Shown here: piece by piece, positions 1 through 64,000 of the stretch
How the letters are laid out: every line of letters starts with the position of its first letter
Numbering within the stretch: position 1 is the stretch's first letter
Source: Fimbriimonadaceae bacterium
Lineage (GTDB): Bacteria; Armatimonadota; Fimbriimonadia; Fimbriimonadales; Fimbriimonadaceae
DNA length: 64,000 bases
Assembly (NCBI GenBank): GCA_019454105.1
Contig: CP075364.1
Coordinates: 2,545,362-2,609,361, forward strand
Direction of reading: 5' to 3'
Notes under the pieces: model-generated
What the model was told of the DNA's origin: nothing
What the model saw: only the letters and a program-made list of their open reading frames with translations
Database searches by the model: none
Position numbers and translations under genes: made by a program

Positions 1-721
1 CCCCGAGCCGCCGCTCGGCCAACCCTTGTGCCGCCTTTGAGGCCGAGAGGGCGTCGTTGATTTCCGGCGACTCAGGCCAGCTCTGGCGCGCTTCAGCCGT
101 CATCTCTTGACACCAAAGGCGGACGACCGCTTCCTCGTCGGCATAGTCCAGAGCGACCTCTTGGGATCGGAGACCGGCGGCCCTCAGCTTTTCAGTCAGC
201 CGGCTGACGGTCTGTTCCAGGGCCGAGTCGAGCGGCGAGCCGAAGCCGTACTGCCGGACCCCGGCCAAATGATCGACCAGCCGGCTGGCTTCTGGCGACC
301 TTTCGATCATGTCGGCTACCGAGTTCCGCAAGGCTTCCCGCACCATCGCGCTTCGCACGTGTCCCTCGATGATCTCAAACTCGGGGTCGAGCCCGGCCGC
401 CAGAGAGTTTTCGCGGAGAATCCTCTCGCAGGCGCTATGAAGGGTCTGGATCGGCCCGGTCTCCGCCTGTTGAGCGGCGGCGCTGAAGCCAAGGCGGTCG
501 AGTTCGGCCACAATGCGGCGCTTCATTTCTGCAGCCGCCTTGCGCGTGAAGGTGACGGTCCAAACTTCGGCTGGACTCATCCCGCCTTCAGTGACATATC
601 GGATGTACTTGGCGACCAGCACCGTGGTCTTTCCCGAACCGGCCGATGCCCGGACGATCATGCTGGGAGCCGTCGCATCGACGACCGCCAGCTGCTCAGG
701 AGTCAGGTCGGTCAGGCTCAT
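1..721 (-). CDS. addA: AddA/UvrD-type DNA helicase subunit, N-terminal part
   Basis: Partial gene running off the left edge; about 240 N-terminal residues are visible. It begins with a Q-motif (LTPEQLAVVDA), followed by a Walker A motif ASAGSGKTTVL at about residue 24 and an SF1 motif Ia TFTRKAAAEMKRRI. A UvrD/AddA-like segment IQTLHSACERILRE comes next. The family translocates and unwinds DNA at double-strand breaks. The ATG start overlaps the stop of the upstream AddB-like gene as ATGA, so the two are translationally coupled and probably form an AddAB-type helicase-nuclease. The C-terminal nuclease domain lies outside the window, so AddA rather than a plain UvrD is inferred from the neighbour. 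Confidence 0.85.
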   Translation of the reverse strand, partial: MSLTDLTPEQLAVVDATAPSMIVRASAGSGKTTVLVAKYIRYVTEGGMSPAEVWTVTFTRKAAAEMKRRIVAELDRLGFSAAAQQAETGPIQTLHSACERILRENSLAAGLDPEFEIIEGHVRSAMVREALRNSVADMIERSPEASRLVDHLAGVRQYGFGSPLDSALEQTVSRLTEKLRAAGLRSQEVALDYADEEAVVRLWCQEMTAEARQSWPESPEINDALSASKAAQGLAERRLG

Positions 722-3546
722 TGAAACGGGTCATGGCGGTCGCCATAGTCGTTGGAGGAGCGGCACAACTCGCCGAAGGGACAAGTTTCGCAATGTTTGC
801 CCGGACGGGCCTCCATGGATGTGGTCCTCAGGATCCCCATCCCCTTGCCAAGCCGTCGCTGGGTGCGCGTTCTTGCTTCCGGCCCCCCTCCAGGCTTTCC
901 GGAGACCCGGGTTCCGTCCGGTTTCGGAAAATCTCTGATGGGTCGGCCGATGACGGAGAAATCTCGGTCTTCACCCATCGAGGAAAGCAGAACGCCGCGC
1001 GGCACGTCCTTGTTTTCTGTCAGGGCTAGCAGCCACATGGCGACCCTCAACTGCTCAGAGTCCATATCGGGTTCGTTCCAAGAGAGAGGCTGACGATCGA
1101 CGGTATAGGCCTCCGCGACCGGCATGCCTCGGATCTTCGAAGCCACAGGGATCGTCCCGACGATCTTCTTCACGCCAAGCTCTTGGAACGAGACCTGGTA
1201 CCTGACGGATCCGGCATCTCGAGCCAGCGTCTCCCGACCTTTGAACTCGACCTCGACCCAATGCCGGAAGGCTCGGTCCGCGGCTCGGCGCAACATGGCC
1301 GAACTGTAGTCGTCGTGCCGGGAGCGGCGGCGATCGAACATTTCGGCATAGGCCTCCCAAAGTGCGGCCAAGGCCGACTCTGGATCGGGGGCCGTAGGGA
1401 GCGCCGCCTCAATCGGCAAAGACGTCAGGAGCCAAGGCCCTTCTTCCAATGGCTCTCCACGCAAGCCGAGACGGTACCTGGCCGCCGCCTGGAACGGGCA
1501 GTCGAGAGCGGCGGTCAGCTCGCGCAGTTCAACGTCCTCCTCCTCGCTTCTTCGGACCCTTGCGACGTTGTGAGGGGCGGTCAAGATTGGAGCCTCCGGC
1601 CATTGGCGCGGCTCCTCCAGAGCCTCCCGCAACCGGCGGTCAGACTCCGCGATACATCCCTCCAAGGGTGGCGCCAGCATGACCCTCGAGTGAGATACAT
1701 GGCGAACATGGCCGTCAAACGAAGTTTCCAAGTCTTGAAGATAGAAAGCCGGAACACTATCGCTCTCGCCTGTCGACTGGGGGTAGCTGAAGGTCAATTC
1801 GTCAGTCGCCGCCTGGCAAACTCGGACGAACTCGTCTCGCTCTTGCCCGGCGAGATCGTTGGAGTCGAGCAGCGGAATGCCCCAGACCTTGCTGATTTCG
1901 GCACGGTCGTCATCATTGAACAGGGGATCCTCGCGCCGCCGCCTCGGAAGCGATCCCTCCAACAGCCCGACCGCGAACACTGCTTGAAGCGGCCCGAAGG
2001 CGTGGCCGCTTGAGACGACCTTGACCCCTTCTCCAGAAACCGGGAGCTGCACTGTCTCGTCCGACCAAATCGACTCGCACAGGTCAACGAACCCGTGGAG
2101 GCTCAATTCGCTCCTCCCACTTTGGTCATAAACGAAGGCGTGGTCGGCGAGCGAGCGTTGGAGCACCGTCTGGGCTAGAAGGTCGCGCTCCCGAGTGTCC
2201 CGGTCATGGCTCGCCACCGATTCGACCAGAGTGGTGGCCCCGACCAGGTCACGGAACAGGTTCAGCCAAGCTGTGAATCGGCGGCGCTCTGTGGTGGCCT
2301 GAATCCGCCATGCCAGAACTGCTGGAGCCCAAGGGGCCTCGCTCGCTCGGCTCTCCATCCACTCAACCAAGGAGGCCCAGGGATCCCCGTCGTCAGAATC
2401 GAACCGACAGGCGGCCTCCCAAAGGAGACCGGTAAAGGAACGGGGCGCGTCGAAGTAAGGGTTCCGGGAGAGCTTGGCGAAGCTACGGACACCCGTTGAC
2501 GCCAAAGCCCGCAAGACACCGAGCACCAATTGGGCAAAACCGTTCGACAACAGCGAAACCGACCTCGGCGCCAGCACGGGCACGCCGAGCCGGGCCCCGG
2601 CCGCCGTCAGCATCGGAGCGTAGCTCGCTTGGTCGCGCGCATAGACGCCCATGGCCGACCAGGCGGCCCCGTTCGCGCGCAGCTCCAAACAACGGCGCAG
2701 TGCCCACTCGGCCTCGGCCAAGGGGTCGCCTGCGCATAAAACCGTCACGCTGGGCGGCGGAGTCTGGGTCGCAGGGCCTCCGAAGAGGCGCGACGTCCAT
2801 GGTTCAGGCCCCTCCAGAGGCTCCAGGTTCAACTCAAGCCTTTTGGCCACCCTGCCCGCCAATTGGAACGTGCTTGGCCTCTTCGGGTCGTGCTCGACGA
2901 CAAGGTCGATGTCGCAGCCTTGCTCGGTCGCCCAGAGGAACCAGCGCTCGAAGACGGGATGGTCTTCAGCCCCAAGGAAGACGAGCAAGTGGGGCAGGAA
3001 GATCCCGTCGGTCCGACCAAGGCTCAGGCAGCGCCGGACGTAGTCGGTCGCGGTCTCCCGGTTGCTGACGTCCATGGAGTCGGCGACGAGGTCATGAATG
3101 TCGGCCAAGGTATGGAGCTTCGATCGGCAAGGGGGACCGACGCTCTCGGCGATCGCTCGCATTTCCGAACCTGTGATCCCCCATCGTGAGAGCTCACGAA
3201 GACGGTCGGTGACCAGCCGGACCGTTCCCGCATAAGCCGAGGAAGCACTGAGGGGCGTGTCGTCGGGCAGGTCGCCAAGAGCCATCGCCACCATCGCGCG
3301 GAGCTGGCCACGGGTCACGAGCCCGGCCCGCTGGACTCCGAGAAGGTCAAGCGTCCGGGACAAGACCGCCCCGAACGGCAGGACCTCGACCTCCGAGCCG
3401 GGTGGCAAGAACGCATGAGCGCATCGCAAGAGCGGGTCGTCCAACGACGTGACTAACGTGCCCTGCCTCATGAGTCGCTGGGCCGCCGACTTGACCCCTG
3501 AACCGCCCGGGGGAACCCCCAGAAGCCGGAGCCGCCCTTCTGTCAT
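718..3546 (-). CDS. addB: AddB-like helicase-exonuclease subunit with Fe-S cysteines
   Basis: About 942 residues. The C-terminal part has the AddB layout: a first cysteine in LRELTAALDCPFQAAARY and a terminal CETCPFGELC cluster, the four-Cys pattern that binds [4Fe-4S] in AddB and brackets the nuclease domain. The usual nuclease core (G-x-I-D-R-x-D, then V-x-D-Y-K) is not recognisable; the matching stretch reads VGTIPVASKI...AEAYTVDR and lacks the Asp and Lys. A Walker A is also degenerate at the N-terminus (PPGGSGVKS). The start at 3546 (MTEGRLRL) is chosen because a TAATAT box lies 7 nt upstream; 3555 is an alternative. It precedes addA with an ATGA overlap. Confidence 0.75.
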   Translation of the reverse strand: MTEGRLRLLGVPPGGSGVKSAAQRLMRQGTLVTSLDDPLLRCAHAFLPPGSEVEVLPFGAVLSRTLDLLGVQRAGLVTRGQLRAMVAMALGDLPDDTPLSASSAYAGTVRLVTDRLRELSRWGITGSEMRAIAESVGPPCRSKLHTLADIHDLVADSMDVSNRETATDYVRRCLSLGRTDGIFLPHLLVFLGAEDHPVFERWFLWATEQGCDIDLVVEHDPKRPSTFQLAGRVAKRLELNLEPLEGPEPWTSRLFGGPATQTPPPSVTVLCAGDPLAEAEWALRRCLELRANGAAWSAMGVYARDQASYAPMLTAAGARLGVPVLAPRSVSLLSNGFAQLVLGVLRALASTGVRSFAKLSRNPYFDAPRSFTGLLWEAACRFDSDDGDPWASLVEWMESRASEAPWAPAVLAWRIQATTERRRFTAWLNLFRDLVGATTLVESVASHDRDTRERDLLAQTVLQRSLADHAFVYDQSGRSELSLHGFVDLCESIWSDETVQLPVSGEGVKVVSSGHAFGPLQAVFAVGLLEGSLPRRRREDPLFNDDDRAEISKVWGIPLLDSNDLAGQERDEFVRVCQAATDELTFSYPQSTGESDSVPAFYLQDLETSFDGHVRHVSHSRVMLAPPLEGCIAESDRRLREALEEPRQWPEAPILTAPHNVARVRRSEEEDVELRELTAALDCPFQAAARYRLGLRGEPLEEGPWLLTSLPIEAALPTAPDPESALAALWEAYAEMFDRRRSRHDDYSSAMLRRAADRAFRHWVEVEFKGRETLARDAGSVRYQVSFQELGVKKIVGTIPVASKIRGMPVAEAYTVDRQPLSWNEPDMDSEQLRVAMWLLALTENKDVPRGVLLSSMGEDRDFSVIGRPIRDFPKPDGTRVSGKPGGGPEARTRTQRRLGKGMGILRTTSMEARPGKHCETCPFGELCRSSNDYGDRHDPFQ

Positions 3547-3561
3547 AGTAGACATATTACT
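3544..3561 (-). promoter_or_regulatory. Candidate leaderless -10 box for addB
   Basis: TAATAT at 3554-3559 on the minus strand ends 7 nt before the ATG at 3546, and no Shine-Dalgarno is present. The divergent gene starts at a GTG at 3562, only 16 nt from the addB start, so both genes must use very short leaders. Confidence 0.5.
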
Positions 3562-4149
3562 GTGAGCGGAGACAAGCGCCCACTTTGGACTCTGGGGAGG
3601 CAGCTGGTTGGCAACATCCTGCCGTTGGTCGTTGGGCTGCCGTTCCTCGTCTTCGGCTTGATCCAGTTCGCCCAGCAAGGAGCCGAACTTCCAGCCGCGC
3701 TGAGTCTGGCCGCCTTTCCGTTGGTCACCTGGCTCGCTACCAACTTCTTGGCGCTGGTCGGGAACCAGTCGCTCAAGCGCGAAATGGCCTCTCGCGTTCC
3801 GGCCATTGGCGGACTAAGGTGGTTCGTCGGGTTCAGTCCGCCGGGTCAGAGCGGCTGGCTCGACCCTCATTCAGACCTGGGCTACTTCGTCATCCATCCG
3901 GACCGGATCGAGTTCGTCGGAAGCGCGACGCGGGTCACGCTCAAGAAGAGCGAGGTGGTGTCCGCACGCTTCCGCCCCAACGTCCATACTTGGCTCGGAC
4001 TCGGACGATGGGTCAGCGTCGAGGGCCAGAGCCAAGGTCGCGCGGTCCGACTCTTGGTCGAACCGCGCGAAAAGGCCACCCTGCTGGGCAACCGGGCGGA
4101 GTCAGCCCGCTTGCTCCAGGCGATTCGGGACTGGCACCGAAGTTCTTAG
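3562..4149 (+). CDS. Small membrane protein of unknown function
   Basis: 195 residues from a GTG start. Two hydrophobic segments lie at about residues 14-35 and 43-62 (NILPLVVGLPFLVFGLIQF; AALSLAAFPLVTWLATNFL). A cytosolic part of about 130 residues follows that looks beta-rich, perhaps PH-like (LGYFVIHPDRIEFVG, WVSVEGQSQGRAVRLLVEP). I do not recognise a family. It is divergent from addB with almost no spacer, and its stop shares four nucleotides with the convergent methyltransferase gene. Confidence 0.7.
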   Translation: MSGDKRPLWTLGRQLVGNILPLVVGLPFLVFGLIQFAQQGAELPAALSLAAFPLVTWLATNFLALVGNQSLKREMASRVPAIGGLRWFVGFSPPGQSGWLDPHSDLGYFVIHPDRIEFVGSATRVTLKKSEVVSARFRPNVHTWLGLGRWVSVEGQSQGRAVRLLVEPREKATLLGNRAESARLLQAIRDWHRSS

Positions 4150-4889
4150 GCCGCGTTCCGCCAGGCGTGAGCGAACCCGCGACAATGGGCGAGGTGCTGA
4201 GGCTGGTCGGTGAGCTTCCAGACTTGACAGTCGTCAAATCCAATGGCGATCGTCATCATTCCGAGGCAGGCCAAACTTGGCACCCACCAGTTCGTCGGAT
4301 TGTTGCCGTACTCCGACGTTGGATAGAACTCCATCACGGGTTGGGCCCCCGAGTAACCGTGCCCGAATCCGCCGCGATAAGGGCTGAAATCGTCTAGGAT
4401 CGCGGACTCGATGAACATCCGCTCGTCGCACACGGAAGCGAGAACGTCGAGGGCCAGGAGCGGATAGCGGAGGTGATAGAGGGTGCCAAAGCAGAACACC
4501 ACGTCGAACCGGCCGATCCGGTCTTCTGTCGCCTCGTAGACCGACATCTCGATCCGTTTGCACCGGTCTTCCGAGTAGCCGAGCGACTCTCGGCAGAAGT
4601 CGAATGTCTCCCAAGCCCGCCGGTCCTTCTCTTCCAGCGTTCCTAAATAGTCGCTGAAGTCGTCGATCGCCACGACTTCGCTCGCACCGCGCTTGAGGGC
4701 TTCGAAGGTCCAGTAACCGTCCCAGGCTCCGACGTCAAGGACCCGCTTGCCTGTCAGGTCTTGGGGCACGCCATAAGAGTCAGGGTCCAAAGGGGCCCAG
4801 CCCGGCGTGACGAACCCGCCAGGGAGCTCGATCTTGTGGTACCAGAACGGAAACTTTGCCGCCTCTGCTTGCAGGTCGATGGTGGCCAT
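4146..4889 (-). CDS. Class I SAM-dependent methyltransferase
   Basis: About 247 residues. A glycine-rich SAM motif VLDVGAWDGYWTFEALKRG sits at about residue 50, followed by an acidic strand end VVAIDDFSD and a motif IV-like FDVVFCFGTLYHLRYPLLAL. The arrangement resembles CmoB-like and sugar or small-molecule methyltransferases; the substrate is unknown. The ATG at 4889 follows GAGGA with 8 nt spacing, so it is preferred over the TTG two codons upstream. The gene is divergent from the OGT operon, so it may act on the same glycan, but that is only a guess from position. Confidence 0.8.
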   Translation of the reverse strand: MATIDLQAEAAKFPFWYHKIELPGGFVTPGWAPLDPDSYGVPQDLTGKRVLDVGAWDGYWTFEALKRGASEVVAIDDFSDYLGTLEEKDRRAWETFDFCRESLGYSEDRCKRIEMSVYEATEDRIGRFDVVFCFGTLYHLRYPLLALDVLASVCDERMFIESAILDDFSPYRGGFGHGYSGAQPVMEFYPTSEYGNNPTNWWVPSLACLGMMTIAIGFDDCQVWKLTDQPQHLAHCRGFAHAWRNAA

Positions 4890-4968
4890 GTGCAAAATCC
4901 TCGGAAGATTTCGGGGATTGCTCTAGGTTCGACCCTGAAAAACCTGAAGCGCCTTCCGACCATCAACG

Positions 4969-6741
4969 GTGGACATGGCACTGTCAGCCGCTTCTTCGCC
5001 GTTGGATCAAGCGATCCGAGCCCACCAGACCGGTCAATGGGACCGGGCCGAAAGCCTCTACCGACTGGCCATGAGCCTTGACGGAGACCTGGCCCAAGCC
5101 GTCCAGTTCTTGGGGGTTCTCTGTTGCCAGACGGGTCGTCTCGCCGAAGGGGTCGTCCACCTCGAGCGCGCGGCTGCGCTCCTTCCGACCGACTCGGAAG
5201 CTCACAGCAACCTGGGAAACGCCTATCGTCTCGTCGAGCTCTACGAAGACGGCGTCAGGGCCTGTCGAAGGGCGGTCGAAGTCGACCCTTCGAACAGCGG
5301 CGCGTGGGCCAACCTCTCACCGTGCCTCCGTGCGCTTGGGAGGCTGGGAGAAGCGGTCAAGGCGGCCTCGACGGCGGCCACCTTGGCACCCGGTTCTGCC
5401 GTGGCCCACAACAATCTCGGCCACGCGCTACTCGCTAGCGGGGAGGTCCAACCCGCGATCGCCGCCTTCCGGCGGGCTCTGTTACTTTTCCCAAAGTACA
5501 CCGACGCCCTTCAAGGGCTTCTTTTCGCGATGCTCTACTCCGACCAAACGACCGATCGGGACGTGAGGGAGCAAACGGAGCGGCTCGGCGCGACCTTCGG
5601 CGACGCCGTGCTGCCCGGTCGAACAACCGGGCTTCGGACCATTGGCTACGTTTCGGGGGACTGGCGGAGGCACCCGGTCGGACGGTTCATGCTTCCTGTT
5701 CTCAGGCACCATGACCGTTCGAGCTACCGGATCGTCGCCTTTGCCGACCAGTCGGTCGAAGACGAAGTCACGCGCGAAGTCAAGGGACTTGTCGACGAAT
5801 GGCACTGTGTCCGAGGCCTCTCGGCGTCAGCCGTCTGCGACCTTGTCCGTCAGGCCGAGGTCGATATCTTGATCGATCTGAGCGGCCACAGCGCCGGTAA
5901 CCGGTTGGACGTTTTCGCCCAAGGAGCCGCACCGGTCCAGGCCACCTGGCTCGGATATTCAGGATCCTCGGGCCTCGCCGCCATCGATTGGCTCATTGGC
6001 GACGCCCTCGTGACTCCGCCGGAAGTGGACTGGGCGATGACGGAGAAAGCCGCCCGTTTGCCTGGCGCGTTCTTGGTCGCCGATCCGACCCAGGTGCCCG
6101 ACACTTCGAGCCCCTTGCCGGCCCTGAAGAACGGCCACGTGACTTTCGGCTCCTTCAACAATCTTCCCAAGGTGTCAGACTCTGCCTTGCGGGCTTGGCT
6201 TCAGATCCTTGAGGCCGTGCCCGGTTCCCGATTGATCCTAAAAAGCCAGCAGATCAGCGACGAAGCGGTCTTGCTGAAGACCCGGAAGCGGCTTGAGGAC
6301 TTGGGCTTCGACTTAGCCCGCGTCCAGCTCGTTGGCGGCACGCCTGACGACGAGCACTGGCAATGGATTCAGCGGGCCGACATCGCTCTCGACAGTTTTC
6401 CGTACAACGGGGCGACAACGACTGTAGACTGCCTGCTCAGTGGCGTGCCAGTCGTCTCGCTGGCCGGTGACCGCTACTCGTCGCGAATGGGGGCGAGTCT
6501 GCTCAAGGCGGCGGGGCGCTGGGACTGGGTGGCCGAGTCGGTCGGAGACTACATCGACCTGGCCTCGGGGCTGGCATCCCAATTAGTCCACTTGGCCGAA
6601 TTGCGCCGCAATCTTCGAGCTCAGGTGGTGGCCTCTCCCCTCTGTGACGCCCCGGCGTTCGTTAAGGGGCTGGAAAGTACTTTCGAAGACGTTTGGGCCC
6701 ACAGCCCCCTGACCCTTTCGCTATCGACGCCAATGCTATGA
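4969..6741 (+). CDS. TPR-containing O-linked N-acetylglucosamine transferase-type glycosyltransferase (GT41), copy 1
   Basis: 590 residues. About five tetratricopeptide repeats cover residues 8-180, followed by an OGT/SPINDLY catalytic region. Its motifs are GYVSGDWRRHPVGRF (with the conserved His), ILIDLSGHSAGNRLDVFA, APVQATWLGYSGSSG, FGSFNNLPKVSD (conserved Lys) and DSFPYNGATTTVDCLLSG for UDP-sugar binding. Enzymes of this family move a sugar from a UDP donor to Ser/Thr of proteins in the cytoplasm. It is first of three ATGA-coupled paralogues that converge on a flagellin gene. An internal ATG two codons in (4975) is an alternative start. Confidence 0.9.
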   Translation: MDMALSAASSPLDQAIRAHQTGQWDRAESLYRLAMSLDGDLAQAVQFLGVLCCQTGRLAEGVVHLERAAALLPTDSEAHSNLGNAYRLVELYEDGVRACRRAVEVDPSNSGAWANLSPCLRALGRLGEAVKAASTAATLAPGSAVAHNNLGHALLASGEVQPAIAAFRRALLLFPKYTDALQGLLFAMLYSDQTTDRDVREQTERLGATFGDAVLPGRTTGLRTIGYVSGDWRRHPVGRFMLPVLRHHDRSSYRIVAFADQSVEDEVTREVKGLVDEWHCVRGLSASAVCDLVRQAEVDILIDLSGHSAGNRLDVFAQGAAPVQATWLGYSGSSGLAAIDWLIGDALVTPPEVDWAMTEKAARLPGAFLVADPTQVPDTSSPLPALKNGHVTFGSFNNLPKVSDSALRAWLQILEAVPGSRLILKSQQISDEAVLLKTRKRLEDLGFDLARVQLVGGTPDDEHWQWIQRADIALDSFPYNGATTTVDCLLSGVPVVSLAGDRYSSRMGASLLKAAGRWDWVAESVGDYIDLASGLASQLVHLAELRRNLRAQVVASPLCDAPAFVKGLESTFEDVWAHSPLTLSLSTPML

Positions 6742-8798
6742 ACGCGCCCATGACGACCCCAGACCTGGAACTCGAATCGGCCTTGTCCCATCATCGCGCA
6801 GGGCGGATCAACGAGGCCGCCGTGGCCTACCTGGCCATCCTTGAGCGCGATCCCGACCACTTCGACGCCCTTCAGCTCTTCGGGGCCCTGGCGCTGCAAT
6901 TGGGAAGGCTCGACCAGGCCGCTTCACTCATCGAGAGGGCGATCGCGGTCCGGCCCGATTTCACGGACGTGTACGGTAACTTGGCAACGGCCTACTTTGG
7001 GCTCGACAGGCAAGACGAAGCCCTCAAGCTCTGGGCCCGTGCCTTGGAGGCCAAGCCCGACAACGTCAACGACCTTTTCAACCTGGCGAACGCCCTCGGA
7101 CGCACCCAGCGGCCTGCCGAAGCGGTGGTGCTTTATCGCCGGGCCCTTGAACTCGAGCCGGATTGGCCCGAAGCTCTGACCAACATGGCGAGCGCCTTGA
7201 TCGAGATCAATGCCTATGCCGAGGCGGAGCAAGCCGCCCGCCAAGCCCTGACCCTTGATCCTGTCTCGCCGAAGGCCGCTCTGAACCTCGGTGTTGCTCT
7301 CCAGTGTCTCGGTAGGCTCGGAGAGGCTCGGGCCGCCTTCGAAGGCGCCTTGCACCTCGACCCCGAGTACGCCAACGCCCACAACAACCTGGCCGCGATC
7401 TTGCGCGAAGTCGGTGAGAGCGGTGCTGCGGTCGACCATGCCAAACGGGCCCGCCAAACGATGCCCGAAAGCCCGGAACCGCACAACGCTCTGGGCAATG
7501 CCCAACTCAACTTCGGCGAGGCCGAGGACGCCGTGGCGAGTTTCCGCCGCGCCGTCCAACTCGCCCCAGAGGCCCCGATCCTCGGCAGCAACCTCCTGCT
7601 TTCGATGCACTACAGCTCGGAAGAGACTCGCGACTCGATCTATCAAGAGTCGCTCTGCTGGGCAGCCCGGCACGCTCCGTGGATCGACCCTAAACCCCGG
7701 CCCGCCCGCCCATTGAAGCGGATCGGGTTCGTCTCCGGCGACTTCCGGCGCCATCCGGTCGGTTACTTCCTCGAGCCGGTGCTCAAGCACCGGCCGGGGT
7801 TCGAGACGGTGCTCTTCGAGAACCATCATTCGGTCGATCCACAGACCGAGAAGCTCCGGGCAATTACAGACCGGTCGTATGGCGTCCGGTCGATGGATAG
7901 CCAGACTCTGGCGAAGCTCGTCCAGGACGAAGGGATCGATGTCTTGATCGACCTTTCAGGGCACACGGCTGAACATCGGCTGGACGTCATGGCCCTCAGG
8001 CCTGCGCCCATGCAGCTCACTTGGTTGGGCTATTCGGGAACGACCGGGCTGAGCCAGATCGATGGACTGATCGGCGACGCGGTCGTCACTCCGCGCGAGC
8101 ACCAAGGGTGGTATACGGAGCGCTTGCTCCACCTCCCGTTCGCGTTCCTCTGCGCACCAATGTGGGAGGATCTCACCGGGCCGCCGAGCGAGGGTTCTCG
8201 CCCCGAACGCCCCTTCACTTTCGGTTGCTTCAACACCACGGTCAAAGTCAACTTCAAGACCATCGACCTTTGGTCGCAGATCCTTCAGCGGACCCCGGGC
8301 TCAAGGCTCTTTCTGAAGCACACGATGCTGCAAGATCCTCAAGTGGTCGAGGCTTATCTCAAGCGGTTCGCCGAGAGGGGCATCAGGCCCGAGCGGCTCG
8401 ACCTGAGAAAGTCGGTCGAGCGATCTGCCCACCTCGATACCTTTGGCGAGGTCGACTTGGCCCTAGATCCGGTGCCTTACAACGGAGGCACGACATCGAT
8501 CGACAACCTCGCCATGGGTGTGCCGGTCTTGACGCTTCAAGGAGACCGATACTCAGCGAGGATGACGTCCAGTTTCTTGAACGTCGTCGGCGCATCGGAC
8601 TTCGTCGCTGCGACCGAGGAGGAGTACGTGTCCAAGGCGGTCGGCTTCGCGTCCGACCTTTCAGCATTCACGGAGATCAAGACGCCCGTCGGCGATGCTT
8701 TCTGGCAGTCTCCCTTGGCCAATCGGGCCGCGTTTTCGGAGGCGTTCTTCTCCCTGATCGAGTCCGCTTGGAGTGAGCGGGGCCAGGCGGCGGCATGA
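6738..8798 (+). CDS. TPR-containing OGT-type glycosyltransferase (GT41), copy 2
   Basis: 686 residues from the ATG at 6738, which overlaps the stop of copy 1 as ATGA. The TPR array is the longest of the three, roughly eight repeats in residues 10-275. The catalytic part carries GFVSGDFRRHPVGYFLEP, VLIDLSGHTAEHRLDVMA, LTWLGYSGTTGLSQIDG, FGCFNTTVKVN and DPVPYNGGTTSIDNLAMG. The differing TPR lengths suggest that the three enzymes recognise different protein segments. An upstream in-frame ATG at 6693 lies inside copy 1 and is less likely. Confidence 0.9.
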   Translation: MNAPMTTPDLELESALSHHRAGRINEAAVAYLAILERDPDHFDALQLFGALALQLGRLDQAASLIERAIAVRPDFTDVYGNLATAYFGLDRQDEALKLWARALEAKPDNVNDLFNLANALGRTQRPAEAVVLYRRALELEPDWPEALTNMASALIEINAYAEAEQAARQALTLDPVSPKAALNLGVALQCLGRLGEARAAFEGALHLDPEYANAHNNLAAILREVGESGAAVDHAKRARQTMPESPEPHNALGNAQLNFGEAEDAVASFRRAVQLAPEAPILGSNLLLSMHYSSEETRDSIYQESLCWAARHAPWIDPKPRPARPLKRIGFVSGDFRRHPVGYFLEPVLKHRPGFETVLFENHHSVDPQTEKLRAITDRSYGVRSMDSQTLAKLVQDEGIDVLIDLSGHTAEHRLDVMALRPAPMQLTWLGYSGTTGLSQIDGLIGDAVVTPREHQGWYTERLLHLPFAFLCAPMWEDLTGPPSEGSRPERPFTFGCFNTTVKVNFKTIDLWSQILQRTPGSRLFLKHTMLQDPQVVEAYLKRFAERGIRPERLDLRKSVERSAHLDTFGEVDLALDPVPYNGGTTSIDNLAMGVPVLTLQGDRYSARMTSSFLNVVGASDFVAATEEEYVSKAVGFASDLSAFTEIKTPVGDAFWQSPLANRAAFSEAFFSLIESAWSERGQAAA

Positions 8799-10621
8799 GC
8801 GCCGCCGCGCAGCCAGACCTCTTTCTCGAAGGACTTGCTGCTTACAACGAGGGCAGGCTGCAGGACGCCCAAGCCTGGTTGCGCGAACACACGGCTCGGC
8901 ACCCACATGAGCCCGAGGGCAAGCATGTCTTGGCCCTGGTCGTCTCGGCTCTCGGTGAAAAGAATGAGGCGGAGCGCCTGCTCCGCTGGGTCATCGAGAC
9001 GAAAAGGAGCGATGCCCAGGCCTGGAGCAACTACGGCGACGTCCTTCGGCAGCTCGGGAGGATCGATGATGCCCTGGAAGCCCACCATCGCGCGGTCGCG
9101 CTGGATCCGAACCGGGCCGAGAGCCTCAACAACTTAGGCACTGTCCTTTTCGATCAAGAGCGGTACGCCGAAGCCTCGGAGGCCTTTGAGAGGGCGCTGC
9201 GTCTCAGGTCGGACTACCCCGAAGCCCATGCGAACTTGACTCAACCCCTGATCGAGACTGGGCGGTTCGCCCAGGCCCGTCATTCGGCCAGGACCGCGGT
9301 CGCCCTGGATCCAAGCTCGGCGTCGGCACGGATCTGTCTAGGCTTGGCCATGGTCTACGGTGGTCAAGTCGAGGCAGGAGTCGAGGAGTTCCAAAGGGCG
9401 GTCGAGCTGGATCCAAGCAGCGACAAAGCCTGGGGAAACCTCCTGCTCAGGGCGCATTCTTCGAGTTCGCATCCGGCCGAGCAGGCGACGGCATGGGCCC
9501 AGGAATGGGGCGCCATGAAACCTGCAGGGCGTCCAGCCCGCCCCGTCGAGCAGATCCGAAGGGTGGGATTCGTCTGTGGCGACTTCCGGAACCATCCGGT
9601 CGGCCGATTCATCGAGCCGTATCTGGCCAATCATTCCGGACGTTTCGAGGTCTTCTGCTATTCCAACACCGTCCGGGAGGACGAGGTGACGGCCCGGCTC
9701 AAAGCGACCCGCGTGAACTGGCGGGACGTTTCCCAGACCCAGGCCGAAGACGTGGTGCGCCTCGTCGAGTCCGACCAAATCGATCTCTTGATCGACCTGG
9801 CTGGCCACACCGCATTCAACCGTCTTGACGTGTTCGCCCACCGGGCGGCCCCTGTCCAGGCCACCTGGATGGGGTTTCCAGGCACAACGGGACTGTCAAC
9901 CATGGATTGGGCGCTCGTCGATCCGGTCTTGGCACCGAATGGCGACGAGAGGCTTTACGCCGAGCGGCTCGTCCGGTTGAAAGGCTGTTTTCTGCCGGTG
10001 CCCGTCCCGGAACGGTTGCCGGAGTCAGGGGCTGCTCCTTTGGAGGCCAACGGTCACGTGAGGTTTGGCAGTTTCAACAATCCCGCCAAATATAGCCAGG
10101 CGGTCTATGCCCTTTGGGCCAGGATCCTCTCAGAGACTCCCAGTTCGGTTCTCGTCTTCAAATATCGGCTCTTCGGCGACCCTGGGGTGCGCCAGAGCGT
10201 GACTGACCAGATGGCCTTGTTCGGGATCGGGCCCGAGCGGCTCGAGTTCCTCGGGGCGACCAGCCGCCAGGACCATCTTCGGGCGATCGCATCGATTGAT
10301 CTCGTCCTTGACAGTTTCCCGTACTCTGGGGCGACCACGACCTTGGACTGCTTGACCGCAGGCGTGCCGATGGTGACGATGACTGGCGACCGGAACGCTT
10401 CGAGAATGTCGGCCAGCCTCCTGACAGCTTTGGGAGAGACGGGACTCATCGCCTCGGATCCCGAAGAATATGTCTCCATCGTCGCGGGCCTCATCGAAGA
10501 TCCTCAGGCCTTGAAAGAGACCCGCGCCCGGGTCTCAGGAGCCCTGTCCCGTTCGAAGCTCTGCGATCCGTCAGCCTTTGTGCCCGACTTGGAATCCGCC
10601 TTCGCGTCCATGGCCGCTTGA
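8795..10621 (+). CDS. TPR-containing OGT-type glycosyltransferase (GT41), copy 3
   Basis: 608 residues, coupled to copy 2 by an ATGA overlap. Five or six TPRs occupy residues 5-215. Catalytic motifs are GFVCGDFRNHPVGRFIEP, LLIDLAGHTAFNRLDVFA, VQATWMGFPGTTGLSTMD, FGSFNNPAKYSQ and DSFPYSGATTTLDCLTAG. The last gene of the operon; a strong hairpin at 10630-10659 follows, with the flagellin gene converging from the other side. Confidence 0.9.
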   Translation: MSAAAQPDLFLEGLAAYNEGRLQDAQAWLREHTARHPHEPEGKHVLALVVSALGEKNEAERLLRWVIETKRSDAQAWSNYGDVLRQLGRIDDALEAHHRAVALDPNRAESLNNLGTVLFDQERYAEASEAFERALRLRSDYPEAHANLTQPLIETGRFAQARHSARTAVALDPSSASARICLGLAMVYGGQVEAGVEEFQRAVELDPSSDKAWGNLLLRAHSSSSHPAEQATAWAQEWGAMKPAGRPARPVEQIRRVGFVCGDFRNHPVGRFIEPYLANHSGRFEVFCYSNTVREDEVTARLKATRVNWRDVSQTQAEDVVRLVESDQIDLLIDLAGHTAFNRLDVFAHRAAPVQATWMGFPGTTGLSTMDWALVDPVLAPNGDERLYAERLVRLKGCFLPVPVPERLPESGAAPLEANGHVRFGSFNNPAKYSQAVYALWARILSETPSSVLVFKYRLFGDPGVRQSVTDQMALFGIGPERLEFLGATSRQDHLRAIASIDLVLDSFPYSGATTTLDCLTAGVPMVTMTGDRNASRMSASLLTALGETGLIASDPEEYVSIVAGLIEDPQALKETRARVSGALSRSKLCDPSAFVPDLESAFASMAA

Positions 10622-10629
10622 AGTGAAAG

Positions 10630-10659
10630 GGCCCCAGCGTCTTCGTTGACGCTGGGGCC
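10630..10659. terminator. Bidirectional hairpin terminator between OGT operon and flagellin
   Basis: Perfect 12-bp stem GGCCCCAGCGTC / GACGCTGGGGCC with a TTCGTT loop. It lies 8 nt after the OGT3 stop and 23 nt from the flagellin stop. An A-rich flank (GTGAAA) gives U residues on the minus strand; the plus side has only a weak T tract. Confidence 0.8.
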
Positions 10660-10682
10660 ATTCGCCTTTGGGGCTCCAGAAG

Positions 10683-12092
10683 CTATCGCAGGAGTCCGAG
10701 GACGGCCTGCGGGGCCGAGTTCGCCTGAGCCAAGACGCTCAGACCGGACTGCTGAAGGATCTGCAGCTTCGTAAAGTTGGTCATTTCCTCGGCGATGTCG
10801 ACGTCGGCGATCGCGCTCAGGCTCGCAGAGAGGTTCTCCTTCGAGACGTTCAGAGACCGCACGTTCGACTCGATCGTGTTCCGCATGAAGGAACCGATGT
10901 TGCCGCGCGACGTGTTGATCGAGGCGATGGCAGAGTCCAGGGCGGCGATGGCCGCGGTCTGGTCGTTGCCCGTGATGTCGATGTTGCTCAGGCCCAGGGC
11001 GCTGGAGCTGTAGTTGCTCAGGTTCAGGTAGGCGACCTGGTCACCATTGCCGCCGATCAAGAACGAACTTTGGCCGGCGGTGACGGTGGCCACGTTGGTG
11101 GCCGTACCAGCGGAGTTGCCGACAGCCGTCAAGGCGATCGAGTTGCCGTTGGTGTCGCGAAGAGTGAGACCCTTGCCCGAGGCGAACGAAGCCGAAGCCG
11201 AGGCCGTGGCCGTTCCGACGGTATAGATGTAGTTGACAGTGGCGGCAGCATCGACGCCAGCGCTGCTGGTGCTTCCTGAAGCGGTGAGCAACACTCCAGC
11301 AGCGGAAGTGAGGTTGACAGTCGCGTCCGTACCAAAGTTGGCCGAAGTCAGGATGACGGCGCCGGTGGTGCCAAGGTCGGCGGAAACGCCAGTGGTTCCG
11401 GCCGCGCCATTGATCATGCTGAGCACGTTCTGGACGGTCATTCCGTTCGTGACATTGAACTGGAAGCCGTTGATCGAGAACGAACCGGCGGTGACGGTGG
11501 AAGTCGTGCCCGCGAACGTCTGCGTTCCAGTCACGGTGGCCCGTTGGGCCGAGGTCAGGGCCGCGATGTCGAGACGGCCATTGGCGTTCATCGTCACCGA
11601 GCCGAACGTACCGCTGAGAGCGACGTTCGAGTAGTTGCTCGAATTGTTCGACGTGCCATAGGTGCCCGAGCTGCCGTCAAGGAGCTTCTTGCTGCCAAAG
11701 GTGGTCGAACTGGCGATCCGGTTGATCGACGTGAGGATGTTGTTGAGCTGCGTCTGGTTGGCGATCTTCTGGTTCGCGTCCAGCGAGCTGTTGCCGTTGC
11801 CGACAGCCAGGGCACGCGCGTCCCGGAGCAGCCGGCTGACCTCGTCGAGCGCGCCGTCAGCAGTCTTGGCGAAGCTGAGCGCGTTCTGGTTGTTCCTCAG
11901 AGCCGAGTCGAGGCCACCGATCTGAGACCGGAAGTTTTCCGACGCGATCAGGCCCGCCGGATCGTCGGCAGCGTTGTTGATCCGAAGACCGGTCGAGAGA
12001 CGGGTGATCGACTTGCCGACCTCCATCCCTGTGCTGGCGAGGTTCCGATAGGCGGTCATCGCCGTGACGTTAGTGTTGATCCTAAATGACAT
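10683..12092 (-). CDS. Flagellin, copy 1
   Basis: 469 residues with the conserved flagellin N-terminus (MSFRINTNVTAMTAYRNL, TRLSTGLRINNAADDPAGL) and C-terminus (SNVRSLNVSKENLSASLSAI, EEMTNFTKLQILQQSGLSVL). These form the D0/D1 helices of the filament. The centre (about residues 140-400) is rich in Ser, Thr, Ala and Gly and lacks Cys, as expected of a surface-exposed and possibly glycosylated D2/D3 region. GGAGG lies 4 nt before the ATG, a strong Shine-Dalgarno unlike most genes here. It is paralogous to the gene at 59787-61199, and OGT-type glycosyltransferases lie next door. Confidence 0.97.
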   Translation of the reverse strand: MSFRINTNVTAMTAYRNLASTGMEVGKSITRLSTGLRINNAADDPAGLIASENFRSQIGGLDSALRNNQNALSFAKTADGALDEVSRLLRDARALAVGNGNSSLDANQKIANQTQLNNILTSINRIASSTTFGSKKLLDGSSGTYGTSNNSSNYSNVALSGTFGSVTMNANGRLDIAALTSAQRATVTGTQTFAGTTSTVTAGSFSINGFQFNVTNGMTVQNVLSMINGAAGTTGVSADLGTTGAVILTSANFGTDATVNLTSAAGVLLTASGSTSSAGVDAAATVNYIYTVGTATASASASFASGKGLTLRDTNGNSIALTAVGNSAGTATNVATVTAGQSSFLIGGNGDQVAYLNLSNYSSSALGLSNIDITGNDQTAAIAALDSAIASINTSRGNIGSFMRNTIESNVRSLNVSKENLSASLSAIADVDIAEEMTNFTKLQILQQSGLSVLAQANSAPQAVLGLLR

Positions 12093-12209
12093 GTTTCCTC
12101 CGTGAAGTTGCTGGCGCTCTCAGGGCGTTCGCCCATTCGGCCTTCCTGGCCACGAGTCCGACTTGATGGTTCCGCGTTTTTGTAAGGGGCTCCCCTGCGC
12201 AGATTGCTG

Positions 12210-12235
12210 GGATCGGCGATGTCCCACAATTTTGC
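12210..12235 (-). promoter_or_regulatory. Candidate sigma-28-like promoter of flagellin 1
   Basis: On the minus strand GCAAAATT, 10 nt, then GCCGATCC resembles the FliA consensus TAAAGTTT-N11-GCCGATAA. It lies about 118 nt upstream of the ATG. The -10 half matches 6 of 8 positions; the -35 half is loose. Confidence 0.35.
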
Positions 12236-12305
12236 GAGGGTTCGGGTTCGAGAGAGATTCTCCGGGGCCGCCGCGCTCGTCCTAAGGAGAAGGATGGTCG
12301 CCAGG

Positions 12306-12311
12306 TACAAT
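12306..12311 (+). promoter_or_regulatory. Candidate extended -10 box for gyrB
   Basis: GGTACAAT (hexamer TACAAT) lies 54 nt upstream of the gyrB ATG, in the 273-bp divergent spacer with flagellin. No good -35 is seen at 17 bp. The gyrB ATG itself follows TTTTTTAACCCCCC, with no Shine-Dalgarno. Confidence 0.4.
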
Positions 12312-12359
12312 GCGGGTTCAAGAGCAGGTTCCCGTGACTTGACTCGGCAACTTTTTTAA

Positions 12360-14402
<2,043 letters not shown>

Positions 14403-14404
14403 GC

Positions 14405-15229
14405 GTGCTGACGTTTCCCATCCGTTCAGGAAAACTGCAGCTCTCAGCGAGCGTCAGTCGGCCAATCGTTAAGGAAACATCAAAGTTTCAAACAATCGAA
14501 ATCGCCGAGACGGAGGTTTTTGGAAAGGCGCTGTTGCTCGACGGCCACATTCAGCTGACGGAGTTCGACGAGCGCGCCTATCACGAACTGTTGGTCTGGA
14601 TTCCTTTGCTCAATGTTCCAACTCCCAGGCGCGCCTTGATCATTGGGGGAGGGGACGGCGGCGTAGCGAGGGAACTCTGCCGACACCCTGACATCGAGAC
14701 GATCGATATGGTCGAAATCGACGAGGCTGTGGTCAGGCTGTGCCAAGAGCACATGCCGTCAGTCAGTGCCGGCGCGTTCAACGACCCGAGGCTGAAGCTC
14801 CACTTGGAAGACGCTTTTGAATTCGTCAAGCGGTCGAACGAACCCTACGATCTGATCGTGGCCGATTCGACGGACGTCTATGAAGATGAAGAGGGCGAGC
14901 TCAGCGAAAGGCTGTTTACGGTCGAGTTCTATCTTGATTTGCTCCGGATTCTGACCCCGGCTGGCTATGTCGTGACCCAGGCCGACAATCCGGTTTTTTG
15001 CCCCTACTCGCTGCAAGACGTGACCCGGGCGTTCCGATCGGTGTTCCCTTCTGTAGGCTCATATTGGGGCCTCGTGCCCTCCTTTGGCGGTTTCTCGGCC
15101 TTCTGCTGGGGCAGCGACGGCGGCAACCTGCCAGCTTCTTGGGCCGGAGCGGACAGGGCCTACTCGTATCTGGACGAACGAACGTACGCACTCGCCTTTT
15201 CAGGCCTCCCGTTCGCTTCACGTTCTTAA
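14405..15229 (+). CDS. speE: Spermidine synthase-type aminopropyltransferase, copy 1
   Basis: 274 residues from a GTG two nucleotides after the gyrB stop. It has the polyamine synthase fold: an N-terminal beta domain with EVFGKALLLDGHIQLTEFDE, the decarboxylated-SAM motif ALIIGGGDGGVARELCRH, and the DSTD active-site loop (IVADSTDVYEDEE) with both acidic residues. The family transfers an aminopropyl group to putrescine or related amines. A second, different paralogue lies at 39704. The close spacing suggests co-transcription with gyrB. Confidence 0.88.
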   Translation: MLTFPIRSGKLQLSASVSRPIVKETSKFQTIEIAETEVFGKALLLDGHIQLTEFDERAYHELLVWIPLLNVPTPRRALIIGGGDGGVARELCRHPDIETIDMVEIDEAVVRLCQEHMPSVSAGAFNDPRLKLHLEDAFEFVKRSNEPYDLIVADSTDVYEDEEGELSERLFTVEFYLDLLRILTPAGYVVTQADNPVFCPYSLQDVTRAFRSVFPSVGSYWGLVPSFGGFSAFCWGSDGGNLPASWAGADRAYSYLDERTYALAFSGLPFASRS

Positions 15230-15334
15230 TCCCGCTAGCCACAGTCAGTTCGTTAGCAACGGGACACTTGCGTGTCTATTCTGATTCTGGAACCGTTCAT
15301 CACAGGTAAATGTGCTGGTTCTATAGAGAATCTC

Positions 15335-15363
15335 TTGCAGATTTCCCCCCGACAGTCTATACT
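15335..15363 (+). promoter_or_regulatory. Sigma-70-like promoter of the PEP-CTERM gene
   Basis: TTGCAG at 15335-15340 and TATACT at 15358-15363 are separated by exactly 17 bp, the best classical promoter in the window. A 70-nt leader follows, with a 6-bp hairpin (ACGGAT, loop ATCAAA, ATCCGT at 15373-15390) and a GAGAGG Shine-Dalgarno before the ATG. Confidence 0.75.
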
Positions 15364-15437
15364 CGGTGCTAGACGGATATCAAAATCCGTTGTGGCGAAC
15401 TAGGTTCGTCCCTGGTTCGACAGAGAGGTAAAAGCAT

Positions 15438-16199
15438 ATGCACAAGAACCTTCTTATCCTTGCTGGCGTCGTTGCCATGGCCGGTGCGAACGCCCAGAGC
15501 TTGTACAATAACGCCATTCCGGCTGGCCTGGCCGATGAGGGCCTTCGAACTGGCTCTCGCCCAGCTGGTGGTAGCTATTCGGAATGTCAGTTGACCAACA
15601 CGACGGCCGGTTGGAGCGCCGGGTTTGCTGCTACCGGTCTTTACTTCCGGCTTGCGGACGACTTCTCCGTCGGCGGACCGGGTTGGGTCGTGAACAGCAT
15701 CACGGTCTGGGCCTATAACACCGGCGCTACGACGCCGACGATCACGGCCGGCAACATGGTCATCCGTTCGGGCTCGGTGAACGGTGGAGTCGCCGCGACC
15801 GCCGCTTCGTTCACGAACAACGGCTTCACGGACATCTACCGAATCTTCAATGGTCAGCCGGGCGACACCCGCCGGGTTCAGAAGCTGACCTTCACGTTCA
15901 ATGCGGATGTTCTTGCCGCAGGCAATTACTGGATCGACTACTCGTTGACGAACGTCGCTGGCTCGTTGAACCCGTTCAACCCGTCCCTGACGAAAGTCGG
16001 TGCGACCAACACGCCGGGCGCGAACGCGCAGCAGTTCAACCCGACGACGGGTTTGTGGACCAGTGTGATCGACACGGGTTCGAGCACCGTCCAGGATCTC
16101 CCGTTCTGGATCGACGGACAGGTCGTTCCTGAGCCGGGCACCATGATCGCTCTTGGTGCGGGCCTCGCCGCCCTCGCCGCTCGCCGCCGCCGCAAGTAA
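15438..16199 (+). CDS. PEP-CTERM sorted surface/exported protein
   Basis: 253 residues. A signal peptide (MHKNLLILAGVVAMAGANAQ) is followed by a Thr/Asn/Gly-rich beta-type body, and the protein ends in a PEP-CTERM signal: VPEPGT, a hydrophobic stretch MIALGAGLAALAA, then RRRRK. In other bacteria this tail is recognised and cleaved by an exosortase; none is in the window. The body is not assigned. It has its own promoter and a strong terminator, so it is a monocistronic, probably abundant product. A second PEP-CTERM gene is at 32207. Confidence 0.9.
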   Translation: MHKNLLILAGVVAMAGANAQSLYNNAIPAGLADEGLRTGSRPAGGSYSECQLTNTTAGWSAGFAATGLYFRLADDFSVGGPGWVVNSITVWAYNTGATTPTITAGNMVIRSGSVNGGVAATAASFTNNGFTDIYRIFNGQPGDTRRVQKLTFTFNADVLAAGNYWIDYSLTNVAGSLNPFNPSLTKVGATNTPGANAQQFNPTTGLWTSVIDTGSSTVQDLPFWIDGQVVPEPGTMIALGAGLAALAARRRRK

Positions 16200-16223
16200 C
16201 CGCGACGGATCATCCGGCAATCT

Positions 16224-16260
16224 AAGGCTCCCTCGCCGATCAAGGCGGGGGAGCCTTTAA
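16224..16260 (+). terminator. Rho-independent terminator of the PEP-CTERM gene
   Basis: Stem AAGGCTCCCTCGCC / GGCGGGGGAGCCTT (14 bp with one G-U) around a GATCAA loop, ending in TTTAA, 25 nt after the stop codon. Confidence 0.88.
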
Positions 16261-16279
16261 CTTGGGCGATGTCAAACGG

Positions 16280-16294
16280 TAACCTCAAGTTGCA
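16280..16294 (+). promoter_or_regulatory. Candidate leaderless -10 box for the M29 aminopeptidase
   Basis: ACGGTAACCT: hexamer TAACCT at 16280-16285, nine nucleotides before the GTG start. No Shine-Dalgarno. It follows directly after the preceding terminator. Confidence 0.5.
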
Positions 16295-17416
16295 GTGATC
16301 GACCCCCGTGTGACCCGGCTCGCCGAGCTTCTTTGCGACCACTCGACTGCCCTCGGCCCGGATGACCGAGTCCTCGTCCATGGCATCGACGTTCCCGGCG
16401 AGGCTGTCGCCGAGGTCGTCCGGATCGCCCAATCCCGAGGAGCCAAGGTTATGGTCAAGCTCTATTCCAACCGGATCCATCGGCGGTTGCTCGAGGGCAT
16501 GACGGAAGAAGGGGCACGCCTCGTGGCCGACATCGAGCTCTACGAAATGAAGCAGATGACGGCTTACATCTCGCTCAGGGGTTCGAACAACGTTGCCGAG
16601 ACCAGCGGACTGCCAACGGAAAAGCTTCAGATGTGGCAACAACTGCATGCCACGCCGGTTCACATGGAACAAAGGGTGCCTTACACAAAATGGGTTGCTC
16701 TTCGGTGGCCAACGCCCAGCATGGCCCAGCAGGCGATGATGGGCACCGACGCCTTCGAAGACTTCTACTTCAAAGTCTGCACCATGGACTACAAGAAGAT
16801 GGCTCAGGCCGTCAAGCCCTTGGAAGACCTCATGAACCGCACCGATCATGTCCACATCAAAGGGCCTGGAACCGACCTCACGTTCAGCATCAAGGACATT
16901 GGCTCGAAGCCGTGCTATGGCCTCAGGAACATCCCGGACGGTGAGTGTTTTTCATGCCCTGTCCGAGACTCGGTGAACGGCACGATCAGCTTCAACACGG
17001 TCAGCCTTTATCAGGGCACGGAGTTCAAAGACATTCGGTATGCCCTCAAGGACGGCAAGATCATCGAAGCGACGGCTGGGGACCAGACAGAGCGGCTGAA
17101 CCAGATTCTTGACACGGACGAAGGAGCCCGTTACATCGGCGAATGGTCCCTCGGTTTCAATCCGTATGTGCTCCATCCCATGAAGGACACCCTCTTCGAT
17201 GAAAAGATCGCCGGGAGCTTCCACTTCACCCCTGGGAACGCCTACCCTCCGCCGGGCGGAAACGGGAACAAGAGCGCGATCCATTGGGACACGGTCATGA
17301 TCCAGAGGCCCGAATACGGCGGGGGCGAGATCTGGTTTGATGGTGTCCTGATCAGGAAAGACGGGATCTTCCTCTTGCCCGAGCTTAGCGGTCTGAACCC
17401 AGACCAACTCGCCTAA
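16295..17416 (+). CDS. M29-family metallo-aminopeptidase
   Basis: 373 residues from a GTG. The family (AmpS/PepS, thermophilic aminopeptidases) removes N-terminal residues using two metal ions in the cytoplasm. Expected ligands can be placed: Glu in NIPDGECFSCP, Glu in RYIGEWSLGFNP, His in GSFHFTPGNAYPP, and the paired His/Asp in SAIHWDTVM. Length is near the family norm (about 370-410). Its stop shares CTAA with the convergent TPR gene. Confidence 0.88.
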   Translation: MIDPRVTRLAELLCDHSTALGPDDRVLVHGIDVPGEAVAEVVRIAQSRGAKVMVKLYSNRIHRRLLEGMTEEGARLVADIELYEMKQMTAYISLRGSNNVAETSGLPTEKLQMWQQLHATPVHMEQRVPYTKWVALRWPTPSMAQQAMMGTDAFEDFYFKVCTMDYKKMAQAVKPLEDLMNRTDHVHIKGPGTDLTFSIKDIGSKPCYGLRNIPDGECFSCPVRDSVNGTISFNTVSLYQGTEFKDIRYALKDGKIIEATAGDQTERLNQILDTDEGARYIGEWSLGFNPYVLHPMKDTLFDEKIAGSFHFTPGNAYPPPGGNGNKSAIHWDTVMIQRPEYGGGEIWFDGVLIRKDGIFLLPELSGLNPDQLA

Positions 17417-18330
17417 CGGGGAGGCCGCATGAGCTCCCGACTCGCGATCGTGTTGGCCGGGTCGGCTTCCAGGGCCGCCCTGAAGGCTCCTTTCGCCTCC
17501 TCCTCGCGGCCGGCCCGGCGCAGGGCGATCCCCAGCAGGGCATGGGCCTCTGAGTATCCGGGATTTTGGGCCACGGCTTCGCGAAACTCCTCCATGGCGT
17601 CCTCCAAGCGGTCTAGTTCGAGGAGGGACTGACCTCTCCTCGCGTGAAGATCCGCGAATCCAGGAGCCAGTTCCAAGGCCTGACGAAACGCCTGTTCCGC
17701 GTCCGCCCACCGCTGACGGGACATGAAAGCATCGCCAAGCCGCATGAGGTCGGTAGAGTCGTCGGCCTGCGACGGCTTCACGCTCAGAAGCCGGTCGGCG
17801 GCTTCGTCCCAACGGCTCTCATCGGCCAGGCGAATGCCCTCTTGGAACTCCTCGTTCTCCAGTCGCCGATCGAGGCTGACCGCCTCGACGGCCCGGGCGA
17901 GGCCATCACCGTGCCTCCCGGCCCTCATCAGCAGGGCCGCTTCGAACAGCACGGCCTGACCGTAGCGTGGGTTGATCCTGAGGGCGGCCCGAACCTCTTC
18001 GTGCATCTTGTGATACTGGCCCAGGGCGTTGTGGGCAGTGGCGAGGGCGATATGGAGATCAGCGAACCGGGGCCGGATCGCGACCGCGTTCCCTAACGCC
18101 TCGATGGCGGCGACGAAGTCGCCTTGGGCCATGAGGTTCCGCCCGACCCGGCCGAGCGACCCGGCCAAGTAGCTCTTGGCCCGTTGACGGAGCGCGAGAT
18201 CGGGCTCTTTGTTGGCGCATTCCCGGAACCGCTCGGCCGCTTCCTCGAACCGACCCGCCTCATAGGCACGGACGCCCGCGTCAAAATCCTCGCTTCTCCC
18301 GAAGCCAAACCACTTACTGACAAAAGCCAT
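17413..18330 (-). CDS. Tetratricopeptide repeat protein
   Basis: 305 residues, almost entirely TPR helices from about residue 15 to 300 (FDAGVRAYEAGRFEEAAERF, WADAEQAFRQALELAPGFAD, AHALLGIALRRAGREEEAKG). There is no signal peptide, so it is probably a cytosolic scaffold; the partner is unknown. A GAAGGA Shine-Dalgarno precedes the ATG. Its 3' end overlaps the aminopeptidase gene by 4 nt. Confidence 0.85.
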   Translation of the reverse strand: MAFVSKWFGFGRSEDFDAGVRAYEAGRFEEAAERFRECANKEPDLALRQRAKSYLAGSLGRVGRNLMAQGDFVAAIEALGNAVAIRPRFADLHIALATAHNALGQYHKMHEEVRAALRINPRYGQAVLFEAALLMRAGRHGDGLARAVEAVSLDRRLENEEFQEGIRLADESRWDEAADRLLSVKPSQADDSTDLMRLGDAFMSRQRWADAEQAFRQALELAPGFADLHARRGQSLLELDRLEDAMEEFREAVAQNPGYSEAHALLGIALRRAGREEEAKGAFRAALEADPANTIASRELMRPPR

Positions 18331-18422
18331 CGTGTTCCTTCGTCTTCAGACCACTTTGACGGGTGTCGGCGTTCCTACCCAGGGCCCAATTCATTATCGG
18401 GCCCTCGAGAGCCAGGCCCGAG

Positions 18423-18962
18423 TCACTGTTCGGCGGGTCGTCCCAACACGGTGGCGTGGTACGCGACCACTGCGCCAGCCACATGGACGTTCATTGATTT
18501 GCCTTTGCCTTGCATAGGCAAGAAAACCGCCGACTGGCACCGCCGGAGGAGTCCGGGATAAATGCCTCGGACCTCATTTCCCAGCACGAGGCAAGTCTTT
18601 TCTGGATACACCAATTCGTGGTAGGGAACGGCATTGTCTGCGAGCTCGACCGCTATGAGAGTCCAGCCCGTAGCCTCCAAGAGGTCGGCTGACTCGTCGT
18701 GCCGGGCGAACTGCCGCCAGGGAACCCGCCGATGATGACCCATGGAGGGCACCGAAATCATCGGGTCGGGAGGGGTCGGGGTCTTTCCGCTGAGGACCAA
18801 GAGCTTGGCCCCCACCGCGTCGGCCACCCGAAAGAGCCCGCCGACGTTATAGGCATCGTCCCAATCTTGGAGCAAGAAAGCGACTTCGACCCTTGGGGGG
18901 TGGACGGAAGCGTAACTTTGCTGCAGGAGTTTGGCGGCTGATTTGCTCCGCAGAGCCTTCAT
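18423..18962 (-). CDS. SPOUT-class (TrmH/SpoU) RNA 2'-O-methyltransferase
   Basis: 179 residues. The three SpoU motifs are present: motif 1 NVGGLFRVADAVGA, motif 2 CLVLGNEVRGIYPGLLRRC, and motif 3 VFLPMQGKGKSMNVHVAGAV. They form the trefoil-knot SAM site of enzymes that methylate ribose 2'-OH in tRNA or rRNA. No N-terminal RNA-binding extension is present, which is the size of TrmL/TrmH-like enzymes; the target nucleotide cannot be read from sequence. It follows uvrB on the same strand after 88 nt. Confidence 0.85.
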   Translation of the reverse strand: MKALRSKSAAKLLQQSYASVHPPRVEVAFLLQDWDDAYNVGGLFRVADAVGAKLLVLSGKTPTPPDPMISVPSMGHHRRVPWRQFARHDESADLLEATGWTLIAVELADNAVPYHELVYPEKTCLVLGNEVRGIYPGLLRRCQSAVFLPMQGKGKSMNVHVAGAVVAYHATVLGRPAEQ

Positions 18963-19050
18963 GGCGCAAGTTTGGCCCTCCTTAGCCGTTTGCCCGCCAC
19001 TCCTTTGGCCTAGAAGAGAGACGGAACGGCGCGCCGATTAGCTTCTCGGT

Positions 19051-21129
19051 TCATCGCCGTCTCGGGTCTTTCCTTCGGGAACTCTGCCCGATCCTCCCTG
19101 TGGAAGCCCCCATGAGCTTGCGAAGCTCGACGACTTCGTCCCTCAGCTGGGCTGCCTTCTCGAACTCCATCGCCTTGGCCAGTTCTTTCATCTGTCGCTC
19201 AAGCTGGACGATCATGGCAGGGAGGTCGCTGAGGTCGATCGGGCCGTCGGTCGAGGGTCCGTATTTGGCCCTTGCTTCTTTAATCGAGGCAGGTTCGCCT
19301 TCGCTCTTTTCATAGCTTCGGACCGTTTCCCGGACCTCTTTGCGAACCGTGGTTGGAGAGACCCCGTGCTTGAGGTTGTACTCGGCTTGAATGGCTCGGC
19401 GCCTTTCGGTCTCGTCGATGGCGGCTTGCATGGATCGAGTGACCGTGTCGGCATAGAGCACAACCACTCCGCCCACGTTGCGGGCGGCTCTGCCAATAGT
19501 CTGAACCAGGGAAGTCTCGGAGCGAAGAAACCCCTCTTTGTCGGCGTCCAAGATCGCGACCAGTGTGACCTCGGGAAGGTCAAGGCCCTCGCGCAACAGG
19601 TTCACCCCGACGACGACGTCATAGACGCCGAGCCTCAAGTCCCGAAGTATCTCCGGACGTTCAAGCGAATGAACGTTCGAATGGACGTAATTGACCTTGA
19701 TCGCCAGTTCCTCAAGGTAGCGCGTGAGGTCCTCGGCCATCTTCTTGGTGAGGGTCGTCACCAGTGTGCGTTCCCCCCGTTCAACGCGCTGCTGGATCTC
19801 TCCGATCAAATCGTCGATCTGGCCCTTTGTCGGCCTCACGACGACTTCCGGATCCAAGACATAAGTGGGCCGGATCACCTGTTCAGCCCGGTTCTGCTCG
19901 TTCTCGGTCTCGAACGGGCCTGGAGTCGCGCTCACAAAGACGACTTGAGGCACTCTTTCGAGAAACTCGTCGAACTTCAGCGGACGATTGTCCAGAGCGC
20001 TGGGCAGTCGGAAGCCATAATCGACCAGTACCGATTTGCGCTGGCGGTCACCGTTGTACATCGCCCTGATCTGGGGCAACGTCTGGTGGCTTTCGTCGAT
20101 GAAGACGATAGCGTCCTTAGGCAGGAAGTCGAGCAAAGTATAGGGAGGTTCTCCCATCCGCCGTCCGTCAAAGTAGCGTGAATAGTTCTCGATCCCGCTG
20201 CAGAACCCGACTTCGCGGATCATTTCCAGGTCAAAATCGGTCCTTTGTTTCAGCCTTTGGGCTTCTAAGAGCTTATTATTCGCTTCAAACCACGCGACTT
20301 GTTCGTCTCTTTCCTTCTCGATATGGACGAGGACTTCGTCAATTCGCTCCCAAGGCGTCACATAGTGTGTGGCAGGGAACACGCTGCATCGTTCGGGTTC
20401 GTCGAGAGTCTCCATCGTCAACGGATCGACCAAGCGGATCCGCTCGACAGTGTCGCCAAAGTACTCGATCCTCGTCACGATCTCTTCGTCTTTGGGCTGA
20501 ATGTCCAGCGTGTCGCCCTTGATGCGGAAGGTGCCACGGTCCAGCACCATGTCGTTCCTAGCGAATTGCATCTGCACCAGCTTTTGGATCGCCTCCTGCA
20601 TTGGGAACTCGACACCCCTCTCGAAAGTCACAACGCTTTCGGCGTAGACGTCCGGAGACCCAAGGCCATAAATGCAAGAGACGCTGGCGACGACGACGAC
20701 GTCCCTGCGGCTTAAGAGGTCTTGAGTCGCGGCGTGACGCAACCGCTCGATCTCTTCGTTCGTGCTCGAGTCTTTCTCTATATAGAGGTCCGTCCCGGGG
20801 ACATAAGCTTCCGGTTGATAGTAGTCGTAGTAGCTGATAAAATACTGTACAGAGTTCTCAGCGAAGAACGCCCTGAACTCCTGGCACAGCTGGGCGGCCA
20901 AAGTCTTGTTGTGGGCCATCACAAGAGCGGGTCGTTGCGCCTGGGCGATGACGCTCGCCATGGTGAACGTTTTGCCTGTCCCCGTCGCCCCTAGCAGGGT
21001 TTGGAACCGGTATCCGGTGTCAAGACCCTCAACGAGCGTCTCGATCGCCGTGGCTTGGTCGCCTCTGGGCTCGAACTCGCTGGTCAGCGTGAAAGGCCGG
21101 TCGAAACGGACGATCTCGCCAACGGACAT
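19051..21129 (-). CDS. uvrB: Excinuclease ABC subunit B
   Basis: 692 residues, full length. Walker A is in LLGATGTGKTFTMA; the beta-hairpin that clamps damaged DNA is present (ISYYDYYQPEAYVPGTD); DEAD-like box IVFIDESHQT; helicase motif VI QTIGRAARNVGG; and a C-terminal UVR domain for UvrA/UvrC contact (LERQMKELAKAMEFEKAAQL). UvrB verifies lesions handed over by UvrA and recruits UvrC in nucleotide excision repair. It appears to be monocistronic or co-transcribed with the RNA methylase downstream. Confidence 0.97.
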   Translation of the reverse strand: MSVGEIVRFDRPFTLTSEFEPRGDQATAIETLVEGLDTGYRFQTLLGATGTGKTFTMASVIAQAQRPALVMAHNKTLAAQLCQEFRAFFAENSVQYFISYYDYYQPEAYVPGTDLYIEKDSSTNEEIERLRHAATQDLLSRRDVVVVASVSCIYGLGSPDVYAESVVTFERGVEFPMQEAIQKLVQMQFARNDMVLDRGTFRIKGDTLDIQPKDEEIVTRIEYFGDTVERIRLVDPLTMETLDEPERCSVFPATHYVTPWERIDEVLVHIEKERDEQVAWFEANNKLLEAQRLKQRTDFDLEMIREVGFCSGIENYSRYFDGRRMGEPPYTLLDFLPKDAIVFIDESHQTLPQIRAMYNGDRQRKSVLVDYGFRLPSALDNRPLKFDEFLERVPQVVFVSATPGPFETENEQNRAEQVIRPTYVLDPEVVVRPTKGQIDDLIGEIQQRVERGERTLVTTLTKKMAEDLTRYLEELAIKVNYVHSNVHSLERPEILRDLRLGVYDVVVGVNLLREGLDLPEVTLVAILDADKEGFLRSETSLVQTIGRAARNVGGVVVLYADTVTRSMQAAIDETERRRAIQAEYNLKHGVSPTTVRKEVRETVRSYEKSEGEPASIKEARAKYGPSTDGPIDLSDLPAMIVQLERQMKELAKAMEFEKAAQLRDEVVELRKLMGASTGRIGQSSRRKDPRRR

Positions 21130-21138
21130 GTGGACGCA

Positions 21139-21147
21139 AGTATACCC
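21139..21147 (-). promoter_or_regulatory. Leaderless extended -10 box of uvrB
   Basis: On the minus strand CGGGTATACT: hexamer TATACT at 21139-21144, then nine nucleotides, then the ATG. No Shine-Dalgarno and no clear -35. Confidence 0.6.
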
Positions 21148-21215
21148 GGTTGGGAGGGTTTCGACCGATTCGGCCCATGTGACCTAGATCACGCGTCTTT
21201 GCCGTGGGCCGTTGA

Positions 21216-21221
21216 TAGAAT
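21216..21221 (+). promoter_or_regulatory. Leaderless -10 box of the CAP-domain gene
   Basis: TAGAAT, ten nucleotides before the ATG at 21232; no Shine-Dalgarno. Confidence 0.5.
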
Positions 21222-21231
21222 CGACCCGAAC

Positions 21232-21678
21232 ATGATGGTCGTGACCCCTTGGATCGTCCTCTTGGCCGTCGGGTCGCCCAATCCTGAACAGGGCCTCGTC
21301 GAATCGCTGGTCGAACTGACGAACGAGACCCGAACCCGGCATGAATTAGGCAGGCTGGTGTGGGACGATACCGCGGCCCGCATTGCCCGAAGACACGCAG
21401 AAGACATGGTGGTGCGAGGCTACTTTGACCATGTCGCCCCGGATGGAACCACCCTGGGAGACCGGGTCGCGGCCGGAGGGCTCACGGTCTTCAGAGCTGT
21501 CGGTGAGAACCTCGGCATGGGGTCGAGGGATCCCAGAACTTTGATGCGGCTTTGGATGGAGAGCGGCGGCCACCGCCGAAACATTCTTGACCGAAGGTTC
21601 ACCCATGTGGGGATCGGATATGTCCCAGGTTCGAGGGAAAGCCGGTCGGTCTGGTGCGTCGTGTTCGTCTCAAAGTGA
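21232..21678 (+). CDS. CAP (SCP/PR-1) domain exported protein
   Basis: 148 residues. A short hydrophobic leader (VVTPWIVLLAVG) is followed by a CAP domain: ARRHAEDMVVRGYFDHVAPDG, then VGENLGMG and LMRLWMESGGHRRNIL, which supply the His-Glu-Glu-His cavity residues of bacterial YkwD-like CAP proteins. Function of these proteins is poorly known; many are secreted. The in-frame frame is open upstream to 21001, but that part antisense-overlaps uvrB, and the -10 box supports 21232. Confidence 0.85.
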   Translation: MMVVTPWIVLLAVGSPNPEQGLVESLVELTNETRTRHELGRLVWDDTAARIARRHAEDMVVRGYFDHVAPDGTTLGDRVAAGGLTVFRAVGENLGMGSRDPRTLMRLWMESGGHRRNILDRRFTHVGIGYVPGSRESRSVWCVVFVSK

Positions 21679-21705
21679 ATCTGGGGCTCGACCTCGCAAA
21701 AATTA

Positions 21706-21733
21706 GGGCCTGCACGGGAACGTTCCGGGGCCC
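21706..21733 (+). terminator. GC-rich inverted repeat after the CAP gene
   Basis: GGGCC at 21706-21710 pairs with GGCCC at 21729-21733 around a perfect palindrome GGAACGTTCC (21717-21726). No T tract follows. It may end the CAP transcript or form part of the promoter of the riboswitch transcript just downstream. Confidence 0.35.
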
Positions 21734-21751
21734 GATAAACGTCTTGTGAAG

Positions 21752-21878
21752 TAGAAATGCCGAATCCGGCGCTGGCCGGAGCGGGGGAACCACACCTTGG
21801 GGTGAATCCGGGCCTGAGCCCGGTAGGCTACTTTCGGGCCGAATCCGTCAGCTCACCTCGCAGGCAAATCGAAAGAGC
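21752..21878 (+). promoter_or_regulatory. Cyclic-di-AMP riboswitch (ydaO/yuaA type)
   Basis: The conserved core of the ydaO-yuaA class is recognisable along its length. P1 left strand is TGCCGAATCC (21758). GGGGGAACC and TTGGGGTGAATCCG follow, then the pseudoknot and ligand block GTAGGCTACTTTCGGGCCG, then AATCCGTCAGCTCACCTCG, and the closing GCAGGCAAAT that pairs back to TGCC. This class binds c-di-AMP and usually turns genes off when the ligand is high. A 7-bp GC hairpin (21879-21897) without a T run follows, so the expression platform is unclear. It leads the unit starting at 21927. Confidence 0.93.
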
Positions 21879-21897
21879 GCGGCGCGTGGTGCGCCGC
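21879..21897 (+). other. Hairpin in the riboswitch expression platform
   Basis: Perfect stem GCGGCGC / GCGCCGC with a GTGGT loop, directly after the aptamer and 29 nt before the next start codon. Without a U tract it is not a textbook terminator; it may be Rho-linked or act on translation. Confidence 0.5.
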
Positions 21898-21926
21898 CCT
21901 CGGTAGCAAAGGCGATACGCGAGGAA

Positions 21927-22223
21927 ATGAGAACACTGGAAAAACACGAAACGACGAGCGTCGAAGCGGCGCTCCAGGCAGCTCGTTTGGCCCTCAGGGG
22001 CGAAGTCGATTTGACCGAGGCGGCACGGATCGTCAGCACGGCCCAGACCGACTTGGCCATCCGCGAGCACCGCTTGACACAGCTTCACGAACAAGCTATG
22101 GAATGCGGCCGCGCCTCCTTGGCGGCCCGGGTCAAGGCCCGTCTCAAGGAAGTCCAAAGACACCGGACGGTCTTGGCCGAATCCGCCGACACCGTCAGAC
22201 TAGCGGGGGCCCTCCGTGTCTGA
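21927..22223 (+). CDS. Small helical protein under c-di-AMP riboswitch, function unknown
   Basis: 98 residues, predicted almost entirely alpha-helical and charged (VEAALQAARLALRGEVDLTEAARIV, then AARVKARLKEVQRHRTVL), with a single Cys and no signal peptide or membrane segment. I do not recognise a family. GAGG is only 2 nt from the ATG, so the start is not certain. It is the first gene after the c-di-AMP riboswitch, and its end overlaps the next gene by 8 nt, so the two are probably co-translated. Confidence 0.6.
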   Translation: MRTLEKHETTSVEAALQAARLALRGEVDLTEAARIVSTAQTDLAIREHRLTQLHEQAMECGRASLAARVKARLKEVQRHRTVLAESADTVRLAGALRV

Positions 22224-22551
22224 AAACATGGAGGCCTTCCGCCATCTCGACGGTGGCGGAGCAGTCATCGAAAAGGAGTTCATCAAAGTCGTCTTTCAAC
22301 ATGGCGATCCGAAGGCCGTCGGGGTCAACGGGTGTCGGGTCGAGGACGTCATCGAAGTCGTGATCCAGAAGTTGCTGGACTTTCAGGGCCGAGCCCTCTC
22401 TTGCCAGGAGAACGCAGAGGCTCTCTACCATCTGGACATGGCCCAAGAAGCCCTGGTCAGACGTCGGCGGGCCCGAGAGCAACAGGGTGTCCTGGGGACG
22501 GCCGAGCAACACACTTCGGGAGCCACCGGGTTCGCTGAATCGCTGTCCTGA
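22216..22551 (+). CDS. Acb2/Tad1 hairpin-like protein (putative cyclic-nucleotide binder)
   Basis: 111 residues from a GTG (ATG at 22228 is an alternative). The central 70 residues carry a pattern I associate with the Acb2/Tad1 hairpin family: VVFQHGDPKAVGVNGCRVED, then VIQKLLDFQ, a C-x-E-N motif (SCQENAEALYHLDMAQEAL), and R-x-x-R-E-Q-Q-G-V-x-G-T. Acb2 proteins of phages bind cyclic di- and trinucleotides and sequester them. The assignment is from memory of the motif and is not verified by a search. Placement two genes after a c-di-AMP aptamer fits a nucleotide-binding role. Confidence 0.6.
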   Translation: MSENMEAFRHLDGGGAVIEKEFIKVVFQHGDPKAVGVNGCRVEDVIEVVIQKLLDFQGRALSCQENAEALYHLDMAQEALVRRRRAREQQGVLGTAEQHTSGATGFAESLS

Positions 22552-22585
22552 CGGGCCCAAGGTGAGTCTGGCCGCATCAGGCACG

Positions 22586-22591
22586 TAGAAT
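22586..22591 (+). promoter_or_regulatory. Leaderless -10 box of the ABC permease gene
   Basis: TAGAAT, then six nucleotides, then the TTG start at 22598. The spacing would place transcription start at or next to the TTG and supports this unusual initiation codon. Confidence 0.5.
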
Positions 22592-22597
22592 GGGCCG

Positions 22598-23740
22598 TTG
22601 ACCGGCTCGCTGGCCCCATCCACGTTCCTCTTGCGGAACGCACCGAAGACGCTCCCCCTGATCGGAGTGATCGTCCTCGCGGTGATGCTGATCGCCGGGA
22701 TCGTCTCGATCATGAACTCGATCCCGCTTTCAATACGGACAACTTATGGGTATAGCAAAGCTTACCTAGGAATGACGCCGCGAGGCGACAACGAGGCCAC
22801 CCCCAAGATCCGCCGGGTCATCGAGACAGAGTCCCCTGTGCAATTGGAACGGCTCGTGGTGTGCCGGGTCACCGACATGCAGGTGAAGAGCATCGTCGGA
22901 CCGTGGCGGTTCGCGCTCCTTGGGTTGCCGCAAGACCAAATGCTCTGGTACATCGACCGGATCGGAAAGGGGCGGCTCGAGGGCCGGTTGCCCGCTCCGG
23001 GAGCCGCTGAGGCCTTGGTCAGCGAGCCAGTGGCCAGAAACCTCGGGAAGAAGCTCGGAGACACCCTTCTCAGTCCTGACGACTCCGATTCGTTCTCGCC
23101 TCGTCCAGTCAGGATCGTCGGGCTTGTCCATATGGAGCCCTGGCTAGCCTTTTCGAGCTATGAGTACCTCCAGGCCAATCACTTCCCGCCTGTGGACGTC
23201 CTCATCGCCGCCGCCAAGACCCCGACCGACCAAGAAAAGCTCGACCGGTGGGCCAACGATCGGTTCAAGGGAGAGCAGGCGCGGGTCTTCGCCTACTTCC
23301 TCTTAGAAAAGGAGACCGACGAAATGTTCAAGATCCTCTATTCGATCTTGAACGTCGTCATCGGGCTCTTGGTCGTGGTCATCACTGTGATGATGGCCAT
23401 GCTGATGAACATCTACCAGTCGCAGCGGCTTCAAGAGTTCGGCCTGCTTCAGGCCCTGGGATATACGAAAGGGGCCCTGCTGGGCCGTGCTCTATCCGAG
23501 TCGGCCTTGGTCGTGCTCGCCGGGTGGCTCCTTGGAGTGGTGTGCGCCTTTGGCCTTTTGACCGTCGTCCGTGCCGTCCTCATGGAGCCGAGGGCCTTCA
23601 TGCTCGATCCATGGGACAAGACGGCGTACCTCTATACCGTCCCGGTGCCGATCTCCATCTTCCTGGCCGCTGCGTTGACAGTGATGGCCCGGTTCCGTCG
23701 GTTTGATCCGGTCGGGGTGGTGGAAAGGAGGCTGGTTTGA
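22598..23740 (+). CDS. ABC exporter permease, FtsX/MacB/LolC type
   Basis: 380 residues from a TTG. One N-terminal membrane segment (about residues 18-40) is followed by an extracytoplasmic domain of about 200 residues. Three C-terminal segments then form an FtsX domain (VVIGLLVVVITVMMAMLMNI, the coupling element LQALGYTKGALLG, and two last segments). The topology matches MacB/LolC-type mechanotransmission permeases. It overlaps the ATPase gene as TTGA and is transcribed with it. Substrate unknown. Confidence 0.85.
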   Translation: MTGSLAPSTFLLRNAPKTLPLIGVIVLAVMLIAGIVSIMNSIPLSIRTTYGYSKAYLGMTPRGDNEATPKIRRVIETESPVQLERLVVCRVTDMQVKSIVGPWRFALLGLPQDQMLWYIDRIGKGRLEGRLPAPGAAEALVSEPVARNLGKKLGDTLLSPDDSDSFSPRPVRIVGLVHMEPWLAFSSYEYLQANHFPPVDVLIAAAKTPTDQEKLDRWANDRFKGEQARVFAYFLLEKETDEMFKILYSILNVVIGLLVVVITVMMAMLMNIYQSQRLQEFGLLQALGYTKGALLGRALSESALVVLAGWLLGVVCAFGLLTVVRAVLMEPRAFMLDPWDKTAYLYTVPVPISIFLAAALTVMARFRRFDPVGVVERRLV

Positions 23741-24384
23741 TCCAAGTTTGCGGGGCCTCTCTCGTTTATGAAGACCACGGGCGAGAAGTCTTTGCTTGCC
23801 GCGAGATCGATCTTGAAGTCAGGGACGGCGAGTTCCTCGGGATTCTCGGACCGAGCGGGTCGGGCAAGTCGTCGTTGCTCTATCTGATGAGTGGTCTCAA
23901 GACGCCGACCCACGGTCGGATCGAGTACCAAGGCCGGGCCCTCTCCGAAATGTCCGAAAAGGAGCGCGCCGCACTCCGCATGCAAGAGTTCGGCTTCGTC
24001 TTTCAGTACCCCTACCTGGTCGGTTATCTCACCGCCCTGGAGAACGTCATGATCGCCTGTCCCGACCGCGACATTCGGCAAGAAAGCCTCGGGCTCCTCG
24101 ATTCCATGGGCTTGGCCTCGAAGGCCCACCGGTTGCCCCATGAACTCAGCGGGGGCGAGCGCCAGCGGGTGTGCGTGGCCCGGGCGATGGCCGGACGTCC
24201 CAAGGCTGTCTTCGCCGACGAGCCAACCGCTTCTCTCGATCATTCGAACGGGGTCGCGGTCGTCGAGATGCTGGTGGCTAACCGGGGCCATGGCTCCCTC
24301 GTCATGGTGACGCACGATCCGAAGATGCTGGCCCAAGCCGACCGTATCGTCCGGATCGCCGATGGATCCTTGGTAAAAGACTGA
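23737..24384 (+). CDS. ABC transporter ATP-binding protein (MacB/LolD type)
   Basis: 215 residues from a TTG that overlaps the permease stop; GGAAAGGAGG lies just upstream. Walker A GPSGSGKSSLLYLMSG, Q-loop FVFQYPYLVGYLTALENV, signature LSGGERQRVCVARA, Walker B AVFADEPTASLD and H-loop MVTHDP are all intact. It powers the FtsX-type permease encoded upstream. Confidence 0.92.
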   Translation: MIQVCGASLVYEDHGREVFACREIDLEVRDGEFLGILGPSGSGKSSLLYLMSGLKTPTHGRIEYQGRALSEMSEKERAALRMQEFGFVFQYPYLVGYLTALENVMIACPDRDIRQESLGLLDSMGLASKAHRLPHELSGGERQRVCVARAMAGRPKAVFADEPTASLDHSNGVAVVEMLVANRGHGSLVMVTHDPKMLAQADRIVRIADGSLVKD

Positions 24385-24417
24385 AGTCCGAGCCCCGATC
24401 TAGGGCGCGAGAAGGGG

Positions 24418-24429
24418 TAGAACGCGCGC
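24418..24429 (+). promoter_or_regulatory. Candidate leaderless -10 box for isocitrate dehydrogenase
   Basis: GGGGTAGAAC (hexamer TAGAAC) ends six nucleotides before the ATG. The last base is C rather than T, so it is weaker than others of this type. Confidence 0.4.
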
Positions 24430-25878
24430 ATGTCCGAACGAGTGCCCATCACCGTCGCCTATGGCGACGGCATTGGCCCCGAAATCATGGAAGCGACCCT
24501 TCGGATCTTGGATTCCGCCAACGCCAAGATCCAGCCCGAGGTCATCGAGATCGGCGAGAAGGTCTACGAGCGGGGTGTGTCGGCCGGAATTGAAGAAGGG
24601 TCATGGGAAAGCCTGCGCCGTACCAAAGTTTTCCTCAAAGCGCCGATCACGACGCCACAGGGAGGAGGGTTCAAGAGCCTGAACGTGACGGTGCGGAAGA
24701 CCTTGGGGCTATTCGCCAACGTCCGACCGTGCACCAGCTACTCGCCGTTCGTGGCGACTCGACATCCTGGGATGGACGTTGTGATCGTCCGGGAGAACGA
24801 GGAAGACCTCTACGCGGGCATCGAGCACCGGCAGACCGACGAGGTCTACCAATGCATCAAGATCGTCAGCCAGCCGGGAAGCGAGAAGATCATTCGCTAC
24901 GCCTTCGAATACGCCAAACAGAACGGGCGAAAGAAGGTCTCGTGCTTCACAAAGGACAACATCATGAAGCTGACGGACGGTCTGTTCCACCGGCTGTTCG
25001 ACGAGATCGGTGCCGAGTATCCGAACATTGAGAAAGACCACTGGATCATCGACATCGGGGCGGCGCGCCTGGCCGACACGCCCAACATCTTCGACGTCAT
25101 CGTCACGCTGAATCTCTATGGAGACATCATCAGCGACATTGCCGCCCAAATCACGGGGTCGGTCGGGCTTGGCGGAAGCGCGAACATCGGCGGGGCCTGC
25201 GCGATGTTCGAGGCGATCCACGGATCCGCCCCGCCGCTCGCTGGAAAGAACGTGGCGAACCCGAGCGGGCTTCTCTTAGGGGCCGTGATGATGCTCGTGC
25301 ACATCGGACAGCCCGAAGAGGCCGAGGCCGTGCACAACGCATGGCTCAAGACGCTTGAGGACGGAGTCCACACCCAAGACATCTTCAACCAAGGAGTGAG
25401 CTCGAAACTTGTCGGAACCAAGGAATTCGCCGACGCTGTGATCGCCAGGCTCGGCCAGCGACCGACGACCTTGAAGCCGGTGGACTATGACAAGTCTTCG
25501 CGGTCATCCTTGACCTTGCCTCCGCTCAAGCAGAGGCCGAGGGCGGTCAAGGACACTGTCGGCATCGACGTCTTTCTTCATTGGGCCGGCGTTTGTGCCG
25601 ACGACATCGCCGACAAGATCAAAGGCTCGGCGGGCGAAGACTTTGACCTGATCATGATCACGAACCGAGGCGTCAAGGTCTGGCCGGGCGGCGTCCCCGA
25701 GACTGGCTGCGCCGACCACTGGCGGTGCCGCTTCATGGCCAAGGGCGGCAAGACAGACCACGCACGCATCGTCGGGCTGCTCGGTCGGATCGATGAAGCA
25801 GGGATCGATTTCATCAAGACCGAGCACCTTTGCACTTTTGACGGGCAACCTGGATACAGCCTCGGCCAAGGCCAGTGA
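24430..25878 (+). CDS. icd: Isocitrate dehydrogenase, Thermus-like long form
   Basis: 482 residues. The family converts isocitrate to 2-oxoglutarate in the TCA cycle. Visible motifs are TVAYGDGIGPEIMEATLRIL, substrate loop SLNVTVRKTLGLFANVRP, VRENEEDLYAGIE, and the metal/cofactor region TLNLYGDIISDIAAQITGS with GSAPPLAGKNVANPSGLL. After the common core ends near residue 340, an extra domain of about 140 residues follows (VFLHWAGVCADDIADKIKG), as in the Thermus enzyme. Coenzyme choice is not certain. The next gene begins one base after the stop. Confidence 0.87.
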   Translation: MSERVPITVAYGDGIGPEIMEATLRILDSANAKIQPEVIEIGEKVYERGVSAGIEEGSWESLRRTKVFLKAPITTPQGGGFKSLNVTVRKTLGLFANVRPCTSYSPFVATRHPGMDVVIVRENEEDLYAGIEHRQTDEVYQCIKIVSQPGSEKIIRYAFEYAKQNGRKKVSCFTKDNIMKLTDGLFHRLFDEIGAEYPNIEKDHWIIDIGAARLADTPNIFDVIVTLNLYGDIISDIAAQITGSVGLGGSANIGGACAMFEAIHGSAPPLAGKNVANPSGLLLGAVMMLVHIGQPEEAEAVHNAWLKTLEDGVHTQDIFNQGVSSKLVGTKEFADAVIARLGQRPTTLKPVDYDKSSRSSLTLPPLKQRPRAVKDTVGIDVFLHWAGVCADDIADKIKGSAGEDFDLIMITNRGVKVWPGGVPETGCADHWRCRFMAKGGKTDHARIVGLLGRIDEAGIDFIKTEHLCTFDGQPGYSLGQGQ

Positions 25879-25879
25879 C

Positions 25880-27058
25880 GTGGAGCGCTGGCAGGCCCTT
25901 ACGTCCTGGCTGAGATGCGACCGAAACCGATCTCGGGCCACGCAAGTGGCGGTCGGGGTCGGTCTGGCCGCGACCATGGCGACCTGCTGGCTCCTTTGGG
26001 TCTCGAACCGTGAGTTCCCCCTGGTGCCTTTGGCCCCGGTGCCCGTCCTGGGCGACGTTCCTGCCTGGTCGTTGGTGGTCTGCGCCCTTGCCGCGCCTTG
26101 GCTGCGCATCGGCCGCTGGATCTGGGTCACGTTTCTCCTCTTGGCGGTTTGGTTGGTCTTGGGCGATGTCAACCGTTGTCAGCCATGGTTCTATCAGGCC
26201 TGCTTGATGGCCTTGGCCTTCGCCCTGGTGCCCCAAGGTCCTCAAGGGACCCGCTCTGGGCTGGACGCCTGCCGGCTCGTCCTCGTGTTCACCTATCTTT
26301 GGAGCGGCCTGCACAAGTTCAACTATGGCTTCGCCCACGACGCGTACCCTTATCTGTTCCAACCGGTTTTGGAGCGGTTGCCGGAGGGTGTGGCCAGCGT
26401 CGTCCGGAACGCATGGCCGGTAGCGGCCGGGGTCGAGGCGCTCTTGGGGCTAGGGCTCTTCTTTCCCCGCACGCGACCTGTGGCAGTGATCGGCCTAGTC
26501 GGGATGCACGCCTTTTTGCTGGGGCTTCTTGGGCCGTTTGGGATCAATGCAAACAGCAGCGTCTGGCCCTGGAACATCGGCAATGCCGCTCTTGTGCTCA
26601 TCCTGTTCTGGGGTTTCCACGACAGTTTGGGTGTCTTTGAGCGCACCCACGGTTGGCTCGCCCGATGTGCGGTCGTTCTGCTCTTAGGGATCCTGCCAAG
26701 CTTGAACTGGTTCAGCCTCTGGCCGGTCTACTTGTCCGGCGCGCTCTACACGGGGAACCAGGCCCAAGGCCTCCTGCTCCTGACCGATGAAGAAGCGATC
26801 AGGGCGCCCCAGTCGCTGGCGGACGTGCTCAAATCCGACGGCCAAAGATCGTATGTCAATCTAAGCATTTGGTCGTTGGCGGCTGTGAACGCCCCGGTGT
26901 TCCCAGAGCCTTGGGTGTTGCGGAGGGTCGCCCAGTCCCTCTGCCGTCCCGAATCTGAGCCTGGGGCCGTCACCCTTGCCGAGTTTGAGCGGCCTGGCTT
27001 GTTTGGTCCCTTGTTCAAACGGAAGGATGTTCCCTGTTGTGGGGAAGTTCGGCCCTAA
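25880..27058 (+). CDS. HTTM/DoxX-like multi-pass membrane protein
   Basis: About 392 residues from a GTG directly after the icd stop; the frame is open further upstream inside icd, but that is unlikely. About nine hydrophobic segments are present. A motif SGLHKFNYGFAHDAYPYLFQP followed by AGVEALLGLGLFFPRTR is typical of HTTM and vitamin-K-carboxylase-like membrane proteins, where the HKxN element recurs. The role is unknown. The C-terminal 100 residues are soluble and end with a CC pair (DVPCCGEV). Its stop shares CTAA with the convergent DapA-family gene. Confidence 0.7.
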   Translation: MERWQALTSWLRCDRNRSRATQVAVGVGLAATMATCWLLWVSNREFPLVPLAPVPVLGDVPAWSLVVCALAAPWLRIGRWIWVTFLLLAVWLVLGDVNRCQPWFYQACLMALAFALVPQGPQGTRSGLDACRLVLVFTYLWSGLHKFNYGFAHDAYPYLFQPVLERLPEGVASVVRNAWPVAAGVEALLGLGLFFPRTRPVAVIGLVGMHAFLLGLLGPFGINANSSVWPWNIGNAALVLILFWGFHDSLGVFERTHGWLARCAVVLLLGILPSLNWFSLWPVYLSGALYTGNQAQGLLLLTDEEAIRAPQSLADVLKSDGQRSYVNLSIWSLAAVNAPVFPEPWVLRRVAQSLCRPESEPGAVTLAEFERPGLFGPLFKRKDVPCCGEVRP

Positions 27059-27948
27059 GAACTTGGTCGGTTCGCGAGGCTCTCCCGGATAATGGCCAGG
27101 GCCGCGTCCCGCTCCGCCCCTTCCAATGGGAGCCGAGGGGGCCTCACCCGTTCCGAACCCCAACCGACTTCGGCCTGCACCAGCTTGATGAGCTGGACAA
27201 ACTTGGGCACCGTGTCCAGCCGAAGCAAGGGCAGGAACCATTTGTACAATCTGAAGGCTAAATCCCACTCCTTTCTCCGGCAGAGCTCGTAGAGCTCCAC
27301 GGACTCTCGGGGGAGCGCGTTCACCAGGCCGGCGACCCAGCCAGTGGCCCCGACCATCATCCCTTCGACGATCAGGTCGTCTAGCCCGACAAAGATCGCC
27401 AGACGGTCGCCGCACTCCGCTCGGATCCCGGTCATCCGGCGAATGTCGCCGCTGGACTCTTTGACGCTGTGCAGGTTCGCATGCCTCTCGGCCAAGACCC
27501 TTACCTGGTGAGGGAGGACATCGGTGCCGTAGGCGATCGGGTTGTTGTAAAGCATGCAAGAGAGGCCGGTCGCCCCGATGACCGCATCGAAGTGGGCCCG
27601 AGTCTCGGGCCAGTCCCCCTGGTACACATAGGGCGGAAGCACCATCAGTCCTTGGCAGCCCGTTTCCTTGGCAAAGTCGGCCAAATCCACGGCTTCATCA
27701 GTCGACAGCGCCGCGATCCCGGCCACGACAGCGATCCTGCCGCCGACCGCCTCGACGCAAGACCGGAGAATGTCCCGCTTTTCGTCGCTCCCCAGCGTAG
27801 CCCCCTCTCCCAACGAGCCCAGGGCCACGATCCCGCGGCACCCATGGTCGGCGAGCCAACCGACATGCTTCTTCAAGAAATCGTGGTCGATACGGCCGTC
27901 GGCAGCGAACGGCGTGGTCACGGCAGGCAACACGCCCCTCCAGTCCAT
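27055..27948 (-). CDS. DapA-family aldolase/lyase, probable hydroxyproline-pathway deaminase
   Basis: 297 residues with the dihydrodipicolinate synthase fold: GSLGEGATLGSDEKRDIL near the substrate site, the conserved Tyr in MLYNNPIAYGTDV, and the Schiff-base Lys in NLHSVKESSGDIRRM. Family members include DapA, KDG aldolase and 1-pyrroline-4-hydroxy-2-carboxylate deaminase. The neighbour upstream on the same strand is a 4-hydroxyproline epimerase, so the deaminase of hydroxyproline breakdown is the best guess. An AGGGTAAACC box lies 8 nt before the ATG. Confidence 0.85.
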   Translation of the reverse strand: MDWRGVLPAVTTPFAADGRIDHDFLKKHVGWLADHGCRGIVALGSLGEGATLGSDEKRDILRSCVEAVGGRIAVVAGIAALSTDEAVDLADFAKETGCQGLMVLPPYVYQGDWPETRAHFDAVIGATGLSCMLYNNPIAYGTDVLPHQVRVLAERHANLHSVKESSGDIRRMTGIRAECGDRLAIFVGLDDLIVEGMMVGATGWVAGLVNALPRESVELYELCRRKEWDLAFRLYKWFLPLLRLDTVPKFVQLIKLVQAEVGWGSERVRPPRLPLEGAERDAALAIIRESLANRPSS

Positions 27949-27964
27949 GGCCGGTGGGTTTACC

Positions 27965-28888
27965 CTAGAGACCGAAACGGAACGGGTCGTCTGCGAGCAT
28001 GATCAGTTCGGTCTCGGCAGTCACCCAAGCCCGGCCCCGCACAGTGGGCACGATCCCGCCCTCAACGGTTCGGAAATGGCCCACGAACAGCCCCCCGCAC
28101 CATCCTTCTAGCCTGAACTCTTCGCCTGGGGCGAGACGGCCGTCGGCGGCCAGGCATGCGAGTTTGGCGCTTGTTCCCGTCCCGCAAGGCGACCGGTCGT
28201 ACTCACCTCCTGGGCAAACTACGAAGTTGCGGGCGTCGGCGTCAGGGCGCAGGGGCGGAAGCGCGACCTCGACATGGTCGACAACCCATCCCGTGCTGCC
28301 CAGACCGGCCTCCTGGCACGCGGACAAGGCCGCCCTGGCGAACGCGAGCATCGCCTCTGTCGAACTCGTGTCCAGACCAGTCACCGCGTCCTCGATGAGG
28401 AAAAACCCGTTACCGCCGAAGGCCACGTCCCCTCTTACTGGGCCCCAGCCAGGCACATCGACAACGACGCCCTTGTCCCATCGATACGAAACGACGTTCT
28501 CGATTGAGACCGTCCCGTCCTCGTGAACCCGAGCCTCCACGACGCCGACAGGAGTGTTCAGCCTGACACTCGGGCCGGGGAGCTGCCCCAAGTGACGGAG
28601 CGTCTCGACCACGCCGATCGTGCCATGCCCGCACATGCCCAAATAGCCGACATTGTTAAAGAAGACAACGTCAAGGTGGCAGTCAGGGACGCTGGGAGGG
28701 CCGATCCAGGCACCGACGATCGCTTCGTGTCCTCTTGGTTCGCGGCAACACGACCGTCTGACCCAATCATGGGTCTGCTCGAGTTCAGCCCGCTTCTCGG
28801 CCGGGGTTCCTTCCAAGGCAGGGCCACCACCGACCAGGACCCGGGTGGGCTCTCCTTCGCTATGCGAGTCGACGACCCGGAGACGCAC
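27965..28888 (-). CDS. 4-hydroxyproline 2-epimerase / proline racemase family
   Basis: 307 residues from a GTG. Both catalytic cysteines of the proline racemase family are present: the first in YLGMCGHGTIG and the second in DRSPCGTGTSAK. Two active-site Cys distinguish racemases/epimerases from the Thr-containing dehydratases. The reaction is probably trans-4-hydroxy-L-proline to cis-4-hydroxy-D-proline. It sits 16 nt upstream of the DapA-family gene; the D-hydroxyproline oxidase and the semialdehyde dehydrogenase needed to finish the route are not in the window. Confidence 0.88.
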   Translation of the reverse strand: MRLRVVDSHSEGEPTRVLVGGGPALEGTPAEKRAELEQTHDWVRRSCCREPRGHEAIVGAWIGPPSVPDCHLDVVFFNNVGYLGMCGHGTIGVVETLRHLGQLPGPSVRLNTPVGVVEARVHEDGTVSIENVVSYRWDKGVVVDVPGWGPVRGDVAFGGNGFFLIEDAVTGLDTSSTEAMLAFARAALSACQEAGLGSTGWVVDHVEVALPPLRPDADARNFVVCPGGEYDRSPCGTGTSAKLACLAADGRLAPGEEFRLEGWCGGLFVGHFRTVEGGIVPTVRGRAWVTAETELIMLADDPFRFGL

Positions 28889-28900
28889 TCCGGCAGTCTA
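28889..28900 (-). promoter_or_regulatory. Leaderless -10 box of the hydroxyproline epimerase
   Basis: On the minus strand GAGTAGACT (hexamer TAGACT at 28895-28900) ends six nucleotides before the GTG start. It overlaps the region just after the stop of the upstream glycosyltransferase gene, so the epimerase pair can be expressed on its own. Confidence 0.5.
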
Positions 28901-28901
28901 C

Positions 28902-30425
28902 TCACCAGAACCGCTTGACCGAACTCCAGAACTCCAGGACCGGACTTCGGAGCCCCCTGGCTATCCAAACGGGTGATCCGTTTTGTTCGGGTACTGCCAG
29001 CGGAGCCGATACAGTTCCGACCTGCTCGAAGCTTTCGAATCGCCGAGTCGTATCGTCTGGCCATCGATTGACAAAGACCGCGACGCGGCCGTCCCAGTCC
29101 CCCGGGCCCCACAACCAATACCCGTTGTGCGGCGAGATGGCCCGTGGTACCTTCGCTCCTCGCCGTCGATAGTGCTCAAGGGCGGCGGCTTCGCCGTAGT
29201 TGAACGTCACGACGACGGCCGACGCTCGCTCTTCGGGTGCCAGGCGTCCGGCTGCCGATTCGACCGCCGCCGCCAGTTCTCGCCAGCCGAACATATCGGC
29301 GTACCCTTGAATCGGGCTCTTCGGGCCTTTTTCCTCGACGGGCGGTTTCACCGGGATCGCTTCCACCACCCGGACGAGTGTCTCTGGCGGGAGCACAGGC
29401 AGGGCGAGAGGCAAGGTGGCCGCGCCTGCCGCCGCCACGGGGCCAAGAGCCCAGCCTGGGCTCCACTTCCGCTTCTCAAACATCCGCTGGACGGCGACCG
29501 CCCCTGGCCCGATGATCAATGGATAGGCCGGAGCCAGGTAATTAACCCGGCTACGCCCGTTGATGAGTAGGATCGCCACGACCGTGAGAAAAGCAAGCCC
29601 CAGAACCCTCCATCGGCCCTTCTCGGCCCCAAAGAGGCACGCGCCGACACCCATCGCCAAAAGCGGCACCGCCGCCAAGTTCATCACGACGGCCTGCTGA
29701 GCCAGAAAGTCCCACGGGGCCACCGGAAGCAACTTGTGCGCTTGGGCCGTCTTGGCGAACTCGATCGAAGGCCAGCCATGGTCGTGTTGCCAGACGAGGT
29801 GGGGCGAGAAGACAGCGAGGGCCGTCGCCACGGCCAACCAAGGCCCTGCCGTCAGCAGCAGCTTGCGACGGTCGGAAGCGAGCAAACCCACCAGCAAGCC
29901 TGCCACGAGCCAAAGGACGCTGTACTTGTTCAGCAGGGCCAAGCCTACGATGCCGCCCAAGAGCAGCCAACCGGGTACGGAGTCCCTTTCCAGCAGCGAC
30001 CAAGCCACGTGGGAGATCAGGGCCCACAAAAGGATGTCTAAAGCATTGATCGTGAACATGTGGAACACGACCAAGTACATCCCGGCGACCGCCGGAACAA
30101 GGCAGGCCAGCCAGACGCCCCAGCCCGTCGCCCCAAGACGACGGGCCAGGAGACCGCAGAGAGAGACGGTCAGGGCACCACACGCGATGGCCGGGCCTCT
30201 GACCGACGCCAGGGAGTCTCCAAAGAAGCGAGTGACCATGGCCAGGAGCGCGACCGAAAGGGGAGGATGGTCGACATATCCCCAGTCCAATCGGCGGGCA
30301 CAAGCCAGGTAGTAAAACTCGTCCCGAAAGAAGCCGTACTGGGAGAGACAGGTCAGATGGAGGGCCACAAAGACGATTGGCATGACGACGAGCGGGGCCC
30401 ATTGGCTCGCCGGTTTCTCCCTCAT
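28902..30425 (-). CDS. ArnT/PMT-type GT-C glycosyltransferase
   Basis: About 507 residues. The first loop carries the GT-C signature YGFFRDEFYYLACARRLDWG followed by VDHPPLS, where the acidic residues are catalytic in PMT_2/ArnT enzymes. Ten or more membrane segments fill the first 370 residues; a C-terminal periplasmic domain of about 130 residues follows. These enzymes transfer sugars from polyprenyl phosphate to lipids or proteins outside the cytoplasm. The ATG at 30425 (MREKP) is chosen because an ACGGTATGGT box lies ten nucleotides upstream and would overlap the alternative ATG at 30440. Confidence 0.82.
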   Translation of the reverse strand: MREKPASQWAPLVVMPIVFVALHLTCLSQYGFFRDEFYYLACARRLDWGYVDHPPLSVALLAMVTRFFGDSLASVRGPAIACGALTVSLCGLLARRLGATGWGVWLACLVPAVAGMYLVVFHMFTINALDILLWALISHVAWSLLERDSVPGWLLLGGIVGLALLNKYSVLWLVAGLLVGLLASDRRKLLLTAGPWLAVATALAVFSPHLVWQHDHGWPSIEFAKTAQAHKLLPVAPWDFLAQQAVVMNLAAVPLLAMGVGACLFGAEKGRWRVLGLAFLTVVAILLINGRSRVNYLAPAYPLIIGPGAVAVQRMFEKRKWSPGWALGPVAAAGAATLPLALPVLPPETLVRVVEAIPVKPPVEEKGPKSPIQGYADMFGWRELAAAVESAAGRLAPEERASAVVVTFNYGEAAALEHYRRRGAKVPRAISPHNGYWLWGPGDWDGRVAVFVNRWPDDTTRRFESFEQVGTVSAPLAVPEQNGSPVWIARGLRSPVLEFWSSVKRFW

Positions 30426-30435
30426 CTTGGTCGCT

Positions 30436-30441
30436 ACCATA
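30436..30441 (-). promoter_or_regulatory. Leaderless -10 box of the GT-C glycosyltransferase
   Basis: TATGGT preceded by ACGG on the minus strand, ten nucleotides before the ATG at 30425. The first possible ATG of the frame lies inside this box. Confidence 0.45.
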
Positions 30442-30588
30442 CCGTGAGTCCCGTCGTTGCATCGGACGTCATGGGTTCAGCGTCAACTGAGAGTATCCTT
30501 ACCCGGCCCGTGTTTGGGCCCCCACGACGTGATCGAACCCACTCGACAGAAGCCACCAGGGAGCCCACCAGTCCGCAAAGGTGGTTCG

Positions 30589-31305
30589 ATGGCGCGTGCC
30601 AACGGCCATCATCGCCCGGTCACCCCGAGGTCCCCCATCGACAAGCTGAGGTTCGTCGCCGGGTACCTGCGAGACTTCCTTAAGCCGGCCTATCACCTGC
30701 GGAAGATCAAAGAGGACGTCCGCGCCTCGGTCCATGCCGTCCGCAACCGCGACCTCGAAATGATGAAGGGTGACCACGACGGCTTCGCCCGTGCGATCAG
30801 GGGCCGCCTCTTCGCGACGTACTTTCTTGTCGGGCCGTTCGGGGCGATGGGGTTCCTCGCCGGTCTCGCCTTCCAATACGGAATTGGGAAGAGCCTGCCT
30901 TATCTCGGGCTCCTGACCTTCGCCGTGACGATCATCGTCGGGAACATCGGGACGATCATCGGGTTTCAGACCCTTTGGGGCCTCTTCCACCGGAAGCTGT
31001 ACTCCAAGGGGGCGCCGACTTTCTTCGATTGGGTCTTGTTCTGGCGTGACATTCTCCCCCTGCAGTGGAGCGGGTTCCGGCTTTGGCTCGCGGCCAACGT
31101 CGTCCTACTCCCCCTGGCGACGGTGTTGCTGGGATTGCTCGACCAGTTCCTTCCGGCCGTGACGGCGGCGGTGCCGGTCGCCATCATCGTGCCGACCCTC
31201 GAACTCTTTCTGGTGCATTCGTCCCTGATCCGATTGATGGGCGACCTTTTCGAGCGAGAGTCGCACCGGATCGCGGACAACCACCTGGTTCTATCCGAGA
31301 CTTAG
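30589..31305 (+). CDS. Four-helix membrane protein, function unknown
   Basis: 238 residues from the ATG at 30589, which follows AAAGGTGG. A basic N-terminal 70 residues precede hydrophobic segments near residues 80-100, 104-128, 160-182 and 188-212 ([60 protein letters not shown]). I do not recognise a family. It shares TTAG with the convergent prepilin-like gene. Confidence 0.7.
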
Positions 31306-32039
31306 GGCGTCTTGTAAACGGGGCGCCAAGGGCTCAGGGCCTGGCGGGGATCCGCATAAAAGACCGGACGGCCCTTGCCGTTCCATTGCTGGGTTCCGGC
31401 CGGCACGAGATCGGCCTTCATGTACTTGGCGTGGCCGTCGACATAGAGCATGTTCAGCCCGTTCTTGTGCCCGATGAAGAGTTCCTTCTTCGGAGCTGTG
31501 ACGTCGTTCGAGTCCATGTCGGTGTCGAAGGTGGTCTCCATCATCATGTATTCGTTGGCCGGGTCGCCCCAAGCGGTGGCCACGACGTACTCCATGCCTG
31601 TCTCTCCAATGATCGCGTCGTTGATGGCGTAGCTGTTGTTCCAAGCGTACTCGTCGCCCTTGAGGGTCAGGCCCAAGCTCTGGGGCAGCCCCGGATAGGG
31701 GTCGAACACCTCGACGCCGACCAGCTGCAGATTGGGATTTTCGGGACAGTTGTAAACGTTGTCCTTGGGTTTGTCCCAGTTTTTGGGAGGCTTTGAGACA
31801 TAGGACCCGATCCAGAACATCCAAAGGGCGTCCGAGTTCACCGAACTCGGGAAGAGGTCGTTGTTGTCGTTCAGATAGAGCATCATCGCCGCTCCCAGCT
31901 GTTTGTTGTTGCTGAGGCAGACGCTTTGTTTGGCGGCCGCCTTCGCTTGCGCGAAGACCGGGAACAGGATCGCCGCGAGGATGGCGATGATCGCGATGAC
32001 GACCAGAAGCTCGATGAGAGTGAACGCCCGACGAACCAT
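31302..32039 (-). CDS. Prepilin-like protein with N-terminal methylation signal
   Basis: 245 residues. The class III signal is clear: a short basic leader, then [20 protein letters not shown] with Glu at position 5 of the mature protein. The soluble domain ends with [14 protein letters not shown], the DG-H motif typical of the DUF1559/H-X9-DG type proteins that are expanded in Planctomycetes and Armatimonadota. It is processed by a prepilin peptidase and probably forms part of a pseudopilus or surface structure. The upstream region carries a TTAA-N7-TTAA element and 10-bp repeats. Confidence 0.88.
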
Positions 32040-32063
32040 AGCCGCAGATCTTGACTGAGGAAG

Positions 32064-32080
32064 ATTAAGCCGACATTAAG
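32064..32080 (-). promoter_or_regulatory. TTAA-N7-TTAA direct repeat upstream of the prepilin-like gene
   Basis: CTTAAT occurs twice 11 bp apart on the minus strand (plus-strand ATTAAG at 32064-32069 and 32075-32080), about 25 nt before the ATG. The spacing is that of OmpR/PhoB- or CtrA-class response-regulator sites, or it overlaps the promoter. Confidence 0.35.
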
Positions 32081-32099
32081 AGCCGCGCCGAAGCGGTTC

Positions 32100-32150
32100 G
32101 TCACGGTTGGTCACGGGCCGTCACGGTCCGCCGTTGCGCTGCCGTCACGG
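32100..32150. repeat. Helically phased GTCACGG direct repeats
   Basis: GTCACGG begins at 32100, 32110, 32120 and 32144. The first three are spaced exactly 10 bp, one helical turn, and the fourth is 24 bp further on. They lie between the divergent prepilin-like and PEP-CTERM genes, so they may be an operator for either. Confidence 0.6.
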
Positions 32151-32206
32151 GCCCTGTCGGATCATCCGCGTCAAGGCCCGAGCGAAGTGGCCCCACGGAA
32201 AACAAA

Positions 32207-32836
32207 ATGCTCATCAAACCCATCACCACCCTCTCTCTCCTGACCCTGGCCGCGTCCTTGACCCTGGCGCAAGGATCTGGAATCGGAAGCAACGGCATCG
32301 TCGGCACCACGGACCCGAACAACTTTTACAATGTCGTCGGGTCGTCCCTTGTCGCTTCTGACTTCAACAGCCCGTCCACTTGGAAGAACGCCATCGTTTG
32401 CGACGATATGTTCTGGGGAATCAAGAACCACACAGGCTCCATCGCCGGACGGAGTTGGATCAACCGGACGGGGAACTCGCAGACCATCGACAACCTCCTG
32501 ATCGCGACGTCGTTCAATCCGGGCAACACGACCTCGGTGAACATCACGGTCAGGTTCGGGGTGGACGACCGGCTCTCGGGTGTCTATGTCAACGGGATCG
32601 GCAACGCCTTCACCCCTCCCTTGGGCAATCATACGACTCCGACAACCTTCACTTGGAACAACGTCGCCGTCAACGCGAACACCATGAACTGGCTGTACTT
32701 CCACCAGAGGGACATAGCCCAAGTCGCTTCCGGGTTCATCTACGACGCCCAGATCGTGCCAGAACCCGCCACGATGCTCGCACTCGGCACTGCCGCCGCC
32801 GCACTGATCGCCAGGCGAAGGAGGCGCACCGTGTAG
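32207..32836 (+). CDS. PEP-CTERM sorted protein
   Basis: 209 residues. A signal peptide (MLIKPITTLSLLTLAASLTLAQ) precedes an Asn/Thr/Gly-rich body. The tail is a PEP-CTERM signal: VPEPATMLALGTAAAALIA followed by RRRRRTV. The body has no assigned domain. It is divergent from the prepilin-like gene across a 167-bp region with four GTCACGG repeats; a perfect hairpin follows the stop. Confidence 0.88.
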   Translation: MLIKPITTLSLLTLAASLTLAQGSGIGSNGIVGTTDPNNFYNVVGSSLVASDFNSPSTWKNAIVCDDMFWGIKNHTGSIAGRSWINRTGNSQTIDNLLIATSFNPGNTTSVNITVRFGVDDRLSGVYVNGIGNAFTPPLGNHTTPTTFTWNNVAVNANTMNWLYFHQRDIAQVASGFIYDAQIVPEPATMLALGTAAAALIARRRRRTV

Positions 32837-32862
32837 CGCACTGTCCGAGTCCTTTCACCGAG

Positions 32863-32881
32863 GCCCGGCCCTTGGCCGGGC
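32863..32881 (+). terminator. Hairpin after the second PEP-CTERM gene
   Basis: Perfect 8-bp stem GCCCGGCC / GGCCGGGC with a CTT loop, 27 nt after the stop. Only a short T run (TAGCTTGT) follows. Confidence 0.6.
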
Positions 32882-32936
32882 TAGCTTGTGTCGAACCTGT
32901 CACGCTGGCGTCACGGAAGAGCAGGATCATGGGCCT

Positions 32937-33488
32937 ATGAGCCCAAGAATCTTTGGTTGCTTCGCTTTGATCGTCCTGGCCGGTTGCGCCCAAATGGCGG
33001 CTGACCCTAAATACTATCGTCGAGTCGACTTCGAGAACCTGACCGAGAACAGACCGCCCCGCGGATGGGGAGTGCCGACCCCAGGCTTCGAGTTCTCGTT
33101 GGGCCAAGGCAAGGCTCCCCAGGGCCAGGGCTATGCCCGTTTGACCATGAAGAACGCTGGACAAGCCCCGTTCGGCAACTTCATGACCATGATCCCCGCG
33201 AAAGACTTCGCCGGGAAAAGGGTTCGGCTCACAGCTTGGATTCGATCCGATACCCCCAACACTTATGCTCAAATGTGGCTTCGGGTCGACCGGATCGACG
33301 GACTAAGGGGCTTTTTCGACAACATGCAAGATCGACCGGTCAAACATTCGGACGGTTGGGTCGAGGCCGTCATCGAAGGGCCGGTCGACACGGACGCGAC
33401 CTTTGTCGCGATCGGGGTCATGGCCATCAGCGCCGGCGACGTCTCGATCGACGATTTAAGGATCGTGATCCTCGAATCCGAGAATTAG
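32937..33488 (+). CDS. Predicted lipoprotein with carbohydrate-binding-like fold
   Basis: 183 residues from the ATG at 32937. A lipoprotein signal ends in a lipobox LAGC (IFGCFALIVLAGCAQ). The rest looks like a beta-sandwich of the type found in carbohydrate-binding modules (GYARLTMKNAGQAPFGNFMT, RLTAWIRSDTPNTYAQMWLR, IAIGVMAISAGDVSIDDLRI resembles the terminal strand of such domains). Ligand unknown. The stop shares TTAG with the ThuA gene. Confidence 0.72.
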   Translation: MSPRIFGCFALIVLAGCAQMAADPKYYRRVDFENLTENRPPRGWGVPTPGFEFSLGQGKAPQGQGYARLTMKNAGQAPFGNFMTMIPAKDFAGKRVRLTAWIRSDTPNTYAQMWLRVDRIDGLRGFFDNMQDRPVKHSDGWVEAVIEGPVDTDATFVAIGVMAISAGDVSIDDLRIVILESEN

Positions 33489-34141
33489 GCCCTGGCCGCA
33501 CAGAGGAAGCCACGCCTCATGATCTCGCGGGGTACGGGTTCCTCGAGCGTCTTGCGCTGGTGCCCAAGCGCAGAGAAGAAGACCCGCCCGGAACCGTAGG
33601 ACTTGGTCCACACCTGGGGCATCCGGCAGGGGTTCTCGGCATGAGGGCCGTCATGGTCAGGGTGGGGGAACTCCGTCCAACCGAGCACCCGGTTGCCCGG
33701 ATCGGTGTGCATGTAGTACTGCTCGGAGACGACTTCAAAGGACTCCGGCAGCCCAACGGTCACCGGGTGGCCCGGCTCCAAGTGGACCGTGTAGCGCACC
33801 CCATCGTTGCCAGGATGGGCGACCCATTGCCCGCCCGTCATGAAGTGCCATTCGGTGTCGGCACGGAAGGCGTCGCACATCCCGCCGTGGCAGCCTGCCA
33901 AACCGACTCCAGACTCCACCGCGGAGACCACCGGTTGACGCTGGTCCGGCCGGATCTCGCCCATGGTCCAGATCGGAACGATCAGGTCAAAGGTCTTTAA
34001 GTCGAGGTCACGAAAGGCATCGAGCGTTTCTCGGACGTCAACCTCGCATCCCTCGCCTTGGAGCATCGTGGCGAAGAACTCGGCGACGGCTCCAGGCTCG
34101 TGCCCGTCCCATCCGCCCCATACGATCAGTGCCCGCTTCAT
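33485..34141 (-). CDS. ThuA-like domain protein
   Basis: 218 residues matching the ThuA (trehalose utilisation-like) glutamine-amidotransferase fold: RALIVWGGWDGHEPGAVAEF at the N-terminus, VGLAGCHGGMCDAF at the nucleophile-elbow position, HPVTVGLPESFEVVSEQYYM in the middle, and GRVFFSALGH at the end. The family is linked to carbohydrate metabolism, but its chemistry is not settled. A GGGATAAGCT box lies 7 nt before the ATG. Confidence 0.85.
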   Translation of the reverse strand: MKRALIVWGGWDGHEPGAVAEFFATMLQGEGCEVDVRETLDAFRDLDLKTFDLIVPIWTMGEIRPDQRQPVVSAVESGVGLAGCHGGMCDAFRADTEWHFMTGGQWVAHPGNDGVRYTVHLEPGHPVTVGLPESFEVVSEQYYMHTDPGNRVLGWTEFPHPDHDGPHAENPCRMPQVWTKSYGSGRVFFSALGHQRKTLEEPVPREIMRRGFLCAARA

Positions 34142-34172
34142 GACGGGGAGCTTATCCCAGGGGCGCTACAAT
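34142..34172. promoter_or_regulatory. Divergent -10 boxes for ThuA and CorC genes
   Basis: On the minus strand TAAGCT (34149-34154) lies 7 nt before the ThuA ATG. On the plus strand TACAAT (34167-34172) lies 16 nt before the CorC ATG. Both start codons lack a Shine-Dalgarno; the whole divergent spacer is only 47 bp. Confidence 0.45.
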
Positions 34173-34188
34173 CGGCGCGTACTCCGAC

Positions 34189-35487
34189 ATGGGTGCGGAC
34201 ATTTGGGCGGTCTTTCTTGTGGGCCTGGCGCTGATCGTCGCCAACGCCTTCTTCGTCGCCACCGAGTATGGCCTCGTCGGGGCCAGGCGATCGAAGCTGG
34301 AGTCCTTGGCCAAGAAAGGGAGCCGCCAAGCCCAACTGGCGCTCAATGCGATCAAGCGGATGGCCGAGTCGGTCGCGACCCTCCAGGTCTGCGTGACCGT
34401 CTGCAGCATCGCGATCGGAGCCATCGTCGAACCCGCTTTGACGGTCGTCGTGTCCAAGCCCCTCCACTTTCTTCCGCAGATGGCCATCCAAGTCATCTCG
34501 ATCCTTCTCGTCACTGTGCCGCTTGTGGTCGTTGGCGAGTTGGTCCCCAAATACTTGACCCTGCGAGCCCCAGAACGCACGGCCCTGCTCACTCTGCCTG
34601 TGGTCACTCCGATCCGATTCGCGATCCTGCCTCTGGTCTGGCTGATCCAGAGGCTTGGGGAGTGGCTCCTCAAGCCCTTTGGCATCGCGATCCATGGCGA
34701 CGCCCAAGGCTCGATCTCCAGAGAGGAACTCGCTCTGCTGGTGAGGTCGAGCATGCAGGAAGGTCTGTTCCAAGAAGCCCAAGGCGGCTACATCCAGGGA
34801 GCCCTCAAGCTCGACAAGCTCGATGCGGCCGATGTGATGATCCACCGGCTCGACGTCAAGTGGATCGACAAGCGGCTCGGCTTGGACGAGATCGAGGACG
34901 CCTTGGGCCGGATCCCGCATTCGAGGATCCCCGTTTGCGACGGCGACATCGACGAGGTGGTCGGAATCCTCTACATCCAGGAGTTCCTCCGTCACCGAAG
35001 GCGGCCCGACTTCACTCTCGACTCTGTGTTGAGGCCAGCCGAGTTTGTTCCCGAGAGCCTGACGCTGGACCGGGTCGTTCAACGGATGCGCGAGGCCAAG
35101 ACCCAAATCCTCATCGTCCGCGACGAGTACGGCGGGACCTCGGGAATGCTGACCTTGGAGGACGTCGTCGAGGAGGTCTTCGGCGAGCTTGAGGACAGTC
35201 TTGAGAGCGACAGGCCCCCGATTGAGCGAGTCGAGGCGGACCGCGTCTCTTCCCGTTCGGACGTCCGGTACGACGAGCTCATCGAGTTCCTAGGCATGGA
35301 ACCCGACGATGCCGACACCTACACGACCGAGACCCTCGCCGAAATCGTGATGACGGAACTCGGCCACGTGCCCCGGGTCGGCGATTCGGTCACGCTGCCT
35401 ATCGGAAAGCTTCGGGTCGAGAACATGGCCCGCCGCCGCGTCACCCGCGTCGCCTTGATTCAGGGCCACAATGATCCCATCAGCTAA
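34189..35487 (+). CDS. CNNM/CBS/CorC-family membrane protein
   Basis: 432 residues. An N-terminal CNNM domain with about four membrane segments (ALIVANAFFVATEYGLVGARR, ISILLVTVPLVVVGELVPKY) is followed by two CBS domains (RIPHSRIPVCDGDIDEVVGI; AKTQILIVRDEYGGTSGMLT). A CorC/HlyC domain closes the protein. Family members export Mg2+ or Co2+ or affect membrane stability. The GNAT gene starts inside its last 17 nt. Confidence 0.9.
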   Translation: MGADIWAVFLVGLALIVANAFFVATEYGLVGARRSKLESLAKKGSRQAQLALNAIKRMAESVATLQVCVTVCSIAIGAIVEPALTVVVSKPLHFLPQMAIQVISILLVTVPLVVVGELVPKYLTLRAPERTALLTLPVVTPIRFAILPLVWLIQRLGEWLLKPFGIAIHGDAQGSISREELALLVRSSMQEGLFQEAQGGYIQGALKLDKLDAADVMIHRLDVKWIDKRLGLDEIEDALGRIPHSRIPVCDGDIDEVVGILYIQEFLRHRRRPDFTLDSVLRPAEFVPESLTLDRVVQRMREAKTQILIVRDEYGGTSGMLTLEDVVEEVFGELEDSLESDRPPIERVEADRVSSRSDVRYDELIEFLGMEPDDADTYTTETLAEIVMTELGHVPRVGDSVTLPIGKLRVENMARRRVTRVALIQGHNDPIS

Positions 35488-36457
35488 GCTCACTGAACTT
35501 GAGTCGATGCAAGACTTTTTGATCCAGAAAGTGGATGGTCTCGAAGATTGGCGACGTGTCGTGGCAGTGCGCAACCAGTACATGCCCGACGGCCCGTCGA
35601 CCGCGGAAAGGAGCATGAACTACGCGGCAAGCCATCCTCCCCACGTGAACGTCGCCAGGTTCTTGGTGTCCAAGGACGGCCAAGACCTGATGTACGGAGT
35701 GGTCGAGCAGGCGTACTGGACTCCCAAAGAAAGCCTCTATTCGTGCCACCTCATGTCGCTTCCGGAACTCGACGATGTGTCGGCCGGCATCGACGAAGCC
35801 GAGAGGTTGGCCATGGGGTTCGGTGCCACCGAAGTCTCGTTCTGGCACAGGACGGACAGGCCCGCACTGGGGCGAGCCTTGGAGGAGCGGGGATACCGAG
35901 AGACGCAACGCAACACGTCCGCGAAAATCGACCTCTCGACGTTCGACCCGCAGCCGTGGCTCGAAGCCCGCGACCGCGTCTTGGCGACGGGCTATGAGGT
36001 CGTCACCCTTCTCGAGTACAGCCAGGCCCACCCAACAGACTGGAAGCGGGCCTTGTGGCGGATGGAGATGGACATCTTCCGGGATGTCCCCCTTCCCGAG
36101 CCATTTGTCGAAGTGGGCTACGAGGACTGGGTTCGGGAACTTGAGGCCAACGAGTTCAAGTTCGAATGGCAGTTCTTCGCCCTTTGGGAGGGCGAGCCGA
36201 TCGGTCTGACGCAGCTGTTTCCCAACTTCGTCGACTCGACCCTCTTCAACACGGGTCTGACCGGTGTTCTGCGAGAGCACCGGCGCAAGGGCGTCGCGAA
36301 AGCCCTCAAAGCGCATGCCTTCTCTTTGGCCAAGAGCCATGGCGCTCAGCGCGTGTATCTGGACAACGAAGAGAACAATCCGATGTACCTTCTCAATTTG
36401 GCGCTCGGCGTCCAACCAGATCACGACATCGTCAATTCGACCAAGGTCTTGGGCTGA
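35471..36457 (+). CDS. GNAT-family N-acetyltransferase
   Basis: 328 residues. The C-terminal half holds a GNAT acetyl-CoA loop, LTGVLREHRRKGVAKALKAH, followed by VYLDNEENNPMYLLNLALGV, the N-x-x-M element of this fold. The N-terminal half looks like a second, degenerate GNAT module (VSAGIDEAERLAMGFGATEV). The substrate is unknown. The start at 35471 overlaps corC by 17 nt; ATG at 35507 is an alternative. Confidence 0.8.
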   Translation: MIPSAKLTELESMQDFLIQKVDGLEDWRRVVAVRNQYMPDGPSTAERSMNYAASHPPHVNVARFLVSKDGQDLMYGVVEQAYWTPKESLYSCHLMSLPELDDVSAGIDEAERLAMGFGATEVSFWHRTDRPALGRALEERGYRETQRNTSAKIDLSTFDPQPWLEARDRVLATGYEVVTLLEYSQAHPTDWKRALWRMEMDIFRDVPLPEPFVEVGYEDWVRELEANEFKFEWQFFALWEGEPIGLTQLFPNFVDSTLFNTGLTGVLREHRRKGVAKALKAHAFSLAKSHGAQRVYLDNEENNPMYLLNLALGVQPDHDIVNSTKVLG

Positions 36458-36504
36458 CCTTGGGCCCTGGGGCCGGGATGGTCTCGGGGCCAAGGGGCCA
36501 CTGG

Positions 36505-36510
36505 TACACT
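36505..36510 (+). promoter_or_regulatory. Leaderless extended -10 box of TPR gene
   Basis: CTGGTACACT (hexamer TACACT), 11 nt before the ATG at 36522; no Shine-Dalgarno. Confidence 0.5.
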
Positions 36511-36521
36511 GTCCCCGAACC

Positions 36522-38459
36522 ATGCAGATCGCCGTCCTTCCTCTCAACGCGGGTCCGGAGACCCGGCCAGCCCTGGCCCGGCAGCTCTCCAACTTTGCGT
36601 GCGAGATCGCCCGAAACGTGACCCATCAAGAGGTCCATGCGGTGAACTACATGGCCCAGTTCGAGGACGAGGGCGTCACGCGGATGGCCATGGTCAACCC
36701 GGCCGAGGAGCTGAACGATCCCGAGATGATCAAGCAGTTCTTCTCGCAGGCTCCGATGCAGCGGTTGGTCGATGGGCTCCTCCTCGAGAAGGATGGCGGC
36801 GGAACCGTCAAGGTGCGAGTCTTTGACCGTGAAGACCAGGAAGTCCCGACCTCTTCTTTTGAAGAGCCCTTTGTCAATGGCCAGATCTTTGCGCCGACCC
36901 GGGCCCTGGTCAAGACCCTGGTCGATCAACTCGGAGGCCAAATGCCGACCGAAATGAACATCGATCAGAACCTCTTCGGAACCTCCAGTGCGGAAGCCTT
37001 CACCGACTTTCTCATCGGGTTTGACGCCGTCCAATACATCGAGAAAGCCAACGGTCAGGTCGCCCGTGAGTTCCAGCCCGAGATGGCCATAGAAAGCCTC
37101 ATGAGGGCCCACAAGGCGGATCCCGATTGGGAGGCCCCGTACCTGACGATTCTGAACCTCACCCGGCTTTGCACGCAGTTCAGAATCGGTTCGGCGGACG
37201 CGATCGAGAAGGGGCTCAAAGAAATCATCGAATTGAACCCCGATGATGCCCGTGGCATCTTTGCCCTTGGCGAGTTCTACGGGGCGGTCGGTAACCCCTC
37301 GGGATCGGCCGAGCAGTTCGAGAAAGCGGTCGTGAAGCTTCGGGAGCGCGTGGCCACGCTGAGGAAGGAGGCGGAAGCGGCCAAGGCCATCGGCGACACG
37401 GCCGAGTCGTCGTCATTGGCGGCGGAGGCCGACAATCTCGCCCGCGACGAGGCGCCGATCCTCTCGCGACTCGGTGTCGTCCAGCTCAACATGGGCATGC
37501 CGGCGAACGCGGAAAGGAACCTCCGCCGGGCCGTCGAATTGGAAGGGGACGACAAGCCCTCGCTCGGAGTCTTGAGCCAAGTCCTCGCCCAGACGGGCCG
37601 CGCCCATGAGATCGCCCCTATGTGGAAGGCCGTGCTCGACGTCAACCCCCAGAACCCCCAAGCAAGGGTCAACTATGCCATGTCTTTGATCCAGACCGGC
37701 AACGAGCCTGGCGGAATCCAGGCGTTCGAGGACGCCATGGCCCAACTTGAGGATCCGGTTCCGGTCAAACGGTTCTTCGCGCCCGTGCTTGCCCAAAAGG
37801 GCGACCTTGATCGGGCCATGGACCTCTACGAAGACGTCCTCGACGCGGCCCCGACCGAGGTGCCGGTTCTGCTCGAATACGCCCAAACCCTCAAGCAGGC
37901 CAACCGCGAGTTCGAAGTGCCCAAAGTCTTGCGGGACGTCCTCGCGACCAACCCAGATCCCAACACCAAAGCCCAAACCCAAGCGTGGCTGATCGAGATC
38001 GAGCAGCCCAAGCGGGTCGAGGCGGTCGAAGCGGCTGGAAAGAAGGTGGAAGCGGGAGACTACGCCGGCGCTATCAGCGAACTCAAACCCCTCCGGACTT
38101 GGCTGGCCGATTATTGGAAGATGTGGGCCGTGCTCGCCAGCGCCTATAACCGCGCGGAGCAGTTCGAGGACGCCGAGCAGGCGTCAGTCCAACTCCTCAA
38201 CCTTTTCCCAGGTTGCGAGCCCGGCTATGGCGAGCTCGCGACCGCCCTCAGCGGCCAAGGAAGGGAGCAGGAAGCCTACAACATGCTCCGAAACGCTCTT
38301 GCGGCGATGGGCAACAGCGTTCCGATCGCCCTCAACTTAGGCTTCGCTGCCAAGAGGATCGGCAACACCGACGAAGCCCGGAACTTGGCCAAGCAAATCC
38401 GAGAGGCGACCGGCAACCCGGAGGGCCTTCGGGACGTGCTCGACCAACTGGAAGCCTAG
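36522..38459 (+). CDS. Large TPR protein with FlgO/TolB-like N-terminal domain
   Basis: 645 residues from the ATG at 36522 (the frame is open further upstream but overlaps the GNAT gene). The first 150 residues start MQIAVLPLNAGPETRP and resemble the alpha/beta fold found before TPRs in adenylate-cyclase-like and TolB-N-like proteins. TPRs then fill residues 170-640 (NLRRAVELEGDDKPSLGVLS, FEDAEQASVQLLNLFPGCEP). No signal peptide. Function unknown. Its stop shares CTAG with the convergent propeller gene. Confidence 0.8.
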   Translation: MQIAVLPLNAGPETRPALARQLSNFACEIARNVTHQEVHAVNYMAQFEDEGVTRMAMVNPAEELNDPEMIKQFFSQAPMQRLVDGLLLEKDGGGTVKVRVFDREDQEVPTSSFEEPFVNGQIFAPTRALVKTLVDQLGGQMPTEMNIDQNLFGTSSAEAFTDFLIGFDAVQYIEKANGQVAREFQPEMAIESLMRAHKADPDWEAPYLTILNLTRLCTQFRIGSADAIEKGLKEIIELNPDDARGIFALGEFYGAVGNPSGSAEQFEKAVVKLRERVATLRKEAEAAKAIGDTAESSSLAAEADNLARDEAPILSRLGVVQLNMGMPANAERNLRRAVELEGDDKPSLGVLSQVLAQTGRAHEIAPMWKAVLDVNPQNPQARVNYAMSLIQTGNEPGGIQAFEDAMAQLEDPVPVKRFFAPVLAQKGDLDRAMDLYEDVLDAAPTEVPVLLEYAQTLKQANREFEVPKVLRDVLATNPDPNTKAQTQAWLIEIEQPKRVEAVEAAGKKVEAGDYAGAISELKPLRTWLADYWKMWAVLASAYNRAEQFEDAEQASVQLLNLFPGCEPGYGELATALSGQGREQEAYNMLRNALAAMGNSVPIALNLGFAAKRIGNTDEARNLAKQIREATGNPEGLRDVLDQLEA

Positions 38460-39589
38460 TCGGCCCAGTCAGCGACGAAGATGTTGGTCTCGCCCTGGAC
38501 GAGGCCGAAACGGTTGCTCGCCCACACCAGCTTCTTGCCGTCGCGCGTGAACATGGGGAACCCGTCGAACTCGGCCGAGAAGGTCACTTGCTTCAGACCG
38601 GTCCCGTCAGTGTTGATGACAAAGAGGTCGAACTCCCGGCCCCGGGGGTCGTGGTGGTTGCTGCTGAAGATGATCCGCTGGCCGTCCGGGTGCAAGAACG
38701 GAGCGAACGAAGCCCCGCCCAGGTTCGTCACCTGCCGCTTGTTCCCTCCGTCGGCGTCCATGATCCACAGATCCATCTTGCTCGGTCGCACCATGTGCTC
38801 TTTGAGAAGCTCCCGGTAAGCGTCGAGTTCCTCGGCCGACTTCTGGGCGCTGCGGCGATAGACGATCTTCTTACCGTCCCAACTCACAAACGGCCCCCCG
38901 TCATAGCCCACTTCCTGAGTCAACCGCCGGACGTTCTTCCCGTCTAGATCGGAGCGATAGATGTCGATGTCGCCGTCATAAGCGCCCGTGAAGACCATGA
39001 ACTTGCCGTCGGGCGAGATCGTCGTCTCCGCCACATAGCCGCCCTTGTCGATTACCACCTGTGGCCGCGGGGCGCCGCGCCCGGGGCCGTCCTTCGAAGC
39101 GACTGGCACAGGTGTTCGGTAAAGGGAGAACTCGGGGTTGATCATCCAGACATACCCCTTGCTCATGTCCAGCGGCTTCTGGGCTCCCTGGTTGCGGCTA
39201 TGAGTGCTGCTGAAGTAAATCCACTTCATGTCAGGCGAGAAGTAGCTACAGGTGCATCGCCCAAGGCCGGTGCTCACGAGGGTCTTGTCACTGCCGTCAG
39301 CGTTCATGACCACGATCTGTTCGTCGGGCCATTCGGGTTGCCGTGTTTGATAGACAAGTTTGGAACCGTCAAGGCTCCAATAGGCTTCGGCGTTCTGGCC
39401 GCCAAACGTGAGCTGACGCAAATGGACCAAATGAGGCTCGCGAGGGTCGGCCTTTCGGCTCATGTGAGTCGGCCACTCTGACATCCTCTTGCCCTCTTGA
39501 GGAGGCTCGCCCAGGACCGTGTGACAAGCACACGAACTGACACGGGGAGCCGAAACCAGAAGGACGAGGGCCAACCGAGCCGCTAGCAT
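38456..39589 (-). CDS. TolB-like PD40 beta-propeller exported protein
   Basis: 377 residues. A signal sequence (MLAARLALVLLVSAPRVSSC) may be a lipoprotein or Sec type. About six PD40/TolB propeller blades follow: WSLDGSKLVYQTRQP, FSPDMKWIYFSS, ISPDGKFMVFTG, VSWDGKKIVYRR, LHPDGQRIIFSSNH, FTRDGKKLVWASN. Such proteins act in the periplasm or at the surface; there is no Pal or TolA nearby, so this is not the Tol system TolB itself. Confidence 0.85.
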   Translation of the reverse strand: MLAARLALVLLVSAPRVSSCACHTVLGEPPQEGKRMSEWPTHMSRKADPREPHLVHLRQLTFGGQNAEAYWSLDGSKLVYQTRQPEWPDEQIVVMNADGSDKTLVSTGLGRCTCSYFSPDMKWIYFSSTHSRNQGAQKPLDMSKGYVWMINPEFSLYRTPVPVASKDGPGRGAPRPQVVIDKGGYVAETTISPDGKFMVFTGAYDGDIDIYRSDLDGKNVRRLTQEVGYDGGPFVSWDGKKIVYRRSAQKSAEELDAYRELLKEHMVRPSKMDLWIMDADGGNKRQVTNLGGASFAPFLHPDGQRIIFSSNHHDPRGREFDLFVINTDGTGLKQVTFSAEFDGFPMFTRDGKKLVWASNRFGLVQGETNIFVADWAD

Positions 39590-39633
39590 GCTTCCCAGGT
39601 TGGTGCCCTGGTCACAAGGGTCCCGCCGCCAGC

Positions 39634-39660
39634 TTGACGGTCGCTTGACTCATTTGACGG
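39634..39660 (+). repeat. Three TTGAC(G/T) direct repeats upstream of the second aminopropyltransferase
   Basis: TTGACGG at 39634, TTGACT at 39645 and TTGACGG at 39654 are spaced 11 and 9 bp. Each looks like a -35 hexamer, but none is 17 bp from the TACCCT box (39686-39691), so they may be regulator sites instead. Confidence 0.35.
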
Positions 39661-39685
39661 TCCGGGACGGAATCTTCGGTGCGGG

Positions 39686-39691
39686 TACCCT
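39686..39691 (+). promoter_or_regulatory. Leaderless extended -10 box of the second aminopropyltransferase
   Basis: GCGGGTACCCT (hexamer TACCCT), 12 nt before the ATG at 39704; no Shine-Dalgarno. Confidence 0.5.
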
Positions 39692-39703
39692 CCGCCCCCG
39701 CCC

Positions 39704-40645
39704 ATGTCCGAGAAGCTCTTCTCCCAGTCCACAGGCATGTTCATCGCCGAGACCCACACCGAAGGAATGACGTGGTTCTTCAGCGTCGACCGCTTCCTCG
39801 TCGAGGGCCGATCGAAGTATCAGCAGTACCAGATCGTCGAGATCCCCGTCTTCGGTAAGACTCTGTTCCTCGATTACAAAATTCAGTCCTCGCTTCTCGA
39901 TGAATATGTCTACCACGAGAGCATGGTCCAGCCCGCGATGGTGACCCATCCTGACCCGCGCAAGGTACTGGTGTGCGGAGGCGGCGAGGGCGCGACCCTC
40001 TGGCAGGCCCTCCAGCACAACACCGTTCAGGAGGCCCACATGGTCGACCTGGACGAGGAACTCATTGGCTGGGTCAAGGAGCACATGAACGAGTGGCACA
40101 AGGGCTGCTTCGACGATCCGCGCACTGTGCTCGTGCACCAAGACGCCCGTAAGTGGGTGGAAGACCACAAAGGTTACGGCTACGACGTCATCTTGAGCGA
40201 CCTCCCGGGTCCCCACGAAGGATCGCCCGCCAGAATGCTCTACACGCGAGAGTACTTCCGACACATCGCCGAGGCGCTCTCCGACGACGGGCTGTTTGTC
40301 CTCCAAAGCGGAGCCTGCAACGAGACCTACCCCTATCTCTTCGCCCAGATCCACTCGACCCTCGAATCGATGAAGGAAACATTCCCATACGTGCGGGGCT
40401 ACTATGGACTGGTCACGACCTTCCAAATGCCGTGGGGGTTCATCCTCGCCTCGAAGAAGCACGACCCTCTGGAGCTGACGTCGGCGGAGATCGAGTCCCG
40501 GCTCCAGGCGCGGGCCGTCACGAACCGCTATGCGACCCCGAGGTTCATGCCGTCGATGTTCGTCCTTCCCGAGTACATGCTCCGCGCGATCAGGGAGCAC
40601 GGCAAGATCCTGACCGACGCCGAACCGTTCCTCTGGACGGCCTGA
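39704..40645 (+). CDS. Aminopropyltransferase paralogue, Thermus SpeE-like
   Basis: 313 residues. It matches the Thermus-type triamine/agmatine aminopropyltransferase layout: YQIVEIPVFGKTLFLDYKIQ, SAM motif VLVCGGGEGATLWQALQHNT, VDLDEELIGWVKEHMNEWHKG and FDDPRTVLVHQDARKW. The active-site loop reads VILSDLPGPHEGSPARMLY: the first Asp is kept, but the second acidic position of the usual D-x-x-D is Gly. The amine substrate or even the activity may therefore differ from the copy at 14405. Confidence 0.82.
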   Translation: MSEKLFSQSTGMFIAETHTEGMTWFFSVDRFLVEGRSKYQQYQIVEIPVFGKTLFLDYKIQSSLLDEYVYHESMVQPAMVTHPDPRKVLVCGGGEGATLWQALQHNTVQEAHMVDLDEELIGWVKEHMNEWHKGCFDDPRTVLVHQDARKWVEDHKGYGYDVILSDLPGPHEGSPARMLYTREYFRHIAEALSDDGLFVLQSGACNETYPYLFAQIHSTLESMKETFPYVRGYYGLVTTFQMPWGFILASKKHDPLELTSAEIESRLQARAVTNRYATPRFMPSMFVLPEYMLRAIREHGKILTDAEPFLWTA

Positions 40646-40662
40646 CCCAGATACGAGCCGGG

Positions 40663-40668
40663 TATCCT
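40663..40668 (+). promoter_or_regulatory. Extended -10 box of tRNA-Val
   Basis: CCGGGTATCCT (hexamer TATCCT), 11 nt before the first tRNA base. Same GGGTANNNT form as the protein-gene boxes. Confidence 0.55.
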
Positions 40669-40679
40669 CGAATCTCCAA

Positions 40680-40754
40680 GGGCGGTTAGCTCAGTGGTAG
40701 AGCACTTCGTTCACACCGAAGGGGTCACAGGTTCAAATCCTGTACCGCCCACCA
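40680..40754 (+). tRNA. tRNA-Val (anticodon CAC)
   Basis: Acceptor stem GGGCGGT / ACCGCCC, D-arm with AGCTCAGTGGTAGAGC, anticodon stem CTTCG / CGAAG around loop TTCACAC (anticodon CAC, reads GUG), T-arm CACAGGTTCAAATCCTGT, discriminator A and an encoded CCA. All four arms pair. Confidence 0.97.
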
Positions 40755-40777
40755 CCTTCTCGGGAGACGCCTGACCT

Positions 40778-40789
40778 CCTTACGTAAGG
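40778..40789. other. Perfect 12-nt palindrome after the tRNA
   Basis: CCTTACGTAAGG, 24 nt downstream of the tRNA 3' end. It may aid 3' processing or termination; the rest of the 113-bp spacer to 40867 shows nothing clear. Confidence 0.35.
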
Positions 40790-40867
40790 GCGCGGAACCT
40801 TCGCCGGTCGCTCCGCACCCGACCAGGCAATTCGCCTGAGCCAGCTCTTCGCAAAAGTTTCGACTGA

Positions 40868-41446
40868 TCATGATTGCCGAGCCTCCACATTGAAGCGGGT
40901 CGGCTGGGGCTTAGGCCGGTTCCACGGCAGCTTGGCTAAGAGATGGGCCAAGCCGCAGACGTTGGCAAGGCCAGCGAACGTGAGCCCGGCGCCGACGAAC
41001 ATGGCAAGAAAGATCCAAATAGGGTAGCCGAGCGAAGCGAGGGCCGTGCCGGCAAGCACGACGAGCCCCGCCCCGAGGCGCCCTTGCCGTTCGAGCGACC
41101 AGCGGTTCGTGACCGAACTGACCGTGGGCAGGCCCGCGTCGATCCCGGCTTGGGCCCCTTATTCGACCAAGAACAGTCCATCGTGGTGCTGCCGGAGCCT
41201 CTCGCAAGCCAATCCAGCCCCTTTACCGCTTTGGCATAGCACGGCGGCTCGACCCTCTTTCAGATCCTCAAACCGGGCTTCCCGTTGCTCGAGTGGAACA
41301 TTGATCGCTTGCGGAACGTGCCCGGCGGCACCCCCGCCGGGCGACCCGACGCCGACCAACTGCACCGGCCCGAGGTTTTGTACCGTTTGCTGAAGATCTT
41401 GGACTGAGATGGTTTGATTAAGACCTCTGCAGGAAGAGACGGTCAA
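40868..41446 (-). pseudogene. Rhodanese-DUF2892 fusion broken by an in-frame stop
   Basis: One continuous frame of 193 codons is interrupted by a TAA at 41161-41159. Before it lies a rhodanese domain (HVPQAINVPLEQ, active-site loop AVLCQSGKGAGLACERL, where the usual Arg after GK is Gly) ending LFLVE. After it the same frame continues GAQAGIDAGLPTV, the normal rhodanese C-terminus but with the AW Trp replaced. A DUF2892 two-helix membrane part follows (SLGYPIWIFLAMFVGAGLTF). Stop codon plus loss of two family-conserved residues argue for decay rather than sequencing error. The start is uncertain (TTG at 41446). Confidence 0.8.
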
Positions 41447-41459
41447 CGGTCAAAGGGAT

Positions 41460-42206
41460 TCAAAGAATTCTTACTATCATCCAGGCCGCGACTGCAAGAA
41501 CGAGGATGGCGAAGGCGGCCCGCAGGGTTTGAAGAGGAACGTGCTCTCGGAAGCGGAGCCCGGCGAGCATCCCGGCGAGGGCGATCCCGCTCATGGGGAG
41601 GAGGAGGGGCCAGTCGATGGGCCGTCTGACCTCGCCAAGGAATCCGACGAGCGACTGGACGCTGATCACCAGGAGCGATGTGGGGATCGCCTTGTCCATC
41701 CCAACTCCCATCAGGAGGGTCAGTACCGGGACGATCAAGAATCCGCCGCCGGCGCCCAGTGTGCCGCTGACCAGCCCGATCATCAGGCCGAACAAACTCA
41801 CGAGGATCGGGCTTTGCTTGGGTTTGGCCTCATCGGTCCGTTTGGCCAGCATCCGAAACCCGACGATGACCATCAGGATCGCGAACGCCCCGAGGAGCGC
41901 TTGGTCTTTCGTAAGAGCGAGGACGCGTTCGGGGATCGAAGGGACCAAGAACAACCGCGAGGCCAGGGCCCCGACCATGGAAGGCACCGCCAGCAGAAGG
42001 GCTGGGCCGATCGCGCACTGACCCTTCTTGATACCGATCGCTGCCCCGACCGCGCTCGTGAGACCGACGATGAATAGGGAGTCGCCGGTCGCTTCGGTGG
42101 CTGGAAGGCCGAACAGGCCCACCAGGATGGGGACGGTGAGGATGCCTCCTCCTCCGCCCAACATCCCGAGCACGAACCCCATGAACAGCGTTGCGAACCA
42201 ACCCAT
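41460..42206 (-). CDS. TauE/SafE-family sulfite/anion exporter
   Basis: 248 residues, about eight hydrophobic segments in two homologous halves, each starting with the family glycine motif: FVLGMLGGGGGILTVPILV and IGLVSGTLGAGGGFLIVPVL. Members export sulfite, sulfonates or related anions. It lies between an ECF sigma factor gene and the broken rhodanese fusion on the same strand, which supports a sulfur-related role. Confidence 0.88.
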   Translation of the reverse strand: MGWFATLFMGFVLGMLGGGGGILTVPILVGLFGLPATEATGDSLFIVGLTSAVGAAIGIKKGQCAIGPALLLAVPSMVGALASRLFLVPSIPERVLALTKDQALLGAFAILMVIVGFRMLAKRTDEAKPKQSPILVSLFGLMIGLVSGTLGAGGGFLIVPVLTLLMGVGMDKAIPTSLLVISVQSLVGFLGEVRRPIDWPLLLPMSGIALAGMLAGLRFREHVPLQTLRAAFAILVLAVAAWMIVRIL

Positions 42207-42240
42207 GAAAACCAGAGATCCAAGACAGCGGCTTTATGAT

Positions 42241-42741
42241 TCAGGCTGCGCAGACAGAGCGGTCGAATTCATCGCGGATCATGGCTCTTGCTCTTAGAAG
42301 ACGGGACTTCGCCGCACTATGCGAGACCTTAAGGCTTTGGGCGGCTTCTACAACCGTCAGTTCGTTTAACTCACAAGCGAAGTCGATATCTTGGTAGATC
42401 TGGGGCAGGTTTTCCACGACCTCGGCCACACAACCTTTGATCATGCTGATCTCAAATTCCGATCTGTCCCGATCCACGGGGCCATGCTTCTCGGCAAGTT
42501 CGAGGACCGGTTGCATGGCCGGATGGCTGCGCATCCGCGAGCAGACAAGGCGCGCCATAGCGGCTAGCCATGTCTGAAGGAATTCCTCATAGGCGAGTCG
42601 TTCACGGGCCCGGAAGGCTTTCAACAGGGCACTGGTAAGAGCGTCCTCGGCGTCTACTTTGTGATGGCAAACGCGCACCATGTGTCGGCACACAGCGTCC
42701 TTGTGACGGTTCGCCAGCCGTTCGAATGCGTCACCGGTCAT
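42241..42741 (-). CDS. ECF-type RNA polymerase sigma factor
   Basis: 166 residues with region 2 (DAFERLANRHKDAVCRHMVR, DAEDALTSALLKAF) and region 4 (VVENLPQIYQDIDFACEL, LTVVEAAQSLKVSHSAAKSR, a helix-turn-helix). No anti-sigma gene adjoins it. Two histidine/cysteine residues in CRHMVRVCHHK could sense metal or redox, but this is speculative. It heads a same-strand set with the TauE-type exporter 34 nt downstream. The ACGGGTATGAT box lies 8 nt before the ATG. Confidence 0.87.
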   Translation of the reverse strand: MTGDAFERLANRHKDAVCRHMVRVCHHKVDAEDALTSALLKAFRARERLAYEEFLQTWLAAMARLVCSRMRSHPAMQPVLELAEKHGPVDRDRSEFEISMIKGCVAEVVENLPQIYQDIDFACELNELTVVEAAQSLKVSHSAAKSRLLRARAMIRDEFDRSVCAA

Positions 42742-42749
42742 GCAGGCTG

Positions 42750-42755
42750 ATCATA
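42750..42755 (-). promoter_or_regulatory. Leaderless extended -10 box of the ECF sigma factor gene
   Basis: ACGGGTATGAT on the minus strand (hexamer TATGAT), 8 nt before the ATG at 42741; no Shine-Dalgarno. Confidence 0.55.
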
Positions 42756-42800
42756 CCCGTGGCAGAACCGCACCAGAGAACGCAGGACAAGCCATGCAAA

Positions 42801-42818
42801 TCAAGTTGATAAACTTGA
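42801..42818. promoter_or_regulatory. Perfect inverted repeat TCAAGTT-N4-AACTTGA, candidate operator
   Basis: 7-bp half-sites around GATA, 45 bp upstream of the sigma factor -10 box and about 200 bp upstream of the ABC exporter promoter. The size fits a TetR or MarR dimer site. Confidence 0.45.
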
Positions 42819-43045
42819 ACACGTAGCGTTCCTGAAGTCCTCGCTCCATAAGAACTCGACTCACAATCATCGGGCTGCCGACCACATTAGAAGCTAGATA
42901 ATTGTGAATACTCTCTACAGTCGGCGTTTCTTGTGAGACTGACCATGAAGAGCCTGTGCGGTCACATGTGGCCAGACCTTCACCTGACGAATGCCCCAGG
43001 CAACCCTTGATCGCTCCGCTAAAGTGAGTTCCTCTCTCCGAGCCC

Positions 43046-44866
43046 ATGGCCGATCCTTCAGATTCGCTGCCCGCCCCCAAGGCTTCTTCCGGCGCCGTCA
43101 TCAAGCGCGCGGGCCAGCTTTTCCGGCCTCACCGGGCGAAGGTCGTGTGGACATTGGTAGCGGTGATGGCCGGGGTCGTCCTTGGCCTCTTGCCCCCATG
43201 GTTCCTTCAGGTGATCATCGACGAGGGCTTGATTGGCCGAAACCTTGACACGGTCGTCCTGTTCTCCATCCTGACGGTCATCGTGAACCTGGTCGCGGCG
43301 GGCGTCACCCTGCTCTATGGATTCTGGGGCGTCCAGATTGGCCAGGCCATCATGTGCGAGCTTCGGGGCCGGCTCTACCGCCATCTCCAGGGAATGTCCC
43401 TGTCGTTTTTCACGGCCACCCGCACCGGCGAGATCCAGACCCGCCTGATTAGCGACATCGGCGGCGTGCAGAACGTCGTCAGCACGACGTTGACCGACGC
43501 GGTCTCGAACTTGGCCATCGTCGTTTCGACCTTAGTGGCGATGTTCGTCTTCGATTGGCGGCTCACCCTCCTCAGCATCGCCCTCATCCCGTTGTTCGGC
43601 TGGATCGGACAAAAGGTCGGCGATTTCGCGAGAGACGTGCGCAAAGGAAGCCAAGAGCAGACCGCTGAACTCAACGCCATGATGCAGGAGACGTTGTCGG
43701 TCTCCGGGATCCTGCTCACCAAGACGACCGGCCGCCAAGACGTCCTCTTCGAGAAGTTTGATGTGGAGAACGTCAAGCTGGCCGACTGGCAGATCAAGCT
43801 CAACGTCCTCCAATACCTGTTCTTCGGGATGATTAGGATGATCACCTCGCTCTCGCCGGCCTTGGTCTATTGGCTGGCCGGGTGGCTGATGATCGCCCAC
43901 GGCGATCCGTCCTTGACTGTCGGCAAGCTCGTCGCCTTCACCGCCCTCCAGATCCGCCTTTTCTTCCCTCTCACGGGCATCATGGGCACCCACGTCGAAC
44001 TTCTCAGCTCGGTCGCTCTTTTCGAGCGGATTTTCGAGTATCTCGACCTGAAACAAGAAGTGGTCGACCGCCCTGATCCGGTGAAGCTCGATTCAGAGTC
44101 CGTCCAGGGCGATGTGAGGTTTGACGACGTGACATTCCGGTACGACCCGGCTACCGAGAAGCCATCTTTGGACCGAATCAGCTTTTCGGCCAGTCCGGGC
44201 CAGCTGGTGGCCCTGGTGGGTCCTTCCGGGGCTGGAAAAACGACCATCACGTACCTCATCCCTCGCCTCTACGACGTGGAGTCCGGCTCGGTCAAGATCG
44301 ATGGCGTCGACGTCCGGGACATCGAAGGATCTAGCCTAAGCCGGGTCGTCGGAGCCGTCACTCAGGAGACGTACCTTCTCCATTCGAGTGTCAGGGAGAA
44401 CCTCAAAGTCGCCAAGCCTGATGCCACCGACGCGGAGATGGTCGAGGCCTGCCGCCTTGCCGCGATCCACGATCATATCGAGTCGCTGGAGCAAGGGTAC
44501 GACACCGTTGTTGGGGAAAGGGGATACAAGCTCAGCGGTGGTGAGAAGCAGCGCCTGGCGATCGCTCGCGCTATCTTGAAGAACCCTCGGATCTTGATCC
44601 TTGACGAAGCGACGTCGGCATTGGACACAGAGACTGAAAGGCTCATTCAATCCTCTCTGAACCGACTCATGAAGGGCAGGACGACCTTCGCGATCGCCCA
44701 CCGGCTTTCGACTGTGATCGCGGCCGACTTGATCTTGGTCGTCCAAGACGGGCGGATCGTGGAGCAAGGCCGCCACCAAGAGCTCCTAGCCAGGGGTGGA
44801 CTCTATCGAAAGCTGCATGAGGAGCAGTTCAAGTCAGAAGGGCCCCTTGCCGGCGAGATTGCTTGA
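43046..44866 (+). CDS. ABC exporter, fused permease-ATPase (MsbA/LmrA type)
   Basis: 606 residues. An N-terminal six-helix exporter domain (about residues 25-320) carries GEIQTRLISDIGGVQNVVS, and is followed by an ATPase domain with Walker A VGPSGAGKTTITYLIPRLY, Q-loop GAVTQETYLLHSSVRENL, signature LSGGEKQRLAIARA, Walker B ILILDEATSALD and H-loop IAHRLSTV. It functions as a homo- or heterodimer exporting lipids or drugs; no partner half-transporter lies beside it, so a homodimer is likely. Confidence 0.92.
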   Translation: MADPSDSLPAPKASSGAVIKRAGQLFRPHRAKVVWTLVAVMAGVVLGLLPPWFLQVIIDEGLIGRNLDTVVLFSILTVIVNLVAAGVTLLYGFWGVQIGQAIMCELRGRLYRHLQGMSLSFFTATRTGEIQTRLISDIGGVQNVVSTTLTDAVSNLAIVVSTLVAMFVFDWRLTLLSIALIPLFGWIGQKVGDFARDVRKGSQEQTAELNAMMQETLSVSGILLTKTTGRQDVLFEKFDVENVKLADWQIKLNVLQYLFFGMIRMITSLSPALVYWLAGWLMIAHGDPSLTVGKLVAFTALQIRLFFPLTGIMGTHVELLSSVALFERIFEYLDLKQEVVDRPDPVKLDSESVQGDVRFDDVTFRYDPATEKPSLDRISFSASPGQLVALVGPSGAGKTTITYLIPRLYDVESGSVKIDGVDVRDIEGSSLSRVVGAVTQETYLLHSSVRENLKVAKPDATDAEMVEACRLAAIHDHIESLEQGYDTVVGERGYKLSGGEKQRLAIARAILKNPRILILDEATSALDTETERLIQSSLNRLMKGRTTFAIAHRLSTVIAADLILVVQDGRIVEQGRHQELLARGGLYRKLHEEQFKSEGPLAGEIA

Positions 44867-44961
44867 CTTCCGTTGATGTTGCGAAGATTGGGGCTAAATC
44901 CCAGACGCTTCCGGGCCGATCATCCTTTTGAGGGTCGGTTCAGGAGGAACCTCGCAGGCAA
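44862..44961 (+). other. Leader of the PilZ gene with a Shine-Dalgarno-sequestering hairpin
   Basis: GGTTC / GAACC pair around AGGAG (44937-44951), placing the AGGAGG sequence inside a small hairpin about 14 nt before the ATG at 44962. A possible translational control element; I find no match to a known c-di-GMP aptamer. Confidence 0.35.
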
Positions 44962-45333
44962 ATGAGTCAAAACGATCCCGGTCAAGACCTGAGGCAACAT
45001 GCTCGATTCGAGCTTCTTGAGTATGCCCTGGTGCGTGAGCCAGGTAAAAGCGATCCCGTCAGGTCCGTCGTTATCGACGTCAGCCTCGGCGGTCTACAAG
45101 TGCGGTCACGCTACCAGTTTCCAGTCGGCGACACGGTGACCCTCAACATTGGGCGGTTGTCCGCGGACCCCATCGTGATCCAAGCCGAGGTCCGCTATAG
45201 CGTCCCGATCGAAGACTCAGACCTCTTCGCGACCGGTTTCCGCTGTCTGCCGAGCTCGTCAGGCCAAAAGATGGAGTGGGTCGACTACGTCCACCAGGTT
45301 TTCCAAGCCCAAGGCGAACAGCTCGCGGGCTGA
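44962..45333 (+). CDS. PilZ-domain protein
   Basis: 123 residues, a single PilZ domain: RQHARFELLEYALV supplies the Arg-rich loop and VVIDVSLGGLQVRSRYQF supplies D-x-S-x-x-G, so c-di-GMP binding is plausible. The domain ends near residue 105 with FATGFRCLPSSSGQK. A strong hairpin terminator follows. Confidence 0.88.
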   Translation: MSQNDPGQDLRQHARFELLEYALVREPGKSDPVRSVVIDVSLGGLQVRSRYQFPVGDTVTLNIGRLSADPIVIQAEVRYSVPIEDSDLFATGFRCLPSSSGQKMEWVDYVHQVFQAQGEQLAG

Positions 45334-45355
45334 GTCTCTTGCCATGCTGGATCAC

Positions 45356-45380
45356 GGCCCGGACCATGTCCGGGCCTGTT
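45356..45380 (+). terminator. Terminator between PilZ and A-type Fe-S carrier genes
   Basis: Perfect 9-bp stem GGCCCGGAC / GTCCGGGCC with a CAT loop, followed by TGTTGCTGTT. Located between two convergent genes, so it may serve both. Confidence 0.8.
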
Positions 45381-45394
45381 GCTGTTAGCGGGAC

Positions 45395-45772
45395 TCAGCC
45401 GCTGCAGCCGCAGGAGCCGCATCCGCCGCCCTGGGAGCTTGACTCGGTTTGGAACGATGACCCGCATCCGCACGACTTAGTGGCATTGGGGTTGTCGATC
45501 TTGAATCCACCACCCATGATGTCGTCCACGTAGTCCACAGTAGAGCCGGCCATGTACTGTAGGCTCAGGTCGTCGATGTACACCTTGACGCCCATCTGTT
45601 CGAAGACCTGGTCCCCGCCCTCGGGCTCTCCGTCGTCCAGGGCCATGCCGTAGCTCAAGCCTGAGCACCCGCCTCCGGCCACCCAGATTCTCAGCGCGGC
45701 CGAGATCTTTTGTTGGCTCACCATCAGTTCCTTCAGTTCACAAACGGCGCGCTCAGTCAGGGTGATGTTCAT
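45395..45772 (-). CDS. A-type Fe-S carrier (IscA/ErpA/HesB) with Cys-rich tail
   Basis: 125 residues from the ATG at 45772, preceded by AAAGGAGC. The three carrier cysteines are present: GGGCSGLSYGM and, near the end, SCGCGSSF. An unusual C-terminal extension GGGCGSCGCSG adds three more Cys in a Gly/Ser context. The family inserts or carries [2Fe-2S]/[4Fe-4S] clusters in maturation of Fe-S proteins. Confidence 0.9.
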   Translation of the reverse strand: MNITLTERAVCELKELMVSQQKISAALRIWVAGGGCSGLSYGMALDDGEPEGGDQVFEQMGVKVYIDDLSLQYMAGSTVDYVDDIMGGGFKIDNPNATKSCGCGSSFQTESSSQGGGCGSCGCSG

Positions 45773-45830
45773 CGTGCTCCTTTCTTGACGGATTCCAAGT
45801 CTAATGGTGCCATGGGCCCGCTCCGTCTGT

Positions 45831-45845
45831 AGGCCAATTTGGCCT
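45831..45845. promoter_or_regulatory. Perfect 15-bp palindrome between Fe-S carrier and TetR genes
   Basis: AGGCCAA-T-TTGGCCT, in the divergent 169-bp spacer. It is a good candidate operator for the adjacent TetR-family regulator. A weaker inverted repeat TTTTG-N5-CAAAA lies at about 45878-45892. Confidence 0.5.
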
Positions 45846-45941
45846 GGGCCATCAGACTCAATATACGCAGGGTTGTCTTTTGCTGGACAAAATTGGGCAC
45901 TTTGACGTGGGTCGACTCGTTGGTACTGGGGAGGTGGACTC

Positions 45942-46550
45942 ATGATTGACGATGGCCGACGGCCCTCCGGCCGCCAATCACTTTTACGGGCGGCCCGCAA
46001 GTACTTTTCGCACAACTACTACCTTGAAGTCAGTGTGGCCCAATTGTTAGCCGAGAGCGGTGTCAAGGCCCCGACCCTCTACCACCATTTCGGTGATAAG
46101 GAAGGACTGTATGTTTCTTGGTGCCTTGCTGCTTTGGAGCACATCGGGTCCGAACTGAGGGCCAAGTTGGCGGAACCGGTCGCCGACCCATTGGTCGAAG
46201 GACTCGCCTACCTGGCCAACCAGACGGAGGCCACTCTTCAGAACGTGGAGAGCGATCGCCGACACCTTAGCGAGGTTGGCTGTGCCCAGGTCTGCGAGAG
46301 TCTCTTGCTCAATGTCTATGCGCCGATCTCGACCGCCGTCGCTGCTGCGGTCCGATTGAGCGACACCGAGGCATTGGAATGGGCGAAGACTTTGGCGGTT
46401 TCAGTCTCCGTTCACCAAGCTCATAGGCCGTTTCCAGATCACGGCTCTTCTCGCGACTCTTGGCCTAGGGCCTTGGTCGCAGGGCTCAAGGCGACGTCTC
46501 AACGGGGACTGGCGACCGCCGAAAACGGGAAGGCTGCCCGAGTAGACTGA
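45942..46550 (+). CDS. TetR-family transcriptional regulator
   Basis: 202 residues. The N-terminal helix-turn-helix is typical: [20 protein letters not shown] then [23 protein letters not shown]. The C-terminal ligand domain is unassigned. GGGGAGG lies 7-8 nt before the ATG. It probably represses its own promoter and that of the divergent Fe-S carrier through the palindrome at 45831. The ferredoxin gene starts 8 nt after its stop. Confidence 0.87.
46543..46548 (+). promoter_or_regulatory. Leaderless -10 box of the ferredoxin gene
   Basis: GAGTAGACT (hexamer TAGACT) inside the last codons of the TetR gene, ten nucleotides before the ferredoxin ATG; allows expression apart from TetR. Confidence 0.45.
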
Positions 46551-46558
46551 AGCCAGCG

Positions 46559-46810
46559 ATGCCGTACGTAGTGACTGAGCCCTGCATCGGGGTCAAAGAC
46601 AAGTCATGCATGACCGTTTGCCCAGTGGACTGTATCTATGAGGGCGATGACATGGTCTTCATCCATCCCGACGAATGCATTGACTGCGGGCTATGCGAAC
46701 CCGAGTGCCCGGTTTCGGCCATCTTCGTCGACACCGACGTCCCGAACGAGTGGCGGAGCTACATCGACAAGAACAAGGAAGAGGCGGCCCGGATTTCGTC
46801 TGGCAGCTAG
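46559..46810 (+). CDS. fdxA: 7Fe ferredoxin
   Basis: 83 residues. Cluster-binding cysteines: [21 protein letters not shown] gives the C-x7-C-x3-C pattern of a [3Fe-4S] site and [14 protein letters not shown] gives the C-x2-C-x2-C-x3-C of a [4Fe-4S] site. The close match to Thermus/Mycobacterium 7Fe ferredoxins is strong. It is a cytosolic one-electron carrier. Clustering with an Fe-S carrier gene and a TetR regulator suggests a shared Fe-S response. Confidence 0.93.
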
Positions 46811-46816
46811 GCCCAA

Positions 46817-47476
46817 CTAGCTCATTTCGCGCACGAATCGGAGCCAACGTGGCGCGTCGAGCCTTCCAAGTTCAGTCATCAGGACCCCGCCTCTGAACCG
46901 GCCGCTGTTGGCGGCCGCTGGCTCACAATAACGGATCACGCCCTTGCCCAAGACAACCCCGATGGGTGTCGACACTTCGAAGGAGATCGGAGTGTTCGAA
47001 GGCTCGAAGATCACGCTTGAGACGAACCCGAAACCCCGCTCGCCGACGTCCACGACCGAAGCACTGATGGGCTGGCCGGAGCCCTTGATCACAACTGGCA
47101 TCGGGCTGGTGCGGATCCGGAACGCGTCCTCAGACCTGGTGTATCGGAGAGTGCCTTCGATCCTGAACGAAAGCGTGATCGAGTTCGCCTCGATGATCTT
47201 GATGTCAGAGCCTTGAACTGTCGAAACGTTGCCTTGGCCCGTCGGATCAAAGTTCTCGACCTCGGTGAGGGTCGCTTCGCAACAAGCCGAGGATCGGCGG
47301 CCGACGACGTCGAAAAGGAACCTGTCGCCCGGGGACATGACATGCTCGGTCGTCGTCTCGATCTCAAGGCACTGTCCGCTGAAGTTGACCACCCAACCTA
47401 AGAACTGCGCGTTGTCAGACATCCGAACAAACTTGGTGCGCGAACCTATGAAGTCCTTGGGGCTCAGCCTCGACAT
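46817..47476 (-). CDS. PilZ-like domain protein, degenerate
   Basis: About 219 residues. The C-terminal 110 residues look like a PilZ barrel (RYTRSEDAFRIRTSPMPVVI, then SVVDVGERGFGFVSSVIF), where the expected D-x-S-x-x-G is altered to D-V-G-E-R-G. The N-terminal 100 residues may be a YcgR-N-like barrel (FLGWVVNFSGQCLEIETTTE). c-di-GMP binding is doubtful. The ATG at 47476 is preferred over a TTG just upstream. Confidence 0.65.
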   Translation of the reverse strand: MSRLSPKDFIGSRTKFVRMSDNAQFLGWVVNFSGQCLEIETTTEHVMSPGDRFLFDVVGRRSSACCEATLTEVENFDPTGQGNVSTVQGSDIKIIEANSITLSFRIEGTLRYTRSEDAFRIRTSPMPVVIKGSGQPISASVVDVGERGFGFVSSVIFEPSNTPISFEVSTPIGVVLGKGVIRYCEPAAANSGRFRGGVLMTELGRLDAPRWLRFVREMS

Positions 47477-47545
47477 CAAAGAAATTCTCGGTCGGAACTG
47501 GCAGAATCCCGACTCATTGGAGTACTTTCCGGACTGAGTATCGCT

Positions 47546-48103
47546 ATGTCCCCTGAAAACTCCAGCAAGGTTGCCGATGCCGAGTCCCGGTTCGTCCTCG
47601 AATGGGGCCGAATGAGCTCAAGCTGGGGGATCAATCGGACAATGGCCCAGATTCATGCTTACATGTTGGTCAAGGGCAACCCTGTGACCGTCGAAGACCT
47701 GATCGAAGACCTGCACATCAGCCGAGGCAACGCCAGTATGAACCTGAGAGACTTGATCGATTGGGGGATCATTCGGAGGATCCGGATGCCAGGCGAACGA
47801 AAGGACCTGTACCAGTGCGACGGCGATGTGTTCCACATGTTCGCGCGGGTGATACGAGAACGCAAGCGCCGAGAACTCGATCCTGCCGTCGACGCGATCC
47901 GAGAGTGCCTCGCCATGGTCCCAGACGGCGACCAGGATCAGGAAGCTGAGCGGTTCAGGCTTCGTCTGCGCACTCTCTTGGTGGTCTTCGATGCCTTCGA
48001 CAAGGTCTATCAACAGGTCTTCTCAAGCGACCAGAGCTTCCAGCAGACGATCGAGCTTCTGATGGGCGACCCACCTTCGCTCGGCTTGCCGAGCCAAGGG
48101 TAA
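47546..48103 (+). CDS. GbsR-like MarR-superfamily transcriptional regulator
   Basis: 185 residues. It begins with a helix RFVLEWGRMSSSWGINRTMAQ and a winged helix-turn-helix VTVEDLIEDLHISRGNASMN followed by LRDLIDWGIIRRIRMPGERK, the pattern of the GbsR family. GbsR regulates choline/betaine genes in Bacillus; the effector here is unknown. It lies 13 nt upstream of lon and may be co-transcribed. Confidence 0.85.
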   Translation: MSPENSSKVADAESRFVLEWGRMSSSWGINRTMAQIHAYMLVKGNPVTVEDLIEDLHISRGNASMNLRDLIDWGIIRRIRMPGERKDLYQCDGDVFHMFARVIRERKRRELDPAVDAIRECLAMVPDGDQDQEAERFRLRLRTLLVVFDAFDKVYQQVFSSDQSFQQTIELLMGDPPSLGLPSQG

Positions 48104-48116
48104 GGTAAGGGCACGC

Positions 48117-50453
48117 ATGGCGAAGCGAAGCGCCCCTGGGCCAACAAAAGTCGGCAACAAGGCCCCGGTGCTACCCGTGAGGGACACGGTTCATTTCCCG
48201 GGAGTGATCCAGACTCTCCTGATCGGGCGCGAGATGTCGGTCCGCGCCTTGCATCAGGCCCTGCGGAAGAACCGCGAAGTGGTCGTGGTCGGGCAGCAAG
48301 ACCAAACAGTCGACGAGCCTCGGGCCAGTGAGCTCTACCGGGTCGGAACGCTGAGCGAAGTCCTTCATGTGCTGCCACTGCCCGATGGCACGCTTCGGGT
48401 CGTGCTCCGGGGGCTCTCCAGGATCAAGATCGAGAGGTTGAGCTATCGTTCTGGCTCCTTCACCGCTTGGCACCGGACCTTGAAGGACATTCCGGCCAGC
48501 GGAGACTCAGTCGACGCTCTGGTCCGTGAGTGCGTCTCCAGCTTCAACCGCGCCATCAGCCTGGGCCTATCGGTGCCACCGGAAGTCGCTGACACGGTCG
48601 GAAGCATCGAAGATCCCCGCTACCTCTCCGATCTCTTGACTCACCACTTGCCGATGAGCGTCGCAGCCAAGCAAGCGCTTTTGGAGGAGCCCGACGTCAA
48701 CAAGCGGCTCGAGTCCCTCGTCCTCAGTCTGACCCGCGAGTTCCAAGTCTTGGAACTGCAAAGCAACCTTCGCAACAAAGTCGAACAAGAGCTGGGCCAG
48801 AGCCAGCGAGAGTTTTACCTACGCGAACAGCTCAAGGCCATCCAGCAGGAACTTGGTGGGAACGAGACCATTGGAGAAGAAGGCGAGACTTATCTGCGAA
48901 GGCTCCATACCGCAGGACTGCCCCCCGAATCGCTCGAAAAGGCCGTGCTCGAAGTCAAGCGCCTGGAGCGCACGCCTTCCAGTTCGCCAGAGGGACTCGT
49001 CATCCGGAATTATCTGGACTGCCTCGTGAGTCTCCCGTGGTCGGTCGCCAGCGAGGACCGGGTCGACATCAAGACGGCGGCCAAGATCCTGGAGCGCGAC
49101 CACTATGGCCTGAACAAGGTCAAGGAGCGCATCCTCGACTTTCTGGCCGTTCGACAGCTTTCACCGGGACTGCGAGGGCCGATCTTGTGCTTTGTCGGAC
49201 CGCCCGGCGTCGGCAAGACCAGTATCGGTCGATCGATCGCAGAGTCGCTGGGCCGTCAGTTTTACCGGGTCTCTTTGGGTGGAGTCCGCGACGAGGCGGA
49301 AATCCGTGGGCACCGCCGGACCTATATAGGCTCAATGCCTGGGCGGTTGATCCAAGGGATCCGAGCCTGCGGCACCAGAAACCCGGTCTTCATGCTCGAT
49401 GAGATCGACAAGATGGGCTACGACTTTAGGGGCGATCCCACGTCAGCGTTGCTCGAAGCCCTCGACCCGGAACAGAACTCCCAGTTCAGCGACCACTACG
49501 TCGAACTCCCGTTCGACCTCAGCAACGTCATGTTCATAGCGACGGCAAACCTCTTGGACAATGTGCCGCCGCCCTTGCGCGACCGGATGGAGGTCATCCG
49601 GTTCCCGAGCTATATCGAGAACGAAAAGCTCCACATCGCGACCAAGTACTTGATCCCCAAAACCCTTTCGGAGCACGGATTGAACCGGACCCAGGTGAAG
49701 ATCGCGCGGCCAGCCTTGTTTGCTTTGGTCCGCGAATACACCCGGGAGGCGGGCGTGCGGTCGTTGGCCCGCGAGATCGCCACGGTGTGCCGCAAATCGG
49801 CGCGGCAAATCGCCGAAGGTTGTCCGATTCCTGTGCAAGTCGGCCCCGAGCAACTGGCCGATTTCTTGGGCCGTCCGCGATTTCGATATGGCACCAGAGG
49901 CAAGCGGGACGAGGTCGGCGCAGCCACCGGTATGGTCTATTCCGAGTTCGGAGGCGACATCCTCACCATCGAAGTCAGCTTGAGCCCGCCCTATGGCGAC
50001 CAGCCCCAAGTGAGGCTGACAGGCTCGCTCGGCGATGTAATGAAAGAATCGGCCTACGCGGCCATGACCTACCTCAGGTCGCACCAAGAGCAGTTCAGGA
50101 CAGACCGAGACTTTCGGTGCGACCTTCATGTCCACGTGCCGGAGGGGGCAGTCCCCAAGGACGGCCCCTCGGCCGGCATCACGATCCTCACCGCGCTCGT
50201 TTCGGCCTTTTCGGGCCGGCCGGTCCGACGGAACGTTGCCATGACCGGCGAGGTCACCCTTCGGGGAAAGGTGCTCCCGGTTGGGGGAATCCGGGAGAAA
50301 GTGCTGGCCGCCCACCGGGCCGGGATCAGGACGGTGATCTTGCCCGAGGAGAACCTGCCCGACCTCGAGGACCTTCCTGCTGAAGTTCGAGCCGAGCTCA
50401 CTTTCCATCCAGTCAAAACAGCGGACGAAGCTTTGAGATTCGCGCTCGTATGA
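48117..50453 (+). CDS. lon: ATP-dependent Lon protease
   Basis: 778 residues, full length. The N-terminal LON substrate domain (VLPVRDTVHFPGVIQTLLIG) is followed by the AAA+ module (Walker A FVGPPGVGKTSIGRSIAES, Walker B VFMLDEIDKMG). The protease domain has the catalytic Ser in PKDGPSAGITILTALVSAF and Lys in LRGKVLPVGGIREKVLAAH. It degrades misfolded and regulatory proteins. It is ATGA-coupled to the GAF-domain reductase gene, which suggests a stress-response operon. Confidence 0.97.
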   Translation: MAKRSAPGPTKVGNKAPVLPVRDTVHFPGVIQTLLIGREMSVRALHQALRKNREVVVVGQQDQTVDEPRASELYRVGTLSEVLHVLPLPDGTLRVVLRGLSRIKIERLSYRSGSFTAWHRTLKDIPASGDSVDALVRECVSSFNRAISLGLSVPPEVADTVGSIEDPRYLSDLLTHHLPMSVAAKQALLEEPDVNKRLESLVLSLTREFQVLELQSNLRNKVEQELGQSQREFYLREQLKAIQQELGGNETIGEEGETYLRRLHTAGLPPESLEKAVLEVKRLERTPSSSPEGLVIRNYLDCLVSLPWSVASEDRVDIKTAAKILERDHYGLNKVKERILDFLAVRQLSPGLRGPILCFVGPPGVGKTSIGRSIAESLGRQFYRVSLGGVRDEAEIRGHRRTYIGSMPGRLIQGIRACGTRNPVFMLDEIDKMGYDFRGDPTSALLEALDPEQNSQFSDHYVELPFDLSNVMFIATANLLDNVPPPLRDRMEVIRFPSYIENEKLHIATKYLIPKTLSEHGLNRTQVKIARPALFALVREYTREAGVRSLAREIATVCRKSARQIAEGCPIPVQVGPEQLADFLGRPRFRYGTRGKRDEVGAATGMVYSEFGGDILTIEVSLSPPYGDQPQVRLTGSLGDVMKESAYAAMTYLRSHQEQFRTDRDFRCDLHVHVPEGAVPKDGPSAGITILTALVSAFSGRPVRRNVAMTGEVTLRGKVLPVGGIREKVLAAHRAGIRTVILPEENLPDLEDLPAEVRAELTFHPVKTADEALRFALV

Positions 50454-50908
50454 ACCAAAATCGGCCTATGACTGGTTGGGAAGCCGGCATTCTGGACGCC
50501 GTTCGAGGCTCGGCGTTGACCGGGTTCGACCTGAGAATGTTTGCGATGCGACAACTCAGTGGCATCGACGGGTTCGATTGGTGCGGCGTGTATCGGCTTG
50601 AAGATGACGGCTTGGTCCTTGACGCTTATGTCGGGGCGCCGACCGACCATGATAGGATCGCGGTCGGGGTCGGGGTCTGTGGAACCGCGGTGGCCGAAGG
50701 TCGCAACCAGGTTGTGGCGGACGTTCGTGAACTCGACAACTATCTTGCTTGTTCGCTTGAGACGCGCTCCGAGATCGTCGTCCTGGTCAAGTCGGGGGAC
50801 GAAATCCTGGGCCAGATCGACATCGATGGCCATCGGATTGGGCGCTTTGGGCCCGAAGAGGAAACGTTCTTGGACTCTCTGGCTGTCCTTCTCGCCGACC
50901 GGTGGTAG
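50450..50908 (+). CDS. Free methionine-(R)-sulfoxide reductase (GAF domain)
   Basis: 152 residues. The fRMsr-type GAF motifs are present: FDWCGVYRL, GVGVCGTAVAEGRNQVVADV and NYLACSLETRSEIVVLV, then GQIDIDGHRIG. Cys77 and Cys101 match the two key cysteines of E. coli fRMsr (C94 and C118); a third Cys near the first pair is absent. It reduces free Met-R-sulfoxide. The ATG overlaps the lon stop as ATGA, giving a proteolysis plus oxidative-repair operon. Confidence 0.82.
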   Translation: MNQNRPMTGWEAGILDAVRGSALTGFDLRMFAMRQLSGIDGFDWCGVYRLEDDGLVLDAYVGAPTDHDRIAVGVGVCGTAVAEGRNQVVADVRELDNYLACSLETRSEIVVLVKSGDEILGQIDIDGHRIGRFGPEEETFLDSLAVLLADRW

Positions 50909-50949
50909 TCTGCCAAGCGGGACTCCGAACGGCGCACACCGTCCGTCCG

Positions 50950-50955
50950 TAGAGT
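50950..50955 (+). promoter_or_regulatory. Candidate -10 box of dxs
   Basis: CCGTAGAGT (hexamer TAGAGT), 12 nt before the ATG at 50968; no Shine-Dalgarno. Confidence 0.4.
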
Positions 50956-50967
50956 TAAGTCAGTGTA

Positions 50968-52887
50968 ATGAGCGGCCCCTACGAGCTTCTGAGCCAGATC
51001 GTGACCCCGGTCGACCTTCACCGGTTCTCGGATAAAGAACTGGTCCAGGTGGCACAAGAAGTACGGCAGGCGATCATCGACAACGTCAGCGAGACCGGAG
51101 GGCATTTCAGCTCGAACCTAGGCACTGTCGAGCTCACAGTCGCCCTGTACGCCGCCTACTCTTTGCCCCCCGACAAAGTCGTCTGGGACACGGGTCACCA
51201 AGCCTATCCCCACAAGCTGCTCACCGGTCGCTTGCCTCGGTTCGATACGCTTCGAAAGCACCGCGGCATCAGCGGGTTCCTGCGGCGCGAAGAGCACGAA
51301 TTGGACCACTTCGGGGCTGGGCACGCGGGCACGGCCATTTCAGCCGCGCTCGGATTCGCCGCAGCAAGGGACCAACTCGGGACCGATGAGAAAGTCGTGG
51401 CCGTCACCGGCGACGCCGCCATTGCGAGCGGCATGAGTTGGGAGGCCCTCAACCACGCTGGCGAGCTTCAGACCGACATCTGCGTGGTGCTGAACGACAA
51501 CCGCATGTCGATCGCGCCGAACGTTGGGGCCCTGACGAACTATCTGGCCAAGTTGCGATCCCGGCCCGAGGTGCAAGGGCTGGCCAAGCTGGCCAAGGAC
51601 GTCGTCGAGATGATCCCAGGCCCTGCTCCACGGCTCGCGGCTGGGTTACGCCACGGCGTCACCCACATGTTGGCTCCGGAGGAAACAGGCACGATCTTCG
51701 AAGAGATCGGCTTTGAGTACATCGGCCCGGTGGACGGACACGACCTCCCCACCCTTCTCGCCGTCTTCAGGAACGTCCGGGAGGCGAAGGTTCCCATGTT
51801 CGTCCACGCGATCACAGTCAAGGGGAAAGGCTATGAGGTGGCAGAAGAGGACTCGCGGAAGTGGCACGGAGTCGTGCCGTTCGACAAGACCGCCTGCGAA
51901 CTCCCAAAGAAAGGCGGGGCCCCTGCCTACACCCAAGTGTTCGGCGAAGCGATGATCGAAGTGGCGGCGGAAGATCCCAAGATCGTCGCGATCACGGCGG
52001 CCATGCCCGACGGCACCGGGCTGACCTCGTTCGCCAAGGAGTTCCCCGACCGGTACTACGACGTCGGCATCGCCGAGCAGCACGCGGTCACGTTTGCGGC
52101 CGGGCTCGCCGCCGGGGGGATCAAGCCGTTCTGCGCGATCTATTCGACCTTCCTCCAGCGGTCGTTCGATCAAGTCCTGCACGATGTTTGCATCCAAAAC
52201 CTGCCGGTAAGGTTCGTGATGGATCGAGCCGGGCTTGTCGGCGACGACGGCCCGACCCACCACGGGGCGTTCGATGTCTCGTACCTCAGCTTGATTCCTA
52301 ACATCGCTCTCTGCGCTCCGCGAGACGCCACGGAACTTCGGGAGATGCTCCGGTTTATGGCGGGTCACAGTTCCGGCCCAATCGCCATGCGGTATCCCCG
52401 TGGGGCGGCTCAAGACGTCTTGCCAGAGGGCCGCACCCCCATTCGGTTCGGGCAAGCCGAAGTCCTCGGTGTTCCCCCCGGTGGGGGCGATGGCAAGCCA
52501 ACGATCGCGATCATCGCCCTTGGCTCGATGGTCTCCGAAGCTTGGCGGGCCGCCCAGTCCTTGGCCGAAGAAGGTGTCCGGGCCTCGGTCGTGAACGCGC
52601 GTTGGGCCAAGCCGCTGGACGCCGAAACTCTGGCCCGGGTCGCGGAGGAGTGCGGCTCCTTGGTGACAGTGGAAGAGAACGTCCGAATCGGCGGATTTGG
52701 TCAACAGGTCCGTGACGCGCTCGCCGAACGTGGACTTGGGAAAGTGCCGATAGAGATCGTGGCGTTACCGGACGAGTTTGTCGAGCACGGTGCGCAGCCC
52801 ATCATTCGCGAGGAGTGTGGGTTGAGCGCGGATGCGTTGGTCCGGGTCTGCCGCCGTCTGACAGCTGGTCCGAAGCACTTGGCTTGA
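50968..52887 (+). CDS. dxs: 1-deoxy-D-xylulose-5-phosphate synthase
   Basis: 639 residues. Thiamine diphosphate enzyme that joins pyruvate and glyceraldehyde-3-phosphate at the start of the MEP isoprenoid route. Motifs: VWDTGHQAYPHKLLTGR, GHAGTAISAALGFAAARD, the ThDP/Mg site VTGDAAIASGMSWEALNHAG then NDNRMSIAPNVG, catalytic Glu in DVGIAEQHAVTFAAGLA, and DRAGLVGDDGPTHHGAFD. Length matches the family. Confidence 0.96.
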   Translation: MSGPYELLSQIVTPVDLHRFSDKELVQVAQEVRQAIIDNVSETGGHFSSNLGTVELTVALYAAYSLPPDKVVWDTGHQAYPHKLLTGRLPRFDTLRKHRGISGFLRREEHELDHFGAGHAGTAISAALGFAAARDQLGTDEKVVAVTGDAAIASGMSWEALNHAGELQTDICVVLNDNRMSIAPNVGALTNYLAKLRSRPEVQGLAKLAKDVVEMIPGPAPRLAAGLRHGVTHMLAPEETGTIFEEIGFEYIGPVDGHDLPTLLAVFRNVREAKVPMFVHAITVKGKGYEVAEEDSRKWHGVVPFDKTACELPKKGGAPAYTQVFGEAMIEVAAEDPKIVAITAAMPDGTGLTSFAKEFPDRYYDVGIAEQHAVTFAAGLAAGGIKPFCAIYSTFLQRSFDQVLHDVCIQNLPVRFVMDRAGLVGDDGPTHHGAFDVSYLSLIPNIALCAPRDATELREMLRFMAGHSSGPIAMRYPRGAAQDVLPEGRTPIRFGQAEVLGVPPGGGDGKPTIAIIALGSMVSEAWRAAQSLAEEGVRASVVNARWAKPLDAETLARVAEECGSLVTVEENVRIGGFGQQVRDALAERGLGKVPIEIVALPDEFVEHGAQPIIREECGLSADALVRVCRRLTAGPKHLA

Positions 52888-53008
52888 ACCTGATGGCACC
52901 GACGATCTCTCTCAAAGCGTTGGATCCTCGAACGTGGGGCACGGGTCCATCCTCAGGTTTCCGGGTCGGGAACTTGGAGACCCCAGGCTCCTAGGGAACG
53001 GACACACA

Positions 53009-54262
53009 ATGTACCAAGAGCCGTTGCCGCCAGAATTTGCCGCCCTCAGCGACTCGGAAGCGTCAGACCGCATTCGAAGGGCAAAGCAGGCGCTCGGGTC
53101 GAGGCTCGTCATCCTGGGTCACCATTATCAGCGAGACGAGATCATTCAGCACGCCGATTTCCGTGGCGACAGTTACAAACTCGCCCAGGACGCCCTCAGA
53201 AGGCCAGAAGCCGATTTCATCGTCTTTTGCGGCGTGCATTTCATGGCCGAGAGCGCCGACATCTTGACGCCCGAGCATCAGGTCGTCATCCTCCCCAACT
53301 TGGCGGCCGGGTGCTCCATGGCCGACATGGCGAACATTTTTCAGGTGCGCAACGCTTGGAAGCAACTGGGAGAGGTTCTCGGGATGCCCCTGTCTTACCC
53401 CCTAACCCCCCCATCGTCTTCGGGGACTGCGTCCCCGACAAACGGGGGAGGGGCTCACGCATCCAATGGGCTCAAGGATGACCTCAATGGCGTGGGACTC
53501 ATGGGGAATGGCCAAACCGCCTCGACGGTCGTGCCTGTGACCTACATCAATTCCGCCGCCAGCCTCAAAGCCTTCGTCGGTGAGCACGGCGGCACGGTCT
53601 GCACCAGCACCAACGCCCCTGTCGCCGTCCGGTGGGCCCTGGATCGAGCGGAGAAAGTCCTCTTCTTCCCCGACCAGCATCTGGGCAGGAACACGGGGGT
53701 CAAGCTCGGCTTTGATCCCGAAGCGGACATGGCCCTCTGGGATCCCTTCAAGCCCTTGGGCGGCAACACGCCAGAAAAGCTCCGCGCCGCCCGGATCCTA
53801 CTGTGGAAGGGTCACTGCAGCGTGCACAAGCGCTTCACTCTTGATCAAGCCCTCGCGGCCAGGCGCGACCATCCAGGCGTCCATGTCCTGGTGCATCCGG
53901 AGTGCGACCTCTCGCTGGTCAGGGAGGCCGACTTCGTCGGATCGACCGAGTACATCATCCGAACGGTCGAAGGGGCCGCGCCAGGCTCGGTCTGGGCCGT
54001 CGGCACCGAGATCAATCTTGTCTCGAGGCTGGCCGCCGAGAACCCGAACAAGACGGTCTTCTGTCTGGATCCCCAGATCTGCCCGTGTTCGACCATGTAC
54101 CGGATCCACCCCAGCTTCCTCTGCTGGGCCCTCGAGAATCTGGTCGAAGGTCGGATCGTGAACCAGATCAAAGTGCCGGAACCGACCGCGAGCCTTGCCC
54201 GCGTGGCCTTGGCGCGGATGCTTGAGCTAGCCCCGGCTCCTTCCGCCGCCCATGTAGACTAA
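53009..54262 (+). CDS. nadA: Quinolinate synthase A with an in-frame insertion
   Basis: 417 residues from the ATG at 53009 (the frame is open further upstream). It condenses iminoaspartate and dihydroxyacetone phosphate to quinolinate in NAD synthesis, using a [4Fe-4S] cluster. Motifs are VILGHHYQRDEI, LPNLAAGCSMADM, HPECDLS and DPQICPCSTMYRIHPS, giving the three cluster cysteines. Between GMPLSYP and VVPVTYINSAA sits an extra low-complexity stretch, residues about 131-173 (Pro/Ser/Gly/Asn-rich). Its DNA begins with a GC palindrome (53398-53455). All cluster residues remain, so the enzyme is probably active. Confidence 0.93.
   Translation: MYQEPLPPEFAALSDSEASDRIRRAKQALGSRLVILGHHYQRDEIIQHADFRGDSYKLAQDALRRPEADFIVFCGVHFMAESADILTPEHQVVILPNLAAGCSMADMANIFQVRNAWKQLGEVLGMPLSYPLTPPSSSGTASPTNGGGAHASNGLKDDLNGVGLMGNGQTASTVVPVTYINSAASLKAFVGEHGGTVCTSTNAPVAVRWALDRAEKVLFFPDQHLGRNTGVKLGFDPEADMALWDPFKPLGGNTPEKLRAARILLWKGHCSVHKRFTLDQALAARRDHPGVHVLVHPECDLSLVREADFVGSTEYIIRTVEGAAPGSVWAVGTEINLVSRLAAENPNKTVFCLDPQICPCSTMYRIHPSFLCWALENLVEGRIVNQIKVPEPTASLARVALARMLELAPAPSAAHVD
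53398..53455. repeat. REP-like palindromic element inserted inside nadA
   Basis: An outer imperfect arm (CCCCCTAACCCCCCC at 53398-53412 against GGGGGAGGGG at 53444-53453) encloses a perfect inner hairpin, TCGGGGAC / GTCCCCGA with a TGC loop (53420-53438). It keeps the reading frame and encodes residues 130-149. Confidence 0.75.
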
Positions 54263-54990
54263 AGGGTCAGTCCCCCGTCGATGACCAAAGTCTGACCAGT
54301 CATATAGCCAGCCGCGTCCGACGCCAAGAAAAGCACCGCTCCCGCCACATCGGCCCCAGTGCCAAGCCGGCCCAATGGAGCCGTCTCGACAACCTTGTTC
54401 CTGAACTCCTCGGCAAGTTCGGCCGTCATTTCTGTCTCAATGAATCCAGGCGCGACTGCGTTGCACGTGATCCCGCGGGAACCCACTTCTTTGGCCACGG
54501 AAAGCGTCAGCCCAATCAGGCCAGCCTTGCTGGCTGCGTAGTTGGCTTGCCCGGCGGCACCGCTCAGCCCCACGATGCTGCTCACGTTGATGATCCTCCC
54601 CCACCGTGCCTTCATCATGGGGCGCATCACCGCCTTGACACATCGCCATGCGCCCTTCAGGTTCACGTCCAAAACTTTGTCGAAGTCCTCCTCCGACATC
54701 CGCATCAGCAGTGTGTCGCGGGTCACGCCCGCGTTGTTGACCAAGATCTGGACTGGCCCCATCTCCGTCTCGATTTGGGCGAAAGCAGCATCCACTTGGC
54801 CCGAATCGGAAACGTCGCACCCGAAGGCGCGGGCCTTCGGCCCGATCGCTTCGGCTGTCGGGGCCGCGTTCTCGACCCGCGTGGCGAGGCAGGCGACCTG
54901 AGCCCCTTCGAGACCGAACTGGAGCGCGATCTCACGTCCGATCCCGCGGCTCGCCCCGGTGACCGCTACGACCTTGCCCTCGAACCTCAC
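54259..54990 (-). CDS. fabG: 3-oxoacyl-[acyl-carrier-protein] reductase
   Basis: 243 residues from a GTG at 54990 that overlaps the fabD stop as GTGA. SDR features: NADP motif VTGASRGIGREIALQF, NNAGVTRDTLLMRM, catalytic Ser in INVSSIVGLSG, Tyr/Lys in NYAASKAGLIG, and PGFIETEM. It reduces beta-ketoacyl-ACP in fatty-acid elongation. The frame continues upstream inside fabD, but that part is not FabG-like. Confidence 0.94.
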   Translation of the reverse strand: MRFEGKVVAVTGASRGIGREIALQFGLEGAQVACLATRVENAAPTAEAIGPKARAFGCDVSDSGQVDAAFAQIETEMGPVQILVNNAGVTRDTLLMRMSEEDFDKVLDVNLKGAWRCVKAVMRPMMKARWGRIINVSSIVGLSGAAGQANYAASKAGLIGLTLSVAKEVGSRGITCNAVAPGFIETEMTAELAEEFRNKVVETAPLGRLGTGADVAGAVLFLASDAAGYMTGQTLVIDGGLTL

Positions 54991-55937
54991 GCCGAGACCC
55001 CCTCTGATACTTTGGTCGCGGCATCGTCGAGCGTCGCCCCATCCACCACCCGGATCCCGGTCGCGCCGGGGACAGTCCTTCTCAGGAGGCCGATCAGGAC
55101 CTCGCCCACGCCGCACTCGATGAAGGTGTCGATCCCGGCCTGTGCCATGCACTGGACTGTTTCGGTCCACCTCACCGGGCTCATGAGCTGTTCCTTGAGA
55201 AGACGTGGCCAATCGCCGTCGCGATCGACTCGCTGGGCAGTCAGGTTGGGATAGACCGCCACTGATTGGTCGTGGGGTCGGAAAGAAGCCGTTGCCAGTC
55301 GCTGGCCCATCTCATCGGCCGCCTCGGCCATCAGCGGGCTGTGGAAGGCTCCACTGACGTTCAACGGCAGGACACGCTTTGCCCCACGCTCTCCGGCCAG
55401 CGCGCTGGCGGCGTGGATGGCGTCGGTGTCGCCGCTGATGACCAATTGGCCGGGAGCATTGTCGTTCGCTATGACGACTGTCCCTTGTCCGCTCACATCG
55501 GCACAGACCTTCTCAAGATCGCTCCGTTCCATGCCGAGCACAGCGGCCATGGTTCCCGGTCGAGTTTGGCCTGCCCTGGCCATGATCTCGCCCCGTGCCC
55601 GGACCAAGGCCGCCCCAGAAGCGATGTCCAGTACGCCGCTGGCCACCACCGCCGCGTATTCGCCGACAGAGTGCCCGGCGAAGGCCTCGGGCTGGAGCCC
55701 GGTCTTTTCCTTGAGAGCCGCCCAGCCGGCAAGACCGCACGTGAAGAGAGCGATTTGGGCGTTCTGAGTCTGACGGAGCGTCTCTTCGTCCGACTCGACG
55801 CACAGGGCCAGGACATCGATTCCTGTAGAGCGACTGGCTTCTTCGAAGACGGCCGCAGCGCCCGCGGATACCTCGACGAGGCTTTGCCCCATGCCCGGCC
55901 TCTGCGAACCCTGGCCGGGGAACACGACGGCTTTCAT
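54987..55937 (-). CDS. fabD: Malonyl-CoA:ACP transacylase
   Basis: 316 residues. Motifs: VVFPGQGSQRPGMGQSL, nucleophile AFAGHSVGEYAAVVASG, the Arg-bearing ALVRARGEIMARAG, and catalytic His in NVSGAFHSPLM. It loads malonyl groups on ACP for fatty-acid synthesis and precedes fabG in the operon. The TGGGTACAGT box lies 7 nt before the ATG, back to back with the queF promoter. Confidence 0.95.
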   Translation of the reverse strand: MKAVVFPGQGSQRPGMGQSLVEVSAGAAAVFEEASRSTGIDVLALCVESDEETLRQTQNAQIALFTCGLAGWAALKEKTGLQPEAFAGHSVGEYAAVVASGVLDIASGAALVRARGEIMARAGQTRPGTMAAVLGMERSDLEKVCADVSGQGTVVIANDNAPGQLVISGDTDAIHAASALAGERGAKRVLPLNVSGAFHSPLMAEAADEMGQRLATASFRPHDQSVAVYPNLTAQRVDRDGDWPRLLKEQLMSPVRWTETVQCMAQAGIDTFIECGVGEVLIGLLRRTVPGATGIRVVDGATLDDAATKVSEGVSA

Positions 55938-55978
55938 AGCAGGGACTGTACCCAGCGGCGCGGGTACGCTGAGCCCGG
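55938..55978. promoter_or_regulatory. Back-to-back leaderless promoters of fabD and queF
   Basis: The 41-bp spacer holds TACAGT on the minus strand (55945-55950, preceded by TGGG), 7 nt before the fabD ATG. On the plus strand TACGCT (55965-55970, preceded by CGGG) lies 8 nt before the queF ATG. Neither gene has a Shine-Dalgarno. Confidence 0.6.
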
Positions 55979-56314
55979 ATGAGCGCCATCCTTGAGACCT
56001 TTCCCAACCCGAACTCTGGTCGGGACTATGTGATCACTCACATTTGTCCCGAGTTCACCAGTGTCTGCCCCAAGACCGGGCAACCGGACTTTGCGACCAT
56101 CGAGCTTGAATATGTGCCGAACGAACTGTGCCTTGAACTGAAGTCTTTGAAGCTCTATTACTACAGCTTTCGCGACCAAGGCATCTACTATGAAGCGGTG
56201 GTGAACCGGATCTTGGACGAACTGGCCGGAGCCTGTTCGCCTCGACGCATGAAGGTCACCGGTCGGTTCAATGTCCGAGGCGGCATTTCGAGCGTCGTCG
56301 TCGCTGAGGTCTAG
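55979..56314 (+). CDS. queF: NADPH-dependent 7-cyano-7-deazaguanine reductase, unimodular
   Basis: 111 residues. The nucleophile Cys lies in [20 protein letters not shown] (Cys30), with the QueF signature [20 protein letters not shown]. It reduces preQ0 to preQ1 in queuosine tRNA modification. Length fits the single-domain bacterial class. Confidence 0.95.
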
Positions 56315-57570
56315 CCCTTCTTCCTCACCACGAACGGAGGCGTGGACAGACGGTAAGCGACCCCTTCCGTCTCATAAGTCAGTTCAAGGATGACCGCCTT
56401 GTTTTGGCTCGCCGCCGGTTCAGTCATGACGAACGAGCTTTGGCGAACGGCCCTTCCTGCGACTTCGGAACTCTCCCACTTGGCTCCTGAAAAGTCCAAG
56501 TTGTCGCTCGTGGCCACCCACTTTTTCACTGACTTGGGTCGTGACTCGTAACCCAGTTTGGCCTCCGTCCCACCATTCTCCAGCTTTGTGGCGTGCCACT
56601 CAAAAACGGGTACTCGCGCCCGACGGTCGATCGACCTTACAAAGGTCGCCAAAGTGGGTTGCCAATAATCGGCCGGGCCAAGGTCGTGGCCCGCGTTGGG
56701 CACGGCCAAGACCCACTTCCGCACAGTGCGAATGTCGTTCCAATACACGCTGAGCGCGTCCACCGTCCAATAAGGATCATTGGCCCCATTCACCATGAGC
56801 ACTGGCACACGGATTCCGGCCAGATAGGCGGCCGGATCCACCATGGCCACGAGTTCCTTCCCCCGGGGCGACGCCAAGGTGTCTTGCAACCCCCGCGACG
56901 TATAGTCCTGGATCATGGGGCTGAACTTGCCCCAATCGGTTTGCTGCTTGGCCAGTTGCTCCCCAAAACTCAGATTGTCGAAGACCATCGGGGCGATGCC
57001 GACAATCCTTTTGTCACCGGTCGCCGCCGCGAGCCAAGTGGTCCAGCCGCGTTTGCTGGCTCCAGTCAGGACGAACTGCAGCCCAGGGCCGAACTCCTTG
57101 TCCAACGCGTCCATGCATCCGACGACGCTCTTCACCATTGGGAACAGAAGCGGCCAACTCTCGTCGCCCGTTTCCAAGTATTTCTGAAACGTGTGCGCGA
57201 TCAGGCCGTCCTCTCTCAGGTCGTCAAGCGGTTGGTTGGGAATCTCAAAGAGGGTCGCCACAGGCGTTCCAGAGGAATCGGCAAGACTTTGTGCCCACGC
57301 TGCGTCGCGTTCGTTGGCGGGGCCTCCCGTCACATGGATCACCCACACTTTCGTGTTTTCGGGACTTGAGGGTCTTGTCACGACGACGTCATGAGTCCAC
57401 TCGCGGCCTTGCCACTTCTGCGAGATGAGGCGGATGGCTGGCCGACCTCGCCATTCGGTCCGGGTTGCCTGGAAGCTGGGATCTTGCTTCGAGACAAAGC
57501 GGTGCAAGGCGCCGTCCGGATTGACCGTGAAAGCCGTCGAAACGGCTAGAAGGAGCACTGGGATCGTCAT
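56311..57570 (-). CDS. PhoPQ-activated pathogenicity-related (PqaA) family alpha/beta hydrolase
   Basis: About 419 residues from the ATG at 57570, with GAGGAAGG just upstream. An N-terminal hydrophobic segment ([16 protein letters not shown]) is a signal peptide. The hydrolase part has a nucleophile region [20 protein letters not shown], an Asp-containing [18 protein letters not shown] and a His in [13 protein letters not shown]. The PqaA family has a catalytic triad but no settled substrate; a C-terminal beta domain completes it. The frame is open upstream but antisense to the next gene. Confidence 0.85.
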
Positions 57571-57699
57571 ACCTTCCTCGTGAATGAACCAGTTTGCCTT
57601 ATTTTGTCGCGAGTCAAGCTCCTTGACTTGAACGTCCTTGAAGGTGGACAATACACGAGCTCGGCCCTGTGGCGGTCGGTGAGTCGTGGTGGTGCGGAT

Positions 57700-59298
57700 A
57701 TGGTGAAAAGGGTTCTCGTCCTCATGAGCTTGATGGCTCTCTTCGGATCGGTCTGGGCGGCGGTGCCGCAGGACGTGGTCTTGAAGCGCTCTCCTGACGA
57801 CCGCACACTGACCGTGAGGTACACGGGCGGAAGGGCCGCGCTCGTTGAGCTCAGGATCAATGGGGAAAGCGTCGCAACTCGCTCCGTGAACCACCAGGTC
57901 ACTTCGGGCGAAATCGAGTTCGCTCTGGATTCGGCGCGACTCAAAGACGGTTCCAACACTCTCGAAGTCCGACTCATCGACATCTCAGGCAAGGCGATCG
58001 CGACCGAGCGATCGTCGTTGAGCGTCGACCGTCAGCCGACAGGGCCTGTCTTTATCGCCCGGCCAGCCAGCGGCTCCATGGTTCAAGGAGCCGTCGATAT
58101 CAGCGTCGGGTTCAAGTCGGCCATCCCGGGAGCATTTGTCAGCTTCTTTGTCGACAACGAGTTCCAAGCGCTCAAGAACTTTGCCCCCTACAGCTACCTT
58201 TGGGACACGACCCGAGTCGAGAACGGGTGGCACGAGGTCGAAGCCTGGGTCGTCGACCGCGCCAACAACACGTTCCGGACGCAGCGCCTTCGAGTTCTGG
58301 TCAACAACCCAGGCGGAAGGACAGAACGGCGCGAGGCAGCGGCCGAGCCGGCCGTTTCGGCCAATGCCGTGAACCCGACAGTATCTGGCTCGGCGGCGGC
58401 CTCCCCTCTGAACGCGTCGGGCCAAAGCGCTGGCCTCACCTCAGTGGCGGTAGCCACTATCAGCACGAACTTGGCCAAACCGGTGAGCGGCAAGGCGGAG
58501 AAGTTGAAGCCGACCGCCGCAAAGACGGTCTCGACCAACGAGCGGCTCATGACTCCGACCGGAAAACGGGTCGCCCCGAGCAAAGCCCCCGCCGTCGTCG
58601 CAAAGACAAAACCCGCCAGTGCCCCGGTTGAAGCCACTACGGCCCCCAAGAAGACCGAAGTCGTCGTGACCAAGGCTCCGCCAGCGAAAGCGGAGGCCAC
58701 GGCGGCTGCGTCAGCCAAGCTGAATCCGACGAAAGCCGCCACCACCCCGACTGCGCCGTCCAAACCAGAACCGATCAAGGCGGAGGCCCCGAAAGAAGCC
58801 ACAGCACCGTCAGCACCGGGCCGGCCTGCCCCGGCAAGACGGGAGCCTCCTAAAGCAGTGGCCGCCCCGGCCAAGTCGGTCAAGCCTGCCGCTCCCAAGA
58901 TGCTCGCCGTCACTTACGGCACTCGACTGCCCGTCTCAGGGGCTTACGACATCAGCTATCTGGGCAGCCCGGTCAAGTTCGACGTGTCGCCTCAGGTCAT
59001 TGACGGGCTCGCCCTGACACCGTTCCGCCACTTGTTCGAGCAAGCAGGCGGGGAAGTGGTCTGGTCGCACTCGCAGAAGTCTGTTGAAGCGAAGGGCCTT
59101 GCGCGACAAATCCGGTTTGCTGTCGGTTCGGACGTCGCCACCGTCGATGGCGACCGAGTCAGTCTGGAACGGTCCGTCTTCTTGCTTTCTGGCCGAACGA
59201 TCGTCCCGCTCAGCTTTGTTCAGTCGATCCTGGACGTCGACGTGCACTTCGACCCCTCCACCAAGCACGCGGTGGTCACGAAGAAGCAAGGGTCATAA
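57700..59298 (+). CDS. Exported protein with Ig-like domain, Ala/Pro/Lys linker and copper-amine-oxidase-N-like domain
   Basis: 532 residues from the ATG at 57700 (MVKRVLVLMSLMALFGSVWA is a signal peptide). Residues about 100-205 form a bacterial Ig-like domain (PASGSMVQGAVDISVGFKSA, SYLWDTTRVENGWHEVEAWV). Residues about 210-415 are a disordered Ala/Pro/Thr/Lys-rich linker. The last 110 residues resemble the copper-amine-oxidase-N domain common in cell-wall proteins (GLALTPFRHLFEQAGGEVVW, FLLSGRTIVPLSFVQSILDV). It is probably surface or envelope bound; function unknown. Confidence 0.8.
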   Translation: MVKRVLVLMSLMALFGSVWAAVPQDVVLKRSPDDRTLTVRYTGGRAALVELRINGESVATRSVNHQVTSGEIEFALDSARLKDGSNTLEVRLIDISGKAIATERSSLSVDRQPTGPVFIARPASGSMVQGAVDISVGFKSAIPGAFVSFFVDNEFQALKNFAPYSYLWDTTRVENGWHEVEAWVVDRANNTFRTQRLRVLVNNPGGRTERREAAAEPAVSANAVNPTVSGSAAASPLNASGQSAGLTSVAVATISTNLAKPVSGKAEKLKPTAAKTVSTNERLMTPTGKRVAPSKAPAVVAKTKPASAPVEATTAPKKTEVVVTKAPPAKAEATAAASAKLNPTKAATTPTAPSKPEPIKAEAPKEATAPSAPGRPAPARREPPKAVAAPAKSVKPAAPKMLAVTYGTRLPVSGAYDISYLGSPVKFDVSPQVIDGLALTPFRHLFEQAGGEVVWSHSQKSVEAKGLARQIRFAVGSDVATVDGDRVSLERSVFLLSGRTIVPLSFVQSILDVDVHFDPSTKHAVVTKKQGS

Positions 59299-59712
59299 GT
59301 CGGGCTGGGCGAACTCAAAGATCCGGTCGTCACCGTTCAAACTGACGGTGACGCGCCAGCACGACTCCAGGTCGATCCAGCCTTCGAGTCGGTCTGGCCA
59401 TTCGACAAGGGCTATCCGGCCTTCGATAAGCTCGAAAAAGTCGAGCCCCGAAGGTGAGTCCAAACGATAGAGATCGAGGTGGACGACCGGCGGATCCGTC
59501 GCAAAGGTCTGGGCGAGGTTGAAGGTCGGTGAACGCACGGGCCCAACGTAGCCCAGCGACTCCAAAAATCCTCTGACGAACGTCGTCTTTCCGGCGCCGA
59601 GGGGCCCCTCCAAAAGCACAACGTCGCCAGGAGCCCATTGGCGGCCCACTTCCCATGCCAACTGACGGGTCTCGGCTTCGCTTCGCGTGGTCACGACCAA
59701 TTGCCGAAGCAT
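59293..59712 (-). CDS. tsaE: tRNA threonylcarbamoyladenosine biosynthesis ATPase TsaE
   Basis: 139 residues from the ATG at 59712. Walker A LLEGPLGAGKTTFVRGFLE, switch VRSPTFNLAQTF, HLDLYRL and ALVEWPDRL are the TsaE signature. It activates the TsaB-TsaD complex that makes t6A37 in ANN-decoding tRNAs. It abuts the convergent surface-protein gene with no spacer and lies just downstream of flagellin 2, separated by a terminator. Confidence 0.94.
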   Translation of the reverse strand: MLRQLVVTTRSEAETRQLAWEVGRQWAPGDVVLLEGPLGAGKTTFVRGFLESLGYVGPVRSPTFNLAQTFATDPPVVHLDLYRLDSPSGLDFFELIEGRIALVEWPDRLEGWIDLESCWRVTVSLNGDDRIFEFAQPDL

Positions 59713-59731
59713 ACAAGGTGGCGGGCAAAAG

Positions 59732-59764
59732 AAGGACTGCCCGGGCAAGCCCGGGCGGTCCTTT
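59732..59764 (-). terminator. Terminator of flagellin 2
   Basis: 14-bp stem AAGGACTGCCCGGG / CCCGGGCGGTCCTT (one G-U) with a four-base loop. On the minus strand it is followed by CTTCTTTTG, a usable U tract. It lies 22 nt after the flagellin stop and just before the tsaE start. Confidence 0.88.
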
Positions 59765-59786
59765 CGCGATGCAAGTCGTGTTCAAG

Positions 59787-61199
59787 CTAGTTCCTGAGGA
59801 GCGATAGCACGGCCTGTGGGGCCTGGTTCGCCTGTGCCAGGACGCTGAGCCCGGACTGTTGCAGGATCTGTAGCTTGGTGAAGTTGGTCATTTCCTCGGC
59901 GACGTCGACGTCGGCAATGGAACTCAGGCTTGCCGAGAGGTTTTCTTTCGAGACACCAAGCGAGCGGACGTTCGACTCGATGGTGTTGCGAATGAAGGAG
60001 CCAATGTTGCCCCTTGACGAACTAACCTGGCGGATCGCGTCGTCAATCGCGGCGATCGCACTGCTGACATCGGCTCCAGTGATGTCGATCGTTCCGAGTC
60101 CAAGCGCGCTGGCGCTGAAGTTGGTCAAGTTCAAATAGGCGCTCTGATCGCCATTCGCTCCGATCAAGAACTGGCTCTGACCGGCCGTGACCGTGGCGAC
60201 ATTCGTGGCAGTGCCCGCAGCGTTGCCGGACGCCGTCAATGAGATCGCATTGCCGCTCGTGTCACGAAGGGTCAGGCCTTGACCCGATGCGAACGATGCC
60301 GAGGCCGAAGCTGTGGCTGTGCCCTGGGAATAGACGTAGTTGACGGTCGCCGCTGCGTCCACACCCGCGTCGCTCGTGCTGCCTGAAGCCGTCAAGAGGA
60401 TCCCAGCGGCAGAAGTCAGGTTGACGGTTGCGGCGCTCCCCCATTGCGAGGTCGTCAAGATGACCGCTCCCGTCGTGCCGAGATCGGCTGTGACGCCGGT
60501 TGTGGCCGAGGCTTCGTTGATCATGCTCAGAACGTTCTGGACAGTCATGCCCGCACTGACTGTGAACTGGTACCCGTTGACCGTGAAGGTGCCCGCCGTG
60601 ACAGTCGAGGTCGTGCCCGCGAAAGTCTGGGTGCCCACGATCTGAGCCCGTTCGGCAGAGGTCAGGGCCGTGATGTCGAGTCGGCCATTCGAGTTCATCG
60701 ACACGTTGCCAAAGGTGCCGCTGACAAAGGCCCTTGTGTAGTTCGCCGTGTTGTTGATCGTTGCGTAGGTGCCGGACGAACCGTCGAGAAGCTTCTTCTG
60801 GCCGAACGTCGTCGTCCGGGCGATCCGGTCGACCGAGGAAAGAATGTTCATCAACTGTGTCTGGTTGGCCTGGCGTTGGTTGGCGTCGACAGTGCTGTTG
60901 CCGTTGCCGACCGCCAGAGCCCGGGCGTCGCGAAGAAGCCGGCTGACCTCGTCAAGGGCCCCGTCGGCCGATTTGGCGAAGTTCATGGCGTCTTGGTTGT
61001 TCCTCATGGCCATGTCCATGCTCGAGATCTGTCTTTTGAAGTTCTCGGTGGCGATGAGGCCCGCAGGGTCGTCGGCGCCGGTGTTGATCCGGAGACCGGT
61101 GGAGAGTCGGGTGATCGAGCGGGCGACTTCTTCCGTCGTCCCTCTCAAGTTGCGATAGGCCCCCATGGCCGTCACGTTGGTGTTTACACGAAAGGACAT
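59787..61199 (-). CDS. Flagellin, copy 2
   Basis: 470 residues from the ATG at 61199 (MSFRVNTNVTAMGAYRNL); the frame extends upstream but lacks flagellin similarity there. N- and C-terminal D0/D1 helices are nearly the same as in the copy at 10683, and most of the Ser/Thr-rich centre also aligns (GTQTFAGTTSTVTAG, GLTLRDT, NVATVTAGQS). Differences are scattered, so the duplication is not recent but the two remain alike. GGGAAGAAG precedes the ATG. The two genes lie about 48 kb apart and probably build a mixed filament. Confidence 0.97.
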   Translation of the reverse strand: MSFRVNTNVTAMGAYRNLRGTTEEVARSITRLSTGLRINTGADDPAGLIATENFKRQISSMDMAMRNNQDAMNFAKSADGALDEVSRLLRDARALAVGNGNSTVDANQRQANQTQLMNILSSVDRIARTTTFGQKKLLDGSSGTYATINNTANYTRAFVSGTFGNVSMNSNGRLDITALTSAERAQIVGTQTFAGTTSTVTAGTFTVNGYQFTVSAGMTVQNVLSMINEASATTGVTADLGTTGAVILTTSQWGSAATVNLTSAAGILLTASGSTSDAGVDAAATVNYVYSQGTATASASASFASGQGLTLRDTSGNAISLTASGNAAGTATNVATVTAGQSQFLIGANGDQSAYLNLTNFSASALGLGTIDITGADVSSAIAAIDDAIRQVSSSRGNIGSFIRNTIESNVRSLGVSKENLSASLSSIADVDVAEEMTNFTKLQILQQSGLSVLAQANQAPQAVLSLLRN

Positions 61200-61223
61200 G
61201 TTCTTCTTCCCTGAAGGGCACTG

Positions 61224-61242
61224 GCCCGCCATCGTGGCGGGC
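61224..61242 (-). other. 5'-leader hairpin of flagellin 2
   Basis: Perfect 7-bp stem GCCCGCC / GGCGGGC with a five-base loop, 25 nt upstream of the ATG. Flagellin 1 does not share it. It may stabilise the mRNA or regulate translation. Confidence 0.45.
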
Positions 61243-61372
61243 GCCTGAACCCTGTCAAAGGTGCTTGTTCCGTGAACCTGCGGTGCAAAATACTAGTAAA
61301 TATACTTGGTTTAGTCATTTTCACCGGGCTTTTTCATTTCCAGCAGATTTCCTTGGTCGTTGTCGCAGAAGG

Positions 61373-61378
61373 GATAAT
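61373..61378 (+). promoter_or_regulatory. Leaderless -10 box of the MalG-type permease
   Basis: GATAAT preceded by GG, six nucleotides before the ATG at 61385; no Shine-Dalgarno. Confidence 0.45.
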
Positions 61379-61384
61379 GCTTCC

Positions 61385-62899
61385 ATGCCCTTGGTGGGTG
61401 TCGTCGGAAGGAAGAGCCTGAGGGCTCGCTTGGCGATGACCGTGGTCTACGGGTTCCTGGCACTAGGGGCCTTGACGACGCTCTACCCGTTCCTGGTCAT
61501 GGTGACGAGCGGCTTCAAGGGGCCGACGGATCAGAACGACGGGCGACTCTTGCCGCTCTTTTGGTCTGATCCCGGCGAGCTCCTGGGCAAGTATGTCGAC
61601 GACAAGTACGCGGGAGATGTGGGACTCATCGCTTCCACCCGGATCGGCGACCAGGCTGGCCCGAATGGTGTGGCCAGGTACGAGAAGTTCCTCACCGAGC
61701 TCGATCTCACTCAATGGTCGGCCGGATTCAGGACACCGGCCAACGGCGTGACCAGCAGGCTGTCTCGGGCCTATCAGGCTTGGATCAGGACGAGATTCAA
61801 GGACATCGACGCCGTTAACGCTCGATACACTGAGCTCAACCGCAGCTTTTCGCAAGTCGAGCCGCCTAGCGAAGGGTTCGACCGTGCTGGATGGAAGCCT
61901 GCTCTTGGCCCGAAATGGGACGACTGGTTGGAGTTCAAAAAGACCCTATCGGCCGAGTTCCGAGTACCTGTTCGCGAAGAACGAGCCTACCAAGTCTGGC
62001 TACGGGGACGGTTCAAGAACCGCCTCGCCGATGTTCCTGAAGAGGCTCGGGGGTCGGCGACCAGCTTCGACACTCTGAGGATCGTTCCTGGGCCATGGCT
62101 CGACGATTTCCGGAAAGGGCGCCCCGGGCCATCGGTTGAGGCTCTATGGGCAGAGACTGACACGGGGCCACTGCCGATCGCCGCGTTCGAGAGGCAGTGG
62201 GTCGAGAGGCACGCTGGCGAGATCCGGGCCGAAATGAGTGGCCGGAACTATGGATATGTGCTGACCAACGTGCTTCTTGACGGCCGCACCGTGCTCAACA
62301 CGGCTCTCTTCTGCCTTCTCGCCGTCCTCACACAACTGGTCGTCAACCCGCTGGCGGCTTACGCGCTCTCGCGGGTTCCCATGCGGGCCGGAGCCAAGGT
62401 GCTTTTGTTCCTTCTTGCGACGATGGCGTTCCCTGCCGAGGTCGCCATGATCCCCTCGTTCCTTCTGCTCCGCGACCTGGGGCTGCTCAACACCCTGGCC
62501 GCGCTCGTCCTCCCCACAGCCGCGAGCGGGTACACGATCTTTTTGCTCAAAGGGTTCTTCGACTCGCTCCCGGCGGAGGTCTTTGACTCCGGCGAGGTCG
62601 ATGGCGCGCCGGAATGGATCATGATGCTGAAACTCGCGCTGCCGTTGGCCAAGCCAGTCTTGGGCTATATCGCCTTGCTGGCCTTCATGGGCGCCTACGG
62701 GGCATTTCTCTTCGCCTTCCTCGTTTGCCAAGATTCCAAGACATGGACCCTGATGGTCCACGTCTATCAGCTGCAGTTGACGGCCCCGAAAGCGGTCACG
62801 ATGGCGGCGGTGACCCTTGCGGCTGTGCCGAGCCTGATCGTGTTCTTGCTCGCCCAGCGCGTGATCATGCGCGGCATCGTGCTGCCGGGCGAGCGTTGA
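61385..62899 (+). CDS. MalG-type ABC sugar permease with a large extracytoplasmic insertion
   Basis: 504 residues from the ATG at 61385. The first membrane segment (VVYGFLALGALTTLYPFLVM) and the C-terminal five segments match MalG-like permeases. The EAA loop is EVFDSGEVDGAPEWIMMLKLALP, which contacts the ATPase. The usual protein is about 280 residues. Here roughly 240 residues, predicted mostly soluble and helical (residues 48-288), lie between segment 1 and segment 2. The partner MalF-type permease, ATPase and binding protein are not in the window. Confidence 0.85.
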   Translation: MPLVGVVGRKSLRARLAMTVVYGFLALGALTTLYPFLVMVTSGFKGPTDQNDGRLLPLFWSDPGELLGKYVDDKYAGDVGLIASTRIGDQAGPNGVARYEKFLTELDLTQWSAGFRTPANGVTSRLSRAYQAWIRTRFKDIDAVNARYTELNRSFSQVEPPSEGFDRAGWKPALGPKWDDWLEFKKTLSAEFRVPVREERAYQVWLRGRFKNRLADVPEEARGSATSFDTLRIVPGPWLDDFRKGRPGPSVEALWAETDTGPLPIAAFERQWVERHAGEIRAEMSGRNYGYVLTNVLLDGRTVLNTALFCLLAVLTQLVVNPLAAYALSRVPMRAGAKVLLFLLATMAFPAEVAMIPSFLLLRDLGLLNTLAALVLPTAASGYTIFLLKGFFDSLPAEVFDSGEVDGAPEWIMMLKLALPLAKPVLGYIALLAFMGAYGAFLFAFLVCQDSKTWTLMVHVYQLQLTAPKAVTMAAVTLAAVPSLIVFLLAQRVIMRGIVLPGER

Positions 62900-62900
62900 C

Positions 62901-63572
62901 TCAGGAGTTCTTGGCCGGGGCGTTGATTCGCAGGCTTCGGTTCTCCGTCCGCTCGTAGCTAAGGCCGGCGGCGCGGGTGACGACGTCGAGCGCGTATTTG
63001 AGCGACGTGTCGATCAGATACGCGTCCACTTTGTAGTTCGGTACTTTGTCGGAGACTTCGATCACGATGCCGGTCTGCTTGGCGAACTCAGCGAAGACGG
63101 TTCGGATGTCGGCCATGCTCAATCGGGTCGTGACCCGCTTTTGGAGATCTTGCTCGGTGAGCTTGCCCAGCGGCTTGATGGCCACTACGGGCTTGGTTGA
63201 AGGCTCAGCAGCGGCCTTGTCGCCAGGCTTGAGCTTCGTGACAAAGTAGATACCGTTCTCAACCTCGAACTTGAGAGACGCCGTTCGGCAAACGATGTTG
63301 AGGGCTTCTTCGAACTCGACTCCGGTCAGGGCCAGGTACAGCACATGGCGCACCTCCGGTTCGAGCACGAAGCTCCGCTTGGCCTGGGTAAAGAGGTCGA
63401 AGAGCACGCTCCTGACGTCGGCTCCCTTCGAGCTGATCGTGACGATGTTCGCTTCGTCGATCGTGACCTCCGTGCCAGGGATCACGGCTTCGGCCGACGC
63501 CGGTTCTTGGGCGAAGAGCCCCGTGCCTAACAGCAAGGCCAGGGTGACGATGAAGGTTCGGAAGGGTCTCAT
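62901..63572 (-). CDS. Exported protein with two STN-like secretin domains
   Basis: 223 residues. A signal peptide (FIVTLALLLGTGLFAQEPAS) is followed by two copies of an STN-like fold, the short module at the N-terminus of secretins and TonB receptors: ADVRSVLFDLFTQAKRSFVL and MADIRTVFAEFAKQTGIVIE, each ending with a strand that reads the pocket (LKYALDVVTRAAGLSYERTE). No secretin pore domain follows. It may be an accessory periplasmic ring protein. The ATG overlaps the stop of the upstream gene as ATGA. Confidence 0.78.
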   Translation of the reverse strand: MRPFRTFIVTLALLLGTGLFAQEPASAEAVIPGTEVTIDEANIVTISSKGADVRSVLFDLFTQAKRSFVLEPEVRHVLYLALTGVEFEEALNIVCRTASLKFEVENGIYFVTKLKPGDKAAAEPSTKPVVAIKPLGKLTEQDLQKRVTTRLSMADIRTVFAEFAKQTGIVIEVSDKVPNYKVDAYLIDTSLKYALDVVTRAAGLSYERTENRSLRINAPAKNS

Positions 63573-64000
63573 GGTGTGGGGTTCTTAGGTCGTCCAGACT
63601 CGTCGTAAACTCGTATGTGGTTGGTTCGGGGCTTCGCGGCGGGCCTCCGCACGGGCTTTTTCCGGACAGGAGCGGCTTTCGGGGTCGCGACCGTCGGCTT
63701 CGGAGCCTTGGACGCGACCCGGTGGGCCGAGTCCGCTACCAGGATCTTTCCACCAATGGGCGGATGTTCCAATGGCGGCTTGGCAGAGGTCTCGCTTTCC
63801 TTTTGGGCAGGCTTCTTATCGATGGATTTCGAATCCGCCGGGTACCTATCGGCCTCACGACGAGCTTCGTGCACCGATCCAGCCTGCTCAGTCTTGGGAT
63901 CAGGTTCTTTTGGGCTCTCTTTGGCGTCCGAGTCCTTCACCACAGCGGCCTTCTCCTCGGGCTCGTCTTCCACGACCTTCTCGGAGGCGGCCATGGCTGT
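63569..64000 (-). CDS. Lys/Pro/Glu-rich protein of unknown function, possibly partial
   Basis: At least 141 residues are visible. The frame is open to the window edge; an ATG at 63994 is a possible start. Composition is dominated by Lys, Pro, Glu and Ala, first acidic (EKVVEDEPEEKAAVV) and then basic (KKPVRRPAAKPRTNHIRVYD), so it is probably disordered or a linker. It is coupled to the STN-domain gene by ATGA and may be the C-terminal part of an envelope protein. Confidence 0.55.
   Translation of the reverse strand, partial: TAMAASEKVVEDEPEEKAAVVKDSDAKESPKEPDPKTEQAGSVHEARREADRYPADSKSIDKKPAQKESETSAKPPLEHPPIGGKILVADSAHRVASKAPKPTVATPKAAPVRKKPVRRPAAKPRTNHIRVYDESGRPKNPTP

Follow-up and report, generated by a model that had tools for sequence, protein, structure and literature searches.

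Tad1 (Thoeris anti-defence 1) and Acb2 (anti-CBASS 2) are viral weapons against nucleotide-based immunity. In Bacillus subtilis, control of KtrAB/KimA by c-di-AMP operates at both the RNA and the protein level. The best-studied members of the c-di-AMP (ydaO/yuaA) riboswitch class, RF00379, are OFF switches. The usual targets of this class are potassium and amino acid transporters, wall remodelling proteins and osmotic-shock proteins (PMC7266159). The ligands known for Tad1 are gcADPR and cyclic trinucleotides; 3'3'-c-di-AMP is reportedly bound with high affinity by Acb2 and only weakly by Tad1, and Tad1 homologues cover a broader dinucleotide range (PMC12043709). The Acb2 of phage T4 binds 2'3'-c-di-AMP at about 62 nM (PMC12657218).

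In the window, by which we mean the whole 64-kb stretch of DNA analysed here, a c-di-AMP riboswitch aptamer precedes two small genes, the second of which encodes a relative of Tad1. The features of the locus are as follows.

21748-21880, forward strand: c-di-AMP (ydaO/yuaA) riboswitch aptamer, RF00379 (cmscan, 91.9 bits, E 2.8e-20)
21881-21926, forward strand: leader between the aptamer and gene 1 (predicted fold of 21866-21960)
21927-22223, forward strand: gene 1, 98 aa, predicted three-helix bundle (AF2 single-sequence model, pLDDT 92)
22216-22551, forward strand: gene 2, 111 aa, chromosomal Tad1-like protein (PDB profile, Foldseek, PHROG 2428 and phage Tad1)

The initial annotation had claimed a near-complete ydaO/yuaA aptamer directly upstream of two overlapping small genes, and both parts of this claim hold. 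When the entire window was scanned with cmscan (Infernal), the only RF00379 match was the one listed, which far exceeds the gathering score of 38, spans the whole model (positions 1-134) and has no non-standard pairs marked. The aptamer occupies a 5' leader position on the same strand, 46 nt before gene 1. Both open reading frames exist and overlap by 8 nt, and their G+C contents by codon position (0.68/0.49/0.73 for gene 1 and 0.71/0.38/0.71 for gene 2) are like those of the adjoining genes. The aptamer is predicted, from its sequence, to bind c-di-AMP and to change expression. A three-helix protein, as predicted, and a Tad1-like protein differ from the usual targets of c-di-AMP riboswitches, and the genes lie outside the target list of the class (PMC7266159), as had been noted. 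A second riboswitch of the same genome (G000:C1:2699159-2699293, L002) lies upstream of a small membrane-protein ORF, and ORFs of this type also follow a riboswitch in four other genomes (G030, G053, G029 and G021).

In the predicted fold of 21866-21960, the leader can form a G+C-rich hairpin at 21879-21897 and a second hairpin at 21898-21924, the 3' arm of which covers GAGG at 21921-21924, a ribosome-binding-like site before gene 1. In the global fold, CCUCGC of the aptamer (21856-21861) can pair with GCGAGG (21919-21924) over the same site. A scan for intrinsic terminators found none, from which we infer that the switch more probably acts on translation. The stability of the leader fold is no better than that of shuffled sequence (z-score not significant), and we therefore assign no direction to the switch.

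Gene 2 is homologous to phage Tad1, which is a nearer relative of it than Acb2. The proteins of relatives, which mostly start with M(S/G)ENME, support its GTG start at 22216. The protein matches CmTad1 (PDB entry 8kbb) in a phmmer search at 4.5e-9, PHROG 2428 at 7e-19, and the annotated Tad1 of the Bacillus phage SBSphiJ7 with 43% identity over residues 25-98 (1e-7); a profile of 41 relatives searched against the PDB finds CmTad1 at 4.6e-18 and CbTad1 at about 6e-12. An AF2 monomer model of gene 2 built with 41 sequences (pLDDT 76) comprises two long helices, at 42-57 and 64-89, and a short beta-hairpin; the helices correspond to the long antiparallel pair at the C-terminus of the Tad1 fold. 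In a Foldseek search of the PDB with this model, each of the best 20 matches is a Tad1 (E 2e-5 and probability 1.00 for the best; TM 0.63, rmsd 1.6 Å), and its best matches in BFVD include phage proteins described as "Acb2/Tad1 hairpin domain-containing". No Acb2 chain appeared in the PDB profile search (E up to 1) or among the Foldseek matches listed. The earlier description of the second gene as Acb2-like therefore stands as regards membership of the Acb2/Tad1 hairpin group, but PDB profile and Foldseek both place the protein with Tad1 and not with Acb2. Its likeness to Acb2 lies in the hairpin domain grouping (PF24729, Acb2_Tad1_hairpin); gene 2 itself, contrary to what the initial annotation led one to look for, is not matched by this Pfam model up to E=1, and among its 41 relatives one is (3.5e-4). 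The family call thus rests on the PDB, PHROG and fold evidence.

Gene 2 shares with the known Tad1 proteins (CmTad1 8kbb, CbTad1 7uaw/8smd and SBSphiJ7 Tad1) the C-terminal hairpin motifs FQxG, NG..ED, C.EN, R...R and G..GT, at 35-43% identity. The N-terminal beta region is shorter than in SBSphiJ7 Tad1: where a four-stranded antiparallel beta-sheet is the N-terminal criterion for Tad1, the model has two short strands only, at 17-19 and 24-27. Residues invariant in 43 relatives include Q28, G30, N38, G39, C63, E65, N66, R83, R87, Q90 and H99. Of these, N66, R83 and R87 match in position N92, R109 and R113 of CbTad1, which we take to be ligand contacts; we regard this correspondence as a lead only.

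Whereas Tad1 is a phage-borne Thoeris inhibitor, the gene 2 family is encoded by the host, is kept across two bacterial families and sometimes stands under a c-di-AMP riboswitch. Across the phylum, 67 of 291 genomes carry an orthologue, and every carrier belongs to one of two related families within a single order, with one genus contributing some 20 of the carriers; named relatives belong to Fimbriimonadaceae and other Armatimonadota. Within a set of 101 genomes of relatives, 43 carry an orthologue (48 genes in total). Identity of the orthologues to the protein of the window is 42-69%, and viral contigs hold distant relatives only (about 40-44%). In a tree of 62 rows, host and phage copies are split by one well-supported branch. 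Two further observations concern this distribution. In a record titled as a Methanoregulaceae archaeon (L127, JADZEW010000008.1), the Tad1-like gene is of the Fimbriimonadia type and nearly the same as the one in L126; the genome bin has probably been mislabelled. At nine loci from several genera (L100, L101, L111, L112, L115, L116, L119, L125 and L128), Tad1-like genes that have no riboswitch share one conserved neighbourhood that includes a response-regulator-like gene.

The Tad1 family is best known from phages, and the window copy might accordingly be a prophage remnant, that is, a phage anti-defence gene that landed behind a riboswitch by chance. We consider this extremely improbable. The neighbours are ordinary chromosomal genes, including a CAP-domain protein (PF00188) and, named by reading their sequences, an excinuclease (uvrB-like) on the opposite strand, an ABC transporter pair and a dehydrogenase, and the orthologues across the two families group apart from phage Tad1. 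Context and distribution together largely rule out a prophage origin of this copy and agree with the host rather than phage setting first proposed for it.

The pairing of aptamer and Tad1-like gene recurs. With a pair defined as an aptamer at most 1 kb upstream on the same strand, the 107 riboswitches and 48 Tad1-like genes of the 101 genomes gave nine paired genes (in G000, G009, G010, G016, G023, G029, G038, G048 and G059), against 0.011 expected by random placement, and chance co-location is rejected. Another scan added four pairs (L094, L108, L121 and L122). The gene order of the window is thereby found again in related Armatimonadota, a check that the initial annotation had proposed. On the tree, the riboswitch-linked copies need four changes, that is, they occupy at least four places, and a single clade of linked copies is rejected (AU p 0.009); the linkage was therefore either gained or retained in several lineages. 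The Tad1-like gene of G010 and that of G038 come first, 46-48 nt after the aptamer. At the remaining linked loci, the aptamer and the Tad1-like gene are separated by one or two small helical proteins of about 90-128 aa. The riboswitches of this group also precede other genes: at L041, L050, L059, L063, L153, L155, L161, L164, L180 and other loci, a hisB-like gene (read as imidazoleglycerol-phosphate dehydratase) lies some 200-380 nt downstream of the aptamer, in many cases with a hisH-like gene behind it, and c-di-AMP may be tied to histidine synthesis in this group.

Gene 1 was initially described as a small unknown gene. It indeed has no Pfam, NCBIfam or PADLOC match, and we can refine the description to a predicted three-helix fold (modelled helices 3-23, 29-60 and 63-97) in a position equivalent to that of the small helical proteins of relatives. 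A fold search of the model against the PDB gave nothing significant (best E 0.13), and a likeness to the archaeal potassium-channel-related protein 2bko/1vct is not significant (E 0.16-0.49). Many of the 107 riboswitches precede small helical ORFs that a profile unites into a family (alignment A4) of roughly 90-130 aa, with no consistent Pfam match (for example, L066:1078-1392, L053:1659-1949 and L199:1023-1364). A search of the 101 genomes with this profile gave 34 matches, 31 of them directly behind a c-di-AMP riboswitch, a figure that carries some bias because the model was built from riboswitch-linked members. The three members without a riboswitch were rescanned at a relaxed threshold and showed no aptamer. 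Gene 1 resembles the A4 proteins in size, place and helical make-up, its own helices being those of the model. Profile-profile comparison does not detect it as a member of the family (hhalign probability 0.2%, like shuffled controls), and the A4 profile has no match in the window's own genome. Several small riboswitch-linked proteins (L148, L151, L203, L205, L212 and L204) and some Tad1-like proteins (L008, L026, L030, L129 and L131) have similar C-termini, such as PFMEYSS, PFMDYSS, FPTFSS, FPKFSS and EFSATGA, which may be a shared tail for docking or targeting.

The near-confinement of the A4 proteins to riboswitches, with most of the riboswitch-linked members lacking a Tad1-like gene, would fit a reading in which the riboswitch serves gene 1 only and the Tad1-like gene is a passenger. 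The order in G038 and G010, where no other gene intervenes, speaks against such a passenger, as do the linkage in at least four lineages and the 8-nt gene overlap in the window, and we judge this reading quite unlikely.

The reading that we favour, tentatively and at somewhat less than even confidence, is that of a c-di-AMP-regulon operon of the host, in which the riboswitch would control a predicted three-helix protein and a Tad1-type protein, a putative cyclic-nucleotide binder, as part of a feedback element. The host is able to make c-di-AMP, judging by its gene for a DAC-domain protein (diadenylate cyclase; PF02457, 6e-43), which a YbbR-like gene adjoins. The riboswitch in the 5' leader would control gene 1 and gene 2, probably at translation. 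Tad1 is a hexamer that binds gcADPR and/or cyclic oligonucleotides, and the Tad1-type protein would most likely keep a Tad1-like oligomer and bind a cyclic nucleotide, the most economical ligand being c-di-AMP or a close adenine-containing relative. Binding of c-di-AMP by the gene 2 product is plausible by analogy, because dinucleotide binding has been reported for Acb2 and Tad1 homologues. One messenger acting on both the RNA and a nucleotide-binding protein could then constitute feedback. If the switch is OFF, low c-di-AMP would yield more sponge, which would lower free c-di-AMP still further and sharpen the response; if it is ON, the sponge would buffer c-di-AMP. As with KtrAB/KimA, a single messenger would act on an mRNA leader and on the encoded protein; those systems are potassium transporters with other receptor domains, whereas gene 2 encodes a sponge-type relative and putative binder.

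Several pieces of evidence support the feedback operon: (i) the aptamer score; (ii) the homology to Tad1 by sequence, profile and fold; (iii) the recurrent linkage, at four or more separate points of the tree; (iv) the direct adjacency of aptamer and Tad1-like gene in G038 and G010; (v) the diadenylate cyclase of the host; and (vi) the invariance of N66, R83 and R87. Weighing against it are the report that the characterised Tad1 is a weak binder of c-di-AMP (PMC12043709), the 39 of 48 Tad1-like genes with no riboswitch within 1 kb, the shortened N-terminal beta part of a protein whose fold support comes from a monomer model, and a leader that folds no more stably than its shuffles.

The Tad1-like protein could instead soak up the alarm nucleotides of the host's own CBASS or TIR systems and so keep these from being activated by accident, with the riboswitch setting the threshold according to osmotic or c-di-AMP state. 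The host does have a complete type II CBASS operon (L229:6871-11035; G000:C1 about 730870-735034) with a CapV-like phospholipase, a CD-NTase, E1-E2 and JAB, as well as TIR proteins; this operon lies beside a TIR protein and a restriction system of type I. A CD-NTase matching the SMODS model is present in 10 of 43 carriers of the Tad1-like gene and in none of 26 non-carriers across the two families (p 0.01, kinship ignored), and gcADPR and cyclic trinucleotides, as known Tad1 ligands, are consistent with such a damper (PMC12043709). However, 33 of the 43 carriers lack a SMODS-model CD-NTase, and immune damping is therefore unlikely as the main function; among the nine riboswitch-linked genomes, only two have the enzyme, and no defence genes adjoin gene 2 at the window locus.

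It is similarly improbable, in our estimate, that nucleotide binding has been lost and that gene 2 acts with its three-helix partner as a structural or regulatory adaptor within the c-di-AMP regulon. The hairpin fold does recur in a protein deposited as structural from Lactococcus phage 1706 and in gp184 (PDB entry 8y6v), and most of the linked copies have a small helical protein as partner. Against loss of binding, the charged and polar residues of the hairpin are strongly conserved, with Q28, C63, E65, N66, R83, R87, Q90 and H99 invariant.

As far as could be found, the aptamer and the Tad1-like protein are each of a known kind and their combination in a host chromosome is new. We know of no description of such an RNA-plus-protein feedback module, and no link between Tad1 and riboswitches was found in the literature, our coverage of which was incomplete. 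The recurrent pairing with riboswitches in Fimbriimonadia suggests that the host has put a Tad1-type "sponge" to its own use. It is possible, though on balance doubtful, that this lineage made a phage anti-defence sponge (or its retained host ancestor) part of a c-di-AMP circuit of its own, in which one operon would combine an RNA that senses the messenger, a protein that binds it and a new three-helix partner. The chromosomal Tad1-like family offers a direct way to test whether sponges take part in normal second-messenger control as well, and it bears on the origin of the viral Tad1 and Acb2 proteins. The c-di-AMP regulon around it is largely unexplored, and one of its parts, a family of small helical proteins, is almost confined to the riboswitch in the 101 genomes searched.
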